DNA of 64,000 nucleotides, taken from positions 124,001 through 188,000 of the forward strand of contig NZ_OY780939.1 of NCBI RefSeq assembly GCF_963675975.1, in the 5' to 3' direction. The stretch comes from Halarcobacter sp. GTDB lineage: Bacteria > Campylobacterota > Campylobacteria > Campylobacterales > Arcobacteraceae. The translations under genes were made by a program, and so were the position numbers. Of this stretch, positions 1 to 64,000 are shown one piece after another (the stretch's first letter is position 1; every line of letters starts with the position of its first letter). Under the pieces are notes generated by a model. That model did not search any database and was not told the DNA's origin. It saw only the letters and a list, made by a program, of their open reading frames with translations.

Positions 1-1258
1 AAAAAACAAGGCTTTCGCTAGAGGTCAAGGTAATGCTTACCCTGTATATATTAAAGAGGCTAAAAACTCTGAAGTTTGGGATGTTGAAGGTAATAGACTA
101 ATTGATTTTGGAACAGGTATTGCTGTATGTAATACTGGACATAGTCATCCAAAAATCATTGAGGCAGTTAAAACTCAAATTGAAAAATTCAGCCACACTT
201 GTTTTACAGTTACTCCATATGAAGTAGGTGTTGAACTAGCTGAAAAATTAACTAAAGTAGCTCCAGGTGAAACTGAGAAAAAAGCTATTTTTGTTACAAC
301 TGGTGCTGAAGCTGTTGAAAACTGTGTGAAAATCGCAAGAGCACACACAGGAAGAAGAGGTATTATCGCATTTAATGGTGGTTTCCATGGTAGAACTAAT
401 ATGACTATGGCTCTTACTGGAAAAACTATGCCTTATAAAAAAGGTTTTGGACCATTTCCAGCTGAGATTTATCACTTACCATACCCAACACAATTCAATG
501 GTACATCAGTTAAAGATACTTTAACTGCACTAAAAAATCTATTCAAAGTAGATATTTTACCTGAAGATGTTGCAGCAATTATTATTGAGCCAATCCAAGG
601 TGAAGGTGGTTTTTACCAAACTCCAGTAGAGCTATTACAAGAGCTTAGAAGAATTTGTGATGAACATGGAATAGTATTAATTATTGACGAAATCCAAACT
701 GGATTTGCAAGAACTGGTAAAATGTTCAATATCGAGTATGCAGGTATTGAACCAGATTTAATGACAATGGCTAAAGGTATTGCTGGTGGTTACCCATTAT
801 CTGGTGTTGTTGGTAAAGCTGAAATTATGGATTCTGCAATTCCTGGTGGACTTGGTGGAACTTATGGTGGTTCACCAGTTGGATGTGCAGCTGGATTAGC
901 TGTATTAGAAATAATTGAAGAAGAAGACTTAATTAACAGAGCAAATCAAATTGGTGATATCTTTAATAAAAGATTAAATGAACTTAAAGATCAATTTCCA
1001 GAATTAATTTGTGATGTAAGAAATAAAGGTGCTATGATTGCTTTAGAATTAATGAAAGATGGTGATATTGAAAAACCAAATGCTGAATTAACTAAAGCAC
1101 TTACTGCAAAAGCTACAGAATATGGATTAATTCTATTATCTTGTGGTTTTAACAGCAATGTAATTAGATTTTTACCTGCATTAACAATAAGTGACGAGAT
1201 TGCTAATGAGGGATTAGATAAATTCCAAGAATTATTTAAAAACGTAGTAAAAAACTAA
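1..1258 (+). CDS. gabT: 4-aminobutyrate-type aminotransferase (5' partial)
   Basis: PLP-dependent class III aminotransferase that would move the amino group of GABA or a similar omega-amino acid (taurine, beta-alanine, 5-aminovalerate) to a 2-oxo acid. The reading frame is open from base 2, so the N-terminus lies outside the window. Visible family motifs are GIAVCNTGHSHP near the start, TTGAEAVENCVKIAR (PLP phosphate site), FNGGFHGRT, EPIQGEGGF, IIDEIQTGFARTGK (Asp contacting the PLP ring nitrogen) and MAKGIAGGYPLSG with the Schiff-base Lys. The family is certain; the substrate is not. A TRAP transporter follows after 66 bases on the same strand, which suggests the imported compound, or a product of it, is the substrate. 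Confidence 0.85.
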   Translation, partial: KNKAFARGQGNAYPVYIKEAKNSEVWDVEGNRLIDFGTGIAVCNTGHSHPKIIEAVKTQIEKFSHTCFTVTPYEVGVELAEKLTKVAPGETEKKAIFVTTGAEAVENCVKIARAHTGRRGIIAFNGGFHGRTNMTMALTGKTMPYKKGFGPFPAEIYHLPYPTQFNGTSVKDTLTALKNLFKVDILPEDVAAIIIEPIQGEGGFYQTPVELLQELRRICDEHGIVLIIDEIQTGFARTGKMFNIEYAGIEPDLMTMAKGIAGGYPLSGVVGKAEIMDSAIPGGLGGTYGGSPVGCAAGLAVLEIIEEEDLINRANQIGDIFNKRLNELKDQFPELICDVRNKGAMIALELMKDGDIEKPNAELTKALTAKATEYGLILLSCGFNSNVIRFLPALTISDEIANEGLDKFQELFKNVVKN

Positions 1259-1324
1259 TATATAGAATTTACTAAAAAAGACAAAATGCTAGAGAAAGAA
1301 ATAAAACAAAAGAAAGGGATACTT

Positions 1325-2347
1325 ATGTTAAATTTATTTACTAACATGAAAAGAAATATAGTAATGACTACATTAGTTGTACTATTAGGTGTAATGTCAG
1401 TTGTTGAAACAGCAACAGCTGCTCAAAATTGGAGATTCTCAAACCTTTATGGTAGAGGAACAGCATTCGGTGATTTATATCAACAACTTGCAAAAGATAT
1501 TGAAAAAAATACTAACGGTGAAATCAAAGTTCAAGTATTATTTTCTGGTGAAGGTGTAGGTACTTCTGGACTTTTAGGTGCTACTAAATCTGGTCTTATT
1601 ACTATGGCTGCGCCATTCCAATCTATGCATGCTGGTGAATTACCTGCTGGTGTTGTTGAAATTGGTTTACCTGGTGGTACTGCTGATACTGATGAGCTTT
1701 ACAAACTTTTCCATGAAAAAGGTTGGGATAAAATCCTTAAAGAAGCTTATGGTTCTCAAGGTTTAGTATGGTTAGAGCCTTATATTCAACCTCCAGTTTA
1801 TATTATCACTAAAAAACCTATCAAATCTGTTGCTGATTTCCAAGGTTTAAAAATTAGAGCTCCTGGTGCTTATGGTAAATTTTTAAGAAATTTAGGTGCT
1901 TCTCCTGTTTCTTTAGCGTGGAGTGAAATCTATACTAGTTTAGCTACTGGTGTTATTGATGGTTCTATTGGTTCTAATATGATTGACCACAGAGATGGTA
2001 ATCACGTTGAAGTTGCTAAATATATGTACAAACTTCCTTTAGCTGGTGCTCAAGTTTTACCAATCGTTGTAAATAGATCTGCTTGGAATAAACTTACTGA
2101 TGCTCAGAAAAAAGGTGTTTATGATGCAACTGTAGCTCATGCAAAAGCTCAATTAACTATGTCTAAAAAATGGGAAAAAGAAGCTGTTGCTCAAATGGAA
2201 GCTAAAGGTTTAAAATGGTCTCCAGAACCATCTGTTGCTGACAAAAAAGCTTGGGCTCAAGCTGGTGCTGGTCTTTGGGATGAGTATGCTGCTAAAGATA
2301 AATACAGCAAACAACTTATTGACGTATTAAAAAACCAAGCTAAGTAA
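1325..2347 (+). CDS. TRAP transporter substrate-binding protein (DctP family)
   Basis: Periplasmic solute receptor of a TRAP transporter. The frame is open from 1286, but ATG at 1325 is preferred because AAAGGG lies just upstream and the product then begins with a short basic region, a hydrophobic segment and a TATAA-like signal-peptide cleavage site. The mature part has the DctP signature GLKIRAPGAYGKFLRNLG, whose Arg normally binds the ligand carboxylate, followed by SEIYTSLATGVIDG. Membrane subunits follow directly. Codons in the middle of the gene are strongly biased to T-ending forms. The ligand cannot be read from sequence; the neighbouring aminotransferase suggests an amino acid or amino sulfonate. 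Confidence 0.85.
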   Translation: MLNLFTNMKRNIVMTTLVVLLGVMSVVETATAAQNWRFSNLYGRGTAFGDLYQQLAKDIEKNTNGEIKVQVLFSGEGVGTSGLLGATKSGLITMAAPFQSMHAGELPAGVVEIGLPGGTADTDELYKLFHEKGWDKILKEAYGSQGLVWLEPYIQPPVYIITKKPIKSVADFQGLKIRAPGAYGKFLRNLGASPVSLAWSEIYTSLATGVIDGSIGSNMIDHRDGNHVEVAKYMYKLPLAGAQVLPIVVNRSAWNKLTDAQKKGVYDATVAHAKAQLTMSKKWEKEAVAQMEAKGLKWSPEPSVADKKAWAQAGAGLWDEYAAKDKYSKQLIDVLKNQAK

Positions 2348-2368
2348 TGAATTTTGACAGGTCAGACC

Positions 2369-2911
2369 ATGTTTAAAAAATTCTTACAAATTTTTTGCAA
2401 GACAATTGATACAGTTGTCATGTGGTTAGGGAAAGGGGCATCATATTTGATGCCCGTCCTTGCTTTTATTGTTGCTTATGAAGTAGTTGCTAGATATATT
2501 TTTGATGCTCCAACAATTTGGGCATACGATTTATCTTTGTTTCTATTTGGATATATTGCTGCTTTAGGGGGAGCTTATGCTCAACAGAAAAAATCTCATA
2601 TTAATGTGGATATTCTTTATTTATCAGTTTCGCCTAAAGTTAAAAATATCTTTAATTTAATCTCTTACTCATTAGGTATATTTTTCCTAGTTATTGTATT
2701 TTATATGTCAATTACTAAATTTAATGAAGCATTAGAATTTGGATATAGACGTCAAAGTGAATGGGCACCTCCTATGTGGCATTTTTGGTTAATGCTATGT
2801 ATTGCTAGTGTAACTTTTGCAATACAATTAATTAGAGATATTATTGAAGAAGCTTACCATTTATTTACTGGTTTACCTTTAATTGAAAAGGAGTCTAACG
2901 ATGGGTGTTGA
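2369..2911 (+). CDS. TRAP transporter small membrane subunit (DctQ family)
   Basis: Small permease subunit with about four membrane segments and the DctQ pattern YEVVARYIFDAPTIWAYDLS followed by YAQQKKSHINVD. ATG at 2369 (product MFKKFLQ...) has CAGG seven bases upstream. A TTG at 2354 in the same frame is possible but less likely. The gene overlaps the next one by 11 bases, so the two subunits are probably translationally coupled. Confidence 0.85.
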   Translation: MFKKFLQIFCKTIDTVVMWLGKGASYLMPVLAFIVAYEVVARYIFDAPTIWAYDLSLFLFGYIAALGGAYAQQKKSHINVDILYLSVSPKVKNIFNLISYSLGIFFLVIVFYMSITKFNEALEFGYRRQSEWAPPMWHFWLMLCIASVTFAIQLIRDIIEEAYHLFTGLPLIEKESNDGC

Positions 2912-4226
2912 ATTATTAACTGGTGTACTATTATTATTTATCTTAATCTTTTTTGCACTAGGTGCTCCTGTTGGATTAGCTTTAGGTGGTATCGCTATGA
3001 TGGTAGGATATTTCACTTGGGGTGATGGAATTTTTAATGTTATTCCAACTACTGTTGAAGCTACATTTTTCAGTTTTATTTTATTAGCTATTCCATTATA
3101 TATCTATATGGGTCAATTATTAACTCATTCAGGTATTGGTGATGCTATGTTTAAAGCTAGCCAGATGTTAATTGGTAAAATTAGAGGTTCATTAGCTATC
3201 AGTGTTGTATTTATCTGTTCTATGATTGGTGCAATGGTTGGTATTATTGGTGCAGGTATTATGAGTTCAGGAAGTATTGCATTAAAACCAATGCTTGATG
3301 CTGGATACAACAAAAGACTTGCTCTTGGTACGATTATGGCTGGTGGTGCTTTGGGTATTTTAATTCCACCAAGTATTCCAATGATTATGTTTGCAGCTTC
3401 AACTCAAAACTCTGTAGGTAGAATGTTCCTTGGAGCTATGGTTCCTGCTCTTGTAACTGTTATTTTACTTATTACATATATCATAATTAGTTCAAAAATC
3501 AAACCTGAAAATGCTCCATTATTAAGTGAAAACAACCCTGGTTTACCAAAACTTCAAGGGAAAGAAAAACTTAGAGTATTTAGAGATGGTTTCTTATCTA
3601 TTGGTCTTATTTTTGTTGTTTTAGGAAGTATCATCAGTGGTATTGCTACTCCAACAGAATCTGGTGCATTAGGTGTTGCTGGAGCTATTTTACTTGCAAT
3701 ATTTTTCAAAAGATTTAAACTTGAAATGATGAGAACAGTTGGACTACAAACTGGTATTCTAGTAAGTGTTGCTATGTGGATTATTTTAGGTGCTTCTGTA
3801 TTTAGTAACTTCCACTTACTTATGGGGATTCAAGGTATGATTTCAGATTTTACTCATGGTTTAGATTTACCTCCAATCATGATTATTATTATGTTCCAAC
3901 TTATTATGCTTTTCCTTGGATTTATCATTGATGAATTTATTATTGTATTAATGTGTGCACCTTTATTTACTCCTATTGCTGTATCTTTAGGTTATGATCC
4001 AATCTGGTTTGGTGTTTTAATGATTATTAATATTTTAATTGCCGTACAAACTCCTCCATATGGGTTTGCATTGTTTTACTTAAAAGGTATTGCACCACCA
4101 GAAGTTGGTATGGGTGAAATTTATAAATCAGTTACACCATTTATTTTAGTTAACCTAACAGTGTTAATTATTTGTATGATTTTCCCAGAAATTGTTCTGT
4201 GGCTACCTAATAAAGTTATGGGATAA
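2901..4226 (+). CDS. TRAP transporter large permease (DctM family)
   Basis: Large 12-segment permease that forms the sodium-coupled transport path of the TRAP system. Typical features are the N-terminal FALGAPVGLALGG region, GIIGAGIMSSGSIALKPML, the ILIPPSIPMIMFA motif and the TPTESGALG motif in the second half. ATG at 2901 is chosen because AAAAGGAG lies 7 bases before it; the frame upstream (from TTG 2883) includes that ribosome site. It completes a dctP-dctQ-dctM operon and is followed after 13 bases by a universal stress protein gene. Confidence 0.9.
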   Translation: MGVELLTGVLLLFILIFFALGAPVGLALGGIAMMVGYFTWGDGIFNVIPTTVEATFFSFILLAIPLYIYMGQLLTHSGIGDAMFKASQMLIGKIRGSLAISVVFICSMIGAMVGIIGAGIMSSGSIALKPMLDAGYNKRLALGTIMAGGALGILIPPSIPMIMFAASTQNSVGRMFLGAMVPALVTVILLITYIIISSKIKPENAPLLSENNPGLPKLQGKEKLRVFRDGFLSIGLIFVVLGSIISGIATPTESGALGVAGAILLAIFFKRFKLEMMRTVGLQTGILVSVAMWIILGASVFSNFHLLMGIQGMISDFTHGLDLPPIMIIIMFQLIMLFLGFIIDEFIIVLMCAPLFTPIAVSLGYDPIWFGVLMIINILIAVQTPPYGFALFYLKGIAPPEVGMGEIYKSVTPFILVNLTVLIICMIFPEIVLWLPNKVMG

Positions 4227-4239
4227 AGGAGAAGAATAG

Positions 4240-4680
4240 ATGTTTAAAAATATTTTAGTGCCATTGCATTTAGATTATATAGACAATCACGAAAAACTTT
4301 TTGCTGGAGCATTAGAAGTTTTAGATAATGAAGAGGGAAAATTATCTTTATTATATGTAAATGAAAACAGAGCTCATGGCTCTGTTTATCCAATTCTTGA
4401 TGAAGAAAATGAGAAACATTACAATCATGATGCTTTTATAGAATTAAAAAAGATTGCTAAGAAACACTCTTTACCTGAAGATAAAATCACTTTTAATATA
4501 AGAGATGGTTCAGCTCACAGAGAGATTCTTGAAGAAGCAAGAAGAATAAAAGCTGATGCTATTGTTATGATGGCAACAAAACCAGGACTTGGAAGCTACT
4601 TTATAAGTAGTACTTCAGAGCGAGTTATGAGACATGCTGCTTGCTCTGTATTTGTAATCAGACTAACTGATTATCAATAA
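4240..4680 (+). CDS. universal stress protein, TRAP-associated (TeaD-like)
   Basis: Single-domain UspA-fold protein of 146 residues. The N-terminal FKNILVPLHLD strand and a C-terminal nucleotide-binding segment (MATKPGLGSYFISSTSERVMRHA) are clear. It sits 13 bases after the large TRAP permease behind a strong GGAG site. Usp proteins encoded with TRAP systems, TeaD of the Halomonas ectoine transporter being the studied case, bind ATP and modulate uptake; the same role is inferred here. The second TRAP operon of the window (26.9-31.4 kb) also carries a Usp gene. Confidence 0.8.
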   Translation: MFKNILVPLHLDYIDNHEKLFAGALEVLDNEEGKLSLLYVNENRAHGSVYPILDEENEKHYNHDAFIELKKIAKKHSLPEDKITFNIRDGSAHREILEEARRIKADAIVMMATKPGLGSYFISSTSERVMRHAACSVFVIRLTDYQ

Positions 4681-4690
4681 ATAAACTATA

Positions 4691-4727
4691 GATAAGAAGT
4701 TAAAGGAAAATTCCTTTTCTTTTTATC
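4691..4727 (+). terminator. intrinsic terminator after TRAP-usp operon
   Basis: Imperfect long hairpin: outer arms GATAAGAAG and CTTTTTATC, inner arms AAAGGAA and TTCCTTT, with a T-rich 3' side. It lies just after the usp stop codon, so it probably ends the TRAP transcript. Confidence 0.55.
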
Positions 4728-4818
4728 TAATTTAAAATTTTTGTGAATAATTCTAAATATTCACAATATATTTACCCTTTATTTAAATATATAACTTACT
4801 TTACAAAAGGATGATATA

Positions 4819-5337
4819 ATGCAGAGTTCAATCTCTACTCCATACTCAAATTTTATTTTAAAAAAAGCAACACCGAATGATGCAGATTTAGTGGTTACTT
4901 TTATTAAAAAACTTGCAAAATATCAAAATATGGAAAATGTGATTACAACAACACCTGAACGTATTAAAAATATTTTAGAAGAAAACTTGGCTGAAGTTAT
5001 TTTTGGTATTTATGAGGAGGAGATTGTTTCATTTGTATACTTTAATCAAAAAAATTCTGCCTTTACAGGAAGAAAAGGACTTTATATAGATGCCTTTTTT
5101 GTAGATGACTGTGTACGAGGAAAAGGTTTAGGAAAATATATATTTCAATATCTTTCAAAATATTCAAAGGATAAAGGTTATGAATATTTAGAATGGGCTT
5201 GTTTTGATTGGAATAAGTCTGCAATAAAGTTTTATGAAAATCTTGGAGCGAAGTGTGTAGAGAGTTTAGATATCTATAGATTGAGCCCTGAAAATTTATC
5301 TTTAAATGCAAAAGAATTTGAAGAAAATCAATTATAA
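4819..5337 (+). CDS. GNAT acetyltransferase, diamine/thialysine (SSAT) type
   Basis: A 172-residue GNAT-fold acetyltransferase. The acetyl-CoA loop VRGKGLGKYIF (about residues 98-108) is followed by LEWACFDWNKSAIKFYENLGA, the arrangement typical of spermidine/diamine and thialysine N-acetyltransferases. It would transfer acetyl from acetyl-CoA to a small amine. AAAGGATGATATA precedes the ATG. Its place between a TRAP operon and an aldehyde dehydrogenase suggests that amine handling belongs to this cluster, but the substrate is inferred only from family resemblance. Confidence 0.7.
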   Translation: MQSSISTPYSNFILKKATPNDADLVVTFIKKLAKYQNMENVITTTPERIKNILEENLAEVIFGIYEEEIVSFVYFNQKNSAFTGRKGLYIDAFFVDDCVRGKGLGKYIFQYLSKYSKDKGYEYLEWACFDWNKSAIKFYENLGAKCVESLDIYRLSPENLSLNAKEFEENQL

Positions 5338-5364
5338 ATTAAATTTTAAAATAAGGAAATAAAA

Positions 5365-6756
5365 ATGAGTACAATAGAAGTAACATCACCATATGATGAT
5401 AGCGTAGTAGGAACAGTTCCATTTAGTACAAACGAAGAAGTACAAGCTGCTATAGATTTAGCACATGCAACTTTCTTAGATCATAAAAACCACTTACCAA
5501 AGTATAAAAGAGTTGCTATCTTAGAAAAAGTTGCTGAAATTATGTCTTCACAAGTTGAAGAATTAACTAGACTTTGTGCATCTGAAGGTGGTAAACCTTG
5601 GATTGATTCTGAGGTTGAAGTTTACAGAGCTATCAATGGTGTTAAGCTTGCAATTGAAGCTTTAGGTTCATTAGAAGGTAAAGAGGTTGCTATGGGTCAC
5701 ACTGCTTCTTCTGCTAACAGAATGGCTTATACTTTCAAAGAACCTATTGGGGTTGTTGCTGCAATCTCTGCTTTTAACCACCCTTTTAACTTAGCTATTC
5801 ACCAAGTTATCCCTGCTATTGCTGTTGGGTGTCCTGTGGTTATTAAACCTGCAACTCAAACTCCTATGTCTGCTATTAGATTAGTAGAAATCTTAGAAGA
5901 AGCTGGTCTTCCTAAAGGTTGGGCTCAAGCTGTTGTTTGTGACAGAACTGGTGGGGAATTATTAGCTACATCTCCTAAAGTTAGTTTCTTAACTTTCATT
6001 GGTTCTGGTGCTGTTGGTTGGTATTTAAATTCTAAAGTTTCTAATGGTACTAGAGTTGCTTTAGAGCATGGTGGGGTTGCTCCTGTTATTGTTGAGCCTG
6101 ATGCGGATATTGATGCTATGATTCCTGATTTAGGTAAAGGTGGTTTCTACCATGCTGGTCAAGTTTGTGTTTCTGTTCAAAGAGTTTATGTTCACGAATC
6201 TATTGTTGACGAGGTAGCTTCTAAGCTTTCTGATTATGCTTCTAAGTTAGTTGTTGGTAATCAATTAGACCCTAAAACTGAAGTTGGTCCTTTAATTAAC
6301 AACAATGAAGTTAACAGAGTTGAAGAGTGGGTTAACGAAGCTGTTGAGAAAGGTGCTAAAGTTTTAACTGGTGGTAAGAGAATCTCTAATTCTTGTTATG
6401 AGCCTACTGTTCTTTTAAATCCTGCTGACGATGCTTTAGTTTCTACTAAAGAGGTATTTGGTCCTGTTGTTTGTGTTTATTCTTATTCTGACATGGAAGA
6501 GGCTATTGACAGAGCTAACTCTTTAGAGGTTTCTTTTCAAGCTGCTGTATTCACTAAGAACATTGACAAAGCTTTAAGAGCTGTTAAGAGAATCAACGGT
6601 ACTACTGTAATGGTTAACGACCACACTGCGTTTAGAGTTGACTGGATGCCGTTTGGTGGTGCTAAGGCTTCTGGTCTTGGTGTTGGTGGTATTCACGACT
6701 CTATGGAAGAAATGACTAACGAAAAACTTCTTGTTATCAAGTCTCCTGTTTTATAA
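5365..6756 (+). CDS. NAD(P)-dependent aldehyde dehydrogenase
   Basis: Aldehyde dehydrogenase superfamily member of 463 residues oxidising an aldehyde to its acid. The general-base Glu is in VALEHGGVAPVIV (about residue 234), the nucleophile Cys in HAGQVCVSVQRVYVH (about residue 268), and the C-terminal MPFGGAKASGLGVGG and EVFGPVV motifs are present. LEHGG instead of the usual LELGG, with the HAGQVC motif, is closer to phosphonoacetaldehyde/sulfoacetaldehyde-type enzymes than to ordinary GabD (from memory of the families). With the aminotransferase it could oxidise succinate semialdehyde or sulfoacetaldehyde. After about the first 100 codons usage becomes very strongly T-ending (GCT, GTT, GGT, TCT), unlike its neighbours, perhaps because of high expression. 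Confidence 0.85.
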   Translation: MSTIEVTSPYDDSVVGTVPFSTNEEVQAAIDLAHATFLDHKNHLPKYKRVAILEKVAEIMSSQVEELTRLCASEGGKPWIDSEVEVYRAINGVKLAIEALGSLEGKEVAMGHTASSANRMAYTFKEPIGVVAAISAFNHPFNLAIHQVIPAIAVGCPVVIKPATQTPMSAIRLVEILEEAGLPKGWAQAVVCDRTGGELLATSPKVSFLTFIGSGAVGWYLNSKVSNGTRVALEHGGVAPVIVEPDADIDAMIPDLGKGGFYHAGQVCVSVQRVYVHESIVDEVASKLSDYASKLVVGNQLDPKTEVGPLINNNEVNRVEEWVNEAVEKGAKVLTGGKRISNSCYEPTVLLNPADDALVSTKEVFGPVVCVYSYSDMEEAIDRANSLEVSFQAAVFTKNIDKALRAVKRINGTTVMVNDHTAFRVDWMPFGGAKASGLGVGGIHDSMEEMTNEKLLVIKSPVL

Positions 6757-6762
6757 TACTTT

Positions 6763-6787
6763 GTAAAGGAGGAATCCCCTCCTTTAC
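6763..6787 (+). terminator. hairpin after aldehyde dehydrogenase
   Basis: Perfect 10-bp inverted repeat GTAAAGGAGG / CCTCCTTTAC with a five-base loop, six bases after the stop codon. No good T-run follows, so it may be a weak terminator or an mRNA-stabilising structure. Confidence 0.5.
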
Positions 6788-6891
6788 ACCCTTCTATTAG
6801 TAATACTTATACTTAACTTAAGCCCACTTATATTATTATTTTGGTATAAGCATCTATTCAAAACTTAACAATTAAATAATTTAGGAAAACT

Positions 6892-8061
6892 ATGAACTTA
6901 CATGAGTATCAAGCAAAAAATTTATTTAGAAAATATGATATACCAACTACTAAAGGTAAACTGCTAACTCATCCTTCTCAACTTGATGATATATTAAGAA
7001 AACTTGGTGGAGACAGATGGGTAATTAAAGCCCAAGTTCACGCTGGAGGAAGAGGAAAAGCTGGAGGAGTTGTAGTAGTTGACTCAAAAGCTGAAGCAAA
7101 TGAAGAGGTAAGAAGACTTTTAGGAAGTAACTTAGTTACTTACCAAACAAATAAAGATGGACAACCTGTAAACTCTATTTATGTTGAACAACCTTGTGAT
7201 ATTATTGATGAAATCTATTTAGCATTTGTTGTAGATAGAACAACACAAAGAATTATGATAATTACTTCAAGTGAAGGTGGGGTTGAGATTGAAGAGGTTG
7301 CAGAAAAAACTCCTGAAAAAATATTAAGAAATCCTATCAATCCAGTTGTTGGAATTATGCCAGCACAATGTAGACAAATCTGTGATGACTTAGGTTTAGA
7401 TAAAACTCTAAGTGCACAAATGATTGATTTGATGCAAAAAATTTATAAAATGTTTGTAAAAAATGACCTTTCATTAATAGAAGTAAATCCACTTGTTGTT
7501 ACAAAGCAAGGAACAATTTTATGTCTTGACGGGAAAGTTGTAGTTGATAACTCAGCACTTTACAGACAGCCAAAAATTAATGAAATCAGAGATGAAACTC
7601 AAGAAGATGCAAAAGAATTAAAAGCTGAAAAACTAGACTTAAACTATGTTACCCTAGATGGAAACATTGCTTGTATGGTAAATGGTGCCGGTTTAGCTAT
7701 GGCAACTATGGATTTAATCAAAACACATGGTGGAGAGCCAGCTAACTTCTTAGATGTTGGTGGAAGTGTAAATGAAAAAAGAGTTATTGAAGCCTTTGAA
7801 ATAATTTTATCAGATGAAAAAGTAAATGGTATTTTAGTAAATATCTTTGGTGGTATTGTAAGATGTGACATCATAGCTTCAGGTATTATTGAAGCAGCTA
7901 GAAAGATGAATCTATCTATTCCAATTGTTGTAAGACTTGAAGGTACAAATGCAAAAGAGGGATTAGAATTGATTAGACAATCAGATGTATCTGTTTACGA
8001 AGAAGCTGATTTAGATAAAGCAGCGCAAAAAATTATTGAACTTACACAAGGAGCTAACTAA
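6892..8061 (+). CDS. sucC: succinyl-CoA ligase (ADP-forming) beta subunit
   Basis: ATP-grasp subunit of succinyl-CoA synthetase, 389 residues, the usual length. It begins [15 protein letters not shown] and contains [16 protein letters not shown] (nucleotide contact), ENVNPLVVT-type metal site (here [13 protein letters not shown]), [18 protein letters not shown] and FVNIFGGI-type CoA-end motif ([13 protein letters not shown]). With sucD it interconverts succinate, CoA and ATP with succinyl-CoA. It overlaps sucD by one base (TAATG), the sign of translational coupling. Following an aminotransferase/aldehyde-dehydrogenase cluster it could activate the acid made there, or simply be the TCA-cycle enzyme. 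Confidence 0.9.
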
Positions 8062-8930
8062 TGGCAATTTTAATTGATAAAAATACGAAAGTGTTAGTTC
8101 AAGGTTTAACAGGAGCACAAGCAAGTTTCCATACACAAAGAGCTATCGCATATGGAACAAATGTAGTAAGTGGTGTAGTTCCAGGTAAACGAGGTCAAAG
8201 ACATTTAGATTTACCAATTTACAATACAGTTGAGTGTGCAAAAAGATTAACAGGAGCAAATGCTTCAATTATATATGTTCCAGCTCCATTTTGTAAAGAT
8301 GCAATTATTGAAGCTAGTGAAAATGGTATTGAAACTATTGTTTGTATAACAGAAGGTATTCCAACTATTGATATGCTTGATGTAAAAGCTGCTGTTGATT
8401 TAAATGGTTCAAGACTAATAGGACCAAACTGCCCAGGTATCATAACACCAGACCAATGTAAGATGGGAATTATGCCAGAATCAATTCATATGGCAGGAAG
8501 TGTTGGAATTGTATCAAGATCAGGAACATTAACTTATGAAGCTGTAAACCAATCAACTCTTGCAGGATTTGGACAAAGTACTTGTGTAGGAATTGGTGGA
8601 GATCCAGTTCCTGGTTCAGACTTTATTGATATGTTAAAAATGTTTGAAGAGGATGAAGATACAAAAGCTATCGTTATGATTGGTGAAATTGGTGGGGCAA
8701 AAGAGGAAGCTGCTGCTGAATTTATCAAACATCATGTAACAAAACCTGTTGTTTCTTATATTGCAGGAGTTACTGCACCTAAGGGTAAAAGAATGGGTCA
8801 CGCAGGAGCAATCATAGATGGGGGAAAAGGAACTGCACAGGAAAAATATTCAGCACTTGAAAGAGCTGGAGTTTGTACAGTTAGAACAATCACTTCAATA
8901 GCAGATGCACTAAAAGAGGTACATCCATAA
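8061..8930 (+). CDS. sucD: succinyl-CoA ligase (ADP-forming) alpha subunit
   Basis: CoA-binding and phosphohistidine subunit, 289 residues. The Rossmann loop [14 protein letters not shown] lies at the N-terminus, [12 protein letters not shown] is in the middle, and the phosphorylated His is in [14 protein letters not shown] (about residue 247). It begins at the stop codon of sucC and ends one base from the 3' end of a convergent regulator gene, with no room for a separate terminator between them. Confidence 0.92.
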
Positions 8931-8931
8931 A

Positions 8932-9528
8932 CTAAAAAGAAACAGGAGTAATTATAGAAAGATAAGAAGCTTTCTTTGAACTTCTGTTTTCTATCTTGTG
9001 GGGGATTTCAGGATTAAATCTTATTGAGTCCCCTTTTTTAAGTTCAAACTCTTTGTTATTTAATGTAACTACAATCTCACCTTCAAGAACATAATCACAC
9101 TCTTCTCCACCTTTTGTATGGGGTATTAGATCCTCAGTGATTCTATTTGGCTCCATATTTACTTGTAATAATTCTATATCACCTTGTAAGTCAGGTACTA
9201 AAAGTTCACATGTATATAAAGGGTCAGGAAAAGATATTTTCTTTCTTTCATCTTTTCTTACTACATAAGATTTTTCATTTTCAATATTTTCTAAAGTATT
9301 AACTTGAGGTTCTTCAGTATTGTTAGTAAATAGATGAGCTAAAGTTACATCTAATACTTTTGCTATTTTTCTTAGGGTTTCAACTGAACCTTGTGTTGAG
9401 CCTTTTTCAAGTTGAGATAACATTCCAAAAGAGATTCCTGCTTCACTTGCAAGTTGTTTTGCAGCCATATTTTTTGCTACTCTTAAACTCTTAATTTTTT
9501 TACCTACTTCAAACTCTTCTTCTAACAC
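8932..9528 (-). CDS. XRE-family regulator with C-terminal cupin domain
   Basis: 198-residue transcription factor. Residues about 8-65 form an XRE helix-turn-helix (LASEAGISFGMLSQLEKG), and the C-terminal half (about 110-195) is a small cupin with HTKGGEECDYVLEGE and FNPEIPHKIEN, likely to bind an effector or metal. Regulators of this build include PuuR (putrescine/GABA) and several amino-acid catabolism repressors. It faces the aminotransferase-TRAP-ALDH-sucCD cluster tail to tail, so it is the best candidate for its regulator; this is inference from position and family. Confidence 0.8.
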   Translation of the reverse strand: MLEEEFEVGKKIKSLRVAKNMAAKQLASEAGISFGMLSQLEKGSTQGSVETLRKIAKVLDVTLAHLFTNNTEEPQVNTLENIENEKSYVVRKDERKKISFPDPLYTCELLVPDLQGDIELLQVNMEPNRITEDLIPHTKGGEECDYVLEGEIVVTLNNKEFELKKGDSIRFNPEIPHKIENRSSKKASYLSIITPVSF

Positions 9529-9635
9529 TTTATTTAACCTTAGTATTTCTTTTTAGTATACCTAAATATAATTGAAATTATAAATTTTGACTTTAAAATC
9601 ATTATATATTTTAATAAGCTTAAATTATATAATCC

Positions 9636-9665
9636 AATTTAAGAGGAAAAATTCCCCTTAAATTT
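9636..9665 (-). terminator. hairpin downstream of DsrE-like gene
   Basis: Inverted repeat AATTTAAGAGGAA / TTCCCCTTAAATT with one mismatch and an A-rich loop, directly after the stop codon of the minus-strand DsrE-family gene. There is no long T-run, so terminator strength is uncertain. Confidence 0.45.
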
Positions 9666-9666
9666 T

Positions 9667-10092
9667 CTAGTAACTTAAAGTAGTAAAATCACTATTTAAT
9701 AATTGTTTTGCAACCTCTTGTGGTTTAGCAACTGTAATACCATCTAATAAAACAGATTTATCTAAGTTTGCATTTGGAAGATATAAAGGGCAAACTTCAA
9801 CTTTTGCTCCACTTTTAATAAGACCTTGTAACAACATTTTTGGTGATTTGTTTTTAGGCTTTAAAAGAGGACTCTCTTTCCCTTTTACAGCTAAATCTCC
9901 TGCACTTGAACATAAAGTGATATTTACAGCTTTTTCTTGTTTTATTGTCATCATTGATAAAACCATAGCCATCATTTGAGTTTGTGCATCGCTTGCTGTT
10001 AAAACAACATTTAATCCCTTGTTATCTTCTGCTAAGGCATTTGAAGAGAAAAGAAATAAACCTAAAGTTACAACTGATAAAAACTTTTTCAT
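9667..10092 (-). CDS. periplasmic DsrE-family protein
   Basis: Small secreted protein of about 141 residues with a signal peptide (MKKFLSVVTLGLFLFSSNALA). The mature part has the DsrE/DsrF-like layout: VVLTASDAQTQMMAMVLS, a Cys in TLCSSAGDLAV and another in KVEVCPLYLPN. DsrE-type proteins take part in sulfur transfer or thiol chemistry; the two Cys are suggestive but the role here is unknown. ATG at 10092 is chosen because AAAAAGGAAACTTA precedes it; the longer frame from 10122 would put non-signal residues in front of the signal peptide. It stands alone. Confidence 0.65.
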   Translation of the reverse strand: MKKFLSVVTLGLFLFSSNALAEDNKGLNVVLTASDAQTQMMAMVLSMMTIKQEKAVNITLCSSAGDLAVKGKESPLLKPKNKSPKMLLQGLIKSGAKVEVCPLYLPNANLDKSVLLDGITVAKPQEVAKQLLNSDFTTLSY

Positions 10093-10279
10093 TAAGTTTC
10101 CTTTTTGATTTGTTTTAATCAATTACATGCATGAAAGGATTATATGGAATAAAAACTTAGATAAAAATTTAATTTTAAAGCTATATTTTTATCTATACAA
10201 AACTATATTAAATTTAACCTTGCTAACATCAAAACTAAAGTAAAATACAAATCTAAATTTAATAAATATTGAGATAACA

Positions 10280-11017
10280 ATGGAACTTACAAAAGAACAA
10301 CTAAACAAATTTAATGAAGATGGATTTTTAATCATAAAAAACTTTGCCCCAAAAGATTTATGCGACAAAATTTTAGAAAAAGCAAAAGTCCATTTAGAAA
10401 AAAAACAAGCACCAATTGAGAGTGAACAAGAGTATATGCAGTTAGATGATGAAAAGATAACTGTAAGAAGATTAAGACAAGTTTATGACAGAGAAGAGAT
10501 TTTCAAAGAGTGGATGACAAACTCTGAAATAAGACCTATGTTAAAACAAGTTTTAAATGATACTCCTGTACTAACTCTAGCTCACCACAACTCAATAATG
10601 ACTAAACTACCTCACGAAAGTACAAGAACTTTTTGGCATCAAGATAGAAGATATTGGAATTTTGAAAATGATGATTTAGTTTCTGTATGGTTAGCTTTAG
10701 ATGATGAGTTTTTAGAAAATGGTTTACTGGAGTTTATTCCAGGAACTCATAAAATCAATTTTGAAAAAAGCTCATTTGATGAAGACTCAAACTTTGTAGA
10801 TGAAAATGAATTTAATCAAGAGATTATAAAAAATAGAGTTCACCAAAATCTAGAAAAAGGTGATATTGTTTTATTTCACTGTAAAACACTTCACCATGCA
10901 AGTAAAAATGCCACAGATAATGCAAAAATCTCTTTTGTATACACAGTAAGAGCTTTAGGAAATAAACCTTTAAAAAACACAAGAAGTGACTTCAAGGAAG
11001 TTGTACTTGAGTGCTAA
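10280..11017 (+). CDS. phytanoyl-CoA dioxygenase (PhyH) family oxygenase
   Basis: Predicted Fe(II)/2-oxoglutarate oxygenase of 245 residues. It starts with the typical FNEDGFLIIKNF segment; the metal-binding HxD is in TFWHQDRRYW (about residue 117), and the distal His in LFHCKTLHHASKNA (about residue 209), followed by an Arg in VYTVRALG that would hold 2-oxoglutarate. The substrate is unknown; relatives hydroxylate small molecules including ectoine and phosphonates. Its end overlaps the start of tex by about 11 bases, so the two are probably co-transcribed. Confidence 0.75.
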   Translation: MELTKEQLNKFNEDGFLIIKNFAPKDLCDKILEKAKVHLEKKQAPIESEQEYMQLDDEKITVRRLRQVYDREEIFKEWMTNSEIRPMLKQVLNDTPVLTLAHHNSIMTKLPHESTRTFWHQDRRYWNFENDDLVSVWLALDDEFLENGLLEFIPGTHKINFEKSSFDEDSNFVDENEFNQEIIKNRVHQNLEKGDIVLFHCKTLHHASKNATDNAKISFVYTVRALGNKPLKNTRSDFKEVVLEC

Positions 11018-13118
11018 TATTACAAATTTATTAGAAGAGAAAACATCCCTATCAAAAAAAGTTATTGAAAACATAATCAATCTTCTTGATGAGGGGTGTA
11101 CAATCCCTTTTATTGCTAGATATAGAAAAGAGTTCACTAATAGTGCAACAGATGAAGAGTTAAGAATTTTTGAAGATGTTTACTCATATTCAAAAAAACT
11201 ACTTCAAAGAAAAAACGAGATTTTAGAACTTCTAAAAGAGAAAAACTTTTTAAATGAAAAAGTTGAAAAGAGTTTAAATGAAGCTACAACTTTACAAGCT
11301 GTAGAAGATATCTATACACCTTTTAAAGATAAAAAATCATCTAGAACATCTCTTGCTATTGAAAATGGTTTAGAGCCACTTGCAAATATAATCCAATCAA
11401 TGAAATATGAAGAGAATGAAGTTTTACAAAAAGCTAAAAACTTTACAAATAAAGATGTTAAATCTGTTGATGAAGCTATACAAGGAGCAAAAGATATTAT
11501 TGCTCAAAGATATGCAGATGATTTTAAATCAAAAGAGGTCTTAAGAAACCTTATTTCTAATTGGGGAACAATAGAGATAAAAGAGGCAAAAGAGTTTAAA
11601 AAAGATGGAGTTTATAGTAATTTTGTAGGACAAAATGAGAAAATCAAATATATCAAACCCCATAGAGTTTTAGCTATTTTAAGAGCAGTAAATGAAAAAG
11701 AGTTATCAATAAAAGTTGATATTGATGAGAAACATATTTTAGAAAATATCAAAAAATATAAAATACCCTCTTGGGCAAAATCATCAAGCTCTTTTGTTTT
11801 TGAAGCTTATAAAGATGGCTTAAAAAGATTACTTCTTCCAAGTTTAAAAAGAGAAGCAATAGCTAACCTAAAAGAGAAAGCTTCAAAAGAAGCTATTGAG
11901 CTTTTTGGAAAAAACCTAAAAGAGTTACTTCTTACTGCTCCACTTGTTAATCACATAATCTTAGGAATTGACCCAGGTTATAAAACTGGATGTAAAGTTG
12001 CAGTTATTGATGAAAATGGTGAGTATTTAGATTCAAATGTTATTTATCCAACTAAACCAAAAGAGGATATAAAAACCTCATCAAAAACTATTTTAGAACT
12101 TATAAAAAAGTATAATGTAACTTCAATAGCAATTGGAAATGGTACAGCATCGAGAGAGACTGCAAGTTTTATCTCAAACCTAATAAAAGAAAACAATCTT
12201 AATATAAACTATGCAATAGTTAGTGAAATAGGTGCAAGTGTTTATTCTGCTTCAAAAATAGCAACACAAGAGTATCCAAACCTTGATGTTACAATTAGAG
12301 GAGCTATTTCTATTGCAAGTAGATTAAGAGACCCAATGGCAGCTCTTGTTAAGATAGATCCAAAATCACTTGGGATTGGTCAATACCAACACGATGTAAA
12401 CCAAAAAGAGTTAAGTTTGAAGCTTGAAAACATAACAATAGATTTAGTAAATAAAGTTGGAGTTGATATTAACTCTGCTTCTTTTAAACTTCTTTCTTTT
12501 GTATCAGGGATTACAGAAACTTTAGCAAAAAATATTGTAGAACATAGAAAAAAATTAGGAGTATTCACTTCTAAAAAACAACTTCTAGATGTAAAAGGTG
12601 TTGGAGCAAAAGCTTATGAACAAAGTGTAGGATTCCTTAGAATCAAAAAAGGTGATTCTATTTTAGATAATACAGCTATTCACCCTGAAGATTATGATTT
12701 AGTAAAAAGGTTAGAAAAAACTTGTGATATAAAAGCTGTAGAAAAAAACCAATATCAAACCTTAGCAAACACTCTAAACACTTCACTTATAAAGATAGAA
12801 GATATTGTAAATGAACTTCAAAAACCAGGTTTTGATATAAGAGAAAACTTCAACCAAGTAAGATTTGCAAGTGATATAACTAAAATAGAGGATTTAAAAG
12901 AAGGCTACACTCTTTCAGGAATAGTTAGAAATATAACAGACTTTGGAGCTTTTGTAGATATAGGACTTAAAAATGATGCCCTACTTCATATCTCACAAAT
13001 CTCTAATAAAAGAATTTCACACCCAAGTGAGGTTTTAAGTATAAATCAAAATCTTGAAAATATAAAAGTTGTAAGTGTTGATTTAGAAAAACAAAGAGTA
13101 GGCTTGAGCTTAAAATAA
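11007..13118 (+). CDS. tex: Tex, RNA-binding transcription accessory protein
   Basis: Full-length Tex of about 703 residues. Domains in order: helical N-terminal region with CTIPFIARYRKE, a YqgF/RNase H-like core (ILGIDPGYKTGCKVAVID), helix-hairpin-helix motifs (LLDVKGVGAKAYEQ) and a C-terminal S1 RNA-binding domain (GIVRNITDFGAFVDIGL). TTG at 11007 is proposed as the start because AAGGAAG lies six bases upstream and the preceding in-frame codons belong to the PhyH gene; a GTG at 10986 is an alternative. Tex binds structured nucleic acid and affects transcription fidelity. The stop codon lies in the loop of the following terminator. Confidence 0.9.
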   Translation: MSANITNLLEEKTSLSKKVIENIINLLDEGCTIPFIARYRKEFTNSATDEELRIFEDVYSYSKKLLQRKNEILELLKEKNFLNEKVEKSLNEATTLQAVEDIYTPFKDKKSSRTSLAIENGLEPLANIIQSMKYEENEVLQKAKNFTNKDVKSVDEAIQGAKDIIAQRYADDFKSKEVLRNLISNWGTIEIKEAKEFKKDGVYSNFVGQNEKIKYIKPHRVLAILRAVNEKELSIKVDIDEKHILENIKKYKIPSWAKSSSSFVFEAYKDGLKRLLLPSLKREAIANLKEKASKEAIELFGKNLKELLLTAPLVNHIILGIDPGYKTGCKVAVIDENGEYLDSNVIYPTKPKEDIKTSSKTILELIKKYNVTSIAIGNGTASRETASFISNLIKENNLNINYAIVSEIGASVYSASKIATQEYPNLDVTIRGAISIASRLRDPMAALVKIDPKSLGIGQYQHDVNQKELSLKLENITIDLVNKVGVDINSASFKLLSFVSGITETLAKNIVEHRKKLGVFTSKKQLLDVKGVGAKAYEQSVGFLRIKKGDSILDNTAIHPEDYDLVKRLEKTCDIKAVEKNQYQTLANTLNTSLIKIEDIVNELQKPGFDIRENFNQVRFASDITKIEDLKEGYTLSGIVRNITDFGAFVDIGLKNDALLHISQISNKRISHPSEVLSINQNLENIKVVSVDLEKQRVGLSLK

Positions 13119-13128
13119 GCCTACTTTT
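13097..13128. terminator. bidirectional terminator at tex / histidine kinase 3' ends
   Basis: Arms AGTAGGCTT (13097-13105) and AAGCCTACT (13117-13125), followed by TTTT. The tex stop codon sits inside the structure and the convergent kinase gene ends at 13127, so one hairpin serves both genes. Confidence 0.7.
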
Positions 13129-14362
13129 AAATCACATAGTTTACATTTAGAGGAAGCTCAATACAAAACTTTGCACCCTCTTTTGTATTCTCTACATATA
13201 ATAAACCACTTAATCTATTAACTACAATATCATATGCAGAATAAAGCCCTATTCCTGTTCCTTGGCTTTGGTGTTTTGTTGTGAAGTATGGATTAAAGAT
13301 TTTATCTTTTATCTCCTCTTTTATTCCTCCACCATTATCTTCTATTGAGATTAAAACTGTGTACTCTTTTTTTCGAAGTTCATATTTAACCCATCGATTT
13401 TTTTCTACATTTTGTACTAATATATCTTTGGCATTATTAAATATAGAGATTAATACTTGTAATAAATCTCCTAATACAAGTCTAAAGTGAAGTTTTCCAC
13501 TCTCTATTACTCCCTCTTTTATCTCAATGTTTTCCATTGCAAAAGATGACTCAACCATTTTTATTGCCATTTTAAGTCTATCTTGAATAACAATCTCTTT
13601 TTCTCTATGACTCTCTTTTATATAATCTCTAAACTCATCTATTGTATTTGATAGATATTTTGATTGCTCAACTATACTTTTTGTATATTCTTCAAAATCA
13701 GTATCTTCTAAGATATTGTATTCTTTTTTTATCATCATACCAGTTGCTGCTGTTGAGATTACATTTAGAGGCTGTCTCCATTGATGGGCAATATTTCCTA
13801 TAAGTTCACCCATTTGAGACATTTTTAGTTGCTCATAGATTTGTCTTTCTTTATCTACATTTGCTTTTGTTGCAGCATTTATTTCATCTTTTAGATTTTT
13901 ATTTAAATCTTCTAGTTGAAATTTTTGCTCTTTTAATTGTTCATTTCTTTTTTTTAACTTTTCAACATTTAAACAAGAGTTTATACTAATATTCAGTCTT
14001 TTTTCTAAGCTTTTTAAAACTGAAATATTAAAATCCAAATCTTTATTTTTATCATAGAAAAAAACAAAACAACCTCTTGTTAGTTTGTAAAATAGTATAT
14101 TAATATCATCATTGTATTTGGTTTTTACAACATACTCTTTTTCTAACTTCTCTTTTATCTCATCTAGGTTTGAAGTTATTCTTTTACCAACACATATAAA
14201 CTCTTCATATTCATCTTTTGTTTTTTTAAAAAATGCACCTTTTATAGCATCAGTTTCTTTTACAAAAGTGATAATAAAATCTTTAAGCATCTCCTCAAGA
14301 TTTAAACTATTTCCAATAGAGTTTACACACCTATACGAGATTGCCAAATTACCTAAAGACAT
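13127..14362 (-). CDS. sensor histidine kinase (cytoplasmic, FIST-linked)
   Basis: Histidine kinase of 411 residues from ATG 14362; a TTG six codons upstream is less likely. There are no membrane segments. Residues about 10-130 look like a GAF-type sensory region, about 135-185 is a coiled coil (LKKRNEQLKEQKFQLEDLN), the phosphoacceptor His is in GNIAHQWRQPLN (about residue 193), and the ATPase domain shows NNAKDIL, EDNGGGI and GTGIGLYSAY. The start overlaps the end of the FIST gene by 10 bases, so the FIST protein is probably its input partner. No response regulator gene lies nearby, so the pair likely feeds a regulator elsewhere. Confidence 0.88.
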   Translation of the reverse strand: MSLGNLAISYRCVNSIGNSLNLEEMLKDFIITFVKETDAIKGAFFKKTKDEYEEFICVGKRITSNLDEIKEKLEKEYVVKTKYNDDINILFYKLTRGCFVFFYDKNKDLDFNISVLKSLEKRLNISINSCLNVEKLKKRNEQLKEQKFQLEDLNKNLKDEINAATKANVDKERQIYEQLKMSQMGELIGNIAHQWRQPLNVISTAATGMMIKKEYNILEDTDFEEYTKSIVEQSKYLSNTIDEFRDYIKESHREKEIVIQDRLKMAIKMVESSFAMENIEIKEGVIESGKLHFRLVLGDLLQVLISIFNNAKDILVQNVEKNRWVKYELRKKEYTVLISIEDNGGGIKEEIKDKIFNPYFTTKHQSQGTGIGLYSAYDIVVNRLSGLLYVENTKEGAKFCIELPLNVNYVI

Positions 14363-15414
14363 AACCCACCCATAACACAACTTTTATTTAAAAAATTAAT
14401 ATAACTCTTACCTTTATTAGCTATCTCACCCACACTAATAACACCTAAAATATATTTAGTTGAAGTCTTTTCCAAGATTACATCAATTTGTTTATCATAT
14501 ACTTCATCTAGAAATCCTAATCTAGAAACACAGTCAAATACCATTAAAAATTCACTCTCACTTTTTGTAGCTTCTTTACTTGCTAAATATGCAGCATTTA
14601 TCAAAGCTTCTTTTTTCCCTTTTAAAACATTTATTATACTATTTTCTTCTATTAAGGTAGCTAATTCTAACTCACCCTTTTCACTTATAGATATTGGATC
14701 TCTGATTATAAAATCATTATTATGTTTTATAACACCAATTGGATACTTTTTAAGATACAACATAAAATTATCTTTTGTGATTTTTATATCGTTTTCTTTT
14801 TCTAAGCACTCTTTATAAACTTCAAATGCGCTTCTATAGTCTAACTCTTGAATCTTTCTATTTTCACTTTTTGTTACAATGAAGGGACCATCTAAAACAT
14901 CCCAACCTTGACTTACACCTATATCAATCTTTTTATCTAAATATATAAGTAATGCGGCATTATTAAAATAGCCATTTTTATTAAAAAATGAGTAAGTATC
15001 CCTTGATTCTAAACTTCCAGCTCCACCACCAAATATATTTGTATCTACATTTATATATTCATATATTTTCTCTAAAAAACTTACTGTTTGTTTCGAATAA
15101 CCATCAAGAATTGAGATTATGGACTGAGTATTAGAAAAGTTTTCTTCGCAGAGTGTGTGGTTTTTCATATTTTCAATAAACTCAAGTTTTATAGAAGGTT
15201 TTATCTGTAAAACTATAATTCCCTCATCATAAAGTTTATTTTTATAAATTATCTTTGGAAAAATAGCTCCATAAAAATCTACTTTTAAATCTTTTAAATC
15301 TTCAACTTGAATATTTGTTTTATTTGTTGTAAAAATAACTAACTTCTTTTTCACATCATAACTATGTCTTAAAAATTCTTCTTTAGAATTATAAAAAGCT
15401 ATTTTTACATACAT
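14353..15414 (-). CDS. FIST-domain sensory protein
   Basis: 353-residue protein with a FIST_N/FIST_C layout. The N-terminal part carries the GGGAGSLESRDTYSFFN region and the C-terminal domain ends in LGVISVGEIANKGKSY, a hallmark of FIST_C. FIST domains are thought to sense small ligands such as amino acids (known for the family by context, not shown here). The gene is translationally overlapped by a histidine kinase lacking its own clear ligand domain, which supports a sensor-transmitter pair. ATG at 15414 follows GGATCAAAT. Confidence 0.8.
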   Translation of the reverse strand: MYVKIAFYNSKEEFLRHSYDVKKKLVIFTTNKTNIQVEDLKDLKVDFYGAIFPKIIYKNKLYDEGIIVLQIKPSIKLEFIENMKNHTLCEENFSNTQSIISILDGYSKQTVSFLEKIYEYINVDTNIFGGGAGSLESRDTYSFFNKNGYFNNAALLIYLDKKIDIGVSQGWDVLDGPFIVTKSENRKIQELDYRSAFEVYKECLEKENDIKITKDNFMLYLKKYPIGVIKHNNDFIIRDPISISEKGELELATLIEENSIINVLKGKKEALINAAYLASKEATKSESEFLMVFDCVSRLGFLDEVYDKQIDVILEKTSTKYILGVISVGEIANKGKSYINFLNKSCVMGGLCL

Positions 15415-15599
15415 ATTTGATCCTTAAATAAAAAATAAATTTTTGAAGATATAGTATTAAAGCATTCTAATAAATTATAATTTTTTATTTCATCTTTTAA
15501 GTTTAACTATATTACTAGTTTAAAGTTTTAATTCTAATTTTAATTATCAAGAAAAAGATTGATTAGAGAAATAAAAGGTAGGCTTGAGTTTGAAAGTTA

Positions 15600-15631
15600 T
15601 TGGCTACTCTTTTTTAAATAAAAGTAGCCAA
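15600..15631 (-). terminator. hairpin downstream of ridA operon
   Basis: Arms TTGGCTACT and AGTAGCCAA around an AT-rich loop, just beyond the ridA stop codon on the minus strand. The following T-run is poor, so termination may be partial. It would end the long minus-strand operon that starts near 21.5 kb. Confidence 0.5.
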
Positions 15632-15636
15632 AAGAT

Positions 15637-16020
15637 TTAGTTTTTATATGCGATTACATCAACTTCAACTAAAACATTTTTAGGAAGTGTTTTTACAGCT
15701 ACAGTTGCTCTTGCTGGAGCTGTTTCAGCTTTAAAATACTCTGCATAAACTTCATTAAATGCAACAAAATTATCCATATCTGATAAATAACAAGTTGTTT
15801 TTAAAACATTATCAAAAGATGAGTTTGCTTCTTTTAATACTTCTGCAAGGTTTTCCATAACTTTTACAGTTTGCTCTTTGATTCCACCTTCTACTACTTC
15901 CATTGTTTCTGGATTCAATGGAATTTGTCCTGATAAAAATACTAATTTTTCAAATGATGTACCTTGGTTGTATGGTCCAATTGCTGCTGGAGCTTTTGGT
16001 GTTGATATAATTTCTTTCAT
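15637..16020 (-). CDS. ridA: RidA-family enamine/imine deaminase
   Basis: 127-residue RidA (YjgF/YER057c/UK114) protein, full length. Motifs include APAAIGPYNQG at the N-terminus and the catalytic Arg in APARATVAVKTLP, followed by the Glu in LVEVDVIAY. RidA hydrolyses reactive enamines such as 2-aminoacrylate released by PLP enzymes. It is the last gene of a minus-strand run beginning with an amino-acid ABC transporter, 47 bases after the Nudix gene, which fits a role in handling imported amino acids. Confidence 0.92.
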   Translation of the reverse strand: MKEIISTPKAPAAIGPYNQGTSFEKLVFLSGQIPLNPETMEVVEGGIKEQTVKVMENLAEVLKEANSSFDNVLKTTCYLSDMDNFVAFNEVYAEYFKAETAPARATVAVKTLPKNVLVEVDVIAYKN

Positions 16021-16067
16021 ATTAATCCTTTATATATTTAAAAATTTATTATACTGCCTTCTAACTT

Positions 16068-16826
16068 TTAATCTCTTGGGAAAAACAGCTCAAAATCTCT
16101 TTTTATGTGAGTTAAAGTTTCTTGGTTTGCTCTTATAAAGCCTTCTTCTTTTAATGCAGCTTTTACAATAGCTTTAGAATAATCAAGTACATTCTCATCA
16201 TTTAAGTATTCATCTACATCTACCCATTTGGCATCTTCTATCTCTTGGGTATCTTTTATATTTATCTCATGAGTTAGAGGTTTTGCCAAACATAAAACAT
16301 ATAGATTTGATTTATGAAATTGGTGAGGATAAAAATGCCCTAAAGAGATAACTGATTTAAACTCAACTTTTATACCTGTTTCTTCAAATACTTCTCTGCA
16401 AGCTGCTGTAGTTATCATCTCTTTATCATCTATATGACCACCTGGTATTTTATAACCAATTCTTGAGATTCTTTCTTTTATAACAAGTAATTCATTTTTT
16501 TCATTTATTGCAACAACCCCTACTCCTAAAGTATGATTTGCAGCTGTTGGAACTATTGCATTCTCTTTTAGTCTTTTTACTAGTAATATATAATCTTCCC
16601 CACATGAGTGAAAAAAGAACCCTTTTTTTGTGGCACTTGATATAAAATCTGATTTTTCTATATTTATATAAATCCAAATTAGATTTCTTGTATCTTTTGT
16701 CTTTTCAATTAAAATATCTAAATTTTCATCAAACTTATTAAAACTATTAGGTAAGTCTTTATACTCTATTGTTATTCCATTGTATGGGTCTAATATAGTT
16801 TTAAACCCTGCTATCTCTTCTACCAT
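16068..16826 (-). CDS. Nudix hydrolase with N-terminal pre-Nudix domain
   Basis: 252-residue protein. Residues about 1-95 form an N-terminal extension resembling the GNAT-like 'pre-Nudix' domain seen in plant NUDT2/6/7-type proteins. The Nudix box, GGHIDDKEMITTAACREVFEETG, spans about residues 125-147 and matches the GX5EX7REUXEEXGU pattern. Enzymes of this class split nucleoside diphosphates linked to another group, often NADH or ADP-ribose; the substrate here is not predictable. It lies 10 bases downstream of the LysE gene in a common operon. Confidence 0.85.
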   Translation of the reverse strand: MVEEIAGFKTILDPYNGITIEYKDLPNSFNKFDENLDILIEKTKDTRNLIWIYINIEKSDFISSATKKGFFFHSCGEDYILLVKRLKENAIVPTAANHTLGVGVVAINEKNELLVIKERISRIGYKIPGGHIDDKEMITTAACREVFEETGIKVEFKSVISLGHFYPHQFHKSNLYVLCLAKPLTHEINIKDTQEIEDAKWVDVDEYLNDENVLDYSKAIVKAALKEEGFIRANQETLTHIKRDFELFFPRD

Positions 16827-16836
16827 TTTTACTCTT

Positions 16837-17454
16837 TTATAAAACTATTAAATCTTTTAATGAATATGCTATATAAAGCATTAAAAACCCTATTGATATA
16901 TCTAAAACTTTCCATGTAATTGGCTTTTTAAATAAAGGGATTAGAAGTCTAGCTCCAAACCCTAAAGATAAAAACCAAACAGATGAAGCTAAAGCACAAC
17001 CTATTATAAAAAATATTTTTAGACCCTCTTCAATATTTGCACCAATTCCACCTATTAAAAGTACTGTATCTAAATAAGTATGAGGATTTAGATAAGTAAA
17101 TACAAAAAGTAAAGTTATCACTTGTTTTATTGGATTTGTTTTTATTTGATCATCTATTTTCAATGATTCATTTTTTAATGCTGATTTAAAAGAAGTAAAG
17201 GCATAAAAACATAAAAAAGCTATTCCAAATATTGCAATACCATTTATAAAAAGTTGCTCACCTTTTATAAAGTATCCAAGACCAAATACCCCAGCACTAA
17301 TTAAAAATATATCTGAAAAGATACAAAATAAAGCAGCTTTTAAAACATGTTGTCTTAAAAGCCCAAGTTTTAAAATATAAGCGTTTTGAGCTCCTATTGC
17401 TACAATCAATGTGATTGTAATAACAAAGCCTCTTAGAAGAGTGTCAAACTCCAT
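16837..17454 (-). CDS. LysE/ArgO-type amino-acid exporter
   Basis: 205-residue inner-membrane protein with about six membrane segments. The GAQNAYILKLGLLRQHVLKA segment near residue 21 and the NPHTYLDTVLLIGG motif place it in the LysE/ArgO branch, which exports basic amino acids. Its start codon overlaps the MarC stop codon by one base. It is encoded with an amino-acid importer upstream, so import and export genes share one transcript, presumably to balance cytoplasmic pools. Confidence 0.85.
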   Translation of the reverse strand: MEFDTLLRGFVITITLIVAIGAQNAYILKLGLLRQHVLKAALFCIFSDIFLISAGVFGLGYFIKGEQLFINGIAIFGIAFLCFYAFTSFKSALKNESLKIDDQIKTNPIKQVITLLFVFTYLNPHTYLDTVLLIGGIGANIEEGLKIFFIIGCALASSVWFLSLGFGARLLIPLFKKPITWKVLDISIGFLMLYIAYSLKDLIVL

Positions 17455-18083
17455 TACAAATAGCTTTGTGAAAGATGCACTACACCTGAGATTATAAACT
17501 GTACAGCAAGGGCACCAACAATAAGTCCCATAAGTTTTGTAATAATATTTTGTCCAGTAAGACCTAAATATTTTTTTATATAGATTGAGTTTTTTAAAAC
17601 AAGGTAAAAAATCAGTGCATTAATACAAAAAGATATTACCAAAGAAAAAACTTCAACACTGTTTTCAACTTGATTTTTAAAAATAATAATTGTAGTAAAA
17701 AGACCAGTACCAAAAGCAATTGGGATTCCTATTGGAATAATTGCCAGTTCTTCATCATTTTTATTACTTTCATCTTCCTCTTTTTTACTTTTCATTGCAC
17801 TACCAGTTACCATTGATATTGCCATCAAAAGAAGAATTAAACCACCCATTACTTTTAATGAGTCTTCATGTATACCAAAAAGCTTTAAAACTAAATCTCC
17901 CGTAATTAAAACAACAAAAAAAGCAACCAATATTGTAGTAGTAGTTTTTTTAGCAATAATTGAGATTTGAGATTTTGTAATATTAGGGCTCAATAAAGAG
18001 AGTGCAATTGCACTCACCCCTATTGGATCCATAATTGCAAACAAAGTGATTGTTTGCTGTAGAAAATTTTGAAAAAGTTCCAA
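17454..18083 (-). CDS. MarC-family integral membrane protein
   Basis: 209-residue protein with about six membrane segments, including the family start FAIMDPIGVSAIAL and a charged KSKKEEDESNKNDEE loop in the middle. MarC proteins have no settled function; despite the name, a role in multiple antibiotic resistance was not upheld, and amino-acid transport has been suggested for some. It lies 2 bases downstream of the ABC permease and overlaps the LysE gene, which supports an amino-acid-related role by context. Confidence 0.8.
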   Translation of the reverse strand: MELFQNFLQQTITLFAIMDPIGVSAIALSLLSPNITKSQISIIAKKTTTTILVAFFVVLITGDLVLKLFGIHEDSLKVMGGLILLLMAISMVTGSAMKSKKEEDESNKNDEELAIIPIGIPIAFGTGLFTTIIIFKNQVENSVEVFSLVISFCINALIFYLVLKNSIYIKKYLGLTGQNIITKLMGLIVGALAVQFIISGVVHLSQSYL

Positions 18084-18085
18084 TA

Positions 18086-19051
18086 TTAACTCATTCCGCC
18101 TTTTTCAGCCATTCTTTTTTCTATTTTATGACCGATGAAACTTAATGTAGAAGTTATTGTAAGATATAAAAGTGCAACAACAATCCAAGTTTCAAAAGGA
18201 GAGAAAGTATTTGCAACTATCTCTTTACCAACTTTTGTTAAATCTGTAATAGAGATAACTGAAACCAAAGATGAATCTTTTACTAAAGCAATCATCTCAC
18301 CAACTAATGTTGGTAAAGCTCTTTTAAAAGCTTGAGGTAAAATAATATATCTCATAGCTTGAAATTTCGTAATCCCTAAAGAACTTGCTGCTTCTTCTTG
18401 ACCCTTGTCTATAGACTGAATTGCCCCTCTTAAAATCTCTGCCATATAAGCACCAAAGAAAATTCCAAGAGATAATACCCCAGCTACAAACCTATCTAAC
18501 TCAAAAATATTTGCAACAATAAAGTAAAACAAGAATATTTGAACAAGAAGTGGAGTACCTCTAACTATTGTAATATAAACAGTAGCTATATCTTTTAAAA
18601 ACTGATATGAGGATAGTTTCATAAATGCAACAACAACACCTATTACAAAAGTCAAAATTGCAGCAAAAAATGAGATTTTAAGTGTTATCCAAAGCCCATT
18701 TAATACAGGACCTGCTCTCATCTCTTTTTTTGTAGCAAGATAATCACCCGAATAAACTTTCTCACCAACTTCATAATCAAATGAAAAACTACTATCTAAT
18801 TTTGTTAATTCTACTCTTTCATCACCATCAATGAAATATTTGTTATTTTCAAACAGTAGTTTTCCATCTACTGGAGCTTCTATAGTAATAGTTTCCTCAT
18901 ATGCAAAATATTTAGGAACAGAATTCCACTTCCAAACATAATTCATGTTTGAAGCTGCCATATAAAAGAAATACCCTATAAGTAGGTAAAAACCTACGGC
19001 AATAATATGCCCTAGGTTTTTATTTTGTGTCCATGATTCTTTTCTAGCCAT
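18086..19051 (-). CDS. polar amino-acid ABC transporter permease with periplasmic insert
   Basis: HisM/GltK-type permease of 321 residues, about 100 longer than the shortest relatives. A first membrane helix (about 16-32) is followed by a soluble stretch (about 40-112) containing ITIEAPVDGKL and VGEKVYSGDYLA, which reads like a small barrel-sandwich (biotinyl/lipoyl-like) domain. The permease core begins at GLWITLKIS and holds the EAA loop QEEAASSLGITKFQAMRYI that docks the ATPase. Three bases separate it from the binding protein upstream. The single permease probably forms a homodimer. Confidence 0.88.
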   Translation of the reverse strand: MARKESWTQNKNLGHIIAVGFYLLIGYFFYMAASNMNYVWKWNSVPKYFAYEETITIEAPVDGKLLFENNKYFIDGDERVELTKLDSSFSFDYEVGEKVYSGDYLATKKEMRAGPVLNGLWITLKISFFAAILTFVIGVVVAFMKLSSYQFLKDIATVYITIVRGTPLLVQIFLFYFIVANIFELDRFVAGVLSLGIFFGAYMAEILRGAIQSIDKGQEEAASSLGITKFQAMRYIILPQAFKRALPTLVGEMIALVKDSSLVSVISITDLTKVGKEIVANTFSPFETWIVVALLYLTITSTLSFIGHKIEKRMAEKGGMS

Positions 19052-19054
19052 AAA

Positions 19055-19870
19055 CTATTGAACTCTTTTTAACCAGTCTGTTTCAACTAGCCATTTTTGA
19101 TATAATTCATCAGAAAATCCAACAACTTTATCTTCTTGCATTTGTCTTAAAAAGTTATTTAACCAGTTAATAAAGTCTGGATCACCTTTTCTAACTGCCC
19201 ATGCAAGTGGTTCATAAGTAAGTGGTTTATCTAAGTGAATAAGTTTACCTTTACCTTTATCTGACATAAATAATACGTTATAAGGTTGGTCATAAACAAA
19301 AGCATCTGCTTTACCATTTAATACTTCAGCAGCAGCATCTGCTTCAGTTTCAAAAGTCACAATTTTAGCTTTTTTGAAAAATTTTCTTGTTGCAACTTCA
19401 CCTGTAACACCAAGTTTAGTAACAATAGTATATTCAGGTTTATCTAAATCTTTTGCAGTATTAACTTTACCTTTTAATTCTTTTTTCATTAAAATTGTTT
19501 GACCAACAACAACATAAGGATTAGCAAAATTAATTTTTAAATTTCTTTGTTGAGTAATAGTCATACCAGACATAATAATATCACATTTACCAGTAACTAA
19601 TGCAGCAATAATCCCATCCCATGCTGTTGGAAGAAGTTTTAGTTTAACTCCCATCTCTTTTGACATTTTTTTAGCAAAATCCACATCATAACCAATAATT
19701 CTACCTTTTTTATCTTTCATTTCAAAAGGCATATAACCAGGTTCCATACAAACTTGTAACTCCCCTCTTTCTAAAATCTGATTTAATGTAGACTTTTTCC
19801 ATAAATTGATATCATCTGCAAAAACAGATAAACTTAAAAAGGCAACTAATGCCAACATAATTTTTTTCAT
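19055..19870 (-). CDS. amino-acid ABC transporter substrate-binding protein (copy 1)
   Basis: Family 3 periplasmic binding protein of 271 residues with a signal peptide (MKKIMLALVAFLSLSVFA). Family motifs are GYMPFEMKDKKGRIIGYDVD (ligand-site start), GMTITQQRNLKINFANPY and a C-terminal RKGDPDFINWLNNFLRQM. It is about 70 percent identical by eye to the next upstream gene, so the two are a recent tandem duplication. Ligand-pocket residues differ slightly (for example CMEPG here against GLEPG in the other), so specificities may differ. Confidence 0.88.
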   Translation of the reverse strand: MKKIMLALVAFLSLSVFADDINLWKKSTLNQILERGELQVCMEPGYMPFEMKDKKGRIIGYDVDFAKKMSKEMGVKLKLLPTAWDGIIAALVTGKCDIIMSGMTITQQRNLKINFANPYVVVGQTILMKKELKGKVNTAKDLDKPEYTIVTKLGVTGEVATRKFFKKAKIVTFETEADAAAEVLNGKADAFVYDQPYNVLFMSDKGKGKLIHLDKPLTYEPLAWAVRKGDPDFINWLNNFLRQMQEDKVVGFSDELYQKWLVETDWLKRVQ

Positions 19871-19896
19871 CTTTACTCCTATATTTTAAGATTGAA

Positions 19897-20718
19897 TTAT
19901 TGTAGTTTGTCTAACCATTTAGTATCAACAAACCATTTTTGATAAAGTATTTCATGTAAATTTACAACTTTATCTTCTTTTATTTGTCTTAAAAAGTTAT
20001 TTAACCAATTAAGAAAATCTGGGTCGCCTTTTCTAATTGCAAAAGCAAGTGGCTCATACGTTAAAGGTTTATCTAAATGTACTAATTTGCCTTTACCTTT
20101 ATCATCTGCAAAAATTGCATTATAAGGTTGGTCATTTATAAAAGCAGTAGCTCTGCCATTTAAAACCTCTGCAACAGCTTCTGCTTCTGTATCAAAAGTA
20201 TTTATTATTGCATTTTTAAAGAATTTTTTAGCAACAATTTCACCTGTTTGCCCAAGCTTTGCTGTAATAACATATTTTTTGTCATCTAAATCTTTTGCAA
20301 ATTTAATCTTTTGTTCAAAATCTTTATTTAATAAAACTGTTTGTCCAACAACAAGATATGGATCAGAAAAATTAATTTTAAGATTTCTTTGTTGTGTTAT
20401 TGTCATTCCTGCAATGATAACATCAAATTTTCCAGTTAATAACCCAGCAATTATCCCATCAAATGCTGTTGGAACAATTTCTAATTTAACTCCCATCGCT
20501 TTTGCCATTGCTTTTGCAATGTCAACATCATAACCAATAATTCTACCTTTTTTATCTTTCATCTCAAAAGGCATATAACCTGGTTCTAAACCAACTTTTA
20601 AAACACCTTTATCTAAAATTTTATTTAGTGTTGATTTTTTCCATAAATTTATATCTTCTGCATATAAACTATTTATTGCAAAAAAAGTTAATAATGCAAG
20701 TAAAATTTTTTTAAACAT
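19897..20718 (-). CDS. amino-acid ABC transporter substrate-binding protein (copy 2)
   Basis: Paralogue of the adjacent downstream binding protein, 273 residues, with its own signal peptide (MFKKILLALLTFFAINSLYA). It shows the same motifs: PGYMPFEMKDKKGRIIGYD, IIAGMTITQQRNLKINFSDPY and RKGDPDFLNWLNNFLRQI. It lies 26 bases upstream of copy 1 and 26 bases downstream of the ATPase gene. Both proteins can be expected to deliver to the single permease. Confidence 0.88.
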   Translation of the reverse strand: MFKKILLALLTFFAINSLYAEDINLWKKSTLNKILDKGVLKVGLEPGYMPFEMKDKKGRIIGYDVDIAKAMAKAMGVKLEIVPTAFDGIIAGLLTGKFDVIIAGMTITQQRNLKINFSDPYLVVGQTVLLNKDFEQKIKFAKDLDDKKYVITAKLGQTGEIVAKKFFKNAIINTFDTEAEAVAEVLNGRATAFINDQPYNAIFADDKGKGKLVHLDKPLTYEPLAFAIRKGDPDFLNWLNNFLRQIKEDKVVNLHEILYQKWFVDTKWLDKLQ

Positions 20719-20744
20719 TTAAAATATTCCTTATATAATCTAAA

Positions 20745-21485
20745 TTAATGTGTTAAAATCTCTTTTAGAAAATCTTTTGCTCTTTGACTTTTTGGATTTT
20801 CAAAGAACTCTTTTGGAGTATTTTCTTCAACAATTACTCCATGGTCCATAAATACAATTCTATCCCCAACCTCTTTTGCGAACCCCATTTCATGAGTTAC
20901 ACAAACAATTGTGTATTGTTCATGTGCTAAATCTTTCATAACAGAAAGAACATCACCAATTGTTTCTGGATCTAATGCTGATGTAGGTTCATCAAAAAGT
21001 ATAACTTTTGGTTTCATAGCCAAAGATCTTGCTATTGCAACTCTTTGTTTTTGTCCCCCACTCAAATCACCTGGATAAGAGTCAGCTTTGTGTTCAAGTT
21101 TAACTTTTTCAAGAAGTTCCATAGCTATTTTTTTAGCATCTTCTTTTTTTACATTTTTAACTAAACCTGGAGCTAATGTTATATTTTCTAATATTGTTAA
21201 GTGTGGAAAAAGATTAAAGTGCTGAAATACCATTCCCACTTCACCCCTTATTGCTTGTAGATTCTTTTTACTCTCATTGATGTCGATATTATCAACTACA
21301 ATAGTTCCACTATCAATTTCTTCTAAACCATTAATACACCTAATTAGCGTTGATTTACCAGAACCTGATGGTCCACAAACAACTACAATTTCACCTTTTT
21401 TTACATAAAAATTGATACCTTTTAGGACGTGAAAATCGTCATAATACTTATCAATTTTATCCATACTTATAATATTACTACCCAT
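20745..21485 (-). CDS. polar amino-acid ABC transporter ATP-binding protein
   Basis: 246-residue GlnQ-type ATPase. Walker A is [14 protein letters not shown] (about residue 39), the Q-loop lies in [12 protein letters not shown], the signature is [15 protein letters not shown], Walker B is [14 protein letters not shown], and the switch His is in [10 protein letters not shown]. It is the first gene of the operon that runs through two binding proteins, permease, MarC, LysE, Nudix and RidA. A TATAAT-like -10 lies about 25 bases upstream. Confidence 0.92.
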
Positions 21486-21510
21486 TATCTCTCTTTTTTT
21501 AGTCTAAACA

Positions 21511-21516
21511 ATTATA
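21511..21516 (-). promoter_or_regulatory. -10 box for the amino-acid ABC operon
   Basis: Reads TATAAT on the minus strand, about 26 bases before the ATPase start codon. No clear -35 hexamer is seen, which is usual for Campylobacterota sigma-70 promoters. Nearby on the same strand side (about 21553-21566) is TTATACAATT, similar to one arm of a palindrome upstream of metN. Confidence 0.5.
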
Positions 21517-21601
21517 ATATAATAAATAGATTTAAACTAAAATATAAATGTGTAACAATTATACAATTTTTGAAAAATTAATAGTTTAATTAACTTAAAT
21601 G

Positions 21602-21607
21602 TATAAT
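21602..21607 (+). promoter_or_regulatory. -10 box for the first EamA transporter gene
   Basis: TATAAT preceded by an AT-rich stretch, 28 bases before the proposed TTG start of the plus-strand transporter gene. Confidence 0.5.
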
Positions 21608-21635
21608 TCTCATCTTTATTTTTAGGAGTATAGAT

Positions 21636-22511
21636 TTGAATAGAAAAAAATTATTAGAGTTAAGAGCAGACTTACTACTTTTAACAGTTGCAATTGCATG
21701 GGGAGTTACTTTCTTGATGGTTCAAGAAGCTATAGAGACTGTACCTGTGTATTCTTTTTTATTTTATAGATTTTTAATTGCAACAGTACTTATGGCAATA
21801 ATTGCCTATAAGTTTTACAATAAAATTAACAAACAAACAATATTTTATGGCTTTGTTTTAGGAACATTTCTTTTTTCAGCTTTTGCCACACAAACTTTTG
21901 GTTTAGCATATACAAAGAGTTCAATTGTAGCTTTTATTACTGGATTAAATGTAATTTTAGTTCCATTTTTTGCTTATGTTATATTTAAAGACCATGTCAG
22001 AAAAATGGTTTTTATAGGTTCACTTGTTGCCGTAGTGGGATTATATCTTCTTACTATGAGTGGAGAATTAACACTTGGATTTGGAGAGTTTTTAACTCTT
22101 ATTTGTTCTGCTTTATTTGCATTACAAATTTTGTTTACAGATAAATACTCAAAAAAAGTAAATGTATTTATGCTGGTTTTATTTCAGTTTTTAACAGTAA
22201 CAATATATTCATTGATTTTTTCACTTTCATTAGATGAAGTAACTTTCAATGTAAATATGGATGGTGCATTTTTAAAAGCTGTAATTGTAACTTCAGTTTT
22301 TGCTACAGTTTATGCATTTTTAATCCAAACATATATGCAACAGTTTACAACTCCAACAAAAACTGCTATTATATTTACAATGGAACCTGTAAGTGCAGGA
22401 ATTTATGGTTATTTTGTAGGAAATGAATTATTAACTTCAATACAAATTTTAGGGGCAGTTTTTATCATATTTGCTGTACTACTAGCAGAATTAAAACTAA
22501 AAAAAGAGTAA
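21636..22511 (+). CDS. EamA/DMT-family transporter
   Basis: Ten-segment drug/metabolite transporter of 291 residues made of two EamA repeats; the first contains ITVAIAWGVTFLMVQEAI-like sequence (ITVAIAWG appears as LTVAIAWG) and the second ends in a C-terminal ILGAVFIIFAVLLAELK. The start is TTG at 21636, supported by AGGAG seven bases upstream and by the lack of an ATG nearby. The substrate is unknown; DMT proteins usually export amino acids or metabolites. It is transcribed divergently from the amino-acid ABC operon. Confidence 0.8.
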   Translation: MNRKKLLELRADLLLLTVAIAWGVTFLMVQEAIETVPVYSFLFYRFLIATVLMAIIAYKFYNKINKQTIFYGFVLGTFLFSAFATQTFGLAYTKSSIVAFITGLNVILVPFFAYVIFKDHVRKMVFIGSLVAVVGLYLLTMSGELTLGFGEFLTLICSALFALQILFTDKYSKKVNVFMLVLFQFLTVTIYSLIFSLSLDEVTFNVNMDGAFLKAVIVTSVFATVYAFLIQTYMQQFTTPTKTAIIFTMEPVSAGIYGYFVGNELLTSIQILGAVFIIFAVLLAELKLKKE

Positions 22512-22540
22512 ACCTAAAATAGATAAATCTATTTTAGGTT
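22511..22540. terminator. bidirectional hairpin between EamA and alcohol dehydrogenase genes
   Basis: Perfect 12-bp inverted repeat AACCTAAAATAG / CTATTTTAGGTT with a six-base loop, starting at the last base of the transporter gene and lying between two convergent genes. Confidence 0.65.
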
Positions 22541-22546
22541 ATAAAT

Positions 22547-23713
22547 TTAGAAATCTACTTTTTTACCTGTAAAGCTACAAATAAATAGCTGTTTCATTGT
22601 TTCATCATCAATTTTTCTAGGATTTGCTCCTGTACAAGCATCAAGAACTGCATTATGAGCAATAAAATCTAAATGCTCTTCAAACTCATTTTCATCAATT
22701 CCATACTCCTTCATAGAATGAGGAATATTTAATTTATCATTTAATCCATCAATAAAACTAATATAAGAATCAACTAACTCTTTTGAAGTTTCACCTTCAA
22801 GTTTTAAAAATCTTGCAATATCTGCGTATCTATCCTCACAAGCTTTTCTATTATAAGAGATAACATAAGGTAAAAATATTGCATTTGCACACCCATGAGG
22901 AATTCCAAATACTGCACCAACTTTATGAGCCATTGAGTGAGTAATTCCTAGCAATGCATTTGTAAATGCCATACCGGCTAAACATTGAGCTTCATGCATC
23001 AACTCTTTTGCTTTTTCATCACCATTATAAGAATCAAGTAATGTATCTTTTATCATCTCCAAAGACTTTAAAGCTAAAGGATCTGAAAAATTACTATGTA
23101 AAGCTGCTACATAAGCTTCTGTTGCATGTGTTAAAGCATCCATACCTGTATGAGCTACTAATTTTTGTGGCATTGTTTTTGCAATATTTGGATCAACAAT
23201 TGCAATATCTGGTGTGATATTAAAATCTGCCATAGGGTATTTAATTTTTTCTTTATAATCTGTAATAACTGAAAAAGCTGTAACTTCTGTAGCAGTTCCA
23301 CTAGTTGAAGGTATAGCTACAAAAATAGCTTTTTGTCTTAAAGTTGGAAGATTAAAAGGAATAACTGCTTCTTTAAAAGTAAAGTCTGGATATTCATAAA
23401 AGATCCACATAGCTTTAGCAGCATCAATAGCAGAACCTCCACCCATTGATATAATAATATCTGGTTGGAATTCAAGCATCTTTTTTGCACCATTCATAAC
23501 AGTATCTACACCAGGATCTGGTTCAATACCTTCAATAGTTTCAACTTCTAAATTTGCTTCTTTTAAATATTCAATTGCTTTATCTAAAAAGCCAAATTTT
23601 TTCATTGAACTTCCACCAACAATTAAAATTGCTTTTTTACCTTTTAAATTTTTTAATTCTTCTAAAGAGCCTGCACCATGATAAATATCTCTTGGCAATG
23701 TAAAACGTGCCAT
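22547..23713 (-). CDS. iron-containing alcohol dehydrogenase
   Basis: Group III metal-dependent alcohol dehydrogenase of 388 residues. The NAD-binding MGGGSAIDAAKAMW motif (about residue 95) and the metal site are present: Asp in VAHTGMDALTHATEA together with His in that segment and in GITHSMAHKVGAVFGIPHG. It would reduce or oxidise a short-chain alcohol or aldehyde. It stands alone between convergent and divergent neighbours, so its pathway is unknown. Confidence 0.88.
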   Translation of the reverse strand: MARFTLPRDIYHGAGSLEELKNLKGKKAILIVGGSSMKKFGFLDKAIEYLKEANLEVETIEGIEPDPGVDTVMNGAKKMLEFQPDIIISMGGGSAIDAAKAMWIFYEYPDFTFKEAVIPFNLPTLRQKAIFVAIPSTSGTATEVTAFSVITDYKEKIKYPMADFNITPDIAIVDPNIAKTMPQKLVAHTGMDALTHATEAYVAALHSNFSDPLALKSLEMIKDTLLDSYNGDEKAKELMHEAQCLAGMAFTNALLGITHSMAHKVGAVFGIPHGCANAIFLPYVISYNRKACEDRYADIARFLKLEGETSKELVDSYISFIDGLNDKLNIPHSMKEYGIDENEFEEHLDFIAHNAVLDACTGANPRKIDDETMKQLFICSFTGKKVDF

Positions 23714-23884
23714 AATATACTCCTTGATTATAATATTTGCACTATATTAATCCAATCTAACTTAAATAATCTTTTTAGCAACTTACATTTTTTGTAACCA
23801 AAAATTATAAAAAAAATAAAAATGCTTTTCTTTTGCAACGAATGGGGTATATAATTTCCAATACCTTATTCCAAGGAGATATGC

Positions 23885-24997
23885 ATGAGAAAGTTTTTAT
23901 ATATTACAGACCAAGATGAGTATACAGATCACAGTTTTATAGGGCCTTTGTTTGAAAAATATCTTAAAGAATACTATGAAGTTGATATTGTATATTTTAG
24001 TGAATTTAAAGCAGAATTTGAAAAAAAAGATGAAAATAGGTTTATTCTTCCTGTTGCAGCTAAGTCAAAAGTTATCAAAGAACTAAAAAATGCAAATATT
24101 GATATCTCTTCATATTCATATATTGTTGTTAGAAATAGTTCAGAGATATTAAAAGATGTATTATCTAATAGTAGAGTTTATGATTATAAAGTTGGATATA
24201 GACTCTCTTTTCCTAAAAGAAGGGCAAGAATACAAGCTGACAAAGCTAACAATAAATCAAACTTCTTAAAAGATTTAAATAATACTTTGGCTACTTATTC
24301 AGAAACCAAACTTATAAACCAATGTGATTTATTTCTTCCAACTTCAAGACAGATGCATGAAGAGTATTTTAAAGATGTAAATGTCAAAACTTATATCTGT
24401 CCTCCTGCACTTGACCCTGAAATATTACATGATAATATTCAGCATGAAGACAGTGAAAAAAGATTTTTTTATGCTGGGACTCTTGATAAATTAAGAGAAT
24501 TTGAAACAGTTTTAGAAGCCTTTGATTCATTAAATACTAAAGATTGGACTTTAACAATTTCTACAAAAGATCCTGAATATACAAAAGAGGTAATTGATGG
24601 TTTTGAAAATCTTAAAGCTAGAGTTAGAATCCAAAATGCAAAAACAAAAGAGCAACTTCTTGATTTGATTGCAAAAGCTGATATAGGAGTTTCTATCTTA
24701 CCTGATATTCCACTATTTAATACATCAACGCCAGTTAAAATTATGGATTATTATTCATCAGCTGTACCTTGTATTATGACTAATAATGCAAACAATAATG
24801 AGATTTTTGAAGAAGATAAAGATGCTTGGTTTTGTGAATTTTCAAAAGATGCCATAAAAGAGAAACTTGAATATATTTTAGATTTGCCAAAAGATGAAGT
24901 GGCTCAAGTTGGATTAAATGGGCAAGAAAGATTACTAGCAGTTAGAAACTACAAAAGAATCGCAGCAGATTTAGCTCACCAATTAGATATTTTATAA
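23885..24997 (+). CDS. glycosyltransferase (GT-B fold, family 4-like)
   Basis: 370-residue protein of GT-B type. The N-terminal half begins MRKFLYITDQDEYTDHSFIG and carries a basic KRRARIQADKANN stretch; the C-terminal half has the nucleotide-sugar domain with FFYAGTLDKLREFETVLEA, LIAKADIGVSILPD and the TPVKIMDYYSSAVPCI motif with the E/D-type contact replaced by MDYYS. AAGGAG lies six bases before the ATG. It is a lone gene with its own terminator, outside any polysaccharide cluster, so the acceptor is unknown. Confidence 0.75.
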   Translation: MRKFLYITDQDEYTDHSFIGPLFEKYLKEYYEVDIVYFSEFKAEFEKKDENRFILPVAAKSKVIKELKNANIDISSYSYIVVRNSSEILKDVLSNSRVYDYKVGYRLSFPKRRARIQADKANNKSNFLKDLNNTLATYSETKLINQCDLFLPTSRQMHEEYFKDVNVKTYICPPALDPEILHDNIQHEDSEKRFFYAGTLDKLREFETVLEAFDSLNTKDWTLTISTKDPEYTKEVIDGFENLKARVRIQNAKTKEQLLDLIAKADIGVSILPDIPLFNTSTPVKIMDYYSSAVPCIMTNNANNNEIFEEDKDAWFCEFSKDAIKEKLEYILDLPKDEVAQVGLNGQERLLAVRNYKRIAADLAHQLDIL

Positions 24998-25017
24998 GAG
25001 ATTTTTCTCTTATAAAA
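24990..25017 (+). terminator. terminator of the glycosyltransferase gene
   Basis: Perfect 12-bp arms TTTTATAAGAGA / TCTCTTATAAAA around TTTT; the stop codon is inside the left arm. Confidence 0.65.
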
Positions 25018-25152
25018 ACTACATTTTTGCTTATTTTTAGTAAAGCAGCTATATAATTCCATTTTAATAGACCATAGTAAAACATTTTCTCACAAGTTTT
25101 AAAGTTTATTAAAAAAATCAAATCTTATATTTTAATACTCAAGAGAAAAAAA

Positions 25153-26052
25153 ATGAATTATTTCGGAATGTTTTTACTAACAATAGCTATGTTTATATGG
25201 GGTAGTTCTTTTATTGCTTTAAAAATAGCAATGATAGATTTAGGACCATTTACTGTTATTTTTTTAAGAATGGTTATTGCATCAATGTGTTTTTTATATT
25301 TTATAAAAGACTTTTTAAAATTTAATTTTACCAAAAAGAATATCCAACTACTTTTACTTTTAGCTTTTTTTGAGCCTTGTCTTTATTTTATTTTTGAGGC
25401 AAAAGCTTTACAAAATACTACTGCTTCACAAGCTGGAATGATAACTTCACTTATGCCTATAATTGCAGGAATTGCAGCAGGATATTTTCTAAAAGAAAAA
25501 ATTACAAGAAGACTAATTATTGGTTCAATTATTGCTTTATCAGGAGCAATACTTTTAAGCTCTCAAGCAACAGCTTCAGAAGCTGCCCCAAATCCTATAC
25601 TAGGGAATTTTTATGAGCTTTTAGCGATGGTTTGTGGTGCTGGGTATACAATTGTTGCTAGATATCTGTCAAAAGAGTTCTCTGCACTATTTATTACTGC
25701 TTTTCAGGTTTTTGTTGGAACTATCTTCTTTTTGCCATTTTTTGTTTTTGAATATACGCAATTAGAATTGAATTTTACTTTTAATTCTGTTGCTTCTTTA
25801 TTTTATTTAGGTATTGTGGTTACTTTGGGAGGATATGGTTTATATAATTATGCTTTAACAAAAATAGAAGCATCTAAAGCTGCTGTATTTATCTATCTTA
25901 TTCCTATTTTTACTTTGATTTTAGCTAATCTAATTTTAAATGAAGTTATATCTTTTGTGGAGATAATAGCCTCTGCTATCATCTTAGCTGGTGTATTTAT
26001 TAGTGAATTTTCACCTTCAAAATTTAAGATAAAAAGAGTTAAGAAAGCTTAA
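25153..26052 (+). CDS. EamA/DMT-family transporter
   Basis: Second drug/metabolite transporter of the window, 299 residues with ten predicted membrane segments. The N-terminal repeat shows MFIWGSSFIALKIAM and the C-terminal repeat LGIVVTLGGYGLYNYALTKI then KAAVFIYLIPIFTLI. It ends in a basic tail. It is not closely similar to the transporter at 21.6 kb. The last 14 bases overlap the 3' end of the convergent methyltransferase gene, and the shared region forms a hairpin. Confidence 0.82.
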   Translation: MNYFGMFLLTIAMFIWGSSFIALKIAMIDLGPFTVIFLRMVIASMCFLYFIKDFLKFNFTKKNIQLLLLLAFFEPCLYFIFEAKALQNTTASQAGMITSLMPIIAGIAAGYFLKEKITRRLIIGSIIALSGAILLSSQATASEAAPNPILGNFYELLAMVCGAGYTIVARYLSKEFSALFITAFQVFVGTIFFLPFFVFEYTQLELNFTFNSVASLFYLGIVVTLGGYGLYNYALTKIEASKAAVFIYLIPIFTLILANLILNEVISFVEIIASAIILAGVFISEFSPSKFKIKRVKKA

Positions 26053-26060
26053 CTCTTTTA
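26031..26060. terminator. shared terminator inside two overlapping convergent genes
   Basis: Arms AAAAGAGTTAAG and CTTAACTCTTTT around AAAG. Both stop codons (plus-strand EamA ending 26052, minus-strand methyltransferase ending 26039) lie within the hairpin, so the two coding tails overlap inside a bidirectional terminator. Confidence 0.75.
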
Positions 26061-26857
26061 TCCCAAGAGATAATAGCCCAATAAATATACTCTTCTTGAG
26101 GTTCTTTTTTTATAAGAACCTCATTGTAATAAGTACATAGATTTTGGATATCATCTGCATTTAAACTTCCTATACTCCAAGTTATAGAATCTACAAAATC
26201 TCCAAAAGAGTCTTTTTTTATAGTTTTAGCTTCACTTCTTATAAAATCAAGTTTTGCATTTATTCCCATTTGATAAAGTATATTAAGTAAATAGATATAA
26301 TCAGGCTTTTTTACAATATCTTTTTGAAGAACATCTAGAATCTCTTCAGATAAAAATGAGCCTCCTACTTTGTAGGATAATACAACTTTTTTATTTGCTT
26401 TAGAATCTAATTTTGTTAAAGCACTTTTCATATCTTCAACTTCTAAAGACCTTGAAGCAATTACCAAATCACTTGTAGGAACCTCATCCCAAGAATTATC
26501 CCAAGATTTGTTTATCAAATCAATATTTTGAATATCTTTTTGTTTTGCATTGGATTCTAAAAGCTCTAACATTTTTGAAGAATAATCTAAAGCATAAACT
26601 TTTTTTAGTTTGGGTGCTAACTTTAAACTTAGGTTTCCAACTCCACAACCAACATCAAGTAAAGTTTCAATACCCTCTAAATCTAAAAGCTCTAAAAACT
26701 CTTTATTATAAATTGAATTATGAACTTTTTCATTCATAAAAACTGACTTTTTATCCCAATCACTTGAACTTTTTGGTTTAAATGTTGTTTCTTTTTTTTG
26801 CTCTTTATATAAGTGATTAAAATCTATCTCATCAAAATTTGTTAACTCTATACTCAA
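26039..26857 (-). CDS. class I SAM-dependent methyltransferase
   Basis: 272-residue methyltransferase. The SAM-binding loop is LLDVGCGVGNLSLKLAP (about residue 65) followed by the acidic YALDYSSKMLELLE strand; the rest of the Rossmann core is visible but the catalytic Asn/Asp-Pro-Pro-Tyr motif of base methylases is absent, so a small molecule or cofactor is a more likely substrate. It begins 12 bases after the end of the universal stress protein gene and may be the last gene of the second TRAP operon. Its tail overlaps the EamA gene. Confidence 0.75.
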   Translation of the reverse strand: MSIELTNFDEIDFNHLYKEQKKETTFKPKSSSDWDKKSVFMNEKVHNSIYNKEFLELLDLEGIETLLDVGCGVGNLSLKLAPKLKKVYALDYSSKMLELLESNAKQKDIQNIDLINKSWDNSWDEVPTSDLVIASRSLEVEDMKSALTKLDSKANKKVVLSYKVGGSFLSEEILDVLQKDIVKKPDYIYLLNILYQMGINAKLDFIRSEAKTIKKDSFGDFVDSITWSIGSLNADDIQNLCTYYNEVLIKKEPQEEYIYWAIISWDKRVKLS

Positions 26858-26869
26858 AATATTCCTTTA

Positions 26870-27708
26870 TTAGTGAGCCATAAACATAGGCAATTTAGAA
26901 TGTTTTAGTAAATATTTAGTTGCTCCACCAAATACAATCTCTTTTAAACCTTTATTATGCCCAAAAGCCCCTATAACAATTAAATCAAAATCACCACTTT
27001 TTGCTGTTTTTAAAGTGTTTCTCCCGGATGAAGTGCTGTTTTTAAAAACTCTGTTGTAATCTTCACATTATGAAAAGCAAAATACTCTTTTAATTTTTCT
27101 AGATTATCACCTTCAGGTAAATATTCAGGTGATGATACCAAATGTACTCTTTGTGCATTTTTTAAAATTGGTAAAGCCTCAGTTATAGTTCTAGCTGCTT
27201 CAGGAGAATTATTCCATGCAATTATTACTGATTTTGTATCAAATGTTTTCATCTCTCTTGGTATTACCATAATAGGTTTTCCACTTTGTAAAACAACTGA
27301 TTCAAAAGTTTCAGAGATGATTCCATCAGTTGGCGCTGCACATACTACCATATCTGAATATTTTGATTCTTGTGCAATTAAAGAGCTTCTATCTCCAAGT
27401 TGAATTAATGGATGAACACAAAACCCTTGGGCAACAGATTCTTTAGTAATCTTTACTCCAATATCTTTTGTGATATCGTGTAATAGTTCATTGAATTTTA
27501 CTGATTCAGTTTGTTGTTTTTCTAAGGCAAACTCTTCAAGCTCTTCTAAAATATGAACTGGAAGTTGTCTATTTATTTTTACTCCAGGAACTGAGTGTAA
27601 CATCTCTAGATAAACATCAAAATGTTTTGCAACTAGAAGTGCACCAAAGATTCTTTCTCTTAGTTCATTTCCACTATCTATTGGCATAAAAAATTTTTTA
27701 TAGCTCAT
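26870..27708 (-). pseudogene. two-domain universal stress protein, broken by a -1 frameshift
   Basis: Reads as a tandem-domain UspA protein of about 280 residues if one base is added near 27012. The first frame starts at ATG 27708 (AAAGGG upstream), covers most of the protein and stops at TAA 27010-27012 after HPGETL. The next 46 codons of the expected C-terminus continue in the -1 frame: KTAKSGDFDLIVIGAFGHN, then the nucleotide-binding KGLKEIVFGG, ending LPMFMAH with a stop at 26870. The break lies at ACA CTT TAA AAA. It may be a real inactivating deletion, a sequencing error in a short homopolymer, or slippage. It follows the shikimate-type dehydrogenase gene in the TRAP operon. Confidence 0.8.
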
Positions 27709-27724
27709 CACTTTCCCTTTTCAA

Positions 27725-28570
27725 TTATTTTTCTAGTGGATATTCTTTTAAAAACTCTTCTTCGATTTTATCACTATCAATATCTATTCCACTAAATCTT
27801 TTAAAAGCTTCAATCCCTTGATATAAGAACAGTTTAAATCCAGAGATAGTTATAATATTATTCTCTTCACAAGTTTGTAAAAACTGCGTATTTACTGGTG
27901 TATAAACTGCATCAAATGCCCATTTTTGTCCACCAAATCCCTCTTTTGGATAAGGGTTTCCAGGATATTGGAACATTCCAATTGGAGTTGCATTGATTAG
28001 TCCATCAACACTTTTCATCTCCTCTTCAACACTGCTTTTTATAAGTCTTGCATTAAATCCTGCATTTTTTAAGTCTTCAACTAATGAAGTTGCCAACTGC
28101 TCATTCATATCATGAACAATCAACTCTTCTACATTTAAACTGCAAAGTCCATAAGCGATAGCCAATCCAACTCCTCCAGCTCCTAGCATTAAAACTTTTC
28201 CAGGATTTTGTTCATTGAATCTTTTTCTATATGCTTCACAAAAACCTAAATAATCCGTGTTGTCTGCTATTAGTTCATCTTTAAACAGTACTGTATTAAC
28301 TGAAGTTAATCCTTTTGGAAAACCTTCCATAGTTTTCACACATTTGAAAGCATTTACTTTATATGGATGTGTTACATTCACTCCATCAAAGCCCTCTTTT
28401 TTACAACGATTTAGTTCCTCTTCAATATTTGCATTTTCTTTATTTGCTAAATCCATTAACTCATAACTTGTATCTAAATCATAAAGTTTTCCAATTAATT
28501 CATGTAATTTTTTTGATTGAGTTTTTCCAATACCATTTCCAAGTAAACCCAATTTTAATTTTCTTTTCAT
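27725..28570 (-). CDS. shikimate/quinate dehydrogenase family protein (AroE-like)
   Basis: 281-residue NAD(P)-dependent dehydrogenase of the AroE family. It has GFDGVNVTHPYKVNA with the catalytic Lys (about residue 70), NTDYLGF with the catalytic Asp (about 106) and the GAGGVGLAIAYGL nucleotide loop (about 132). The N-terminal ligand site reads GNGIGKTQSKKLHE, the form seen in catabolic quinate/shikimate dehydrogenases more than in biosynthetic AroE. The gene follows the second TRAP large permease by 8 bases, so it probably oxidises a compound, such as quinate or shikimate, imported by that transporter. It is unlikely to be the house-keeping aroE. Confidence 0.75.
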   Translation of the reverse strand: MKRKLKLGLLGNGIGKTQSKKLHELIGKLYDLDTSYELMDLANKENANIEEELNRCKKEGFDGVNVTHPYKVNAFKCVKTMEGFPKGLTSVNTVLFKDELIADNTDYLGFCEAYRKRFNEQNPGKVLMLGAGGVGLAIAYGLCSLNVEELIVHDMNEQLATSLVEDLKNAGFNARLIKSSVEEEMKSVDGLINATPIGMFQYPGNPYPKEGFGGQKWAFDAVYTPVNTQFLQTCEENNIITISGFKLFLYQGIEAFKRFSGIDIDSDKIEEEFLKEYPLEK

Positions 28571-28578
28571 CTATTTCC

Positions 28579-29862
28579 TTACTCTATACCAAGAAGTTTT
28601 GGTAGCCCAATAACTGTTTCTGGGACAAAAGTGATAATTATTAATACTAAAAGTTCCACTAAAAATAGTGGTAAAATCTGTTTTGTTAGTTTTCCAAAAC
28701 CAACATTTGCAATGGAGTCTGCAACAAAGAGGCAAAGTCCAAGTGGTGGGGTTATAAGCCCAATCATCAAGTTAAAGATTACTAATATTCCAAAATGTAC
28801 TGGATCGATTCCTAAACTTACTGCAATTGGGTGTAAAATAGGAACCAACACTAACATTGCAGCAATCCCTTCTAAGAATAAGCCAACAAATAAAAATAAG
28901 AATATTACAGCTATTAAGAACATCCATTTTACAGTCATATATTGTAATGCAAAATCAGTAATCATATTTGGAACTCTGTTATAGTTTAAAAGCCAGTTTG
29001 CAGCTGCAACAGCAGCAATAACAATAAGAATAACAGAACTATCTCTCATAGCATTTGCAAATATTTTTGGTATTCTTTTTATTTTTAACTCTTTTGTTAT
29101 AAATACACCAATAATAATCGCATAAGCAACAGCAAAACTTGCAGCTTCTGTTGGAGTTACAATTCCAATTAAAATACTTCCCACAACAAGTACAGGCATC
29201 ATCATAGGAACAATACCTTGAAGTAAAACACTTGCTGTTGATTGTTTTTTACCATCAACTTCTTTTTCAAGTTTTTTCTCATAATGACCTGCAAAAACCA
29301 TTACATATATTGATAAAAATATTGCTAACATAACTCCTGGAACAATACCAGCTACAAAAAGTGCAGGAACAGAAACACCTGAAACAGTAAGAGCATAAAT
29401 AATAACAGGAATACTAGGTGGAATAATAGGACCAATAACTGAAGATGCAGCAGTAATTGCAGCTGCAAAATCTCTAGGATAACCTCTTTTTTCCATTTCA
29501 GGAATAAAAACCCTACCAATAGCAGAAGTATCAGCAACAGCTGAACCTGAAAGTCCTGCAAAGATTACAGATGCCCAAATATTTACCATTGCTAAGCCAG
29601 CTCTTAATCTTCCAACTAAAATACTAGCAAAAGCGATAATTCTACTTGTGATACCAGATTCATTCATCAACTCACCAGCTAAGATAAATAAAGGAATTGC
29701 CAATAATGGGTAAGATTGAAGTCCACCAAAAACTTGAGTTGCTACAATTCTTAAGCTATAAGGAAAATCTCCAACTGCCATAAAATAAAATAGTGCTGCT
29801 AAAATAGAAAAAGCAATAGGAACACCAACTAAAAGTCCAATAAGTAAAATTGCATAAGTCAT
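28579..29862 (-). CDS. TRAP transporter large permease (DctM family)
   Basis: 427-residue large permease with about 12 membrane segments and the family motifs FAGLSGSAVADTSAIG, IGPIIPPSIPVIIYAL and IVTPTEAASFAVAYA; the C-terminus carries GLITPPLGLCLFVADS. The start codon overlaps the dctQ stop by four bases (ATGA). It belongs to the second TRAP system of the window and is not closely similar to the one at 2.9 kb. Confidence 0.92.
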   Translation of the reverse strand: MTYAILLIGLLVGVPIAFSILAALFYFMAVGDFPYSLRIVATQVFGGLQSYPLLAIPLFILAGELMNESGITSRIIAFASILVGRLRAGLAMVNIWASVIFAGLSGSAVADTSAIGRVFIPEMEKRGYPRDFAAAITAASSVIGPIIPPSIPVIIYALTVSGVSVPALFVAGIVPGVMLAIFLSIYVMVFAGHYEKKLEKEVDGKKQSTASVLLQGIVPMMMPVLVVGSILIGIVTPTEAASFAVAYAIIIGVFITKELKIKRIPKIFANAMRDSSVILIVIAAVAAANWLLNYNRVPNMITDFALQYMTVKWMFLIAVIFLFLFVGLFLEGIAAMLVLVPILHPIAVSLGIDPVHFGILVIFNLMIGLITPPLGLCLFVADSIANVGFGKLTKQILPLFLVELLVLIIITFVPETVIGLPKLLGIE

Positions 29863-30422
29863 AGACCAGCCTCCACTACTTTATCTGAGTCAGCTTCATA
29901 AAGTCTATTTAAAAGTCTTATTAATGCTGCAAGAGCTAATAATAATCCACCAAATGCAATTGAAAATTGATAAGGGTACATTTTCCCTAAGATAATAAGG
30001 TTATCAATGCCAAAGAAATCTCTTAAATCTTTTGCACCATTTATTAAACCAGAAGCTTGAATCTTTCCTCTTTTTGCTGCAAAAACATATCCTGAGTACA
30101 TCAATACAAAACCAGTTATAATCATAATAAAATCAACAAAGATATTTAATCTTTTCATCCAAGCTTTTGAGATAAAATCAACTAATATAGTAAATTTTAC
30201 ATGTTGATCATTCATATATGCCCAAGCTACTCCAAACATAACTCCATATATTGCTAAAAATACTGGAAGTTGTTCTCCCCATTCAAAGGATTTATCAAAA
30301 GCATACCTTCTTGTTGAGTTTATAAAAATTATAAGAAACACAGCAAACATTGAAAGCCCTGCTCCACCTGCTAAAAAGGTAGAGTAGGTATTAGTAACTT
30401 TTTCTAAAGATTTTTTAAACAT
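29859..30422 (-). CDS. TRAP transporter small membrane subunit (DctQ family)
   Basis: 187-residue small permease with four membrane segments. The family pattern NSTRRYAFDKSFEWGEQLP is followed by VAWAYMNDQHVKFTILVDF. Start and stop overlap the neighbouring TRAP genes by one and four bases, a tightly coupled dctPQM arrangement. Confidence 0.88.
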   Translation of the reverse strand: MFKKSLEKVTNTYSTFLAGGAGLSMFAVFLIIFINSTRRYAFDKSFEWGEQLPVFLAIYGVMFGVAWAYMNDQHVKFTILVDFISKAWMKRLNIFVDFIMIITGFVLMYSGYVFAAKRGKIQASGLINGAKDLRDFFGIDNLIILGKMYPYQFSIAFGGLLLALAALIRLLNRLYEADSDKVVEAGL

Positions 30423-31426
30423 TAATTAGTAGCTTCCTGTACTGCTTTGTCAAGTTTTTTAATCCATACAGAATCACTACCAAGCTCACTTGCTAACCAT
30501 TTTTTTACAGCAGGTTGTGCCATTTTTTTGAATTGATTTAATTCGTCTTTTGTAGGAGAATAAACTTTCATCCCTTCTGCTACAATTTTTGTTACACCAT
30601 CTGCTGTGTTAAACTGTTGGATTGCTCTTCCCATAGTTCCTGCAATTCTTGCAGCTTTTTGAATAATCTCTTGTTGAGCTGGTGTGAACATTCCAAAAAG
30701 TTCGTCATTGATTACAATAAAATCTGCACCATAAACATGGTTGTCTAAAATCATATATTTTTGTAGTTTATGAAATTTATTGTTGTAAATAGTTCCTACT
30801 GGATTTTCTTGTCCATCAACAACACCAGTTGATAAGGCATTTGGTAACTCAGACCATGCAATTGGAGTTGGCTCACCACCTAAACCTTTTACCATCTCTA
30901 CATATAATGGAATAGGCATAACTCTAAATTTTAAGCCTTTCATATCTGCAGGAGTTTTAATCTCTTTTGTATTGTTAGTAAAATTTCTAAAACCTGTTTC
31001 ACCATAAGCTAAAGTTCTAAGTCCAGTCTCTTCTAAACAATGAGCTGATAACTCTTTACCAAATTGTCCATCTAAAACATCCCACGCAACTGATGGCGAA
31101 GAGAAAGTATAAGGAATATCTAAAACTGATGCTGCAGGACAAACTTTTGACATAGCACCTGAAACTATAGCCATAGAAGTGATTCCCTCTTGTACTTGTT
31201 GAATCATTTCACTCTCATTTCCTAAAGCTTTTGCAGGGAAAATCTCAACTTTTATATCAGTTTCGCCCTCAACAATTTTTTTAAAAATAATTGCTGCTGA
31301 ACCTTTTTTTGATGTTTGCCATTCAGAACCATCTACATGACCTAATTTAATTACAGGAGCTGCTATTGCTGTTGAGGCAAAAAAACCTAAAGCTGCTACT
31401 GCTTTTAATATAGACAATTTTTTCAT
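30422..31426 (-). CDS. TRAP transporter substrate-binding protein (DctP family)
   Basis: 334-residue periplasmic receptor with signal peptide (MKKLSILKAVAALGFFASTAIA). The ligand-site motif MKGLKFRVMPIPLYVEMVKG contains the conserved Arg, followed by AWSELPNALSTGVVDGQENP, typical of the DctP branch binding organic acids. It is the first gene of the dctPQM-dehydrogenase-usp operon and is divergent from a TetR regulator across about 150 bases. Quinate or shikimate is the ligand suggested by the dehydrogenase gene; this is inference. Confidence 0.9.
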   Translation of the reverse strand: MKKLSILKAVAALGFFASTAIAAPVIKLGHVDGSEWQTSKKGSAAIIFKKIVEGETDIKVEIFPAKALGNESEMIQQVQEGITSMAIVSGAMSKVCPAASVLDIPYTFSSPSVAWDVLDGQFGKELSAHCLEETGLRTLAYGETGFRNFTNNTKEIKTPADMKGLKFRVMPIPLYVEMVKGLGGEPTPIAWSELPNALSTGVVDGQENPVGTIYNNKFHKLQKYMILDNHVYGADFIVINDELFGMFTPAQQEIIQKAARIAGTMGRAIQQFNTADGVTKIVAEGMKVYSPTKDELNQFKKMAQPAVKKWLASELGSDSVWIKKLDKAVQEATN

Positions 31427-31579
31427 TATTTCTCCTTGATTAACTCTTAGTACCCTAGTTTACGATTAGCTACTTACTAAATGTACCAAATGGTTAATTA
31501 TATCAATTTTTTTTCTTAATTAGCTTTAACAAGTAATAGGTATAATAAATTTTGAAATTGTTTTGAAAAGGAAAAAACT

Positions 31580-32218
31580 ATTAAAAGAAAAAGTTGGAAG
31601 CAAGATCCCCAATTAGTAAAAAAAAATATATTAAAAGTAGCTACTAAAGAGATATCTAAAAATGGCCTTGCAGGAAGTAGAATAAATATTATTGCAGAAA
31701 AATGTGATACCTCAAAAAGAATGATTTATTACTATTTTGAAAACAAAGAGGGCTTATATAAAGCAGTACTTGAATCAACATATAATTCTATTAGAAAAGC
31801 AGAAGAGAGTATAAAACTTGATGAACTTGAACCAATTGAGGCACTAAAAAAACTTGCTTTATTTACAATAAAACATCATGCTAAAAATCCTGACTTTATT
31901 CGTATTATTATGAATGAAAATATACATGATTGTAAATATTTAAAACTATCATCTATAATAAAAGAGGTAAATGCTCCAGCTATTAAAAGGCTTGAAGAGA
32001 TTTATAAAAAAGGTGTTGAGAAAGATCTATTTAGAAAAGGTATTAGTCCATTAGAAATACATTGGCATATAAGTGCAATATCTTTTTTTAATATCTCAAA
32101 TAGACCATCTTTTACAACTGCTTTTGGAGATGTACTAACTTCGAAAGAAAATATTGAAAATTTTGAAAATCATATGGTTGAGATGATTTTAAGATTTGTT
32201 TTAAAAAAGATTAGTTAA
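31580..32218 (+). CDS. TetR/AcrR-family regulator, apparent ATT start
   Basis: TetR-type repressor of about 212 residues. The N-terminal helix-turn-helix reads GLAGSRINIIAEKCDTSKRM then IYYYFENKEGLYKAVLE. No ATG, GTG or TTG exists in the open part of the frame before an ATG at 31721, which lies inside the helix-turn-helix. The family N-terminus (KRKSWKQDPQLVKK) begins exactly at an ATT codon at 31580, and AAAAGGA lies seven bases before it. ATT starts are rare (infC, pcnB are known cases) and usually keep expression low. It is divergent from the second TRAP operon, which it probably controls. Confidence 0.75.
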   Translation: MKRKSWKQDPQLVKKNILKVATKEISKNGLAGSRINIIAEKCDTSKRMIYYYFENKEGLYKAVLESTYNSIRKAEESIKLDELEPIEALKKLALFTIKHHAKNPDFIRIIMNENIHDCKYLKLSSIIKEVNAPAIKRLEEIYKKGVEKDLFRKGISPLEIHWHISAISFFNISNRPSFTTAFGDVLTSKENIENFENHMVEMILRFVLKKIS

Positions 32219-32237
32219 AACTAACTAATCTTTTTTT
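32203..32237. terminator. shared terminator of tetR and folA
   Basis: Arms of 15 bp, AAAAAAGATTAGTTA and its near-perfect complement, with a three-base loop and a run of seven T. The ends of both convergent genes lie within or next to the structure. Confidence 0.8.
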
Positions 32238-32728
32238 GTCCAAACTTTGAACTTCCAAGCTGGACTTTTTACTTGACCATTTTCTGTGATCTCTTCATAA
32301 TCTTTTTGCTCAACTAAATCCCAAGTTGAAAAATCAATTGGCTCTAAAAATGCATCTGCTTCACCCTCAAAATCAACTTCACTTAAATACATTTTGTCAA
32401 CATAAGGAAAAAGTGTTTTATAAATATTTGCTCCACCTATAATAAAAAGCTCCTCTTCTGCAGTTTTTCTTGCAAAATTAAAAGCTTCTTGAACATCATT
32501 GAAAGTGTGAACACCTTCGTGCTCAAAACCACTATTACTTAAAACAAGCGATGTTCTGTTTGGAAGAGGTTTTCCTATAGATTCAAAAGTTTTTCTTCCC
32601 ATTAGAATATGGTGTCCTGAAGTTATTTGTTTAAAGTTTTTAAAATCTTCAGAAATATGCCATAACATTTGGTTGTTTAAACCAATCTCCCAGTTTTTTC
32701 CATAAGCTACAATCATCGATATAATCAT
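32225..32728 (-). CDS. folA: dihydrofolate reductase
   Basis: Reduces dihydrofolate to tetrahydrofolate with NADPH. At 167 residues it has normal length. It shows MIVAYGKNWEIGLNNQMLWH with the substrate-binding acidic position in HISEDFKNFK, the HHILMGRKTFESIGKPLPNR NADPH segment and FIIGGANIYKTLFP. AAAAGGAATAGT precedes the ATG. It lies downstream of thyA on the same strand, the classical thyA-folA pairing in which thymidylate synthase makes the dihydrofolate that this enzyme recycles. Confidence 0.95.
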   Translation of the reverse strand: MIISMIVAYGKNWEIGLNNQMLWHISEDFKNFKQITSGHHILMGRKTFESIGKPLPNRTSLVLSNSGFEHEGVHTFNDVQEAFNFARKTAEEELFIIGGANIYKTLFPYVDKMYLSEVDFEGEADAFLEPIDFSTWDLVEQKDYEEITENGQVKSPAWKFKVWTKKD

Positions 32729-32744
32729 ACTATTCCTTTTAATT

Positions 32745-32772
32745 GGTTCCCAATAAAAAGGGACCTTTTTTT
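32745..32772 (+). terminator. plus-strand-oriented hairpin plus T-run between thyA and folA
   Basis: GGTTCCC and GGGACC pair with one bulged base and are followed by seven T on the plus strand. Both flanking genes are on the minus strand, so this structure would stop plus-strand transcription rather than theirs. Confidence 0.45.
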
Positions 32773-32831
32773 ATTTGTCTACTTTTTAGCGAAGAAAATA
32801 AATTTCTTCTAAAAGTAGGAAAATTCTAAAG

Positions 32832-32849
32832 AAGGCAACGAGTTGCCTT
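32832..32849 (-). terminator. terminator-like hairpin after thyA
   Basis: Arms AAGGCAAC / GTTGCCTT around a two-base loop, just after the thyA stop codon on the minus strand; a moderately T-rich stretch follows. Confidence 0.55.
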
Positions 32850-32853
32850 TTGG

Positions 32854-33717
32854 CTATACAGCCATAACTGCTTTTATTGCTTCGTGACACTCATAATCAA
32901 CAAGTTCAAAATCTTCCATTTTGAAATCATTTATATCTTTGATATCTGGATTGATTTTCATTGTTGGTTTTTTAAATGGTGTTCTTGTTAGTTGTAAATT
33001 TACTTGTTCCATATGGTTTGAGTAGATATGTGCATCCCCAAACGTATGTACAAAATCTCCCAATTCTAATTCACAAACTTGTGCAATCATCATAGTTAAA
33101 AGTGCATAAGAAGCTATATTAAAAGGAACTCCTAAAAATACATCTGCACTTCTTTGGTATAGTTGACAAGATAGTTTTCCATTTGCTACATAAAACTGGA
33201 AAAAAGTATGACAAGGTGGTAATGCCATATTGTCTATCTCAGCTGCATTCCAAGCATTTAAAATAATTCTTCTACTATCTGGATTTGTTTTGATTTGATT
33301 TATAATATCAGCTAGTTGATCAACTCTTTTTCCATTTGCACCTTCCCAAGATCTCCATTGAGCTCCATATACTGGTCCTAATTGTTTTTCAGTATCAGTA
33401 TTTGTATACCCTAAAGCTTTCCCTTGGGCATCTGCATTTGCAGTCCAAACAGTTTTTTTACCAATAAGGTTTTCTGCTTTGTCTCCAAAATGGATTTCAG
33501 CAAGTCTTCTTTCATCTGTACTTCCCTCAATAAACCATAAAAGCTCAGAAATAATAGCTTTAAGATGTGTTTTTTTAGTAGTAACTAAAGGAAAACCTTC
33601 ACTTAAATCAAATCTCATTTGATAACCAAAAACAGAAGTAGTACCAGTACCTGTTCTATCCTCTTTTTTAATACCATTATCTAAAATATGTTGCAGTAAG
33701 TCTAAGTATTGTTTCAA
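32854..33717 (-). CDS. thyA: thymidylate synthase
   Basis: Makes dTMP from dUMP with methylene-tetrahydrofolate. The 287-residue protein starts [15 protein letters not shown], has the phosphate-binding [17 protein letters not shown] and the catalytic Cys in [13 protein letters not shown], then [18 protein letters not shown], all classical ThyA motifs. This is the folate-dependent ThyA type rather than the flavin ThyX type. folA lies downstream on the same strand. Confidence 0.97.
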
Positions 33718-33885
33718 TGATATTCCTTCTTTTTTTATAGTTTGTTATTTTAGCAGATTCATACTTTTTTCTAGTTTTTATCTTGAATCAAATAAAAAAC
33801 CTCTAAATAAGTCATTGATATTTATGTAAACTTTTAAATAATATTCTTGTAATATATTTGCAAATATTATATTTAAAGAGTTATT

Positions 33886-35448
33886 ATGGAATTGGTTTAT
33901 TTGTGGGTTGAAGATTATAAAAATATAAAGAAACAGGGGTTTAATTTTTCTCCTAGGTTTGAGTGTAAGTATGATAAAAATACTGAAGAATTAACTATTA
34001 ATGAAAATGAAGATTATGTGAGTATATTTCCTGAAAACATAAATATTACGGCTATTGTTGGAGAAAATGGAAGTGGAAAGAGTAGTTTATTAGTTGGTAT
34101 AACAAATGGAAAAATTGTAATCAAAAAAGAAGAAAGTAAATTGTTTAGTTCCCATTTTAAAGATTCGAAATGTAATAAAAAATTGAATGAATATAACTCA
34201 TATAAAGAACATGAGATAATTTATTTAGATTCTGATTTAATAAAAATCAAACCTAAGAAAAATTATGCGGATTATTTCAATTTACATATTTATGATAAAA
34301 ATTTATATAAAAAAGTTGAAAATAATATTGCAATAAGTTTAGATTTTAATATAGATAAATTTAGAAAAAATTTTTATAATTTAATTGTTAAATATAGAAA
34401 ACTATTTAAATCTAATATCTTTATATTTAATCCTATAAAAATCTTTTTTAAAGTAAAAATGCCTGAAGTTGATTCTAAAAAAATTAATAAACTCATAGAA
34501 GAGAGTCAAAAAGAGATATTATCTAAAGATAATTTTTTTGTTTTTCTTTATGCCCAAATTAACCATCTTGGAATTCTTACTAATAAGGATAGAGATTCTT
34601 TAGAAAAATCATTTAAAAAGAATAAGGAAACGGTAATTAAATACGTTAAAGAATTTGAGCTTGATAAACTAAAATTATATTATGATTTTTTTGATACTTT
34701 ATCCAAATATGAAAATAATACAGCTTTTTCCCTTGAATCTTTTAGTACTATATATAACGAATATAAAGAAGTGATTTTAAAACTTATAGAAATAGGTTAT
34801 TTACAAATAGATTTCGTGGATTGTTTAAAAAGAACTTATTTTGATTTATCTCAAGGAGAAAGAAAGTTTTTTACTGAATCACTAATGATTTATGATGCAA
34901 TTGTAAAAACAGATAAGGATGATATATTGTTAGTATTAGATGAACCTGATTTAAGTCTTCATCCTGATTGGCAAAAAGGATATATAAAAGAACTGTTAAA
35001 CCTACTTCACAATTTTCCAAATAAAAATTTTCATGTAATTATTACTTCTCACTCTCCATTTATTCTTTCAGACTTACCAAAAGAAAATGTAATATTTTTA
35101 GAAAAAGGAAAACAAGTTTATCCTTTTGAAGATAATCAACAAACGTTTGGAGCAAATATTCATACTTTACTCTCTCATGGTTTTTTTATGAAAGATGGAC
35201 TTATGGGAGGGTTTGCAAAAGAAAAAATTCAAAATGTTATTAATTTTTTAAACAATGATAAATCAACAATTCAAACAAAAAAAGATGCTTGGAAAATCAT
35301 CCAAATAGTTGGTGAGCCATTTTTAAAGTACAAATTAGAAGAAATGTTTCATGAAAACTATTCAAGTGATGAAGTGAAGAATGAAGCAAAAATTAAAAAA
35401 CTTGAAGAAGAAATAGAAAGGCTAAAGAATGTTAAGCCTAAAGATTGA
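33886..35448 (+). CDS. AAA ATPase of a Septu-like defence pair (PtuA-like)
   Basis: 520-residue SMC/RecF-type ATPase. Walker A GENGSGKSSLL is at about residues 59-69, a long helical, charged insert follows (about 75-310), and the C-terminal half has the ABC-like signature LSQGERKFF (about 321), Walker B LLVLDEPDLSLHP (about 347) and the switch His in IITSHSPF (about 386). The tail ends in a coiled coil (KIKKLEEEIERLKN). It overlaps an HNH nuclease gene by 20 bases. ATPase plus HNH nuclease is the composition of Septu anti-phage systems. Codon use is more AT-rich than in flanking metabolic genes, which fits horizontal gain between thyA and an AraC gene. Confidence 0.75.
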   Translation: MELVYLWVEDYKNIKKQGFNFSPRFECKYDKNTEELTINENEDYVSIFPENINITAIVGENGSGKSSLLVGITNGKIVIKKEESKLFSSHFKDSKCNKKLNEYNSYKEHEIIYLDSDLIKIKPKKNYADYFNLHIYDKNLYKKVENNIAISLDFNIDKFRKNFYNLIVKYRKLFKSNIFIFNPIKIFFKVKMPEVDSKKINKLIEESQKEILSKDNFFVFLYAQINHLGILTNKDRDSLEKSFKKNKETVIKYVKEFELDKLKLYYDFFDTLSKYENNTAFSLESFSTIYNEYKEVILKLIEIGYLQIDFVDCLKRTYFDLSQGERKFFTESLMIYDAIVKTDKDDILLVLDEPDLSLHPDWQKGYIKELLNLLHNFPNKNFHVIITSHSPFILSDLPKENVIFLEKGKQVYPFEDNQQTFGANIHTLLSHGFFMKDGLMGGFAKEKIQNVINFLNNDKSTIQTKKDAWKIIQIVGEPFLKYKLEEMFHENYSSDEVKNEAKIKKLEEEIERLKNVKPKD

Positions 35449-36334
35449 GCAAACTCAAGCAGATAAATTTGCTGAGAAGATGTGGAGAAATGTGCAAAAT
35501 CAACTGAATCGTATTATAAAAGACCGTGGACTTAAAGCAACAAAAAAACGTTCTCGAATTCCACTCAATACAAATGAATTAGATTTTTTGAAATCTATTA
35601 ATTTAGAAAAAAAATTAAAAGAAATATTAACTGCTAATACAAAGGAATTACGAGATATTATTAATGACTTTGAGCCTCAAATGTCAAATAATTTAAAAAA
35701 AGTTATTTACAATATATTTGTCAGCAATGTATATTCAACAAAAAAGTTTAATGGTTTAAAATTTGTAAATGATATTAGGCTACAAACTTGTCCCTATTGC
35801 AATAGAGCTTATATCCAATCAGTAAGTAGAAGAGGAGTAGTTAGACCTCAAATAGACCATTTTTTTCCTAAAGATAAATATCCATATTTAGGAGTTTCAT
35901 TCTATAATCTTATACCTTCTTGTTCAGTATGTAATGGAACAACAGTAAAAGGCAATAATGATAGTTATAAAGATAAATTAATAAGCCCTTATGAAATGAT
36001 AAATGATAATTTTAAATTTAGTTTTGATATTAAATCTATCGATAACTTTCCACCTAAACTAGTTACAAAAATTGATATAAATGATAAATATTTTAAACTT
36101 GAAGATTTTTATAAACATCATGGAGATATAGTTTATGAACTTTATGCAAAACTATATAATGAATCTACTAAAGAACATTTTAATGTACTTCGCAAATCAT
36201 TAAGTGGAATTGGATTTGATGAGGCAGAAATACATAGGTTTATAACATGCGGATATTTAGATGTTGAAGATTTACACAAACGTCCTCTTTCAAAACTTAT
36301 AAAAGATATCAGTGAAGAGTTAGATTTATTATAA
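35429..36334 (+). CDS. HNH endonuclease of a Septu-like defence pair (PtuB-like)
   Basis: 301-residue HNH nuclease. Zinc knuckle CPYCNRAY (about residue 121) is followed by the catalytic QIDHFFPKDKYPYLGVSFYN (about 140-160), then NLIPSCSVCNGTTVKG. This spacing is typical of PtuB and retron-associated HNH proteins. The start ATG lies inside the ATPase gene, preceded by AAAGG, so translation is coupled. No reverse transcriptase lies next to it, so it is not a retron-linked copy. In Septu systems the ATPase gates the nuclease, which cuts DNA on infection (known for the family). Confidence 0.75.
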   Translation: MLSLKIEQTQADKFAEKMWRNVQNQLNRIIKDRGLKATKKRSRIPLNTNELDFLKSINLEKKLKEILTANTKELRDIINDFEPQMSNNLKKVIYNIFVSNVYSTKKFNGLKFVNDIRLQTCPYCNRAYIQSVSRRGVVRPQIDHFFPKDKYPYLGVSFYNLIPSCSVCNGTTVKGNNDSYKDKLISPYEMINDNFKFSFDIKSIDNFPPKLVTKIDINDKYFKLEDFYKHHGDIVYELYAKLYNESTKEHFNVLRKSLSGIGFDEAEIHRFITCGYLDVEDLHKRPLSKLIKDISEELDLL

Positions 36335-36345
36335 TCCCTTCACTA

Positions 36346-37218
36346 TTAATCTCTTAAACTCTTTATATGTTTTGAAGGAGACATACCAAAATAGCTTGAA
36401 TACTCTCTACTAAATTGAGAACAACTTTTATATCCTACATAAAATGAAGCCCCTGAAATATCCATATTCTCTAAAGTCATTAAGCGTTTAGCTTCTTGAA
36501 GTTTTATTTTTTTAATATATTGTAAAGGGCTAATACCAACAACAATTTTAAAATTTTTATGAAAAGATGAGATACTCATATTAACCTCTTTTGCAATATC
36601 ATCTACCAAAAAGTTATCATAAATATTTTCATTTATCAAAGTAATTGCTTTTGAGATTTTATAAGAATTACTTTCAATAAAGGCCAATTGTTGCAACTCT
36701 TTATTTTGATTTGAGACTAACAATCTATACAAAATCTCTTTTAAATACAATTTTGACAAAGCATCTATATCTATTTTATTTAAACTTAACAATCTAAAAA
36801 CACAATCTTTTAAATCATTGTCCAATCTATAAATAGAAGCACTAAAATTTGTACTATTTATTTTATTTATTGCAAGTGAAAATTCATTTAGTGCTTGAAA
36901 AATCTCATCCTCTTTAAAAGCTATTTGAAGAGAGATAAAAGGTTTATCCTTTGAAGCTTTAACGGTTTTTCCTGATACTGCTAAATGTGTAGAGGAGATA
37001 AAATAAGAGGAACTATCATATTCAAATATTTTATCCCCTACCATAACTTTTTTTGAACCTTGTAAAATCAAAAATAAAGATGGTTCATAAACACTTTGTA
37101 AAATTTCAGAACTATTTGAAGATTTAAAAACCTTTACAAAAGGTATATTTGTTTTATTTAATCCCTCTTCTAAATCATATTTATTAACTATCTCTTTTAT
37201 TTTTGAAAGAGTATCCAT
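36346..37218 (-). CDS. AraC-family transcriptional regulator
   Basis: 290-residue regulator with an N-terminal AraC-type cupin domain (LFLILQGSKKVMVGDKIFEY) and a C-terminal double helix-turn-helix (about residues 190-285) including NMSISSFHKNFKIVVGISPL and SGASFYVGYKSCSQFSREYS then YFGMSPSKHIK. It is 12 bases downstream of the SDR gene on the same strand, so the two are co-transcribed and the SDR is a likely target. The effector is unknown. Confidence 0.85.
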   Translation of the reverse strand: MDTLSKIKEIVNKYDLEEGLNKTNIPFVKVFKSSNSSEILQSVYEPSLFLILQGSKKVMVGDKIFEYDSSSYFISSTHLAVSGKTVKASKDKPFISLQIAFKEDEIFQALNEFSLAINKINSTNFSASIYRLDNDLKDCVFRLLSLNKIDIDALSKLYLKEILYRLLVSNQNKELQQLAFIESNSYKISKAITLINENIYDNFLVDDIAKEVNMSISSFHKNFKIVVGISPLQYIKKIKLQEAKRLMTLENMDISGASFYVGYKSCSQFSREYSSYFGMSPSKHIKSLRD

Positions 37219-37230
37219 CTTAAGCCTTTT

Positions 37231-37965
37231 TTATATAAATCCACCATTTACTCTAATTGTTTGTCCCGTAATCCATTGAGACTTCTCATCAATCAATAAC
37301 TCAACACTATTTGCTATATCTTCAACATTTCCTAAACGTCCAAAAGAGTTCATCTTACTTAAATTATCAATTTGTTCTTTAGATTTTCCTTCTAAAAATA
37401 AATTTGTTGCAACAGGACCAGGGGCAATTGCATTTATTGTAATACCTTTTATTCCAAACTCTTTTGCCAATTGTCTTGTTATTTGTTCAACTGCTCCTTT
37501 TGATGCTGCATATACACTATATGCAGGAAACATTACACCATTTACAGAGGTTGAAATATTTATAATTCTACCATTGTTACTCAAATATTTCATTGCTTGT
37601 TGACAAGAAAAAAATGTCCCTTTTACATTTGTTAGAAACTGTCTATCAAACTCTTCTTCAGTTACATCTTTTAATAGATTATTTTCCATAATTCCTGCAT
37701 TGTTTATTAAAATATCTATTTTCCCAAACTCATTTAATACATTTTCAAATAGTTTTTCTATCTCTATTATTTTTGAAATATCTGCTTTAAATGCAATTGC
37801 ATTTCCACCTAAGGAAACTATTTTGTCTACTAAATTTTGAGCTTCTTGCTTATTACTATTATAGTTTATAACTACTGTGATATTTAATTTTGCTAAATGT
37901 AAGGCAATCTGTTTACCAATCCCTTTAGATGAACCAGTAATAATAGCTACTTTGTTTTTAATCAT
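37231..37965 (-). CDS. short-chain dehydrogenase/reductase
   Basis: 244-residue classical SDR. The cofactor motif is TGSSKGIGKQIA (about residue 10), NNAG is in ILINNAGIMEN, the catalytic Ser lies in INISTSVNG and the YxxxK pair is in YSVYAASKGAVEQI. It resembles FabG-like 3-oxoacyl reductases but lacks any fatty-acid gene context, so a general carbonyl reductase role is more likely. It is followed by an AraC regulator gene. Confidence 0.85.
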   Translation of the reverse strand: MIKNKVAIITGSSKGIGKQIALHLAKLNITVVINYNSNKQEAQNLVDKIVSLGGNAIAFKADISKIIEIEKLFENVLNEFGKIDILINNAGIMENNLLKDVTEEEFDRQFLTNVKGTFFSCQQAMKYLSNNGRIINISTSVNGVMFPAYSVYAASKGAVEQITRQLAKEFGIKGITINAIAPGPVATNLFLEGKSKEQIDNLSKMNSFGRLGNVEDIANSVELLIDEKSQWITGQTIRVNGGFI

Positions 37966-38066
37966 TTTAAATCCTTATATAAATTTAAAATGATTATAAA
38001 ATTAATACTTAATTATACAAAGGCAATTTGTATACTATTTTTGCCTATTTCTACTTTTTGTAAATA

Positions 38067-38975
38067 TTAATCTTCTTGTTTCGCCCAAATTCCAGCGATA
38101 ATTGAACCAGAAATATTATGCCAAATACTAAATATGGCTCCAGGAAGTGCACTTAGAGCTGTAAAGTATTTCATTGCTAAGACTACTGCTAGTCCTGAAT
38201 TTTGCATCCCTACTTCTATAGCAACTGTTTTACACTCTTTTTTTTCAAAACCTAATAGTTTTGTTATATAAAATCCACCTACTAAACCTATAATATTATG
38301 TAAGGCAATAGACAACATCAATGATAATGCTAAACTTGAAACTTTTTCTTGATTTATTCCTATTATAATTCCTATTATAAAAACTATAGAGACTATAGAC
38401 AATAAAGCAAAAATATCATGTTTCTCTTTTATATATTTATCAAATATTTGATTTATTATTAAGCCAGCTACTACAGGCATAAATACCAATTTAAATATAC
38501 TAAATAACATATCAAGTGCAGGTACGGGAACTGTTTGTCCTACATATAAAAGTGTTAGATATGGTGTAACTAATATAGATAATAAAGTTGAAACTACCGT
38601 CATTGTAATAGATAAAGCCACATCAGCTTTTGCTAAATATGCTATTACATTTGAAGCAGTTCCACCAGAAACTGCCCCAACAAGTACCATTCCTACTAAT
38701 AATTCATCTGAAAGATTAAACAGTTTTGAGATTATAAATGCAGCCAAAGGCATAATTAAAAATTGCAAAAAAACTGTCAAAGCTATAATTTTTGGTCTTT
38801 TTAATACTCTTTTAAAATCTGATATTTTTAAAGTTACACCCATACAAAACATTATCAATATCAAAAGTGGGATAATCCAACTTTTAAAACCAACTACCAA
38901 ATTTGGGTTAAAATATGAAATTATAGAAAATAAAACAGCCCAAAGTGGAAATAATATAGAAATTTTTTTAATCAT
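38067..38975 (-). CDS. bile acid:sodium symporter (BASS) family transporter
   Basis: About 302 residues with some nine to ten membrane segments. The conserved crossover motifs are GMVLVGAVSGGTASNVIAYL (about residue 95) and EVGMQNSGLAVVLAMKYF (about 257). ATG at 38975 is preferred because AGGAAACTT precedes it; the frame is open to 38999. Bacterial BASS proteins carry organic acids, pantothenate or other anions with sodium. It lies 7 bases after the LysE/RhtB gene on the same strand. Confidence 0.82.
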   Translation of the reverse strand: MIKKISILFPLWAVLFSIISYFNPNLVVGFKSWIIPLLILIMFCMGVTLKISDFKRVLKRPKIIALTVFLQFLIMPLAAFIISKLFNLSDELLVGMVLVGAVSGGTASNVIAYLAKADVALSITMTVVSTLLSILVTPYLTLLYVGQTVPVPALDMLFSIFKLVFMPVVAGLIINQIFDKYIKEKHDIFALLSIVSIVFIIGIIIGINQEKVSSLALSLMLSIALHNIIGLVGGFYITKLLGFEKKECKTVAIEVGMQNSGLAVVLAMKYFTALSALPGAIFSIWHNISGSIIAGIWAKQED

Positions 38976-38982
38976 AAGTTTC

Positions 38983-39615
38983 CTATTTTGAGAAAGCAAC
39001 TTTTAAACCAAGCAAAATTAAGACAGACCCGATGACTCTGTCAAACCATTTACCAAATGAATTTAAAAATTCTCTTACTCTATTTTGACTCAAGATTAAA
39101 GATAAACTTGTAAACCAAATCATAGTTGCTAAGATACAAAATAAACCATAAAAAGCTTGGATATATAAAGGGGTATCAATACTTATTACAACTGTAAACA
39201 TTGAAAGAAAAAATAAAGTTGCTTTTGGATTTAAGGCATTGCATAAAAAACCAAACCAAAACGATTTAAAATCACTCATATTTTTATTTGCCTTTGAAGC
39301 ACTATTATCAAGTTTTATACCTTTTGACTTTAAACTTTGATAACCTATATAGATTAAATATGCGGCACCTAAATATTTTATTATATTAAAAAGAATTATC
39401 GATTTTGATATTATCAGCCCTATTCCAAGTATTGAATATATAATATGTACAGAGATTCCAAGACCTATTCCTATACTTGCAAAAATCGATGAACGTTTTC
39501 CATAAGTTACGCTTTGTTTTAAAATCATTGCAAAATCAGGACCAGGAGATAATAAAGCTAAAATCATAGCTCCTGCTAAAATTAAAAATTCATGTATATA
39601 TATTGAAAAATCCAT
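38983..39615 (-). CDS. LysE/RhtB-family amino-acid exporter
   Basis: 210-residue exporter with six membrane segments; the family motif LLSPGPDFAMILKQSVTYGK is near residue 22 and GFLCNALNPKATLFFLSMF near 122. This RhtB branch usually exports threonine, homoserine or leucine-like amino acids. It is distinct from the ArgO-type exporter at 16.8 kb. AGAGGTACA precedes the ATG. Confidence 0.88.
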   Translation of the reverse strand: MDFSIYIHEFLILAGAMILALLSPGPDFAMILKQSVTYGKRSSIFASIGIGLGISVHIIYSILGIGLIISKSIILFNIIKYLGAAYLIYIGYQSLKSKGIKLDNSASKANKNMSDFKSFWFGFLCNALNPKATLFFLSMFTVVISIDTPLYIQAFYGLFCILATMIWFTSLSLILSQNRVREFLNSFGKWFDRVIGSVLILLGLKVAFSK

Positions 39616-39650
39616 TGTACCTCTTTTTTATGGTAAGTTATTAGAAGAAG

Positions 39651-39677
39651 AAATATGAGGGGAAGTCCCTCATATTT
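39651..39677 (-). terminator. terminator of the EF-hand gene
   Basis: Perfect 11-bp inverted repeat AAATATGAGGG / CCCTCATATTT with a five-base loop at the end of the EF-hand gene, followed on the minus strand by a pyrimidine-rich TTCTTCTTCT. Confidence 0.65.
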
Positions 39678-40053
39678 ATTGTTGTTGCATCATGCCTTTG
39701 CCACCAAAACCTTTACCTTTGTTTTGTCTTCTTTCTTGCATCATAGCATTCTGACCTTTAATTAGTTCAAGCTCAGTTAGTTTTCCATCCCCATTTGTAT
39801 CAAATAACTCAAAATCTGGAGCATTTCCAACATTTCTCATAGGCATACCTTGATCTACTTTTTGTTGAATCCTTTTTGCTCTTATATTGTAAAACTCATC
39901 TTGAGAAACAAATCCATCTGAATTTACATCATATGTAGCAAAAGGTATTGGTCCTCTTGAGGGTAAATCTTGTGCCATACCTAAACTTGAAAAAATCAAT
40001 AATGAACTTAAAACCGTGCATAAAAACACACCTACTTTTGTTAAAGTTTTCAT
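39676..40053 (-). CDS. secreted EF-hand calcium-binding protein
   Basis: 125-residue protein with a signal peptide (MKTLTKVGVFLCTVLSSLLI...MAQ) and two EF-hand loops, DVNSDGFVSQDEF (about 42-54) and DTNGDGKLTELEL (about 85-97), each with Asp/Asn at positions 1, 3, 5 and Glu at 12 or an equivalent. The tail is rich in Gly, Lys, Gln and Met. It would bind calcium in the periplasm. It has its own terminator and no obvious partner. Confidence 0.8.
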   Translation of the reverse strand: MKTLTKVGVFLCTVLSSLLIFSSLGMAQDLPSRGPIPFATYDVNSDGFVSQDEFYNIRAKRIQQKVDQGMPMRNVGNAPDFELFDTNGDGKLTELELIKGQNAMMQERRQNKGKGFGGKGMMQQQ

Positions 40054-40121
40054 TATAAACTCCTTCTTTCCGTTGTATAATTATACTCTTAAGAATGTTA
40101 AATTAAATAATAAAAAATCTT

Positions 40122-41099
40122 TTAATTTCTTTTTTGCCCTTGCTTTGGTTGACTAACTTGTTTTTGTAAATCGATACTTAGATTATTGTAAAAAAGCTCT
40201 CCATAATCTGTTGTTCTATTTATAGTTTCATAAGCTTGTGCAATGCTATTGTTATATTTTAAAGCATCTTGTAATATTTTTAATATTTTTACTGATTCTA
40301 AAAAGTTTACATGACTTGGAGCTTCTATTGGAGAAGAATAATATTTATGCATTCTTTCAACTAAACTTTTATTTCTAATCTCAATAAATACAGATTCTAT
40401 TGGTGATTTAAAAAACAATACTTTTTGTTTTACATTTATAGATATATATGTAGTCTCAGTACCATATATCTTTCTTGAATAAGAATCAAATAAAAATAAC
40501 TTCTTATTATAGTTATTGTTAAAAAGTTCATACATAAGTTCTAAAACTCTTAATTTTTCCTCTTTTGTATAAAAGTTACCAATCGAAGCAAAACAGAAAC
40601 TTAGAACAGATTTTATTGAGTACCATTCAGTTGTATCGTAATCATATCTTAACATTTGGTCAATTCTTTTTTGTTTTAATTCTTCAATCTCTGAGTTAGT
40701 TTTTGTTTTTGAGACTCTTTGAACTGCACTATCTCTATACATAGGTCCAGGAAATTGCGCTTGAATTACAAATCTTCTATTTTTTTCCAAATCAATAATA
40801 TATTTTAATCTTCCAGTATAATCTTCATCAATAATTCTTACCTCTTTTTGAGGTATTTGTGTAATTGATTTTATAAACTCTTCTCCGGAACAGCCCTCAT
40901 CCCAGATAAAATCAGGATATCTAAATACTTGACAGATTTTATTTTTTACATCATTGTTTGGTTCTATATCTGAAATATGGTCAATCCAAGAAGTAACAGT
41001 TCTTCTATCTTTTTGGATTAATGACGCAAATTTTGATATACTCAAATTTGATCTTTTAAAGATTTCTATGAATTTTTCTATTCCATTTTTATATGTCAT
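40122..41099 (-). CDS. unrecognised protein with N-terminal helix-turn-helix, divergent from prp operon
   Basis: 325-residue protein that I cannot assign to a named family. Residues about 8-45 (FIEIFKRSNLSISKFASLIQ, then DRRTVTSWIDHI) look like an XRE-type helix-turn-helix. The remaining 280 residues hold charged helices and a segment with repeated aromatic residues (KKLFLFDSYSRKIYGTETTY). There are no membrane segments. It is transcribed away from prpB across 175 bases, the usual position of a propionate regulator, and no PrpR or other known prp regulator is seen. A role in controlling prpBC-acnD-prpF is inferred from position and the HTH only. Confidence 0.55.
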   Translation of the reverse strand: MTYKNGIEKFIEIFKRSNLSISKFASLIQKDRRTVTSWIDHISDIEPNNDVKNKICQVFRYPDFIWDEGCSGEEFIKSITQIPQKEVRIIDEDYTGRLKYIIDLEKNRRFVIQAQFPGPMYRDSAVQRVSKTKTNSEIEELKQKRIDQMLRYDYDTTEWYSIKSVLSFCFASIGNFYTKEEKLRVLELMYELFNNNYNKKLFLFDSYSRKIYGTETTYISINVKQKVLFFKSPIESVFIEIRNKSLVERMHKYYSSPIEAPSHVNFLESVKILKILQDALKYNNSIAQAYETINRTTDYGELFYNNLSIDLQKQVSQPKQGQKRN

Positions 41100-41157
41100 C
41101 TTAGTAAACCTTATTTATTTTTTTATTATTGTACCATTTATATACATAAGAACAGAT

Positions 41158-41244
41158 TTTGTACAAATTAAATAGAAAGTAAAAAAAATTGCTTTTTCTA
41201 AAGCAAAAACTATACATCACACTAGCATCAAACTCATGTATAAT
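41158..41244 (+). promoter_or_regulatory. prpB promoter region with two inverted repeats
   Basis: A perfect palindrome TTTGTACAAA (41158-41167) and an inverted repeat TTGCTTT-N4-AAAGCAA (about 41189-41206) precede a TATAAT -10 box (41239-41244) located 30 bases before the prpB start. Either repeat could be an operator for the divergent HTH protein. Confidence 0.5.
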
Positions 41245-41274
41245 GAATATTGAAATAATTACAGAAGGATTTAT

Positions 41275-42159
41275 ATGAGCGCAGGAAAAAAATTTAGAGA
41301 AGCACTTGCTGAAGAAAAACCTTTACAAATTGTAGGTACAATCAATGCTTACCAAGCATTACAAGCTACAAAAGTAGGACATAAAGCAATTTACCTTTCA
41401 GGTGGAGGTATTGCAAACGCTTCTTATGGTTTACCTGATTTAGGTATGACAATGATTGAGGATGTATGTATTGATATCAGAAGAATCACTTCTATTTGTG
41501 ATACTCCATTAATCGTAGATGCTGATACAGGTTGGGGACATGCATTTAACGTTGCTAGAACTGTTAAAGAATTCATTAGATCTGGAGCTGCTGGACTACA
41601 TATTGAAGACCAAGTTGCTGCAAAAAGATGTGGACACAGACCAAACAAAGAGTTAGTTACAACTGAAGAGATGTGTGACAGAATTAGAGCTGCTGTTGAT
41701 GCAAAAATGCAACTTGACCCTGATTTTTATATCATTGCAAGAACAGATGCACACGCTTCTGAAGGACAAGATGCTGCTGTTGAGAGAGCATTAGCATATG
41801 TTGAAGCTGGAGCAGATGCAATTTTCGCTGAAGCAATTCACACTTTAAAAGAGTATAAAGAATTTACTGAAAAAATGTCAGTACCTGTATTAGCAAATAT
41901 TACAGAATTTGGTGCAACACCAATGTTTACAACTGAAGAGTTAGCAGAAGTTGGTATTGATATGGTTCTTTACCCATTATCAGCATTCAGAGCAATGAAC
42001 AAAGCTGCATTAAATGTATACCAAGAATTAAAAGATAAAGGTACACAAGAAGGTGTTCTTGATACTATGCAAACAAGAATGGAACTATACGATATGTTAG
42101 GTTACCATGATTATGAGCAAAAAATGGATGAACTATTTTCAAAGGGAAAAGCAAAATAG
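41275..42159 (+). CDS. prpB: 2-methylisocitrate lyase
   Basis: Splits 2-methylisocitrate into pyruvate and succinate in the methylcitrate cycle. The 294-residue protein has the family opening [20 protein letters not shown], the metal site around [16 protein letters not shown] and the catalytic loop [14 protein letters not shown] (Cys about residue 120), where KRCGH matches the PrpB signature. First gene of a four-gene methylcitrate set behind a clear promoter and GAAGGA. Confidence 0.95.
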
Positions 42160-42232
42160 TTTAACCTACACAAACTATAATTTATAAAAGAAAAAAAGTA
42201 AAAACTAGGGAAAATTTACAAAAGGAGAAAAT

Positions 42233-43339
42233 ATGAGTGGATTAGCAGGTGTTATAGCTGGAGAATCAGCAATTTGTACATGTGGTTTAGGAAATGGTCT
42301 TAACTATAGAGGTTATGATATTGCAGACTTAGCATTAAAATGTGATTTTGAAGAGGTTGCATACCTTTTATTAGAGGGTGAACTACCAAACAAAGCTCAA
42401 TTAGAAGAGTTTACAGCAAAAATTGTTGCAGGTAGAGATTTACCTCAAAATGTAAAAGATGTTTTAAAAGCATTACCAGCTTCATCTCATCCAATGGATG
42501 TAATGAAGACTGCAACATCAGCATTAGGTTGTGTTGAACCTGAGCAAACAGATTTTTCTGATCAAATGGACAAAATATTAAGACTTCTTGGAGCATTTCC
42601 ATCATTTTTAGTATATTGGCATCACTGGCATGTAAATGGTAAAGAGATTGAATTAAAATCTGATGAACCAACAATTGCTGGATATATTTTAGAAAGATTA
42701 AAAGAGAAAAAACCACTTGATGTTGAAGTAAGAGCAATGGATGCTATGTTAACTTTATATGCTGAGCATGAGTTTAATGCATCAACATTTGCAAATAGAA
42801 TCACAGCTTCTACATTATCAGATATTTATTCTTGTATGACTACTGGTATTGGTACATTAAAAGGTCCATTACATGGTGGAGCAAATGAAGTTGCAATTAA
42901 ATTTGTACTTGGATTTAGTGATGTTGATGATGCACTAAAATCTGTAGATGAATTATTTGCAAAAAAAGAAAAAATCATGGGATTTGGACATAGAGTTTAT
43001 AGAAATGTAGATCCAAGATCTCCTATTGGGCACCAATTAGCAGCTGAACTTAAAGAGCTTCCAACAAGTGATCCAAAACTTTATGATATTGCAGCAGCAG
43101 TAAGAGATAAAGTAAAAGCAGATAAAGGTTTACCTGATAATATCGATTTCTTCGGTGGATTAATCTATCACTATATGCAAATTGAGAGATTATATTATAC
43201 TCCATTATTCATTATGTCAAGAGCTGCTGGATGGGCTGCTCACGCATTTGAACAAAGAGCAAATAATAGAATTATCAGACCAGGTTCTGAATATACTGGT
43301 GTTGAGCCAAGAGATTTCGTTCCTATGGAAGAGAGATAA
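42233..43339 (+). CDS. prpC: 2-methylcitrate synthase
   Basis: Condenses propionyl-CoA with oxaloacetate. 368 residues, citrate synthase fold of the short (type II) methylcitrate form: it opens with GLNYRGYDIADLA, has the active-site His in LKGPLHGGANEVAIK and the second in GFGHRVYRNVDPR, and ends in AHAFEQRANNRIIRPG with the catalytic Arg region. It lies 73 bases after prpB. AAAGGAGAAAAT precedes ATG. Confidence 0.93.
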   Translation: MSGLAGVIAGESAICTCGLGNGLNYRGYDIADLALKCDFEEVAYLLLEGELPNKAQLEEFTAKIVAGRDLPQNVKDVLKALPASSHPMDVMKTATSALGCVEPEQTDFSDQMDKILRLLGAFPSFLVYWHHWHVNGKEIELKSDEPTIAGYILERLKEKKPLDVEVRAMDAMLTLYAEHEFNASTFANRITASTLSDIYSCMTTGIGTLKGPLHGGANEVAIKFVLGFSDVDDALKSVDELFAKKEKIMGFGHRVYRNVDPRSPIGHQLAAELKELPTSDPKLYDIAAAVRDKVKADKGLPDNIDFFGGLIYHYMQIERLYYTPLFIMSRAAGWAAHAFEQRANNRIIRPGSEYTGVEPRDFVPMEER

Positions 43340-43486
43340 GAGTTTAACTCTTTCTCTTTCACATACTTAACAATACACTTTTCAATTGCCTCAAAAGTGG
43401 GGTAGCTGAAAAAGGTGTTAGTGCTAAAAGCTTCAGAGCCATAGCAAATAAATAAATCAAACAATTCGATAATATGGGATACAATA

Positions 43487-46081
43487 ATGACAAACGAAAA
43501 ATATCTTAAAGACCTTGATGGTATAGATGGTGTTAAGTATTATGATGTTAAATCAGCGGTAGAAGATATTACTCCTGGTTCATTCGAAAAACTAAACTAT
43601 ACTTCAAGAGTTTTAGCAGAGAACTTAATTAGAAAATGTCCAAGTGAGGACTTAAAAGATTCACTTATTCAATTAATTGAAAAAAGAACAGATAAAGATT
43701 TCCCTTGGTATCCAAGTAGAGTTATCTGTCATGATATCTTAGGTCTAACAGCATTTGTTGACTTAGCAGGACTAAGAGAAGCTGTTGCTTCAAAAGGTGG
43801 AAACCCAGATAAAGTTAATCCAGTTGTTCCAACTCAATTAATCGTTGACCACTCATTAGCAGTTGAGTGTGGTGGATATGATCCAGATGCCTTCCAAAAA
43901 AATAGAGATATTGAAGATAGAAGAAATGCAGATAGATTCCACTTTATTAACTGGACTAAAGAAGCATTTAATAATGTTGATGTTATCCCTCCAGGTAATG
44001 GTATTATGCACCAAATCAACCTTGAAAAAATGTCTCCAGTTGTACACTTAAATGATGGAATTGCAAGTCCAGATACATTAGTTGGTACTGATTCACATAC
44101 TCCACATGTTGATGCACTTGGTGTTATTGCTGTTGGTGTTGGTGGATTAGAAGCTGAGAATGTAATGCTTGGAAACCCTTCATATATGAGAGTTCCTGAA
44201 ATCATTGGTGTTGAAATTGTAGGTGACAGAGCTCCTGGAATCACTGCAACTGATATTGCACTTTCAATTACATCTTTCTTAAGAGAAAACAATGTTATCT
44301 CTGCTTATTTAGAGTTCTTTGGACCAGGTACTAAATACCTAAACTTAGGTGATAGAGCAACTATTGCAAATATGACTCCTGAGTATGGTGCAAGTGCTGG
44401 TATGTTTGCTATTGATGAGCAAACAATCTCTTATTTAAAAGTAACTGGTAGAGAGCAAAAACAAGTTGAGTTAGTTGAAGCTTATGCAAAAGCAAATGGT
44501 TTATGGGCTGATCAATTTGATAAAGCTACATATGCAAGAACTTTAAAATTTGATTTATCAACTGTTACAAGATCTTTAGCAGGACCATCTAAACCACATA
44601 AATTAGTTCCAACTTCTACACTTAGAAAAGAAGGTATAGTAAAAGAGTGGACTCAAGAGGGTGATTTAATTCCAGATGGTGGTATCTTAATTGCTGCTAT
44701 TACTTCATGTACAAATACTTCAAACCCAAGAAACGTAATCGCTGCTGGTTTACTTGCTAAAAAAGCAAATGAATTAGGACTTACTAGAAAACCATGGGTT
44801 AAGTCTTCACTTGCACCAGGTTCAAAAGTAATCGAAGTTTACTTAAAAGAATCAGGATTATTACCAGAGATGGAAAAACTTGGATTTGGTGTAGTTGGTT
44901 TTGCTTGTACTACATGTAATGGTATGTCTGGTGCACTAGACCCAAAAATCCAACAAGAAGTTGTTGATAGAGATATCTATTCAACTGCTGTATTATCTGG
45001 AAACAGAAACTTTGATGGAAGAATCCACCCATACGTAAAAGAAGCATTCTTAGCATCTCCTGCACTAGTTGTTGCTTATGCTCTTGCTGGGACTGTAAGA
45101 TTTGATATTGAAAACGATTCTTTAGGAAAAGATGCTAATGGAAATGATATTAAATTAGCTGATTTATGGCCATCTGATGCTGAGATTGATGAGATTGAGA
45201 AAAACTATATCAAACCAGAGATGTATAATGCAATCTATGAGCCAATGTTCAATAGAGATGGATTAACAGCAGTTAAAGCTGAGCCATTCTATAAATGGAA
45301 TCCAAACTCAACTTATATTCAAAAACCACCATATTGGGAAGATGAGTATATGAGTATGCCAGCATTAAAAGGTTTAAGACCATTAGGTGTATTCCCTGAT
45401 AATATCACAACTGACCACTTATCTCCATCAAATGCAATTTTACCAGACTCTGCATCTGGTGAGTATTGTTTAAAAATGGGATTACCAGTTGAAGACTTAA
45501 ACTCTTATGCAACACATAGAGGTGATCACAACACTGCTTCTAGAGCAACGTTAGCAAATCCAAAACTATTTAACGAAATGGTTAAAGATGAAGATGGAAA
45601 TGTTAAACAAGGTTCATTAACTAAGATTATGCCAGAAGGTAAAGAATCTAGAATGTGGGAAGCTATTGAAGAGTATAACAATAGAAAACAACCACTTATT
45701 ATTATTGCTGGTACTAACTATGGTCAAGGTAGTTCAAGAGACTGGGCAGCAAAAGGTGTAAGACTTGCTGGTGTTGAAGTTTTAATTGCTGAATCAATTG
45801 AAAGAATTCACAGAACTAACCTAGTTGGAATGGGTGTATTACCATTACAATTTAAAGAGGGTGATACAAGATTTACTTACAATATCAATGGTACTGAAAC
45901 TTTTGACATAGAAGGTGAAATCACTCCAAGATGTGACTTAACAGTTGTTATGACTAGAGCAAATGGTGAAGTTGTTAAATTCCCAGTTTTATGTAGACTT
46001 GATACTTCTGCTGAAGTTGATGTTTATAAAAACGGTGGTATTTTACAAAAATTCGCTAAAGATGTTGTAGCTGAAGGTTAA
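43487..46081 (+). CDS. acnD: Fe/S-dependent 2-methylcitrate dehydratase (AcnD)
   Basis: Aconitase-family dehydratase of 864 residues making 2-methyl-cis-aconitate in the PrpF-dependent branch of the cycle. Cluster-binding Cys are in AAITSCTNTSNPRN (about residue 407) and GFACTTCNGMSG (two Cys, about 473-476). LVGTDSHTPHVDALG and GTNYGQGSSRDWAAKG are the substrate-site motifs. acnD beside prpF is the alternative to PrpD, which is absent here. A 147-base gap separates it from prpC, and a strong terminator follows it. Confidence 0.93.
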   Translation: MTNEKYLKDLDGIDGVKYYDVKSAVEDITPGSFEKLNYTSRVLAENLIRKCPSEDLKDSLIQLIEKRTDKDFPWYPSRVICHDILGLTAFVDLAGLREAVASKGGNPDKVNPVVPTQLIVDHSLAVECGGYDPDAFQKNRDIEDRRNADRFHFINWTKEAFNNVDVIPPGNGIMHQINLEKMSPVVHLNDGIASPDTLVGTDSHTPHVDALGVIAVGVGGLEAENVMLGNPSYMRVPEIIGVEIVGDRAPGITATDIALSITSFLRENNVISAYLEFFGPGTKYLNLGDRATIANMTPEYGASAGMFAIDEQTISYLKVTGREQKQVELVEAYAKANGLWADQFDKATYARTLKFDLSTVTRSLAGPSKPHKLVPTSTLRKEGIVKEWTQEGDLIPDGGILIAAITSCTNTSNPRNVIAAGLLAKKANELGLTRKPWVKSSLAPGSKVIEVYLKESGLLPEMEKLGFGVVGFACTTCNGMSGALDPKIQQEVVDRDIYSTAVLSGNRNFDGRIHPYVKEAFLASPALVVAYALAGTVRFDIENDSLGKDANGNDIKLADLWPSDAEIDEIEKNYIKPEMYNAIYEPMFNRDGLTAVKAEPFYKWNPNSTYIQKPPYWEDEYMSMPALKGLRPLGVFPDNITTDHLSPSNAILPDSASGEYCLKMGLPVEDLNSYATHRGDHNTASRATLANPKLFNEMVKDEDGNVKQGSLTKIMPEGKESRMWEAIEEYNNRKQPLIIIAGTNYGQGSSRDWAAKGVRLAGVEVLIAESIERIHRTNLVGMGVLPLQFKEGDTRFTYNINGTETFDIEGEITPRCDLTVVMTRANGEVVKFPVLCRLDTSAEVDVYKNGGILQKFAKDVVAEG

Positions 46082-46092
46082 TAATATCATAT

Positions 46093-46132
46093 GATAATCA
46101 AAGAGCTTTTGCTCTTTGAATTATCTTTTTTT
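46093..46132 (+). terminator. strong terminator or attenuator between acnD and prpF
   Basis: Stem GATAATCAAAGAGC pairs with GCTCTTTGAATTATC (one bulge) around TTTT, followed by seven T. It lies 11 bases after acnD and 60 bases before prpF, inside what otherwise looks like one operon, so prpF expression may be reduced or depend on a second promoter. Confidence 0.75.
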
Positions 46133-46192
46133 AGTGTGAATAATCTGTTCATATTTAAAAAAGATAATATACTAATTTACAAGGGAAATTTA

Positions 46193-47368
46193 ATGGCTTA
46201 TAAACCACAATTTAAAGTTAAAGCAACATATATGAGAGGTGGTACTTCTAAAGGAACTTTTTTTAACATCGCTGATTTACCAGAAGAAGCAAAAAATGAT
46301 CCAAGAAAAAGAGATAAATTACTTCAAAGAATAGTAGGAAGTCCTGATCTATATAAAAAACAAATAGATGGTATGGGTGGAGCAACTTCATCTACATCTA
46401 AAGCTATTTTAGTAGGAAAATCTTCAGTTGCTAACCACGATGTAGATTACTATTTTTGCCAAGTTGCAATTGACAAAGACTTTGTTGATATGAGTGGGAA
46501 CTGTGGAAATCTTTCTAGTGCTGTTGGCCCTTTTGCAATTAAAGAGGGGCTTGTTGATAATGTACCTGAAAATGGTGTATGTTGTGTAAGAATTTGGCAA
46601 GCAAATATCAAAAAAACTATCCTTTGCTATGTAACTATGGAAGATGGTATGGTAAAAGAGATGGGTGACTATGAGATTGATGGTGTTGCTTTTCCTGCTG
46701 AAGAGATTGTTTTAGAGTTTGTTGAGCCAGTAGATCCAAGTGAAGAGCTATTTCCTACTGGAAACTTAGTTGATGATTTAGAGGTTGAGGGTGTTGGTAC
46801 ATTTAAAGCTACTATGATCACTGCTGGTATCCCAACTGTATTTGTAAATGCTGATGAGATTGGATACAAAGGAACTGAGCTTCAAGGTGATATCAACTCA
46901 GATACAGCTGCACTTGAAAGATTTGAAAAAATCAGAATTGCAGGTGCTCTTAAAATGGGTGTTATGAAATCACCAGAAGATGCACTAACTCAACAACATA
47001 CACCAAAAATTGCTTTTGTATCTCCTGCACAAGACTTTACAACTTCAAGTGGTAAAGAGATGAAAGCAAATGAGATGGATTTACATGTAAGAGCACTTTC
47101 TATGCAACAACTACACCATGCTATGATGGGTACAGCTTCTGTTGCTATTGGGGTTGCTGCTTGTATTCCTGGAACTTTAGTAAATATTGCTGCTGGTGGT
47201 GGAGAGAAAGATTCAGTTACTTTTGGACATCCAAGTGGAGCTATTAAAGTTGGTGCAACACTTTCTAAAAATGGTGATAAATATACTGTTGAAAAAGCTT
47301 CTATGAGTAGAAGTGCTAGAATTATTATGGATGGTAATGTATTTGTTCCTGCTGGGACTATGGACTAA
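46193..47368 (+). CDS. prpF: 2-methylaconitate cis-trans isomerase
   Basis: Isomerises the AcnD product so that aconitase can act on it. 391 residues from ATG 46193, which has AAGGGAAATTTA upstream; the frame is open from 46091 but that part covers the terminator and is not protein-like. Family motifs include YMRGGTSKGTFFN at the N-terminus, GMGGATSSTSKAILV, MSGNCGNLSSAVGPFAI with a catalytic-type Cys, and GHPSGAIKVGA near the end. An AATATACT-like -10 between the terminator and the gene could drive it separately. Confidence 0.93.
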   Translation: MAYKPQFKVKATYMRGGTSKGTFFNIADLPEEAKNDPRKRDKLLQRIVGSPDLYKKQIDGMGGATSSTSKAILVGKSSVANHDVDYYFCQVAIDKDFVDMSGNCGNLSSAVGPFAIKEGLVDNVPENGVCCVRIWQANIKKTILCYVTMEDGMVKEMGDYEIDGVAFPAEEIVLEFVEPVDPSEELFPTGNLVDDLEVEGVGTFKATMITAGIPTVFVNADEIGYKGTELQGDINSDTAALERFEKIRIAGALKMGVMKSPEDALTQQHTPKIAFVSPAQDFTTSSGKEMKANEMDLHVRALSMQQLHHAMMGTASVAIGVAACIPGTLVNIAAGGGEKDSVTFGHPSGAIKVGATLSKNGDKYTVEKASMSRSARIIMDGNVFVPAGTMD

Positions 47369-47387
47369 ATAAAAAATATATAAAACC

Positions 47388-47426
47388 AAAAAAGGGGGAA
47401 GAGTAAAAACTCTTCCCCCTTTTTTA
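47388..47426 (+). terminator. strong terminator after prpF
   Basis: Arms AAAAAAGGGGGAAGAGT / ACTCTTCCCCCTTTTTT around AAAA, a 17-bp perfect stem with a T-run; ends the propionate operon. Confidence 0.9.
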
Positions 47427-47440
47427 TTGATTTGAATCAA
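47427..47440 (+). promoter_or_regulatory. FNR/Dnr-type operator upstream of nnrS
   Basis: TTGAT-TTGA-ATCAA, an exact match to the FNR-family consensus TTGATN4ATCAA. A -10-like CATACT at 47463-47468 puts the expected transcription start near 47475, so the box centre is near -41.5, the class II activator position. The box begins right after the prpF terminator T-run and is 51 bases before the nnrS start. Confidence 0.75.
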
Positions 47441-47491
47441 TGATAATAGTTATCAGTTATGTCATACTTCTAAAAAAATTTAGGATAACAG

Positions 47492-48658
47492 ATGCAATTT
47501 TCAACTTCATTTCAACAAGAGATTGTTAGACAAACTTGGTGGGAAAGATTTAGTTCTCAACCCCATCAACTATTTTTCACCTCAGCTATATTTTTTGCAA
47601 TATTTATTATGACTCTAAGCTTATTATCACTTTTAGGAAAAACTGATTTAAATTTTGCACTTATTCATGGCTTTGGTCTAAATTATGGATTATTTACAAA
47701 TGCTTTTTTAGGCTTTTTGATAACTGTGATGCCAAAATATAACTCCTCTACAATTATAAAAGAGAATCAATACTTAAATGCTTGGATTATATATCAAGTT
47801 GGAATTTTATGTACTTTGTTTATAAGTGTATTTATTGGTAAAATCTTAGTTTCTTTAGTGATGTTTTATTTTGTTAAACTTTTCTATACTAGCATAAAAG
47901 AGGGAAAAGCTTTTATTAAAACTGATAGTATATATATAAACCTTATACTTTGCATTGGAGCAACTTTATTAGCTATAGAAGCTATTACTTTTTACAATCT
48001 ATCTACATTAGTATTCTTTGCTTATCTTTTATCTATGGTGTTTATTATTGCCCTTAGAATGATTCCAGCATTTTATTTTGCACATACAAGAATTACTCCT
48101 TGGCAAAGACCTGAGTATCTTAGACCTATCTCATTTATTTTATTAAGTGTTACAGGTATATCAATGCAGTTTCATTTTGATTCTCTTCTAAAAATAGTAT
48201 CTTTTATTTCTCTTATATTTTTTGGTTTCATTATATATAAATTAAATCTTTTTAAGAAAACACCTGCTTTGATTAGTATCTTAGTTGTAGGTTTGCTTTG
48301 GTTTGAGATAGCTTATATATTATTATTTTTAGAATCTATATTTATACCTTATAGTTTTAAACTCTCTTTTCATATATTTGCAATTGGATTTGTAACAACA
48401 CTATTGATTGGATTTGGAAGTAGAGTTGTAATGGGTCATGCTGTACCACCTCAAGCAATGGTTGCAGATAAGATTACAGTTTCATTGTTTGTCTTAACAC
48501 AAATAGTTTTAATCTCTAGAGTTTTAGTTTCTGTAAGTTTTATTGCTAATCTAGATTCATTTACAATATTTTTACACTTGAGTAGTACTTTATGGATAGT
48601 TTTATTTATTATTTGGACTATTAGATATGGGAAAACATTAATTCGTATAAAAAGCTAA
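47492..48658 (+). CDS. nnrS: NnrS-family haem-copper membrane protein
   Basis: 388-residue inner-membrane protein with about twelve hydrophobic segments. Family features include WWERFSSQPHQLFFTSAIFF near the N-terminus, LIHGFGLNYGLFTNAFLGFL, FFRMIPAFY-type segment (here IIALRMIPAFYFAHTRITPW) and FHIFAIGFVTTLLIGFGSRV then VMGHAVPPQ. NnrS proteins relieve nitrosative stress and are usually controlled by NO- or oxygen-sensing CRP/FNR proteins, which agrees with the operator upstream. Its stop codon lies next to a hairpin shared with the convergent cyclase gene. Confidence 0.88.
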   Translation: MQFSTSFQQEIVRQTWWERFSSQPHQLFFTSAIFFAIFIMTLSLLSLLGKTDLNFALIHGFGLNYGLFTNAFLGFLITVMPKYNSSTIIKENQYLNAWIIYQVGILCTLFISVFIGKILVSLVMFYFVKLFYTSIKEGKAFIKTDSIYINLILCIGATLLAIEAITFYNLSTLVFFAYLLSMVFIIALRMIPAFYFAHTRITPWQRPEYLRPISFILLSVTGISMQFHFDSLLKIVSFISLIFFGFIIYKLNLFKKTPALISILVVGLLWFEIAYILLFLESIFIPYSFKLSFHIFAIGFVTTLLIGFGSRVVMGHAVPPQAMVADKITVSLFVLTQIVLISRVLVSVSFIANLDSFTIFLHLSSTLWIVLFIIWTIRYGKTLIRIKS

Positions 48659-48685
48659 AGATGATAATTAAAATTATCATCTTTA
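48658..48685. terminator. bidirectional terminator of nnrS and diguanylate cyclase gene
   Basis: Arms AAAGATGATAATT / AATTATCATCTTT (13 bp) with a tiny loop; the ends of both convergent genes fall at its edges. Confidence 0.7.
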
Positions 48686-50098
48686 AACTACAACTCTATT
48701 TTTTCCAGTATGTTTAGCTTTGTACAAATTAGCATCAGCTCGTTTATAAATACTCTCTTCCTCATCACCTTTTATTACTTCTGTTAAACCAATACTAACA
48801 GTTACTATTAAAGAATCTATAACTTTTACTTTTTCACTAATTGAATTTTTTATTTTTTCTGCAACAGCTTTACTCTCTTCTAAAGTAGTATCTGACAAAA
48901 GAATTACAAACTCCTCTCCACCTACTCTAAAAAAGTAATCAGTAACTCTTATGTCATCACTTACTATATTAGCTAATTCTATTAATACTTTATCACCAAC
49001 AATATGTCCATAGATATCATTTATTTTTTTAAAGTCATCAATATCAAACATCAAATAAGAAAAGGTGTTCTCATATCTATTATATAAAGATAACAGCTCT
49101 TTTATCTTTTCATTATAAAATTTTCTATTATATATTTTAGTTAATGCATCTTTATTTGATTGTTCTTTTAGTTTTTTATGAATTGTTTTTAATCTTTTAT
49201 TTTGAATTCTAAGTACATTAGTTTTTTTTCTTATTTCATCTTCTAATATATCTTTAGTTATTAACCATCTTTTTTTACTTAAAAAATAAAATACAACTAC
49301 CAAGCTTGTGAAACTAATACCCAAAAAGCTAAGTACTAAAAAGATTGTTTCACTTTTTGTTAATTCTATATAACTATGTTTATTAAACCACTTATTAGAT
49401 AATTCATCCAATTCTCCAGTTAACTTTAGTTCCGTTAAGGCATCATTAAAAATAGGTAAAAGATGGAAATTTTGTTTTGATATTCCAATTCCTCTTTTTA
49501 TCTCTCTTAAGGATTTATTTAAAGATACAATATCTTCATCTGAATCTAATTGTTTTTCTATCAAAGGTTTGGGATAACAAAAAGCATCTATCTCTCCATT
49601 TTTTAGTGCAACAATTAAATCTTTATAACTATCATAAAAATATCTATTATAAAAATTTTTATCAATTAATCTTCCACATATATTATTAACAACTAAACCT
49701 AGACTTTTCCCTTTGATATCTTCTAAAGTAGAGATGTTTTTTGAAGATTTATTTTTATAAATATTAACAAAGAAACTATCTGTAGGTTGGGTAAATAAAA
49801 AAAGTTCTTCTCTTTTTGGGCTTATTCCTATATTTGGTAATATATCTGCTTTATTTTCTTTAAACAGTAGCATTACTTGTTTAAAATCATCAACAATAAT
49901 ATACTCATATTTTATATTTGTTTTTTTTGCAACTTTGTCAAACAACTCAATAGCAAAACCATCAGGTTTTCCATTTTCATTTATAAAATAGTAAGGTTTC
50001 CAATCTTTTCTTATCACTACTTTATAAACTTTTTCATCATTTGAAAAAAGAGCTATGGGCAAAAGTAAAATAGAAATAACTAATAATATTTTTTTCAT
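48683..50098 (-). CDS. diguanylate cyclase with periplasmic solute-binding sensor
   Basis: About 471 residues: signal sequence, a family 3 solute-binding domain in the periplasm (about 22-245; KPYYFINENGKPDGFAIELF), one membrane helix (about 255-275; FLVLSFLGISFTSLVVVFYF), a short coiled coil and a GGDEF domain with GGEEF active site (VGGEEFVILLSD, about residue 411) and DIDDFKKINDIYGH upstream. It should make cyclic-di-GMP in response to an extracellular amino-acid-like ligand. No EAL domain is present. ATG 50098 has no Shine-Dalgarno, and TATAAT is only five bases upstream, which suggests a leaderless mRNA. Confidence 0.85.
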   Translation of the reverse strand: MKKILLVISILLLPIALFSNDEKVYKVVIRKDWKPYYFINENGKPDGFAIELFDKVAKKTNIKYEYIIVDDFKQVMLLFKENKADILPNIGISPKREELFLFTQPTDSFFVNIYKNKSSKNISTLEDIKGKSLGLVVNNICGRLIDKNFYNRYFYDSYKDLIVALKNGEIDAFCYPKPLIEKQLDSDEDIVSLNKSLREIKRGIGISKQNFHLLPIFNDALTELKLTGELDELSNKWFNKHSYIELTKSETIFLVLSFLGISFTSLVVVFYFLSKKRWLITKDILEDEIRKKTNVLRIQNKRLKTIHKKLKEQSNKDALTKIYNRKFYNEKIKELLSLYNRYENTFSYLMFDIDDFKKINDIYGHIVGDKVLIELANIVSDDIRVTDYFFRVGGEEFVILLSDTTLEESKAVAEKIKNSISEKVKVIDSLIVTVSIGLTEVIKGDEEESIYKRADANLYKAKHTGKNRVVV

Positions 50099-50103
50099 AA
50101 ACA

Positions 50104-50109
50104 ATTATA
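50104..50109 (-). promoter_or_regulatory. -10 box immediately upstream of the cyclase start
   Basis: TATAAT on the minus strand with only five bases to the ATG at 50098. Transcription would start about at the start codon. Confidence 0.45.
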
Positions 50110-50175
50110 CAATATTTATGAAAATTTTAAAAAATTAATAATTTATTTATAGATTTAATTAGTAAAATAGAAAAT

Positions 50176-50718
50176 CTATTTTACTAATTTTGATATCTCT
50201 TTAAATACTGGATGTTTTGCATTAACTGTAAGTTCAAAAAGTAATGATTCGTAAGTAGTTGGAATTACTCCAGCTTGAATAAGTCTTTGGATAGCCATAT
50301 CTTTATCTTTTGCTTTTCTTGAATTTACACAATCTGTTACAAGAACTGGTTGTAAACCTTCTGATAATAAATCAAGTGCAGTTTGTAATACACAAACATG
50401 AGTTTCAATTCCTGCTAAAATAACTATATTTTTCCCTGTTGCTTTTATTGCAGCTAAACCATCATCATTACCACAACAAGAAAAAGTAGTTTTTTCAAAA
50501 TGGGGATAATCATCAGTTAGTTCTTTTAAACTTGGTATTGTCTCACCTATACCTTTTTTGTATTGTTCATTTACTATAATTGGTATCTCATGAAGTTTTA
50601 AACCCTTTACCAAAATAAGAAGATTTTTTTCTAACTCTTCGTTATCGGCTATATGTGGGAACAATCTTTCTTGTACATCAACTTGAACAAAAACACAATC
50701 TTTTGCATTAATTCTCAT
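50176..50718 (-). CDS. isochorismatase-family cysteine hydrolase
   Basis: 180-residue hydrolase of the isochorismatase superfamily, YcaC-like by length. The catalytic triad is visible: Asp in VQVDVQERLF (about residue 14), Lys in FEKTTFSCCG (about 78) and Cys in LAGIETHVCVLQTALDLL (about 113), with the cis-peptide region before it. The substrate is unknown. AAAAGGATTAAA precedes the ATG. It stands alone between two terminators. Confidence 0.85.
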   Translation of the reverse strand: MRINAKDCVFVQVDVQERLFPHIADNEELEKNLLILVKGLKLHEIPIIVNEQYKKGIGETIPSLKELTDDYPHFEKTTFSCCGNDDGLAAIKATGKNIVILAGIETHVCVLQTALDLLSEGLQPVLVTDCVNSRKAKDKDMAIQRLIQAGVIPTTYESLLFELTVNAKHPVFKEISKLVK

Positions 50719-50840
50719 TTTAATCCTTTAAAAGTTTATTTGAAAATAGATATATATAATACATAAACTTCGTAACATAAGTCTAGCATTTGAATAAAAA
50801 TAAAAAAGATTATAAAAGTTTGTGAAGATATTGTAAAATC

Positions 50841-50873
50841 AAATTAGACTTAATAGGTTATCAAGTCTAATTT
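50841..50873 (-). terminator. terminator-like hairpin after hemC
   Basis: Perfect 11-bp arms AAATTAGACTT / AAGTCTAATTT with an 11-base loop, followed on the minus strand by a T-rich stretch. It lies just beyond the hemC stop codon. Confidence 0.65.
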
Positions 50874-50884
50874 AATAGAAAGTT

Positions 50885-51823
50885 TTATTTAAAAGCAACA
50901 CTTTCAGCACGAGCTAATAGCTCTTTTGCACCTTGGTCTATAAATGTTTGAGCTAAAGTTTTCCCTATAGTTTCATAATCATCAATATTAGCAACTAAAT
51001 CTTCTTGGATATACTCACTTCCATCTGGCATTCCAACTATTGCTCTAACATCAATAGTGTTTTCATCAATAATTGTAGCTTTTACTCCAATAGGAACTTG
51101 ACAACCACCCTCTAATGTTCTTACAAAGTCTCTTTCAATTGTTGATTCAATTAATGCATCTTTATCATGTAATACAGATAACATCTCAACTAGTTCTTGA
51201 TTATCTAAAGTTTCAATACCTAAAGTTGCTTGTCCCATTGATGGTATCATATCATCAATTGAAATAGGAGAAAAATGTTTAACTTCATCTTCAATTTGAA
51301 GTTTTTGAACTCCTGTTGCTGCTAAAATGATGGCATCATACTCACCAGCTTTAAGTTTTGCAATTCTTGTATTTATATTACCTCTTAAATCTTTTAATTC
51401 AATATCTGGTCTTAGAAGTTTTAATTCCATTCTTCTTCTCAAACTTGTAGTACCAATAACAGCACCTTGTGGTAGTTCACTTATATTTGCATATTTTTCA
51501 CTTAAAAAAGCATCTCTTGGATCAAACCTTTTAGTAAGAGCTGCTAGAACAAACCCCTCTTCAAATTCAACTGGAACATCTTTTAAAGAATGCACTGCAA
51601 TATCTGCTTCTTTATTTGCTAATGCTATTTCTAACTCTTTTGTAAAAAGACCTTTTCCCCCAATCTTAGCTAAAGGTACATCAAGAATCTTATCTGCTTT
51701 TGTAGAAAACTCTTGTAATTCAACTTCTAAATCTGGATAATGCTTTTGTAGTTCTGCTTTAATATATTCACTTTGCCAAAGTGCTAATTTACTTCTTCTT
51801 GTAGCTATTACTATTTTTTTCAT
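50885..51823 (-). CDS. hemC: hydroxymethylbilane synthase (porphobilinogen deaminase)
   Basis: Joins four porphobilinogens in tetrapyrrole synthesis. 312 residues: IATRRSKLALWQSEYIK at the N-terminus, HSLKDVPVEFEEGF, TSLRRRMELKLLRPDI with the Arg cluster, LRGNINTRIAKL, and the dipyrromethane-cofactor Cys in LEGGCQVPIGV (about residue 241). It starts three bases after the thiol-disulfide gene ends; the two are co-transcribed with the dnaX region possibly upstream. Confidence 0.96.
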   Translation of the reverse strand: MKKIVIATRRSKLALWQSEYIKAELQKHYPDLEVELQEFSTKADKILDVPLAKIGGKGLFTKELEIALANKEADIAVHSLKDVPVEFEEGFVLAALTKRFDPRDAFLSEKYANISELPQGAVIGTTSLRRRMELKLLRPDIELKDLRGNINTRIAKLKAGEYDAIILAATGVQKLQIEDEVKHFSPISIDDMIPSMGQATLGIETLDNQELVEMLSVLHDKDALIESTIERDFVRTLEGGCQVPIGVKATIIDENTIDVRAIVGMPDGSEYIQEDLVANIDDYETIGKTLAQTFIDQGAKELLARAESVAFK

Positions 51824-51826
51824 CTA

Positions 51827-52663
51827 TTACTTTCCTAACTTTTCATATTTTAATTTTGATTTATCTTGTTCACCATTAATAAAAATAGTAGGTGTTCCTT
51901 GAACTAAAACCTCTTCACCCATTCTTATATCTTCAGCAACTTCTTTTGTAATCTCTTTTTTGTTTAAATCCTCTAGTGAAAAATTTGTTTTAAACTCACT
52001 ATTAAAGGCTTTTAAGATTTTTTGAGAATCAGTTTCTCTTGAATTAAAGTATTTATCCCAATCAATATTATAAACTTTTAATTCTATATCTTCAATATCT
52101 TTAGTTTTTGCCAATGCCATTAATTTTGTTAAATCATTTGACGCTGGGTGAATCCTAAGAAGAGGAAAATGATAATAATATAAAGCTATAGATTTATCAT
52201 GTTTTTTTACATAATTAATTACATCAGGTACATAATCCATACAAAAAGGGCATAATGGGTCTGAAAACACTACAATTTTATCTTTTGCATTTGCATTTCC
52301 TGCTATAAGATTTTTATCTTTGTAATACTCATTTGTAAGTTTTGGAGTCATTAAATCTTTTAAAGCTAATCCTGTTTTTATATCAAATAATTCAGGGGCT
52401 ATCAATTCACCATTTGAAAATACAACATCTTTTGCTTTTACAGCTTTTCCTGCAAAATCAACATTTAAATCTATTATATATCCAAACCAACCCTCTTGAG
52501 GCATCTGCTTTTTTAGATTTATACTAATATCTTTTATCTCTACTCTTTTATTTTTTGAAAATCTATTTTTTTCAAAATCTAATACTTTACTATCAATACT
52601 ATCATTTGCTAATAAATTTCCAATAAATAAAGCACTCAGAGTAAATAAACTAATTAATTTCAT
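51827..52663 (-). CDS. periplasmic thiol:disulfide interchange protein (DsbG/DsbC-like)
   Basis: 278-residue secreted thioredoxin-fold protein with signal peptide (MKLISLFTLSALFIGNLLA). A poorly conserved N-terminal region (about 20-120) precedes a DsbA/DsbG-type domain with the active site FSDPLCPFCMDYV (CPFC, about residue 140) and the cis-proline loop VQGTPTIFIN (about 257). It would oxidise or isomerise disulfides in the periplasm. It lies between dnaX and hemC on the same strand. Confidence 0.85.
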   Translation of the reverse strand: MKLISLFTLSALFIGNLLANDSIDSKVLDFEKNRFSKNKRVEIKDISINLKKQMPQEGWFGYIIDLNVDFAGKAVKAKDVVFSNGELIAPELFDIKTGLALKDLMTPKLTNEYYKDKNLIAGNANAKDKIVVFSDPLCPFCMDYVPDVINYVKKHDKSIALYYYHFPLLRIHPASNDLTKLMALAKTKDIEDIELKVYNIDWDKYFNSRETDSQKILKAFNSEFKTNFSLEDLNKKEITKEVAEDIRMGEEVLVQGTPTIFINGEQDKSKLKYEKLGK

Positions 52664-52721
52664 AAGTGTATCCTTCTATATTTGCATATCAAAATAGGGC
52701 ATTATTATAATGTTTAAAGAC

Positions 52722-54944
52722 TTAAGTTTTTGTTTTTACTGTAATTTTTTTAACTCTCAAAAGCTCTTTTGCGGCATTCATTTGAGGTGAATTTAAAATA
52801 TCATTTAACTGTAACTCTTTTTGAGAGGGAGCGGGATTTGCTGTTTTTTGCATATCAGCAACGCATCCTGCACCAACTTCTATATCTTCAATCATTGAGC
52901 CCGATTCATTGTTATCTTCCAAAGTTTCAGGCTCACTATTTTTTAGTTCACTTTGGAATTCATCCTTTTTTTCAACACTCTCCTGTTTTGCCTCTTCTTT
53001 AATAAACTCTATCTCTATGTCATTTCCAAAAATATCATAAATAAATATTTTCAAAACTCCATAATGTTTTAAAAGGAATTTTCTCTCTTCCCCTTGAGCA
53101 TAAGAACTTATTTGAAGTTTTTTATCTGCAAAATTTTTATATACAAAATTTTTCTCAAATAGATCACCTAATTCATCATCTCTTTCATAAACTTTTTCGA
53201 TTAGGTTTTCGTATAACATAGCATTTTTATCTAATTTCTTAGGTTCATCAACTATTGGTATCTCAGGAATTGGTTCATAGACAATATCTTCTATTTCATC
53301 ATCTTCTTCATTTACATTTTCAGTTTGAGTTTGAATCTCTTGTATTAGTGTCTGAGTCTCAGAAGGTGCCTGTTCTATTTCTGCTGTTGTCTCTGTAGGC
53401 TCTTGAATTTCTTGAGTTCCAATATTCTCTTGCATTGTTTTAGTTTCTTGAACTTCTGCTACCTCTTGAATCTCTTTTACCTCTTCTACTTGAGTATTTA
53501 AAGGTGCAGATTCAACTTCCATGTCAAAATCTTCATCAAAAGGTGTAGCAAAAGGATTAGTTTCTACTTCTTCTTTCTTTTCAATTTCTTGTTGAACAGG
53601 AGTTGGGGTTTCTTCTTTGATTTCAACCTCTTCTATAGGTTCAACTGTAGGAATTGCATTGACTGTATCGATTGAAACTGTTGTTTCATTCTCAGGAAGA
53701 ACTAGCTCTTCTTGCTCATGATTATCTTCGTCTTGATTTTCAATGATTTTTTTATTTTCAAAAAACTGCTTATCAATTGTAACGTTAGCATCGTCATACA
53801 CATGATTTATATCATTGTGTGAGTGTTCAATAACTTTTTCAGTAGAGATAGCTTCTTTAACAAGAGGCTTAACTTCTACTTGCTCAACTTGATTTATAAT
53901 CTCATCTATAGTTTTTAAATTTGTTGCTTCAATCATTTTTGATAAAGTTAAAATAAGTACAAAGCCACCATCTGAGTTTATTGCTAATAGGTGTTTTGCA
54001 TCACTTAAAATTCTAAAAAATCTATCAAATAAAAGTAAATCAAATTTTGCATCTTTTTCTAACATCTTTTGTTTTAAATAGATTGTCATCTCATCACATA
54101 CTTGTGAAATCTCATAGTTTTCTAACTCTTTAACAATCTCTATAATATCACCTTTTTTAAGGATAATATCAAATAATTTATCCATAACTTTTGGTTCAAT
54201 TAATCCTAACATATCTACAACTGCAGTAGTTGTAACTTTCCCTTTTGAGAAAATTATTGCTTGATCAAGCAGGGTTAATGTATCCCTTAAACTTCCTTGT
54301 CCACTTCTTGTTAATATTTCAAGTGCAGGAGTTTCAAAATCAATATTCTCTTCATTTAAAATGTGTGAAAGATGATGTAAAACATCATTTGGTGCAATTT
54401 TATTAAATCTAAAATGTTGTGTACGACTAAGGATTGTTGCAGGTAATTTTAAAGGATCAGTAGTTGCTAAGATAAATTTTACAAAACCTGGAGGTTCTTC
54501 TAAAGTTTTCAAAAGGGCATTAAATGCTTGAGTTGTAAGCATATGAACCTCATCGATTATAAACACTTTAAATCGAGCACTACTTGGTTTATATTTTGTA
54601 TGTTCAATCAAATCTTTAATATCATCAATACCTCTGTTTGAAGCAGCATCCATCTCTATAATATCTAAGTGTCTGTTTGTATTTGCACTTTTACAGTTTT
54701 CACAAACTTCACAAGGTTTTGATGTGGGACCATTTGAGCACAATAAAGCTTTAGCCATAATTCTTGCTGTACTAGTTTTCCCTGAACCTCTAAGTCCAGA
54801 AAAAAGATATGCATGGGATAATCTATTTGAATCCAATGCTAAAGACAAAGTTTGAGAAATTGTAGTTTGCCCAACTAAATCCTCAAATCTTCTTGGTCTA
54901 TATTTAAGAGCTAAAACTTTTTTCTCAATCTGATTTTCACTCAT
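52722..54944 (-). CDS. dnaX: DNA polymerase III subunit tau/gamma
   Basis: Clamp-loader subunit of 740 residues. Domain I has YRPRRFEDLVGQ, Walker A FSGLRGSGKTSTAR, the zinc-binding Cys set CSNGPTSKPCEVCENCKS and DEVHMLTTQAFNALLKTLEE. Domain III ends near residue 365. A long acidic, Glu/Gln-rich linker (about 370-570) then leads to a C-terminal domain (LIEKVYERDDELGDLFEKNF). ATG 54944 is preferred over 54950 because AAAGGA then has proper spacing; it overlaps murI by eight bases. A strong -1 frameshift signal lies at 52960-52984 and would give a shorter form of 661 residues. Confidence 0.95.
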   Translation of the reverse strand: MSENQIEKKVLALKYRPRRFEDLVGQTTISQTLSLALDSNRLSHAYLFSGLRGSGKTSTARIMAKALLCSNGPTSKPCEVCENCKSANTNRHLDIIEMDAASNRGIDDIKDLIEHTKYKPSSARFKVFIIDEVHMLTTQAFNALLKTLEEPPGFVKFILATTDPLKLPATILSRTQHFRFNKIAPNDVLHHLSHILNEENIDFETPALEILTRSGQGSLRDTLTLLDQAIIFSKGKVTTTAVVDMLGLIEPKVMDKLFDIILKKGDIIEIVKELENYEISQVCDEMTIYLKQKMLEKDAKFDLLLFDRFFRILSDAKHLLAINSDGGFVLILTLSKMIEATNLKTIDEIINQVEQVEVKPLVKEAISTEKVIEHSHNDINHVYDDANVTIDKQFFENKKIIENQDEDNHEQEELVLPENETTVSIDTVNAIPTVEPIEEVEIKEETPTPVQQEIEKKEEVETNPFATPFDEDFDMEVESAPLNTQVEEVKEIQEVAEVQETKTMQENIGTQEIQEPTETTAEIEQAPSETQTLIQEIQTQTENVNEEDDEIEDIVYEPIPEIPIVDEPKKLDKNAMLYENLIEKVYERDDELGDLFEKNFVYKNFADKKLQISSYAQGEERKFLLKHYGVLKIFIYDIFGNDIEIEFIKEEAKQESVEKKDEFQSELKNSEPETLEDNNESGSMIEDIEVGAGCVADMQKTANPAPSQKELQLNDILNSPQMNAAKELLRVKKITVKTKT
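52917..52984 (-). promoter_or_regulatory. programmed -1 ribosomal frameshift cassette in dnaX
   Basis: On the mRNA strand, in order: AGGAG (52984-52980), eight bases, slippery heptamer A AAA AAG in the correct phase (52971-52965), six bases, left arm TTCCAAAGT (52958-52950), a 24-base loop, right arm ACTTTGGAA (52925-52917). In the -1 frame the next two codons are GGA TGA. The same four elements, in the same order, make E. coli dnaX produce gamma. Here the break is near residue 660 of 740. Confidence 0.7.
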
Positions 54945-55734
54945 TTTCATCCTTTATTACTATCTTACCGCTATCATACCAATTGTTTAAAATCATACTT
55001 ATCATCTCTTTTTTAATTTCACCTGTATAAAACACTTCTATTTTAAGTTCACTTTTATCAATATGACCTTTTTTTGAACACAAATCATCTAATCTTCTAG
55101 CAATTGCTTGTCCTGTTTCTATTAACTCAATTTTTGCTCCCATTATATCTTTTATGATATCAGAGATTAATGGATAATGAGTACACCCTAAAACAATAGT
55201 ATCAACCTCTTTTTCTTTCATAGGTATTAACCATGAGCTTAACATCTTATGAGTATCAGGATGGGAAACATTTCCATTTTCTATTTGCTCAACCAAACCA
55301 GCACAGGCAATCTCATGAATATTTACTTCATGTTCACTTGATAAACTAGAAAGTAATTGCTTATATTTTTGTCCCCTTAAAGTTGCAGGAGTTGCTAAAA
55401 CTGCTATATTATTACTTTGTGTTTTTAAAATGGCAGGTTTTAATCCAGGTTCCGTTCCTATTACTATTAAATTTGAAAACATCTCTCTTAATTCACTTAT
55501 AGCAGCAGATGTAGCTGTATTACAAGCTACTATAAGTACATCGATATTATGATTTTTCAAAAGATGTTTAGTAATCTTAATACTTCTATTCAAAATCTCA
55601 TCTTTTGTTTTTTCACCATAAGGTGCATATAAAGTATCAGCAATATAATAAATCTCTGCACCTTTAAAAGATTTAGTAATTGCTTGTACTATAGTTAATC
55701 CACCAAGACCAGAATCAAAAACTCCAACTTTCAA
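54937..55734 (-). CDS. murI: glutamate racemase
   Basis: Makes D-glutamate for peptidoglycan. 265 residues with VGVFDSGLGGLTI (Asp about 7), ADTLYAPYGEKT, the catalytic Cys in VACNTATSAAI (about residue 70) and the second in VLGCTHYPLI (about 180). The start is TTG 55734, supported by AAAGG six bases upstream and by the protein beginning as in the family. It is the first gene of the murI-dnaX pair. Confidence 0.95.
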   Translation of the reverse strand: MKVGVFDSGLGGLTIVQAITKSFKGAEIYYIADTLYAPYGEKTKDEILNRSIKITKHLLKNHNIDVLIVACNTATSAAISELREMFSNLIVIGTEPGLKPAILKTQSNNIAVLATPATLRGQKYKQLLSSLSSEHEVNIHEIACAGLVEQIENGNVSHPDTHKMLSSWLIPMKEKEVDTIVLGCTHYPLISDIIKDIMGAKIELIETGQAIARRLDDLCSKKGHIDKSELKIEVFYTGEIKKEMISMILNNWYDSGKIVIKDENE

Positions 55735-55821
55735 TAAAAACCTTTATTTTAATTGGAAAGATTATATCTAAAAAGTTATAACTAATATGTTAAAATAGAA
55801 CTATTAAAAAAAAGGATTTTT

Positions 55822-56484
55822 TTGTTTTTTCACTATCATCCATATAAACCTTTTTTACATGAAGATACAAAAGCTATTATAGTTGGAACCTTGCCACCTC
55901 CAAGATTTTGCACCAAAGATTATAAAAAAGAAGATGTTTTATTTTGCTATGGTTCAAAGGATAATTTGCTTTGGAAAGCAATTGAAGTGATTTATGAAGA
56001 AAATTTTTTATATGACAACTCAGAAAAAGCAGTAAAAATAAGAAAAGATTTCTTACTTAAGGAAAAAATAGGAATTTGTGATATAGTTGAGTCTTGTAGT
56101 AGAGAAAAAGTTGATGCAAGCGATTTAGGGATGCAAGATATAAAGTTAAGAGATATACTTGGATTTATTAAAAAATATAAGAATATCCAAACTATGATTT
56201 TCACTGGAAGTTTATCTAAAAATTCACCCGAATATTTTTTTAGAAAAGTTTTAAAAGACAACAATATTTCATTAGAGGTTATTGATGAACAAACCCCAAA
56301 AATCCACCTTTTTAAGTATGATAATAGAGATATTAAAACTATAAGTTTAACCTCACCTTCAAATGCTGCAAATAGATATATAGGTTCCACAAAAATATTT
56401 AAAGAAAAGAAAAAGATTAACCCAAATTATACTACCTTTGATTTTAGGCTTGAACAGTATAAAAAAGTCTTCAAAAGTATCTAG
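55822..56484 (+). CDS. uracil-DNA glycosylase superfamily protein
   Basis: 220-residue protein with the UDG-fold opening YKPFL...AIIVGTLPPPRFC (about residues 8-31) and FCYGSKDNLLWKAIEVIY, followed by KIGICDIVESC and a C-terminal SLTSPSNAANRY segment in the position of the H/N-containing motif 2. This pattern resembles the base-excision glycosylase group acting on uracil or hypoxanthine. The normal catalytic Asp/His positions are not certain from sequence, so activity is tentative. TTG 55822 is the start, with AAAAAGGA five bases upstream and no ATG nearby. Confidence 0.65.
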   Translation: MFFHYHPYKPFLHEDTKAIIVGTLPPPRFCTKDYKKEDVLFCYGSKDNLLWKAIEVIYEENFLYDNSEKAVKIRKDFLLKEKIGICDIVESCSREKVDASDLGMQDIKLRDILGFIKKYKNIQTMIFTGSLSKNSPEYFFRKVLKDNNISLEVIDEQTPKIHLFKYDNRDIKTISLTSPSNAANRYIGSTKIFKEKKKINPNYTTFDFRLEQYKKVFKSI

Positions 56485-56569
56485 CTGAATTTTTACTTAA
56501 GAATATTTTTAATATTTTTTTATTAGAATACTGAATGATTATTCATTTATAGATATGTAGGAGTTAGTT

Positions 56570-56665
56570 ATGTATATTTCTGAAATTATGATGTTTGTGG
56601 TTGCGGGATTGGCACTTTTTACTTTGGCTTCTTGGTTTATTACTTTTTTTGTAAAAGAGGATTAA
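56570..56665 (+). CDS. 31-residue single-span membrane protein (paralogue A)
   Basis: Begins MYISEIMMFVVAGLALFT and continues as one hydrophobic helix with a FVKED tail, so an inner-membrane microprotein with one span is expected. TAGGAG lies seven bases before the ATG, and a perfect 30-base palindromic terminator follows. A second gene at 60254 encodes a 30-residue relative; pattern M-[YF]-I-[ST]-E-I-x-x-F-V-V-x-G-L, then FT-[LI]-AS and FV-[KR]-D. Conservation between two separate copies argues that both are real genes. I do not recognise the family. Confidence 0.7.
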   Translation: MYISEIMMFVVAGLALFTLASWFITFFVKED

Positions 56666-56673
56666 AGAGAGTT

Positions 56674-56703
56674 ACTCTACTCAATTTTAAAATTGAGTAG
56701 AGT
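56674..56703. terminator. perfect 30-base palindrome between sORF A and metQ
   Basis: ACTCTACTCAATTTT followed by its exact complement. It lies nine bases after the small-protein stop and just before the metQ stop on the other strand, so it should end both transcripts. Confidence 0.75.
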
Positions 56704-56709
56704 GAAGAA

Positions 56710-57534
56710 TTAGAAAGCTTCTACAATAGAACCTTTATATTTTTCTTTGATAAATTGTTTTACTTCTTCTGAATTTAAAGCTGCATCTAAAGCTTTAATA
56801 TAATCTGTATTTTCATTACCTCTTTTAACTGCAACAATATTTACATATGGAGAATCTTTTGATTCAATAACAATTGCATCTTTTGTTGGGTTTAAATCAG
56901 CTGCTAATGCATAGTTAGTATTAATAATAGCTGCATCAACTTCATCTAAAACTCTTGGTAATTGAGGAGCATCAAGCTCTCTAATTTGGATATTTTTTGG
57001 GTTTTCAGTTACATCAAGTGCAGTTTTAAGTGCTAAATCTTTAAACTTTAAAAGACCTTCTTTTACTAAAATATCTAATGCTCTACTCTCATTTGTAGGA
57101 TCATTTGGTACTGCAATTACTGCACCATCTTGAATCTCTTCTAAAGAAGTGATTTTTTTAGAATATAATCCCATTGGCTCTAAGTGCACACCTACAGTTT
57201 TAACTAAATCAGTGTTTTTGTTTGCGTTAAACTCTGTTAAGTATGGAGTGTGTTGGAAAAAGTTTGCATCTAATTCACCCTCATCAACTGCAATATTTGG
57301 AGTTACATAATCAGTAAACTCAACAATCTCTAAATCATAACCTTTCTCTTTTAAAAGTGGTTTTACAACTTCTAAAATCTCTGCGTGTGGAACTGGTGTA
57401 GCTCCAACTTTAATAACTGTTTTTTTAGGCTCAACTTTTGCAGTTGTATCCTCTTTTTTTTCATCACTAGTACAAGCAGTTAAACCTAATGCAAGTCCAG
57501 CTGCAACTGTAAATTTTAAAATATTTTTAAACAT
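56710..57534 (-). CDS. metQ: methionine-type ABC transporter lipoprotein MetQ (copy 1)
   Basis: 274-residue MetQ/NlpA-family lipoprotein with lipobox LGLTACTSD (Cys about 21). Family motifs are VIKVGATPVPHAEILEVV, VDEGELDANFFQHTPYL and AVPNDPTNESRALDILVKEGL. It would bind D/L-methionine, or another amino acid, at the outer face of the inner membrane. It follows metI by nine bases. A second copy (59.2-60.0 kb) on the other side of metN is about 70 percent identical by eye. Confidence 0.9.
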   Translation of the reverse strand: MFKNILKFTVAAGLALGLTACTSDEKKEDTTAKVEPKKTVIKVGATPVPHAEILEVVKPLLKEKGYDLEIVEFTDYVTPNIAVDEGELDANFFQHTPYLTEFNANKNTDLVKTVGVHLEPMGLYSKKITSLEEIQDGAVIAVPNDPTNESRALDILVKEGLLKFKDLALKTALDVTENPKNIQIRELDAPQLPRVLDEVDAAIINTNYALAADLNPTKDAIVIESKDSPYVNIVAVKRGNENTDYIKALDAALNSEEVKQFIKEKYKGSIVEAF

Positions 57535-57543
57535 AAATCTCCT

Positions 57544-58182
57544 TTATTTTTTTGTAATTTTATATAAATAATCCCCTGCACTTTGACAAACTTGTACAAG
57601 GGCGATAAGTATAACAACTGTATACAACATAGTATCAGTTTGGAATCTATAGTAACCATATTTAATAGCTACATCTCCTAAACCTCCACCACCAACAGCA
57701 CCTGCCATGGCAGAAAAACCAATAACTGTAATAAGTGTAAGAGTAATAGCTGAAATAATACTAGGTAAAGCTTCAACTAACATCACTTTAAAAATGATTT
57801 GCCAATCACTTGCACCAAACGATTTTGCTGCTTCAACTACACCTGAATCAACCTCTTTTAAAGCACTTTCAATAAGTCTTGCAATAAAAGGAGCAGCTCC
57901 AATTGTAAGAGGAATAATAGCTGCTGTTGTACCAATACTTTTCCCTATTAAAAATTTTGTTAATGGAAAAAGTACAATCATAAGAATAATAAAAGGGAAA
58001 GACCTTAATGTATTTATGATTACATCTAATACTGAATAGATTTTTAAGTTTTCTTTTAGACCACCTTTTGAAGTTAATATCAAAATAATTGCTAAAAAGA
58101 ATCCAATTATAACAGCAAAAAATGTTGATACAAAAGACATATAAACTGTTTCACCTAAAGCTGGTAATAAAATATCAACCAT
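57544..58182 (-). CDS. metI: methionine-type ABC transporter permease MetI
   Basis: About 212 residues, six membrane segments. The motif LPALGETVYMSFVSTFFAVI opens the protein and the EAA loop AKSFGASDWQIIFKVMLVEALP docks the ATPase; it ends AGAVGGGGLGDVAIKYGYYRF, a MetI hallmark. ATG 58182 with GAGGAATTATA upstream is preferred over the longer frame; it overlaps the metN stop by one base. Confidence 0.92.
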   Translation of the reverse strand: MVDILLPALGETVYMSFVSTFFAVIIGFFLAIILILTSKGGLKENLKIYSVLDVIINTLRSFPFIILMIVLFPLTKFLIGKSIGTTAAIIPLTIGAAPFIARLIESALKEVDSGVVEAAKSFGASDWQIIFKVMLVEALPSIISAITLTLITVIGFSAMAGAVGGGGLGDVAIKYGYYRFQTDTMLYTVVILIALVQVCQSAGDYLYKITKK

Positions 58183-59138
58183 TATAATTCCTCCCAAACA
58201 ATATCGTGTTGTTTTATATATTCAAGAACTTTTTGCTTCTCTTCCTCTTTTATATTAATAACCATATTTCCAACAATATGAGTATTTATCTCTTCAAGTT
58301 TTCCCCATACTATATTGAAATCCATGTCAAGTTTTCTTGCCATAGTAGTTATAAAAGATTGGTAAGCATTGTCTTTTGGGAAATAAAGTTTGATATTTAC
58401 ACCATTATTTGGTACAACTTCAACCTCTCCTAAAAACTCTTTCATTTTTTCATCTGGTTTTAAAAACAACTCTTCAGTATCATCAAAACCAATAATATTT
58501 CCATGTTCTAATAAAAGTGCTTTTTGTGCAATCTGTTTTACAACTTCCATTTCGTGAGTTACTAAAACAATAGTAATATTTAACTTTTCATTAATCTCTT
58601 TTAAAAGATTTAAAATTGAAGTTGTTGTATTTGGATCAAGTGCTGATGTTGCTTCATCAGAAAGTAAAACTTCAGGCTCTAAAGTTAAAGCTCTAGCAAT
58701 AGCAACACGCTGTTTTTGTCCACCACTTAATTGACTGGGATATGAATCTGTTTTTTCTTCTAAACCAACTAAACTTAAAAGCTCAATTACTTTTTTATCA
58801 ATATCATTTTTAGAATATCCCCAAAGTTGCATAGGTAAAGCAACATTTTCATATACAGTTTTTCTTTGAACCAATGAAAAATGTTGAAAAATCATTCCAA
58901 TCTTTTTTCTAAAACTTCTTAATTGTTCTTTATTTAAATCTTTAATCTCTTTATCATCAACTAATAAAGAACCTGTACTATAATCCTCAAGACCATTTAT
59001 ACATCTAAGAAGTGTAGATTTACCAGCTCCACTATGTCCAACTATAGCAAAGATTTCACCCTCTTTTATATCAATAGAAATATCATTTAAAACTTTTACA
59101 TCACCATAATACTTATTTAGATTTTTAATACTAATCAT
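58182..59138 (-). CDS. metN: methionine-type ABC transporter ATPase MetN
   Basis: 318 residues. Walker A is [14 protein letters not shown], the signature is [16 protein letters not shown], Walker B is [14 protein letters not shown] and the switch His lies in [11 protein letters not shown]-terminal NIL/ACT-type domain (about 245-318; [20 protein letters not shown]) is present, the regulatory domain by which methionine inhibits transport in characterised MetN proteins. Confidence 0.94.
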
Positions 59139-59197
59139 AAATTATCCTTATTACACGCGAATAGTATAAAAAGTTTTATAAAAAAAATGTTAAGTAG

Positions 59198-59213
59198 TTA
59201 TACAATTGTATAA
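59198..59213. promoter_or_regulatory. 16-base perfect palindrome upstream of metN
   Basis: TTATACAATTGTATAA lies between the metQ copy 2 stop codon and metN, about 60 bases before the metN start. A -10-like TATACT sits nearer the gene. Candidate operator; a related half site appears upstream of the amino-acid ABC operon at about 21.55 kb. Confidence 0.4.
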
Positions 59214-59226
59214 ATTATATGTAGAA

Positions 59227-60039
59227 TTAAAAAGCCTCTACTATTGAGCCTTTATATTTGTTTTGAATAAACTCTTTAACCTCTTTAGAATTTAGTACTT
59301 CATCTAAAGCTTTAATATAATCCTTTTTTTCATTACCTCTTTTAACTGCAATTATATTTGCATATTTAGAATCCTTTGATTCTATTGCTATAGCATCTTT
59401 TAATGGATTTAATCCAGAAGATAAGGCATAATTGGTGTTTATAACTGCTGCATCAATATCATCTAATATTCTAGGTAGTTGAGCTGCATCAAGCTCTTTT
59501 ATAAATAGATTTTTTGGATTTTTTTCTATATCTAGTACAGTTTTAGTAGAAACTTTTTTTAATGTTAATAACCCTATGCTTTCCAGTAAATCCAAAGCTC
59601 TACTTTTGTTTGTGGCATCATTTGGTATTGCAATTATAGATTCATCTTCTAAATTTTTAAGATTATTAATTTTTTTTGAATAAAGTCCCATAGGTTCTAA
59701 GTGAACACTTACAGTTTTTACTAAATGGGTTTTTCTATTTTTATTAAATTCGTATAAATAAGGAGCATGTTGAAAAAAGTTTGCATCTAACTCCCCCTCA
59801 TCAACTGCAATATTAGCTGTAACATAATCTGTTACACTTTTAATCTCTAAATCATAGCCTTTCTTTTTTAATAAAGGTCGAATAAATTCTAAAATTTCAC
59901 CGTGTGGAATTGGTGTTGCACCAACTTTTATTACATTTTTTTCTAATTCAAATTTTTTATTTTTTTTGGTATCTGAACATGAAGTAAAAAACAATGTCAA
60001 AATAGTAATTAGAAAAATACTAGAGATTGTTTTTAACAC
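59227..60039 (-). CDS. methionine-type ABC transporter lipoprotein (MetQ copy 2)
   Basis: 270-residue MetQ-family lipoprotein with lipobox LFFTSCSDTKK. It has the same motifs as copy 1 (VIKVGATPIPHGEILEFI, DEGELDANFFQHAPYL). The start is GTG 60039 with AAAAGGAAGCCT before it. It is the first gene of the minus-strand metQ2-metN-metI-metQ1 block, separated from metN by 88 bases with a palindrome. A second binding protein may widen the ligand range. Confidence 0.88.
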   Translation of the reverse strand: MLKTISSIFLITILTLFFTSCSDTKKNKKFELEKNVIKVGATPIPHGEILEFIRPLLKKKGYDLEIKSVTDYVTANIAVDEGELDANFFQHAPYLYEFNKNRKTHLVKTVSVHLEPMGLYSKKINNLKNLEDESIIAIPNDATNKSRALDLLESIGLLTLKKVSTKTVLDIEKNPKNLFIKELDAAQLPRILDDIDAAVINTNYALSSGLNPLKDAIAIESKDSKYANIIAVKRGNEKKDYIKALDEVLNSKEVKEFIQNKYKGSIVEAF

Positions 60040-60069
60040 AGGCTTCCTTTTTAAATATCATACAAACAA

Positions 60070-60081
60070 TGACTTAAGTCA
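60070..60081. promoter_or_regulatory. palindrome upstream of metQ copy 2
   Basis: TGACTTAAGTCA is a perfect 12-base palindrome, and on the minus strand the wider sequence TTGTGACTTAAGTCATT is close to a CRP-type site. It lies 31 bases before the GTG start, in the divergent region between metQ copy 2 and the second small-protein gene. Confidence 0.35.
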
Positions 60082-60253
60082 CAATATATTAATCCTATAA
60101 TATAAAAAACTTAATAAAATCAGCTTAATCATTAGTATTAAAAATATACAATTTATCTTAAATGGGAAATTAATTAACTAATTTACTTAAAAATAGATTT
60201 AGAATTTATGTCTTATACTGTAATTGCTAAACAATTTAATATAAGGATATATC

Positions 60254-60346
60254 ATGTTTATTACAGAAATAGCTATTTTTGTTGTATGTGGTCTTATAGC
60301 TTTTACAATTGCTAGTGGAATAGTTAGTGCTTTTGTAAGGGATTAG
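60254..60346 (+). CDS. 30-residue single-span membrane protein (paralogue B)
   Basis: Begins MFITEIAIFVVCGLIAFT and ends SAFVRD; one hydrophobic span with a short charged tail. ATAAGGATATATC precedes the ATG and a terminator follows, so it has the build of an independent gene. It aligns without gaps, except one residue near the end, with the 31-residue protein at 56570. A TATACT -10-like element lies about 40 bases upstream. Function is unknown. Confidence 0.7.
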   Translation: MFITEIAIFVVCGLIAFTIASGIVSAFVRD

Positions 60347-60353
60347 TTTGAAT

Positions 60354-60388
60354 AATGAGTAAAAAAAGAATATCTTTTTTACTCATTC
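60354..60388. terminator. bidirectional terminator of sORF B and rho
   Basis: Arms AATGAGTAAAAAA and TTTTTTACTCATT; the rho stop codon on the minus strand is inside the structure. Confidence 0.75.
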
Positions 60389-61719
60389 ATTCCAGCAAAA
60401 AACTCTTCATTATTTTTAGTTTTTTGCATTTTTGAATATAAAAATTTAAGTGCTTCAACTTCATCCATTGAACCAATTGCATTTCTAAGTATCCAAGTTT
60501 TTTGTAAAATCTCAGGAGTAAGAAGTAATTCCTCTTTTCTAGTTCCAGATTTAATAATATCAAGAGCTGGGTAAACTCTTCTATTAGCAGCATTTCTACT
60601 TAATACAACTTCTGAGTTACCAGTTCCTTTGAACTCTTCAAAAATAACTTCATCCATTTTTGAACCAGTTTCAATAAGTGCAGTTGAGATAATAGTTAAA
60701 GAACCACCCTCTTCTATATTTCTAGCGGCTCCAAAAAATCTTTTTGGTTTATGTAAAGCATTTGCATCAACCCCACCTGAAAGTACTTTTCCTGATGAAG
60801 GAGTAACTGTATTGTATGCTCTTGCTAATCTTGTGATCGAATCAAGTAAAATTACAACATCTTTTTTCATCTCTACAAGTCTTTTTGCTTTTTCAATAAC
60901 AATCTCTGCAACTCTTACATGGTTATGAGCTGGAAGGTCAAATGTAGATGAATAAACCTCACCTTTAACAGATCTTTGCATATCTGTAACCTCTTCAGGT
61001 CTTTCGTCAATTAAAAGTACCATTAGATGAGTATCAGGATGATTCTTTGTAATACCATGGGCTAACTCTTTTAAAAGTTCAGTCTTACCAGTTTTAGGAG
61101 GAGCAACTATAAGTCCCCTTTGACCTTTACCCATAGGAGCAAATAGATCTAACATTCTACCTGTCATTCTTGTTTGGTCATACTCAAAAGAGAATCTTTC
61201 AGTAGAATAAAGAGGTGTTAGGTTATCAAATAATGGTCTGTTTTTTGACTCATTTATTGGAAGATAGTTTATTGCCTCTATTTTTAATAATGCGTTATAT
61301 TTTTCACTATCTTTGTTTGGTGGTCTAACTTGTCCTGTAACAATATCACCTGTTCTTAAAGCAAACTTTCTAATTTGAGTTGCAGATACATAAGAATCAT
61401 TTGAAGTATCAGAAAAGTTTCCATCAATTGCTCTTAAGAAACCAAAGCCACCATCTTTTATCTCTAAGATACCAGTGAAAAGAATAAATCCACCTTGATC
61501 AATTTGAGATTTTAAAATGTTAAACATTAAATCTTGTCTTTTTAATTCTTGCGGGTTTTCAACTTCTAAGTCTTTTGCTATTTTTAAAAGTTCTTCAAGT
61601 GGTAATTGTCTTAGTTGTTCAATTTTATAACCTTCTACAGGTACATGAGTTCTTGTTTTTTTCCCATTGCCGTTAGAGGCTCTTGTAGTTTTTTTAGTTT
61701 GAGTTTTTGACTCTTCCAT
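60379..61719 (-). CDS. rho: transcription termination factor Rho
   Basis: 446-residue hexameric RNA-dependent ATPase. The N-terminal Rho_N helix bundle ([20 protein letters not shown]) and RNA-binding OSB domain ([12 protein letters not shown]) precede the ATPase, with Walker [14 protein letters not shown], Walker [17 protein letters not shown], the Q-loop [15 protein letters not shown] and the R-loop [18 protein letters not shown] basic start ([20 protein letters not shown]) is typical for Campylobacterota. Confidence 0.97.
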
Positions 61720-61844
61720 AAGATTATTTTGCCTTTATAGATTTTATATACTAATTGTGGTTTTAATTTTGTAGTTTCGTTTAGTATTTTTTAAGTGGTG
61801 TAATTTTAGTCTTTATTTTTAAATTTGTCAATAAAATGAATAGA

Positions 61845-61878
61845 GAATAAAAAAGGTGCCTAAAATATAGACACCTTT
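61845..61878 (-). terminator. terminator of ahpC
   Basis: On the minus strand arms AAAGGTG / CACCTTT around an AT-rich loop, followed by TTTTTTATT. It lies 25 bases after the ahpC stop. Confidence 0.75.
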
Positions 61879-61902
61879 ATATTATTTAATAATAAGTAAT
61901 TA

Positions 61903-62499
61903 TTATAAATCACCCTCATGTTTGCTTAAGTATTCAGCTACACCTTCAGTAGTATCTTTCATACCTTCATCACCTTTGTTCCATCCTGCAGGACAAACTT
62001 CACCATGCTCATTAGTAAATAACATAGTATCTACCATTCTAATCATTTCATCAATATTTCTACCAAGTGGCAAGTCATTGATTACTGCATGTCTTACTGT
62101 ACCATCTTTATCAATTAGGAAAGAACCTCTTAAAGCTACAGAATCTCCGAATAATACATCATAATCTCTAGAAATTTGTTTAGAAAGGTCTGCAACTAAT
62201 GGGAATTTAACTCTTCCAATTCCACCATTTTCAACTGCAGTTTCTCTCCACGCAAAGTGTGAGAATTGAGAATCAACTGAACAACCGATTACTGAAATTC
62301 CTCTTGATTCAAACTCTTCGATTCTTTTTGAGAATGCAATGATTTCTGATGGACAAACGAAAGTAAAGTCTAAAGGATAGAAAAATAATACCGCACCTTT
62401 TTCACCAATATTGTCATATAAATTAAAATCTTCAACGATTTGACCATCTGCAAGTACAGCTGTTGCTGTAAAATCTGGAGCTTTTTTTGTTACTAACAT
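61903..62499 (-). CDS. ahpC: alkyl hydroperoxide reductase / 2-Cys peroxiredoxin
   Basis: Typical 2-Cys peroxiredoxin of 198 residues. The peroxidatic Cys is in FYPLDFTFVCPSEIIAF (about residue 49) and the resolving Cys in HGEVCPAGWNKG (about 170). LRGSFLIDKDGTVRH is also present. It reduces hydrogen peroxide and organic peroxides. The divergent arrangement with fdxA matches C. jejuni, where the two genes respond oppositely to iron. A TATAAT -10 lies about 40 bases upstream. Confidence 0.94.
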   Translation of the reverse strand: MLVTKKAPDFTATAVLADGQIVEDFNLYDNIGEKGAVLFFYPLDFTFVCPSEIIAFSKRIEEFESRGISVIGCSVDSQFSHFAWRETAVENGGIGRVKFPLVADLSKQISRDYDVLFGDSVALRGSFLIDKDGTVRHAVINDLPLGRNIDEMIRMVDTMLFTNEHGEVCPAGWNKGDEGMKDTTEGVAEYLSKHEGDL

Positions 62500-62536
62500 G
62501 TAATTTCCTTTTATTAAAATTAATTTTGTAAATGTA

Positions 62537-62542
62537 ATTATA
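62537..62542 (-). promoter_or_regulatory. -10 box of ahpC
   Basis: TATAAT on the minus strand, about 38 bases before the ahpC start codon, in a very AT-rich divergent region of 272 bases. I see no clear PerR or Fur site that I can name. Confidence 0.5.
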
Positions 62543-62699
62543 GTATAAATTTTTTAAATAAAAAAGACTATTTCATATTAAGTTTTAAAATTTAAGATAT
62601 ATTTTATTTTTGGAAAAAAATTATCCATTAATAGAGTAGTGCAAAATATAATAATACAAAAAGTGTTAATTTTTGGTAAAGATAAATATTAACTTAACT

Positions 62700-62705
62700 T
62701 ATAAT
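62700..62705 (+). promoter_or_regulatory. -10 box of fdxA
   Basis: TATAAT preceded by the TTAACTTAACT repeat, 67 bases before the ferredoxin start. The 272 bases between ahpC and fdxA otherwise show only AT-rich, non-coding sequence. Confidence 0.5.
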
Positions 62706-62771
62706 CATAGAATTTAAAGTTTAATTAATTTTTAATGTGCTAAAGTTTATTAAATTTTACAAGGAGTCAAA

Positions 62772-63029
62772 ATGGCAGTAAAAATTACTGATATTTGTAT
62801 CAACTGTGACGCATGTTTAGATGAGTGTCCAACTGAGTCAATCGTTGATAATGATGAAAACCCAACAGGTGAAGATATTTATTATGTAAATTCAGAAACA
62901 TGTACAGAATGTGTTGGTGACAATGATGCACCTGCATGTGCAGACGCATGTCCAACTGAGGGTTGTATTGTATGGGATAATCCTACAACTGAAGGTGCAG
63001 TTGACGGGCAACCTGTAGTAGAAGATTAA
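62772..63029 (+). CDS. fdxA: 2[4Fe-4S] ferredoxin
   Basis: 85-residue bacterial-type ferredoxin. The first Cys set is ICINCDACLDECPTESI (CX2CX2CX3CP) and the second is CTECVGDNDAPACADACP, with an eight-residue insert between Cys pairs, as in Allochromatium-type ferredoxins. Many acidic residues make it a soluble electron carrier. In C. jejuni the equivalent gene is divergent from ahpC and contributes to aerotolerance; the same order occurs here. It is followed by a terminator and ndk. Confidence 0.93.
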   Translation: MAVKITDICINCDACLDECPTESIVDNDENPTGEDIYYVNSETCTECVGDNDAPACADACPTEGCIVWDNPTTEGAVDGQPVVED

Positions 63030-63051
63030 TAATAAATAACTAAATATTTAT

Positions 63052-63093
63052 AAAAGGCAAGTAGTATTTTAAAAACTACTTGCCTTTTTTTAT
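63052..63093 (+). terminator. strong terminator after fdxA
   Basis: Arms AAAAGGCAAGTAG and CTACTTGCCTTTT with an internal TTTTAAAA pairing, then a T-run. Confidence 0.85.
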
Positions 63094-63102
63094 TTTTTTA
63101 GG

Positions 63103-63108
63103 TATAAT
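63103..63108 (+). promoter_or_regulatory. -10 box of ndk
   Basis: TATAAT preceded by TTTTTTTAGG, the typical Campylobacterota sigma-70 form, 35 bases before the ndk start and directly after the fdxA terminator. Confidence 0.65.
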
Positions 63109-63142
63109 CCGCGGCTTAAAAATTAAATGAGGAAATGATCAT

Positions 63143-63556
63143 ATGGAACAAACATTATCAATCATCAAACCTGATGCAGTTGCAAAGAATGTTGTAGGTA
63201 AAATCTTAGACAGATTTGAGTCAAATGGATTAAGAATAGCAGCTACTAAAAAAATTCAATTATCTAAAGCTGATGCAGAAGCTTTTTATGCAGTACATGC
63301 AGAAAGACCTTTCTTCGGTGAACTAGTTGATTTCATGATTTCTGGACCAGTTGTAGTTTCAGTACTTGAAGGTGACAACGCAATGGCTAAAAATAGAGAG
63401 TTAATGGGTGCAACTAACCCTAAAGAAGCAGCAGCTGGTACAATCAGAGCTGATTTCGCTGAATCTATTGATGCTAACGCAGTTCATGGTTCTGACTCTT
63501 TAGAGAATGCAGCAATCGAAATTAAGTTTTTCTTTTCAGATAGAGAAATCTGCTAA
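63143..63556 (+). CDS. ndk: nucleoside diphosphate kinase
   Basis: 137 residues, the normal length. It starts [13 protein letters not shown] (KPDAV motif), contains the substrate-binding [17 protein letters not shown] and the phosphorylated His in [12 protein letters not shown] (about residue 115). It balances NTP pools. Its product gene is followed after 18 bases by yceD. Confidence 0.97.
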
Positions 63557-63574
63557 GAACTTCTAAATTACCCA

Positions 63575-63952
63575 ATGAAAATCGAGTTTAGAAAAGTCCC
63601 TCAAACTCCTAAGGAGTTGAGTGCTGAATTCAATTCAGTAAAAATTGAAGGTACTTTTTGTAAAATGTCGCCATCTTTAGTTAAAATTGATGGTAAACTA
63701 ACAGGTGAAACCTCTATACCTTGTGCAAGATGTGGACAAGAAGAGACTGTAACTTTAAATGAAGATATTAACTTTATATTAAGTGATGGTATATATAAGT
63801 CAACTTCTGAAGAAGATGACTTAATAATAGAGATAGAAAATAGCCTAATCAATTTTGATGAAATAATCGAAAGTGAAATTTCATCTATTCAAAGCGATTA
63901 TTACATTTGTTCAGAATGTGAAAATTCTGACTTTGTTGAAAAAGAATACTAA
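63575..63952 (+). CDS. YceD/DUF177-family protein
   Basis: 125-residue protein of the YceD (DUF177) family, recognised by the IPCARCGQEETV zinc-type Cys pair in the middle, a second Cys pair in YYICSECENS near the end, and its place directly before rpmF. YceD-family proteins are linked to 23S rRNA or ribosome assembly in several bacteria and usually precede rpmF. It starts 18 bases after ndk. Confidence 0.8.
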   Translation: MKIEFRKVPQTPKELSAEFNSVKIEGTFCKMSPSLVKIDGKLTGETSIPCARCGQEETVTLNEDINFILSDGIYKSTSEEDDLIIEIENSLINFDEIIESEISSIQSDYYICSECENSDFVEKEY

Positions 63953-63966
63953 ATAAGGAGAGAAAA

Positions 63967-64000
63967 ATGGCAGTACCTAAGAGAAGAGTATCTCATACTA
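63967..64000 (+). CDS. rpmF: 50S ribosomal protein L32 (3' partial)
   Basis: The first 11 codons read MAVPKRRVSHT, the invariant start of L32, behind AAGGAGAGAAAA. The gene runs off the end of the window. It completes the ndk-yceD-rpmF order, which is shared with C. jejuni. Confidence 0.9.
   Translation, partial: MAVPKRRVSHT

Follow-up and report, generated by a model that had tools for sequence, protein, structure and literature searches.

The window analysed here, a stretch of 64,000 nucleotides from Halarcobacter sp., carries two short open reading frames on the forward strand, A1 and A2, which bracket a metQ-metI-metN-metQ block (Table 1). The first-pass annotation had described them as paralogous single-span membrane proteins of 30-31 residues, each with a good ribosome site and its own terminator, and such proteins are indeed encoded there. 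Their likeness goes beyond chance, as 15 of 30 residues are identical, against a mean of 5.5 in 200,000 shuffles that preserved the hydrophobic/polar pattern (p = 1.5e-5). The ribosome sites were also confirmed but the terminators were not: a scan of the region (3 terminator-like sites, 1.4 expected from shuffles) listed none 3' of A1 or A2 on the forward strand, and the hairpin that follows A1 was assigned to metQ because its T-rich tail lies on the reverse strand.

Table 1 Features of the A1-A2 locus, in window coordinates.
Feature	Position	Strand	Remarks
-10-like hexamer TAGAAT	56524..56529	+	2 bp before palindrome; weak evidence, AT-rich DNA
Palindrome TGAATGATTATTCATT	56532..56547	.	common to hydrogenase-regulon promoters
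Ribosome-binding site AGGAG of A1	56559..56563	+	read off sequence
Microprotein A1	56570..56665	+	31 aa, MYISEIMMFVVAGLALFTLASWFITFFVKED, one predicted membrane span; ORF list
Terminator-like hairpin	56674..56703	-	T-rich tail on - strand
metQ-metI-metN-metQ block	56710..60039	-	context; model matches
Ribosome-binding site AAGGA of A2	60243..60247	+	read off sequence
Microprotein A2	60254..60346	+	30 aa, MFITEIAIFVVCGLIAFTIASGIVSAFVRD, no palindrome; ORF list

A third paralogue, B, missed in the first pass, was found in the same genome at G000:C1:953921, away from A1 and A2. Profile searches recovered 42 clear members and one divergent positional orthologue in 25 of the 104 genomes of the bacterial family; outside it, no strong profile match was obtained among 398 genomes of the order. 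The clear members are bounded by an E-value gap from 1.9e-8 to 6e-4; 22 of the 42 built the profile, so that their E-values hold by construction, and most members were already recovered by a single-sequence search with A1 alone. Weak matches from genus g2 (E about 1e-3) were rejected, being a different protein of 52-55 aa in three cases (L062, L063 and L071), where it sits upstream of an ORF of 473-488 aa taken for glyS; two others (L052 and L053) had no family-like ORF. A1 is present in 19 genomes, the home genome among them (G035 has it at a different locus), and A2 also in G054, G057 and G068. G035 has a tandem pair whose second copy bears the palindrome and, despite this, groups with B in the tree. 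In three of the four A2-bearing genomes B has been lost from its own locus while the neighbouring genes were kept.

The first-pass annotation would have given up the pair had homologues or coding constraint been lacking; homologues were found, and the substitution pattern clearly points to purifying selection. In hand-chosen, disjoint close pairs, in which about 77% of sites are nonsynonymous, A1 showed 39.8 synonymous differences and 25.2 nonsynonymous ones (7 pairs, p = 1.3e-11); for A2 the figures were 23.7 and 12.3 (2 pairs, p = 5e-8). Pooled dN/dS values were 0.38 for A1, 0.10 for A2 and 0.31 for B. As the first reading had anticipated, no named family was detected for A1 or A2 in Pfam or NCBIfam. 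The NCBIfam scores of A1, A2 and B were all below the curated cut-offs, as was the only Pfam score of A1, and A2 had no Pfam match. Scans of 37 members with both collections gave scattered unrelated models (best E-values 0.0013 and 0.0014), and in PDB profile searches from three alignments any match had an E-value of 1.1 or more. By these searches, the family is one without a name.

Members are 30-38 aa long, and none of the 42 contains proline; like the oxidase small subunits of the CcoM/CcoY type, they are single short transmembrane proteins. The Kyte-Doolittle 19-mer maximum is 2.29 for A1 and ranges from 2.29 to 2.69 over A1, A2 and B. By the positive-inside rule the N-terminus would lie outside and the C-terminus inside, a prediction that is weak for A2. 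Conserved positions fall on one face of the helix (I6, F9, G13/L14, F17, S21, V24 and F27), with a periodicity at 100 degrees supported by permutation (p = 0.006), although it was not significant in clade A taken alone (p = 0.10). The face is common to A and B, and residue 5 is mostly acidic in A. This face is likely a docking surface.

Upstream of A1 lies a promoter palindrome conserved across orthologues, as in a hydrogenase-linked regulon. Its core, TGAA[TC]N4[AG]TTCA, stands just ahead of A1 in all 19 genomes with this gene, where shuffles predict 0.02 occurrences in total, and ahead of A2 in 0 of 4 and of B in 0 of 18. A hexamer matching at least five of six -10 positions occurs at most 22 bp upstream in all 20 palindrome-bearing promoters (10 expected from shuffles); a sigma-70 promoter scan, which gave 15 matches vs 23.8 in shuffles, did not list the one at A1. 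The exact 16-mer occurred 21 times in 11 genomes vs 1 control match; for a shorter 14-mer, 6 genomes gave 26 sites vs 7 control matches. The six 14-mer sites of the home genome precede A1, a hydrogenase small-subunit gene, a TetR-family gene located inside the hydrogenase cluster, a Tat-type molybdoreductase gene of the sulfur type, a DUF3373 gene and an outer-membrane-like gene. In 14 further genomes the looser pattern TGAATGANNRTTCA gave 34 sites vs 29 control matches; 17 of the 30 loci listed precede hydrogenase small-subunit, molybdoreductase or TetR genes and 13 have other neighbours, so that many lone matches are due to chance. At both home hydrogenase operons one site immediately precedes the ribosome site, the arrangement also seen at A1. 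At the TetR and molybdoreductase genes it lies farther upstream and is followed by an A/T-rich -10-like sequence, and given this position the protein binding the palindrome may act there as an activator.

The candidate for that protein is the TetR-family product of the hydrogenase cluster. It has a TetR_N match in Pfam, and its best NCBIfam model is Bacillus FadR (NF053878, E 5.4e-11); at 42.6 bits it falls far short of the cut-off of 200, which indicates that it is not a FadR orthologue. The operator of Bacillus FadR presumably resembles the palindrome, and we take the TGAAT-N4-ATTCA core to fit an ArgR box as well. We favour a TetR-type over an ArgR- or FNR-type reading because the site precedes the TetR gene and the best model is FadR-like; unlike in Bacillus, the recurrent targets here would be hydrogenase and respiratory genes. 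Of the 104 genomes, 67 have the TetR gene, and these include all 25 with a family member. Judged from these sequence patterns, A1 is probably regulated through the palindrome by this FadR-like protein. The 19 A1 genomes all possess a hydrogenase of the type preceded by the site in the home genome, a correlation confounded by phylogeny. In three genomes of the same genus (G058, G065 and G067) the TetR gene and the hydrogenase are present with no family member detected, which indicates that A1 is not obligatory. No partner gene was found adjoining family members.

Since A1 shares a DNA switch with hydrogen-using enzymes, its role is probably in respiration and not in the uptake of methionine. 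The reading that we put forward, with slightly less than even confidence, is that A1, under TetR control, serves a respiratory membrane complex of the hydrogen/sulfur mode, either as an accessory subunit or by stabilising it. A1, A2 and B, members of a single family of inner-membrane proteins with 30-38 aa and one span, would dock onto a larger membrane protein through their conserved face. The TetR regulator, probably autoregulated, would act at the palindrome over the start region of A1, repression being the likeliest mode, and A1 would be a conditional member produced together with the hydrogenase and the sulfur-type molybdoreductase. B, plus A2 in some genomes, would be isoforms outside TetR control. 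If so, the small accessory proteins known from respiratory membranes would gain a family without a name, and regulon membership without gene neighbours, read from a promoter footprint and not from an operon, would point to function. The Arcobacter-like bacteria would have a compact TetR-linked regulon for hydrogen/sulfur respiration, of which a literature search found no description, and the partner could be tested for, as A1 is expected to be produced along with the hydrogenase. In a more specific and rather unlikely version, A1 and B/A2 would be interchangeable isoforms of one respiratory-complex subunit, swapped by a FadR-like TetR protein repurposed for hydrogen/sulfur respiration; this would mean that a bacterial respiratory complex switches isoforms through a subunit of 31 residues.

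It is possible, if less expected, that the family docks on the cbb3 oxidase, bc1 or another complex in constant use, A1 being an extra copy placed under the hydrogenase regulon. The face shared by A and B and the lack of a palindrome at B would suit such a partner, and CcoY and CioY are precedents for it in the phylum, as they are for the reading put forward above. CcoM of the Pseudomonas stutzeri cbb3 oxidase, which we take to be chain N of PDB 5djq (titled there as a putative uncharacterized protein), has 36 aa, one span and a basic C-terminus, and begins with MFVD, comparable to the MFLD or MYLD of some B proteins; its gene lies outside the oxidase operon. No significant similarity to CcoM was found, however: hhalign gave a probability of 6% over 7 columns, and 205 to 1184 of 3000 class-preserving shuffles, depending on the model, scored equally well. 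Homology to CcoM or CcoY was rejected on such comparisons. Within the phylum, CcoY of Campylobacter jejuni (Cj1485, 33 aa) acts with the cbb3 terminal oxidase (PMC8267372) and resembles the family in size, central transmembrane helix and respiratory role. CcoY, however, is encoded in the oxidase gene cluster, and the home cbb3 operon already has a separate CcoY-like protein of 30 aa (L188:7553-7645) that has no match to the family and resembles it no more than shuffles do. CioY of C. jejuni (34 aa, mostly one transmembrane helix) acts with the CioAB oxidase and binds CioA; its homologues are found 3' of oxidase genes, with conserved W, P and Y (PMC11955535), a description that sets it apart from a family with neither proline nor linkage to oxidase genes.

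That the family self-assembles as a homo-oligomer with a lipid or membrane-stress function, and has no larger partner, appears doubtful. Self-packing would also suit the conserved face, in which F17 is flanked at a distance of four positions by a small residue on each side (G13 and S21), but large complexes are the usual target of small proteins from respiratory regulons. An identity as hydrophobic peptides of the type I toxin kind is very improbable: size, hydrophobicity, paralogues and the one tandem pair (G035) would fit, whereas a palindrome common to respiratory genes, chromosomal positions constant across genera, the predominance of acidic residues at position 5 in A and the conserved helix face would not.

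The first-pass annotation had also proposed that such microproteins stabilise a larger membrane complex, either the methionine-type transporter or a respiratory one. A stabilising role is plausible and the respiratory option survives; the transporter was rejected on synteny. The genes between A1 and A2 do match MetQ, MetI, MetN and MetQ models, MetI alone scoring above its curated cut-off and the others below. Tracking with metNIQ fails, as metQIN adjoins A1 at 10 of 19 loci and is missing at 8, among them those of six g15 genomes (one locus runs off its contig), and metQ, metI and metN were found in 0 of the 18 B locus stretches fetched. That A1 and A2 are small subunits or regulators of MetNIQ is thus scarcely credible: single-span small proteins of transporters such as AcrZ and KdpF exist and about half of the A1 loci adjoin metQIN, but the eight A1 loci without metQIN and all 18 B loci speak against it, as do the convergent orientation of A1 and the met genes and the palindrome that A1 shares with hydrogenase genes. 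The bracketing of the met block was probably an accident of insertion at an older A1 locus. As a separate observation, a metH gene, named by eye, lies inside the stretch at 10 of the 18 B loci, behind hisIE and other genes.

Both microprotein genes proposed in the first-pass annotation, A1 (31 aa) and A2 (30 aa), were confirmed as ORFs with ribosome sites in the window, which spans bases 124001-188000 of a genome assembled as one contig of 3.27 Mb. As had been described, they lie just outside the two metQ genes, flanking the metQ-metI-metN-metQ block and convergent to it; metI alone scored above its model cut-off, the other three genes falling below theirs. The claim that the two proteins resemble each other beyond chance also held, since 15 of 30 residues are identical, where shuffles preserving the hydrophobic pattern average 5.5 (p=1.5e-5). 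The terminator of its own attributed to each gene was not supported by a terminator scan.

Features discussed in the text
Feature	Position	Description
A1	window 56570-56665	real ORF with ribosome site
A2	window 60254-60346	real ORF with ribosome site
Glycosylase-like gene	window 55822-56484	related to DNA-deoxyinosine glycosylase, below TIGR04274 cut-off
One-palindrome promoter set, home genome	L183:9461-9474 and L183:9529-10119	together with stretches L033, L034, L039
CcoY-like ORF, home cbb3 operon	L188:7553-7645	30 aa
Further conserved microprotein	L107, ~6661-6786	38-41 aa; also in stretches L201, L203, L207

A third paralogue, B, is encoded elsewhere in the home genome. When A1 alone was used as query on the 104 genomes of the home genome's taxonomic family, matches with E values of 1 or below arose in 26, chance accounting for some. 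A 22-member profile located 42 places in 25 of the 104 genomes (E at most 1.9e-8; next match 6e-4) and a 37-row profile recovered the same 42 (E 1.1e-10 or better), rows that built a profile matching it by construction. The 37-row profile also picked up a divergent protein, with E 0.00145, where genome G078 would be expected to carry B. Members belong to genera g1, g3, g4, g15 and g17, and profile searching of the 398 genomes of the order, this family included, gave no strong match outside it; weaker matches began at 3.9e-4, many within long frames or spanning stops. Ten genomes carry A1 and B, one A1 and the divergent B, one A1, a tandem copy and B, one (the home genome) A1, A2 and B, three A1 and A2, three A1 only and six B only. 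In a 42-row tree, built on 32 columns and thus of little resolution, a branch with support 91/90 set B apart, A2 fell outside an 18-row A1 clade (95/80) and the second tandem copy of genome G035 joined B.

A palindrome with the core TGAA[TC]N4[AG]TTCA, a pattern fixed after the sites had been seen, is present within 150 bases of the start of all 19 A1 genes and of the tandem copy, and is absent from the same upstream interval of the 4 A2 and 18 B genes (one B with 87 bases only); shuffled upstream regions predicted 0.02 cores for all A1 combined. Exact matches to the 16-mer TGAATGANNATTCATT number 21 across 11 genomes (0-4 per genome; control matches, 1), and those to the 14-mer TGAATGANNATTCA 26 across 6 genomes (control, 7). 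The looser TGAATGANNRTTCA gave 34 sites in 14 further genomes against 29 control matches, so that site number alone tells little there. What recurs is position before particular genes. Of the six home sites, one precedes A1 and another the TetR gene. A third stands before a gene whose product, a hydrogenase small subunit, scores above the hydA cut-off, and a fourth before a molybdoreductase gene that fits thiosulfate reductase PhsA best but stays below that model's cut-off. The remaining two precede a DUF3373 gene and a gene of outer-membrane-like type that matched nothing in Pfam. A second home hydrogenase operon bears the palindrome with one mismatch. Of 30 loci listed from these 14 further genomes, 17 precede hydrogenase small-subunit, molybdoreductase or TetR genes; the other 13 include one NrfH-like, one FrdC-like and one rhodanese-like gene (named by eye) and several sites within long ORFs. 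A1 very probably belongs to the palindrome regulon. The home promoters that share this one palindrome form a compact set, serving two hydrogenase operons, the TetR gene of FadR-like type and a molybdoreductase of sulfur type, and the set is seen again elsewhere in the family.

The TetR protein, which has a TetR_N domain and is closest to the Bacillus FadR model (42.6 bits, cut-off 200), is the likely regulator of this regulon, A1 included; the FadR operator, we assume, resembles the palindrome. The TetR gene is found in 67 of the 104 genomes, among them all 25 bearing a microprotein; G001 and G083 have it and contain no TGAATGANNRTTCA site. The site-bearing home hydrogenase type, detected in 36 of the 104 at 81% identity or above (one partial), accompanies A1 in 19 of 19 genomes and is present in 3 of the 6 B-only genomes, a co-occurrence that could stem from shared ancestry. 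Genomes G058, G065 and G067 have both regulator and hydrogenase and no family member detectable with the 37-row profile, which makes A1 dispensable for that system. No paper on the microprotein family or regulon was evident by title or abstract among the matches listed on hydrogenase, TetR and small proteins of Arcobacter-type bacteria, most subscription papers lying outside coverage, and passages of PMC4584990 and PMC7755780 describe neither.

A -10-like hexamer stands 1-15 bases ahead of the palindrome in 20 of 20 A1-type promoters, and is supportive only, since shuffles reach 10 of 20 within 22 bases. Both home hydrogenase operons have one site directly ahead of the ribosome site, as at A1, and repressors use sites covering the start region; a repressor role is therefore somewhat favoured for the putative regulator. 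The palindrome is placed farther upstream at the TetR gene and the molybdoreductase gene, and for this reason activation, or occlusion of the -35, may apply.

At most loci A1 comes after the glycosylase-like gene and murI, and metQIN follows it at 10 of 19 loci (8 without, 1 at a contig end); in G035 the tandem pair occupies another locus, with a palindrome at each copy. Gene names here were assigned by eye except murI, rho and metI/N/Q, which were checked against models. The 18 fetched B stretches contain hisIE (17), mrp (13) and, farther along, metH (10), and none contains metQ, metI or metN. B is missing from its site, read directly and with neighbours present, in the A2-bearing G054, G057 and G068. 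A2 may therefore replace B there, but the home genome retains all three paralogues. In G060 (stretch L077), A1 and the met block sit between murI and the glycosylase-like gene rather than after the latter, indicating rearrangement. Nearest named relatives of the glycosylase-like gene, among the matches listed, are three Arcobacter/Aliarcobacter records (61-63% identity), which suggests an Arcobacter-like organism; Flavobacteriaceae records hold relatives too.

Pooled dN/dS, computed only from pairs with pS between 0 and 0.6, was 0.38 for A1 (54 of 171 pairs), 0.10 for A2 (3 of 6) and 0.31 for B (64 of 153), and binomial p for disjoint hand-chosen pairs was 1.3e-11, 5e-8 and 3e-12, respectively. 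All 40 distinct sequences share M1 and F17; 39 of them retain I6 and likewise L14, 36 retain S21 and likewise F27, 34 retain G13 and 33 retain F9. Conservation over residues 5-27 follows a 100-degree period (p=0.006 overall, 0.003 for B, 0.10 for A alone), from which we infer a single docking face on the helix. Mean charges of residues 1-6 (B -0.2, A1 -0.95, A2 -0.75) and net from residue 25 onward (B +3.3, A1 +0.4, A2 0.0) suggest an N-out/C-in topology, an argument that is weak for A2.

In size and single helix the three paralogues resemble CcoY (33 aa), whose deletion reduces cbb3 activity (PMC8267372), and the CioA-binding protein CioY (34 aa; PMC11955535), both oxidase parts in this phylum; neither CcoM nor the CcoY-like protein encoded in the home genome showed detectable homology to them. 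Our tentative conclusion is that A1 serves a membrane complex of respiration, as accessory subunit or stabiliser, and is produced when the hydrogenase regulon is on; B and A2 would be copies not subject to this control. The hydrogenase itself seems unlikely as the partner of A1. The home CcoY-like ORF is flanked by ORFs of 79 aa (CcoX position) and 208 aa (CcoZ position).

Other conserved microproteins were seen. The L107 type begins with the hydrophobic motif MP[LF]L[IL]P[IL]A and ends in a K/R-rich tail; it adjoins a gene resembling the Fur family, with an inverted repeat like a Fur box upstream in G057 (both by eye). A distinct 52-55 aa single-span protein is conserved in genus g2, upstream of a glyS-like gene (stretches L062, L063 and L071, near 1500).
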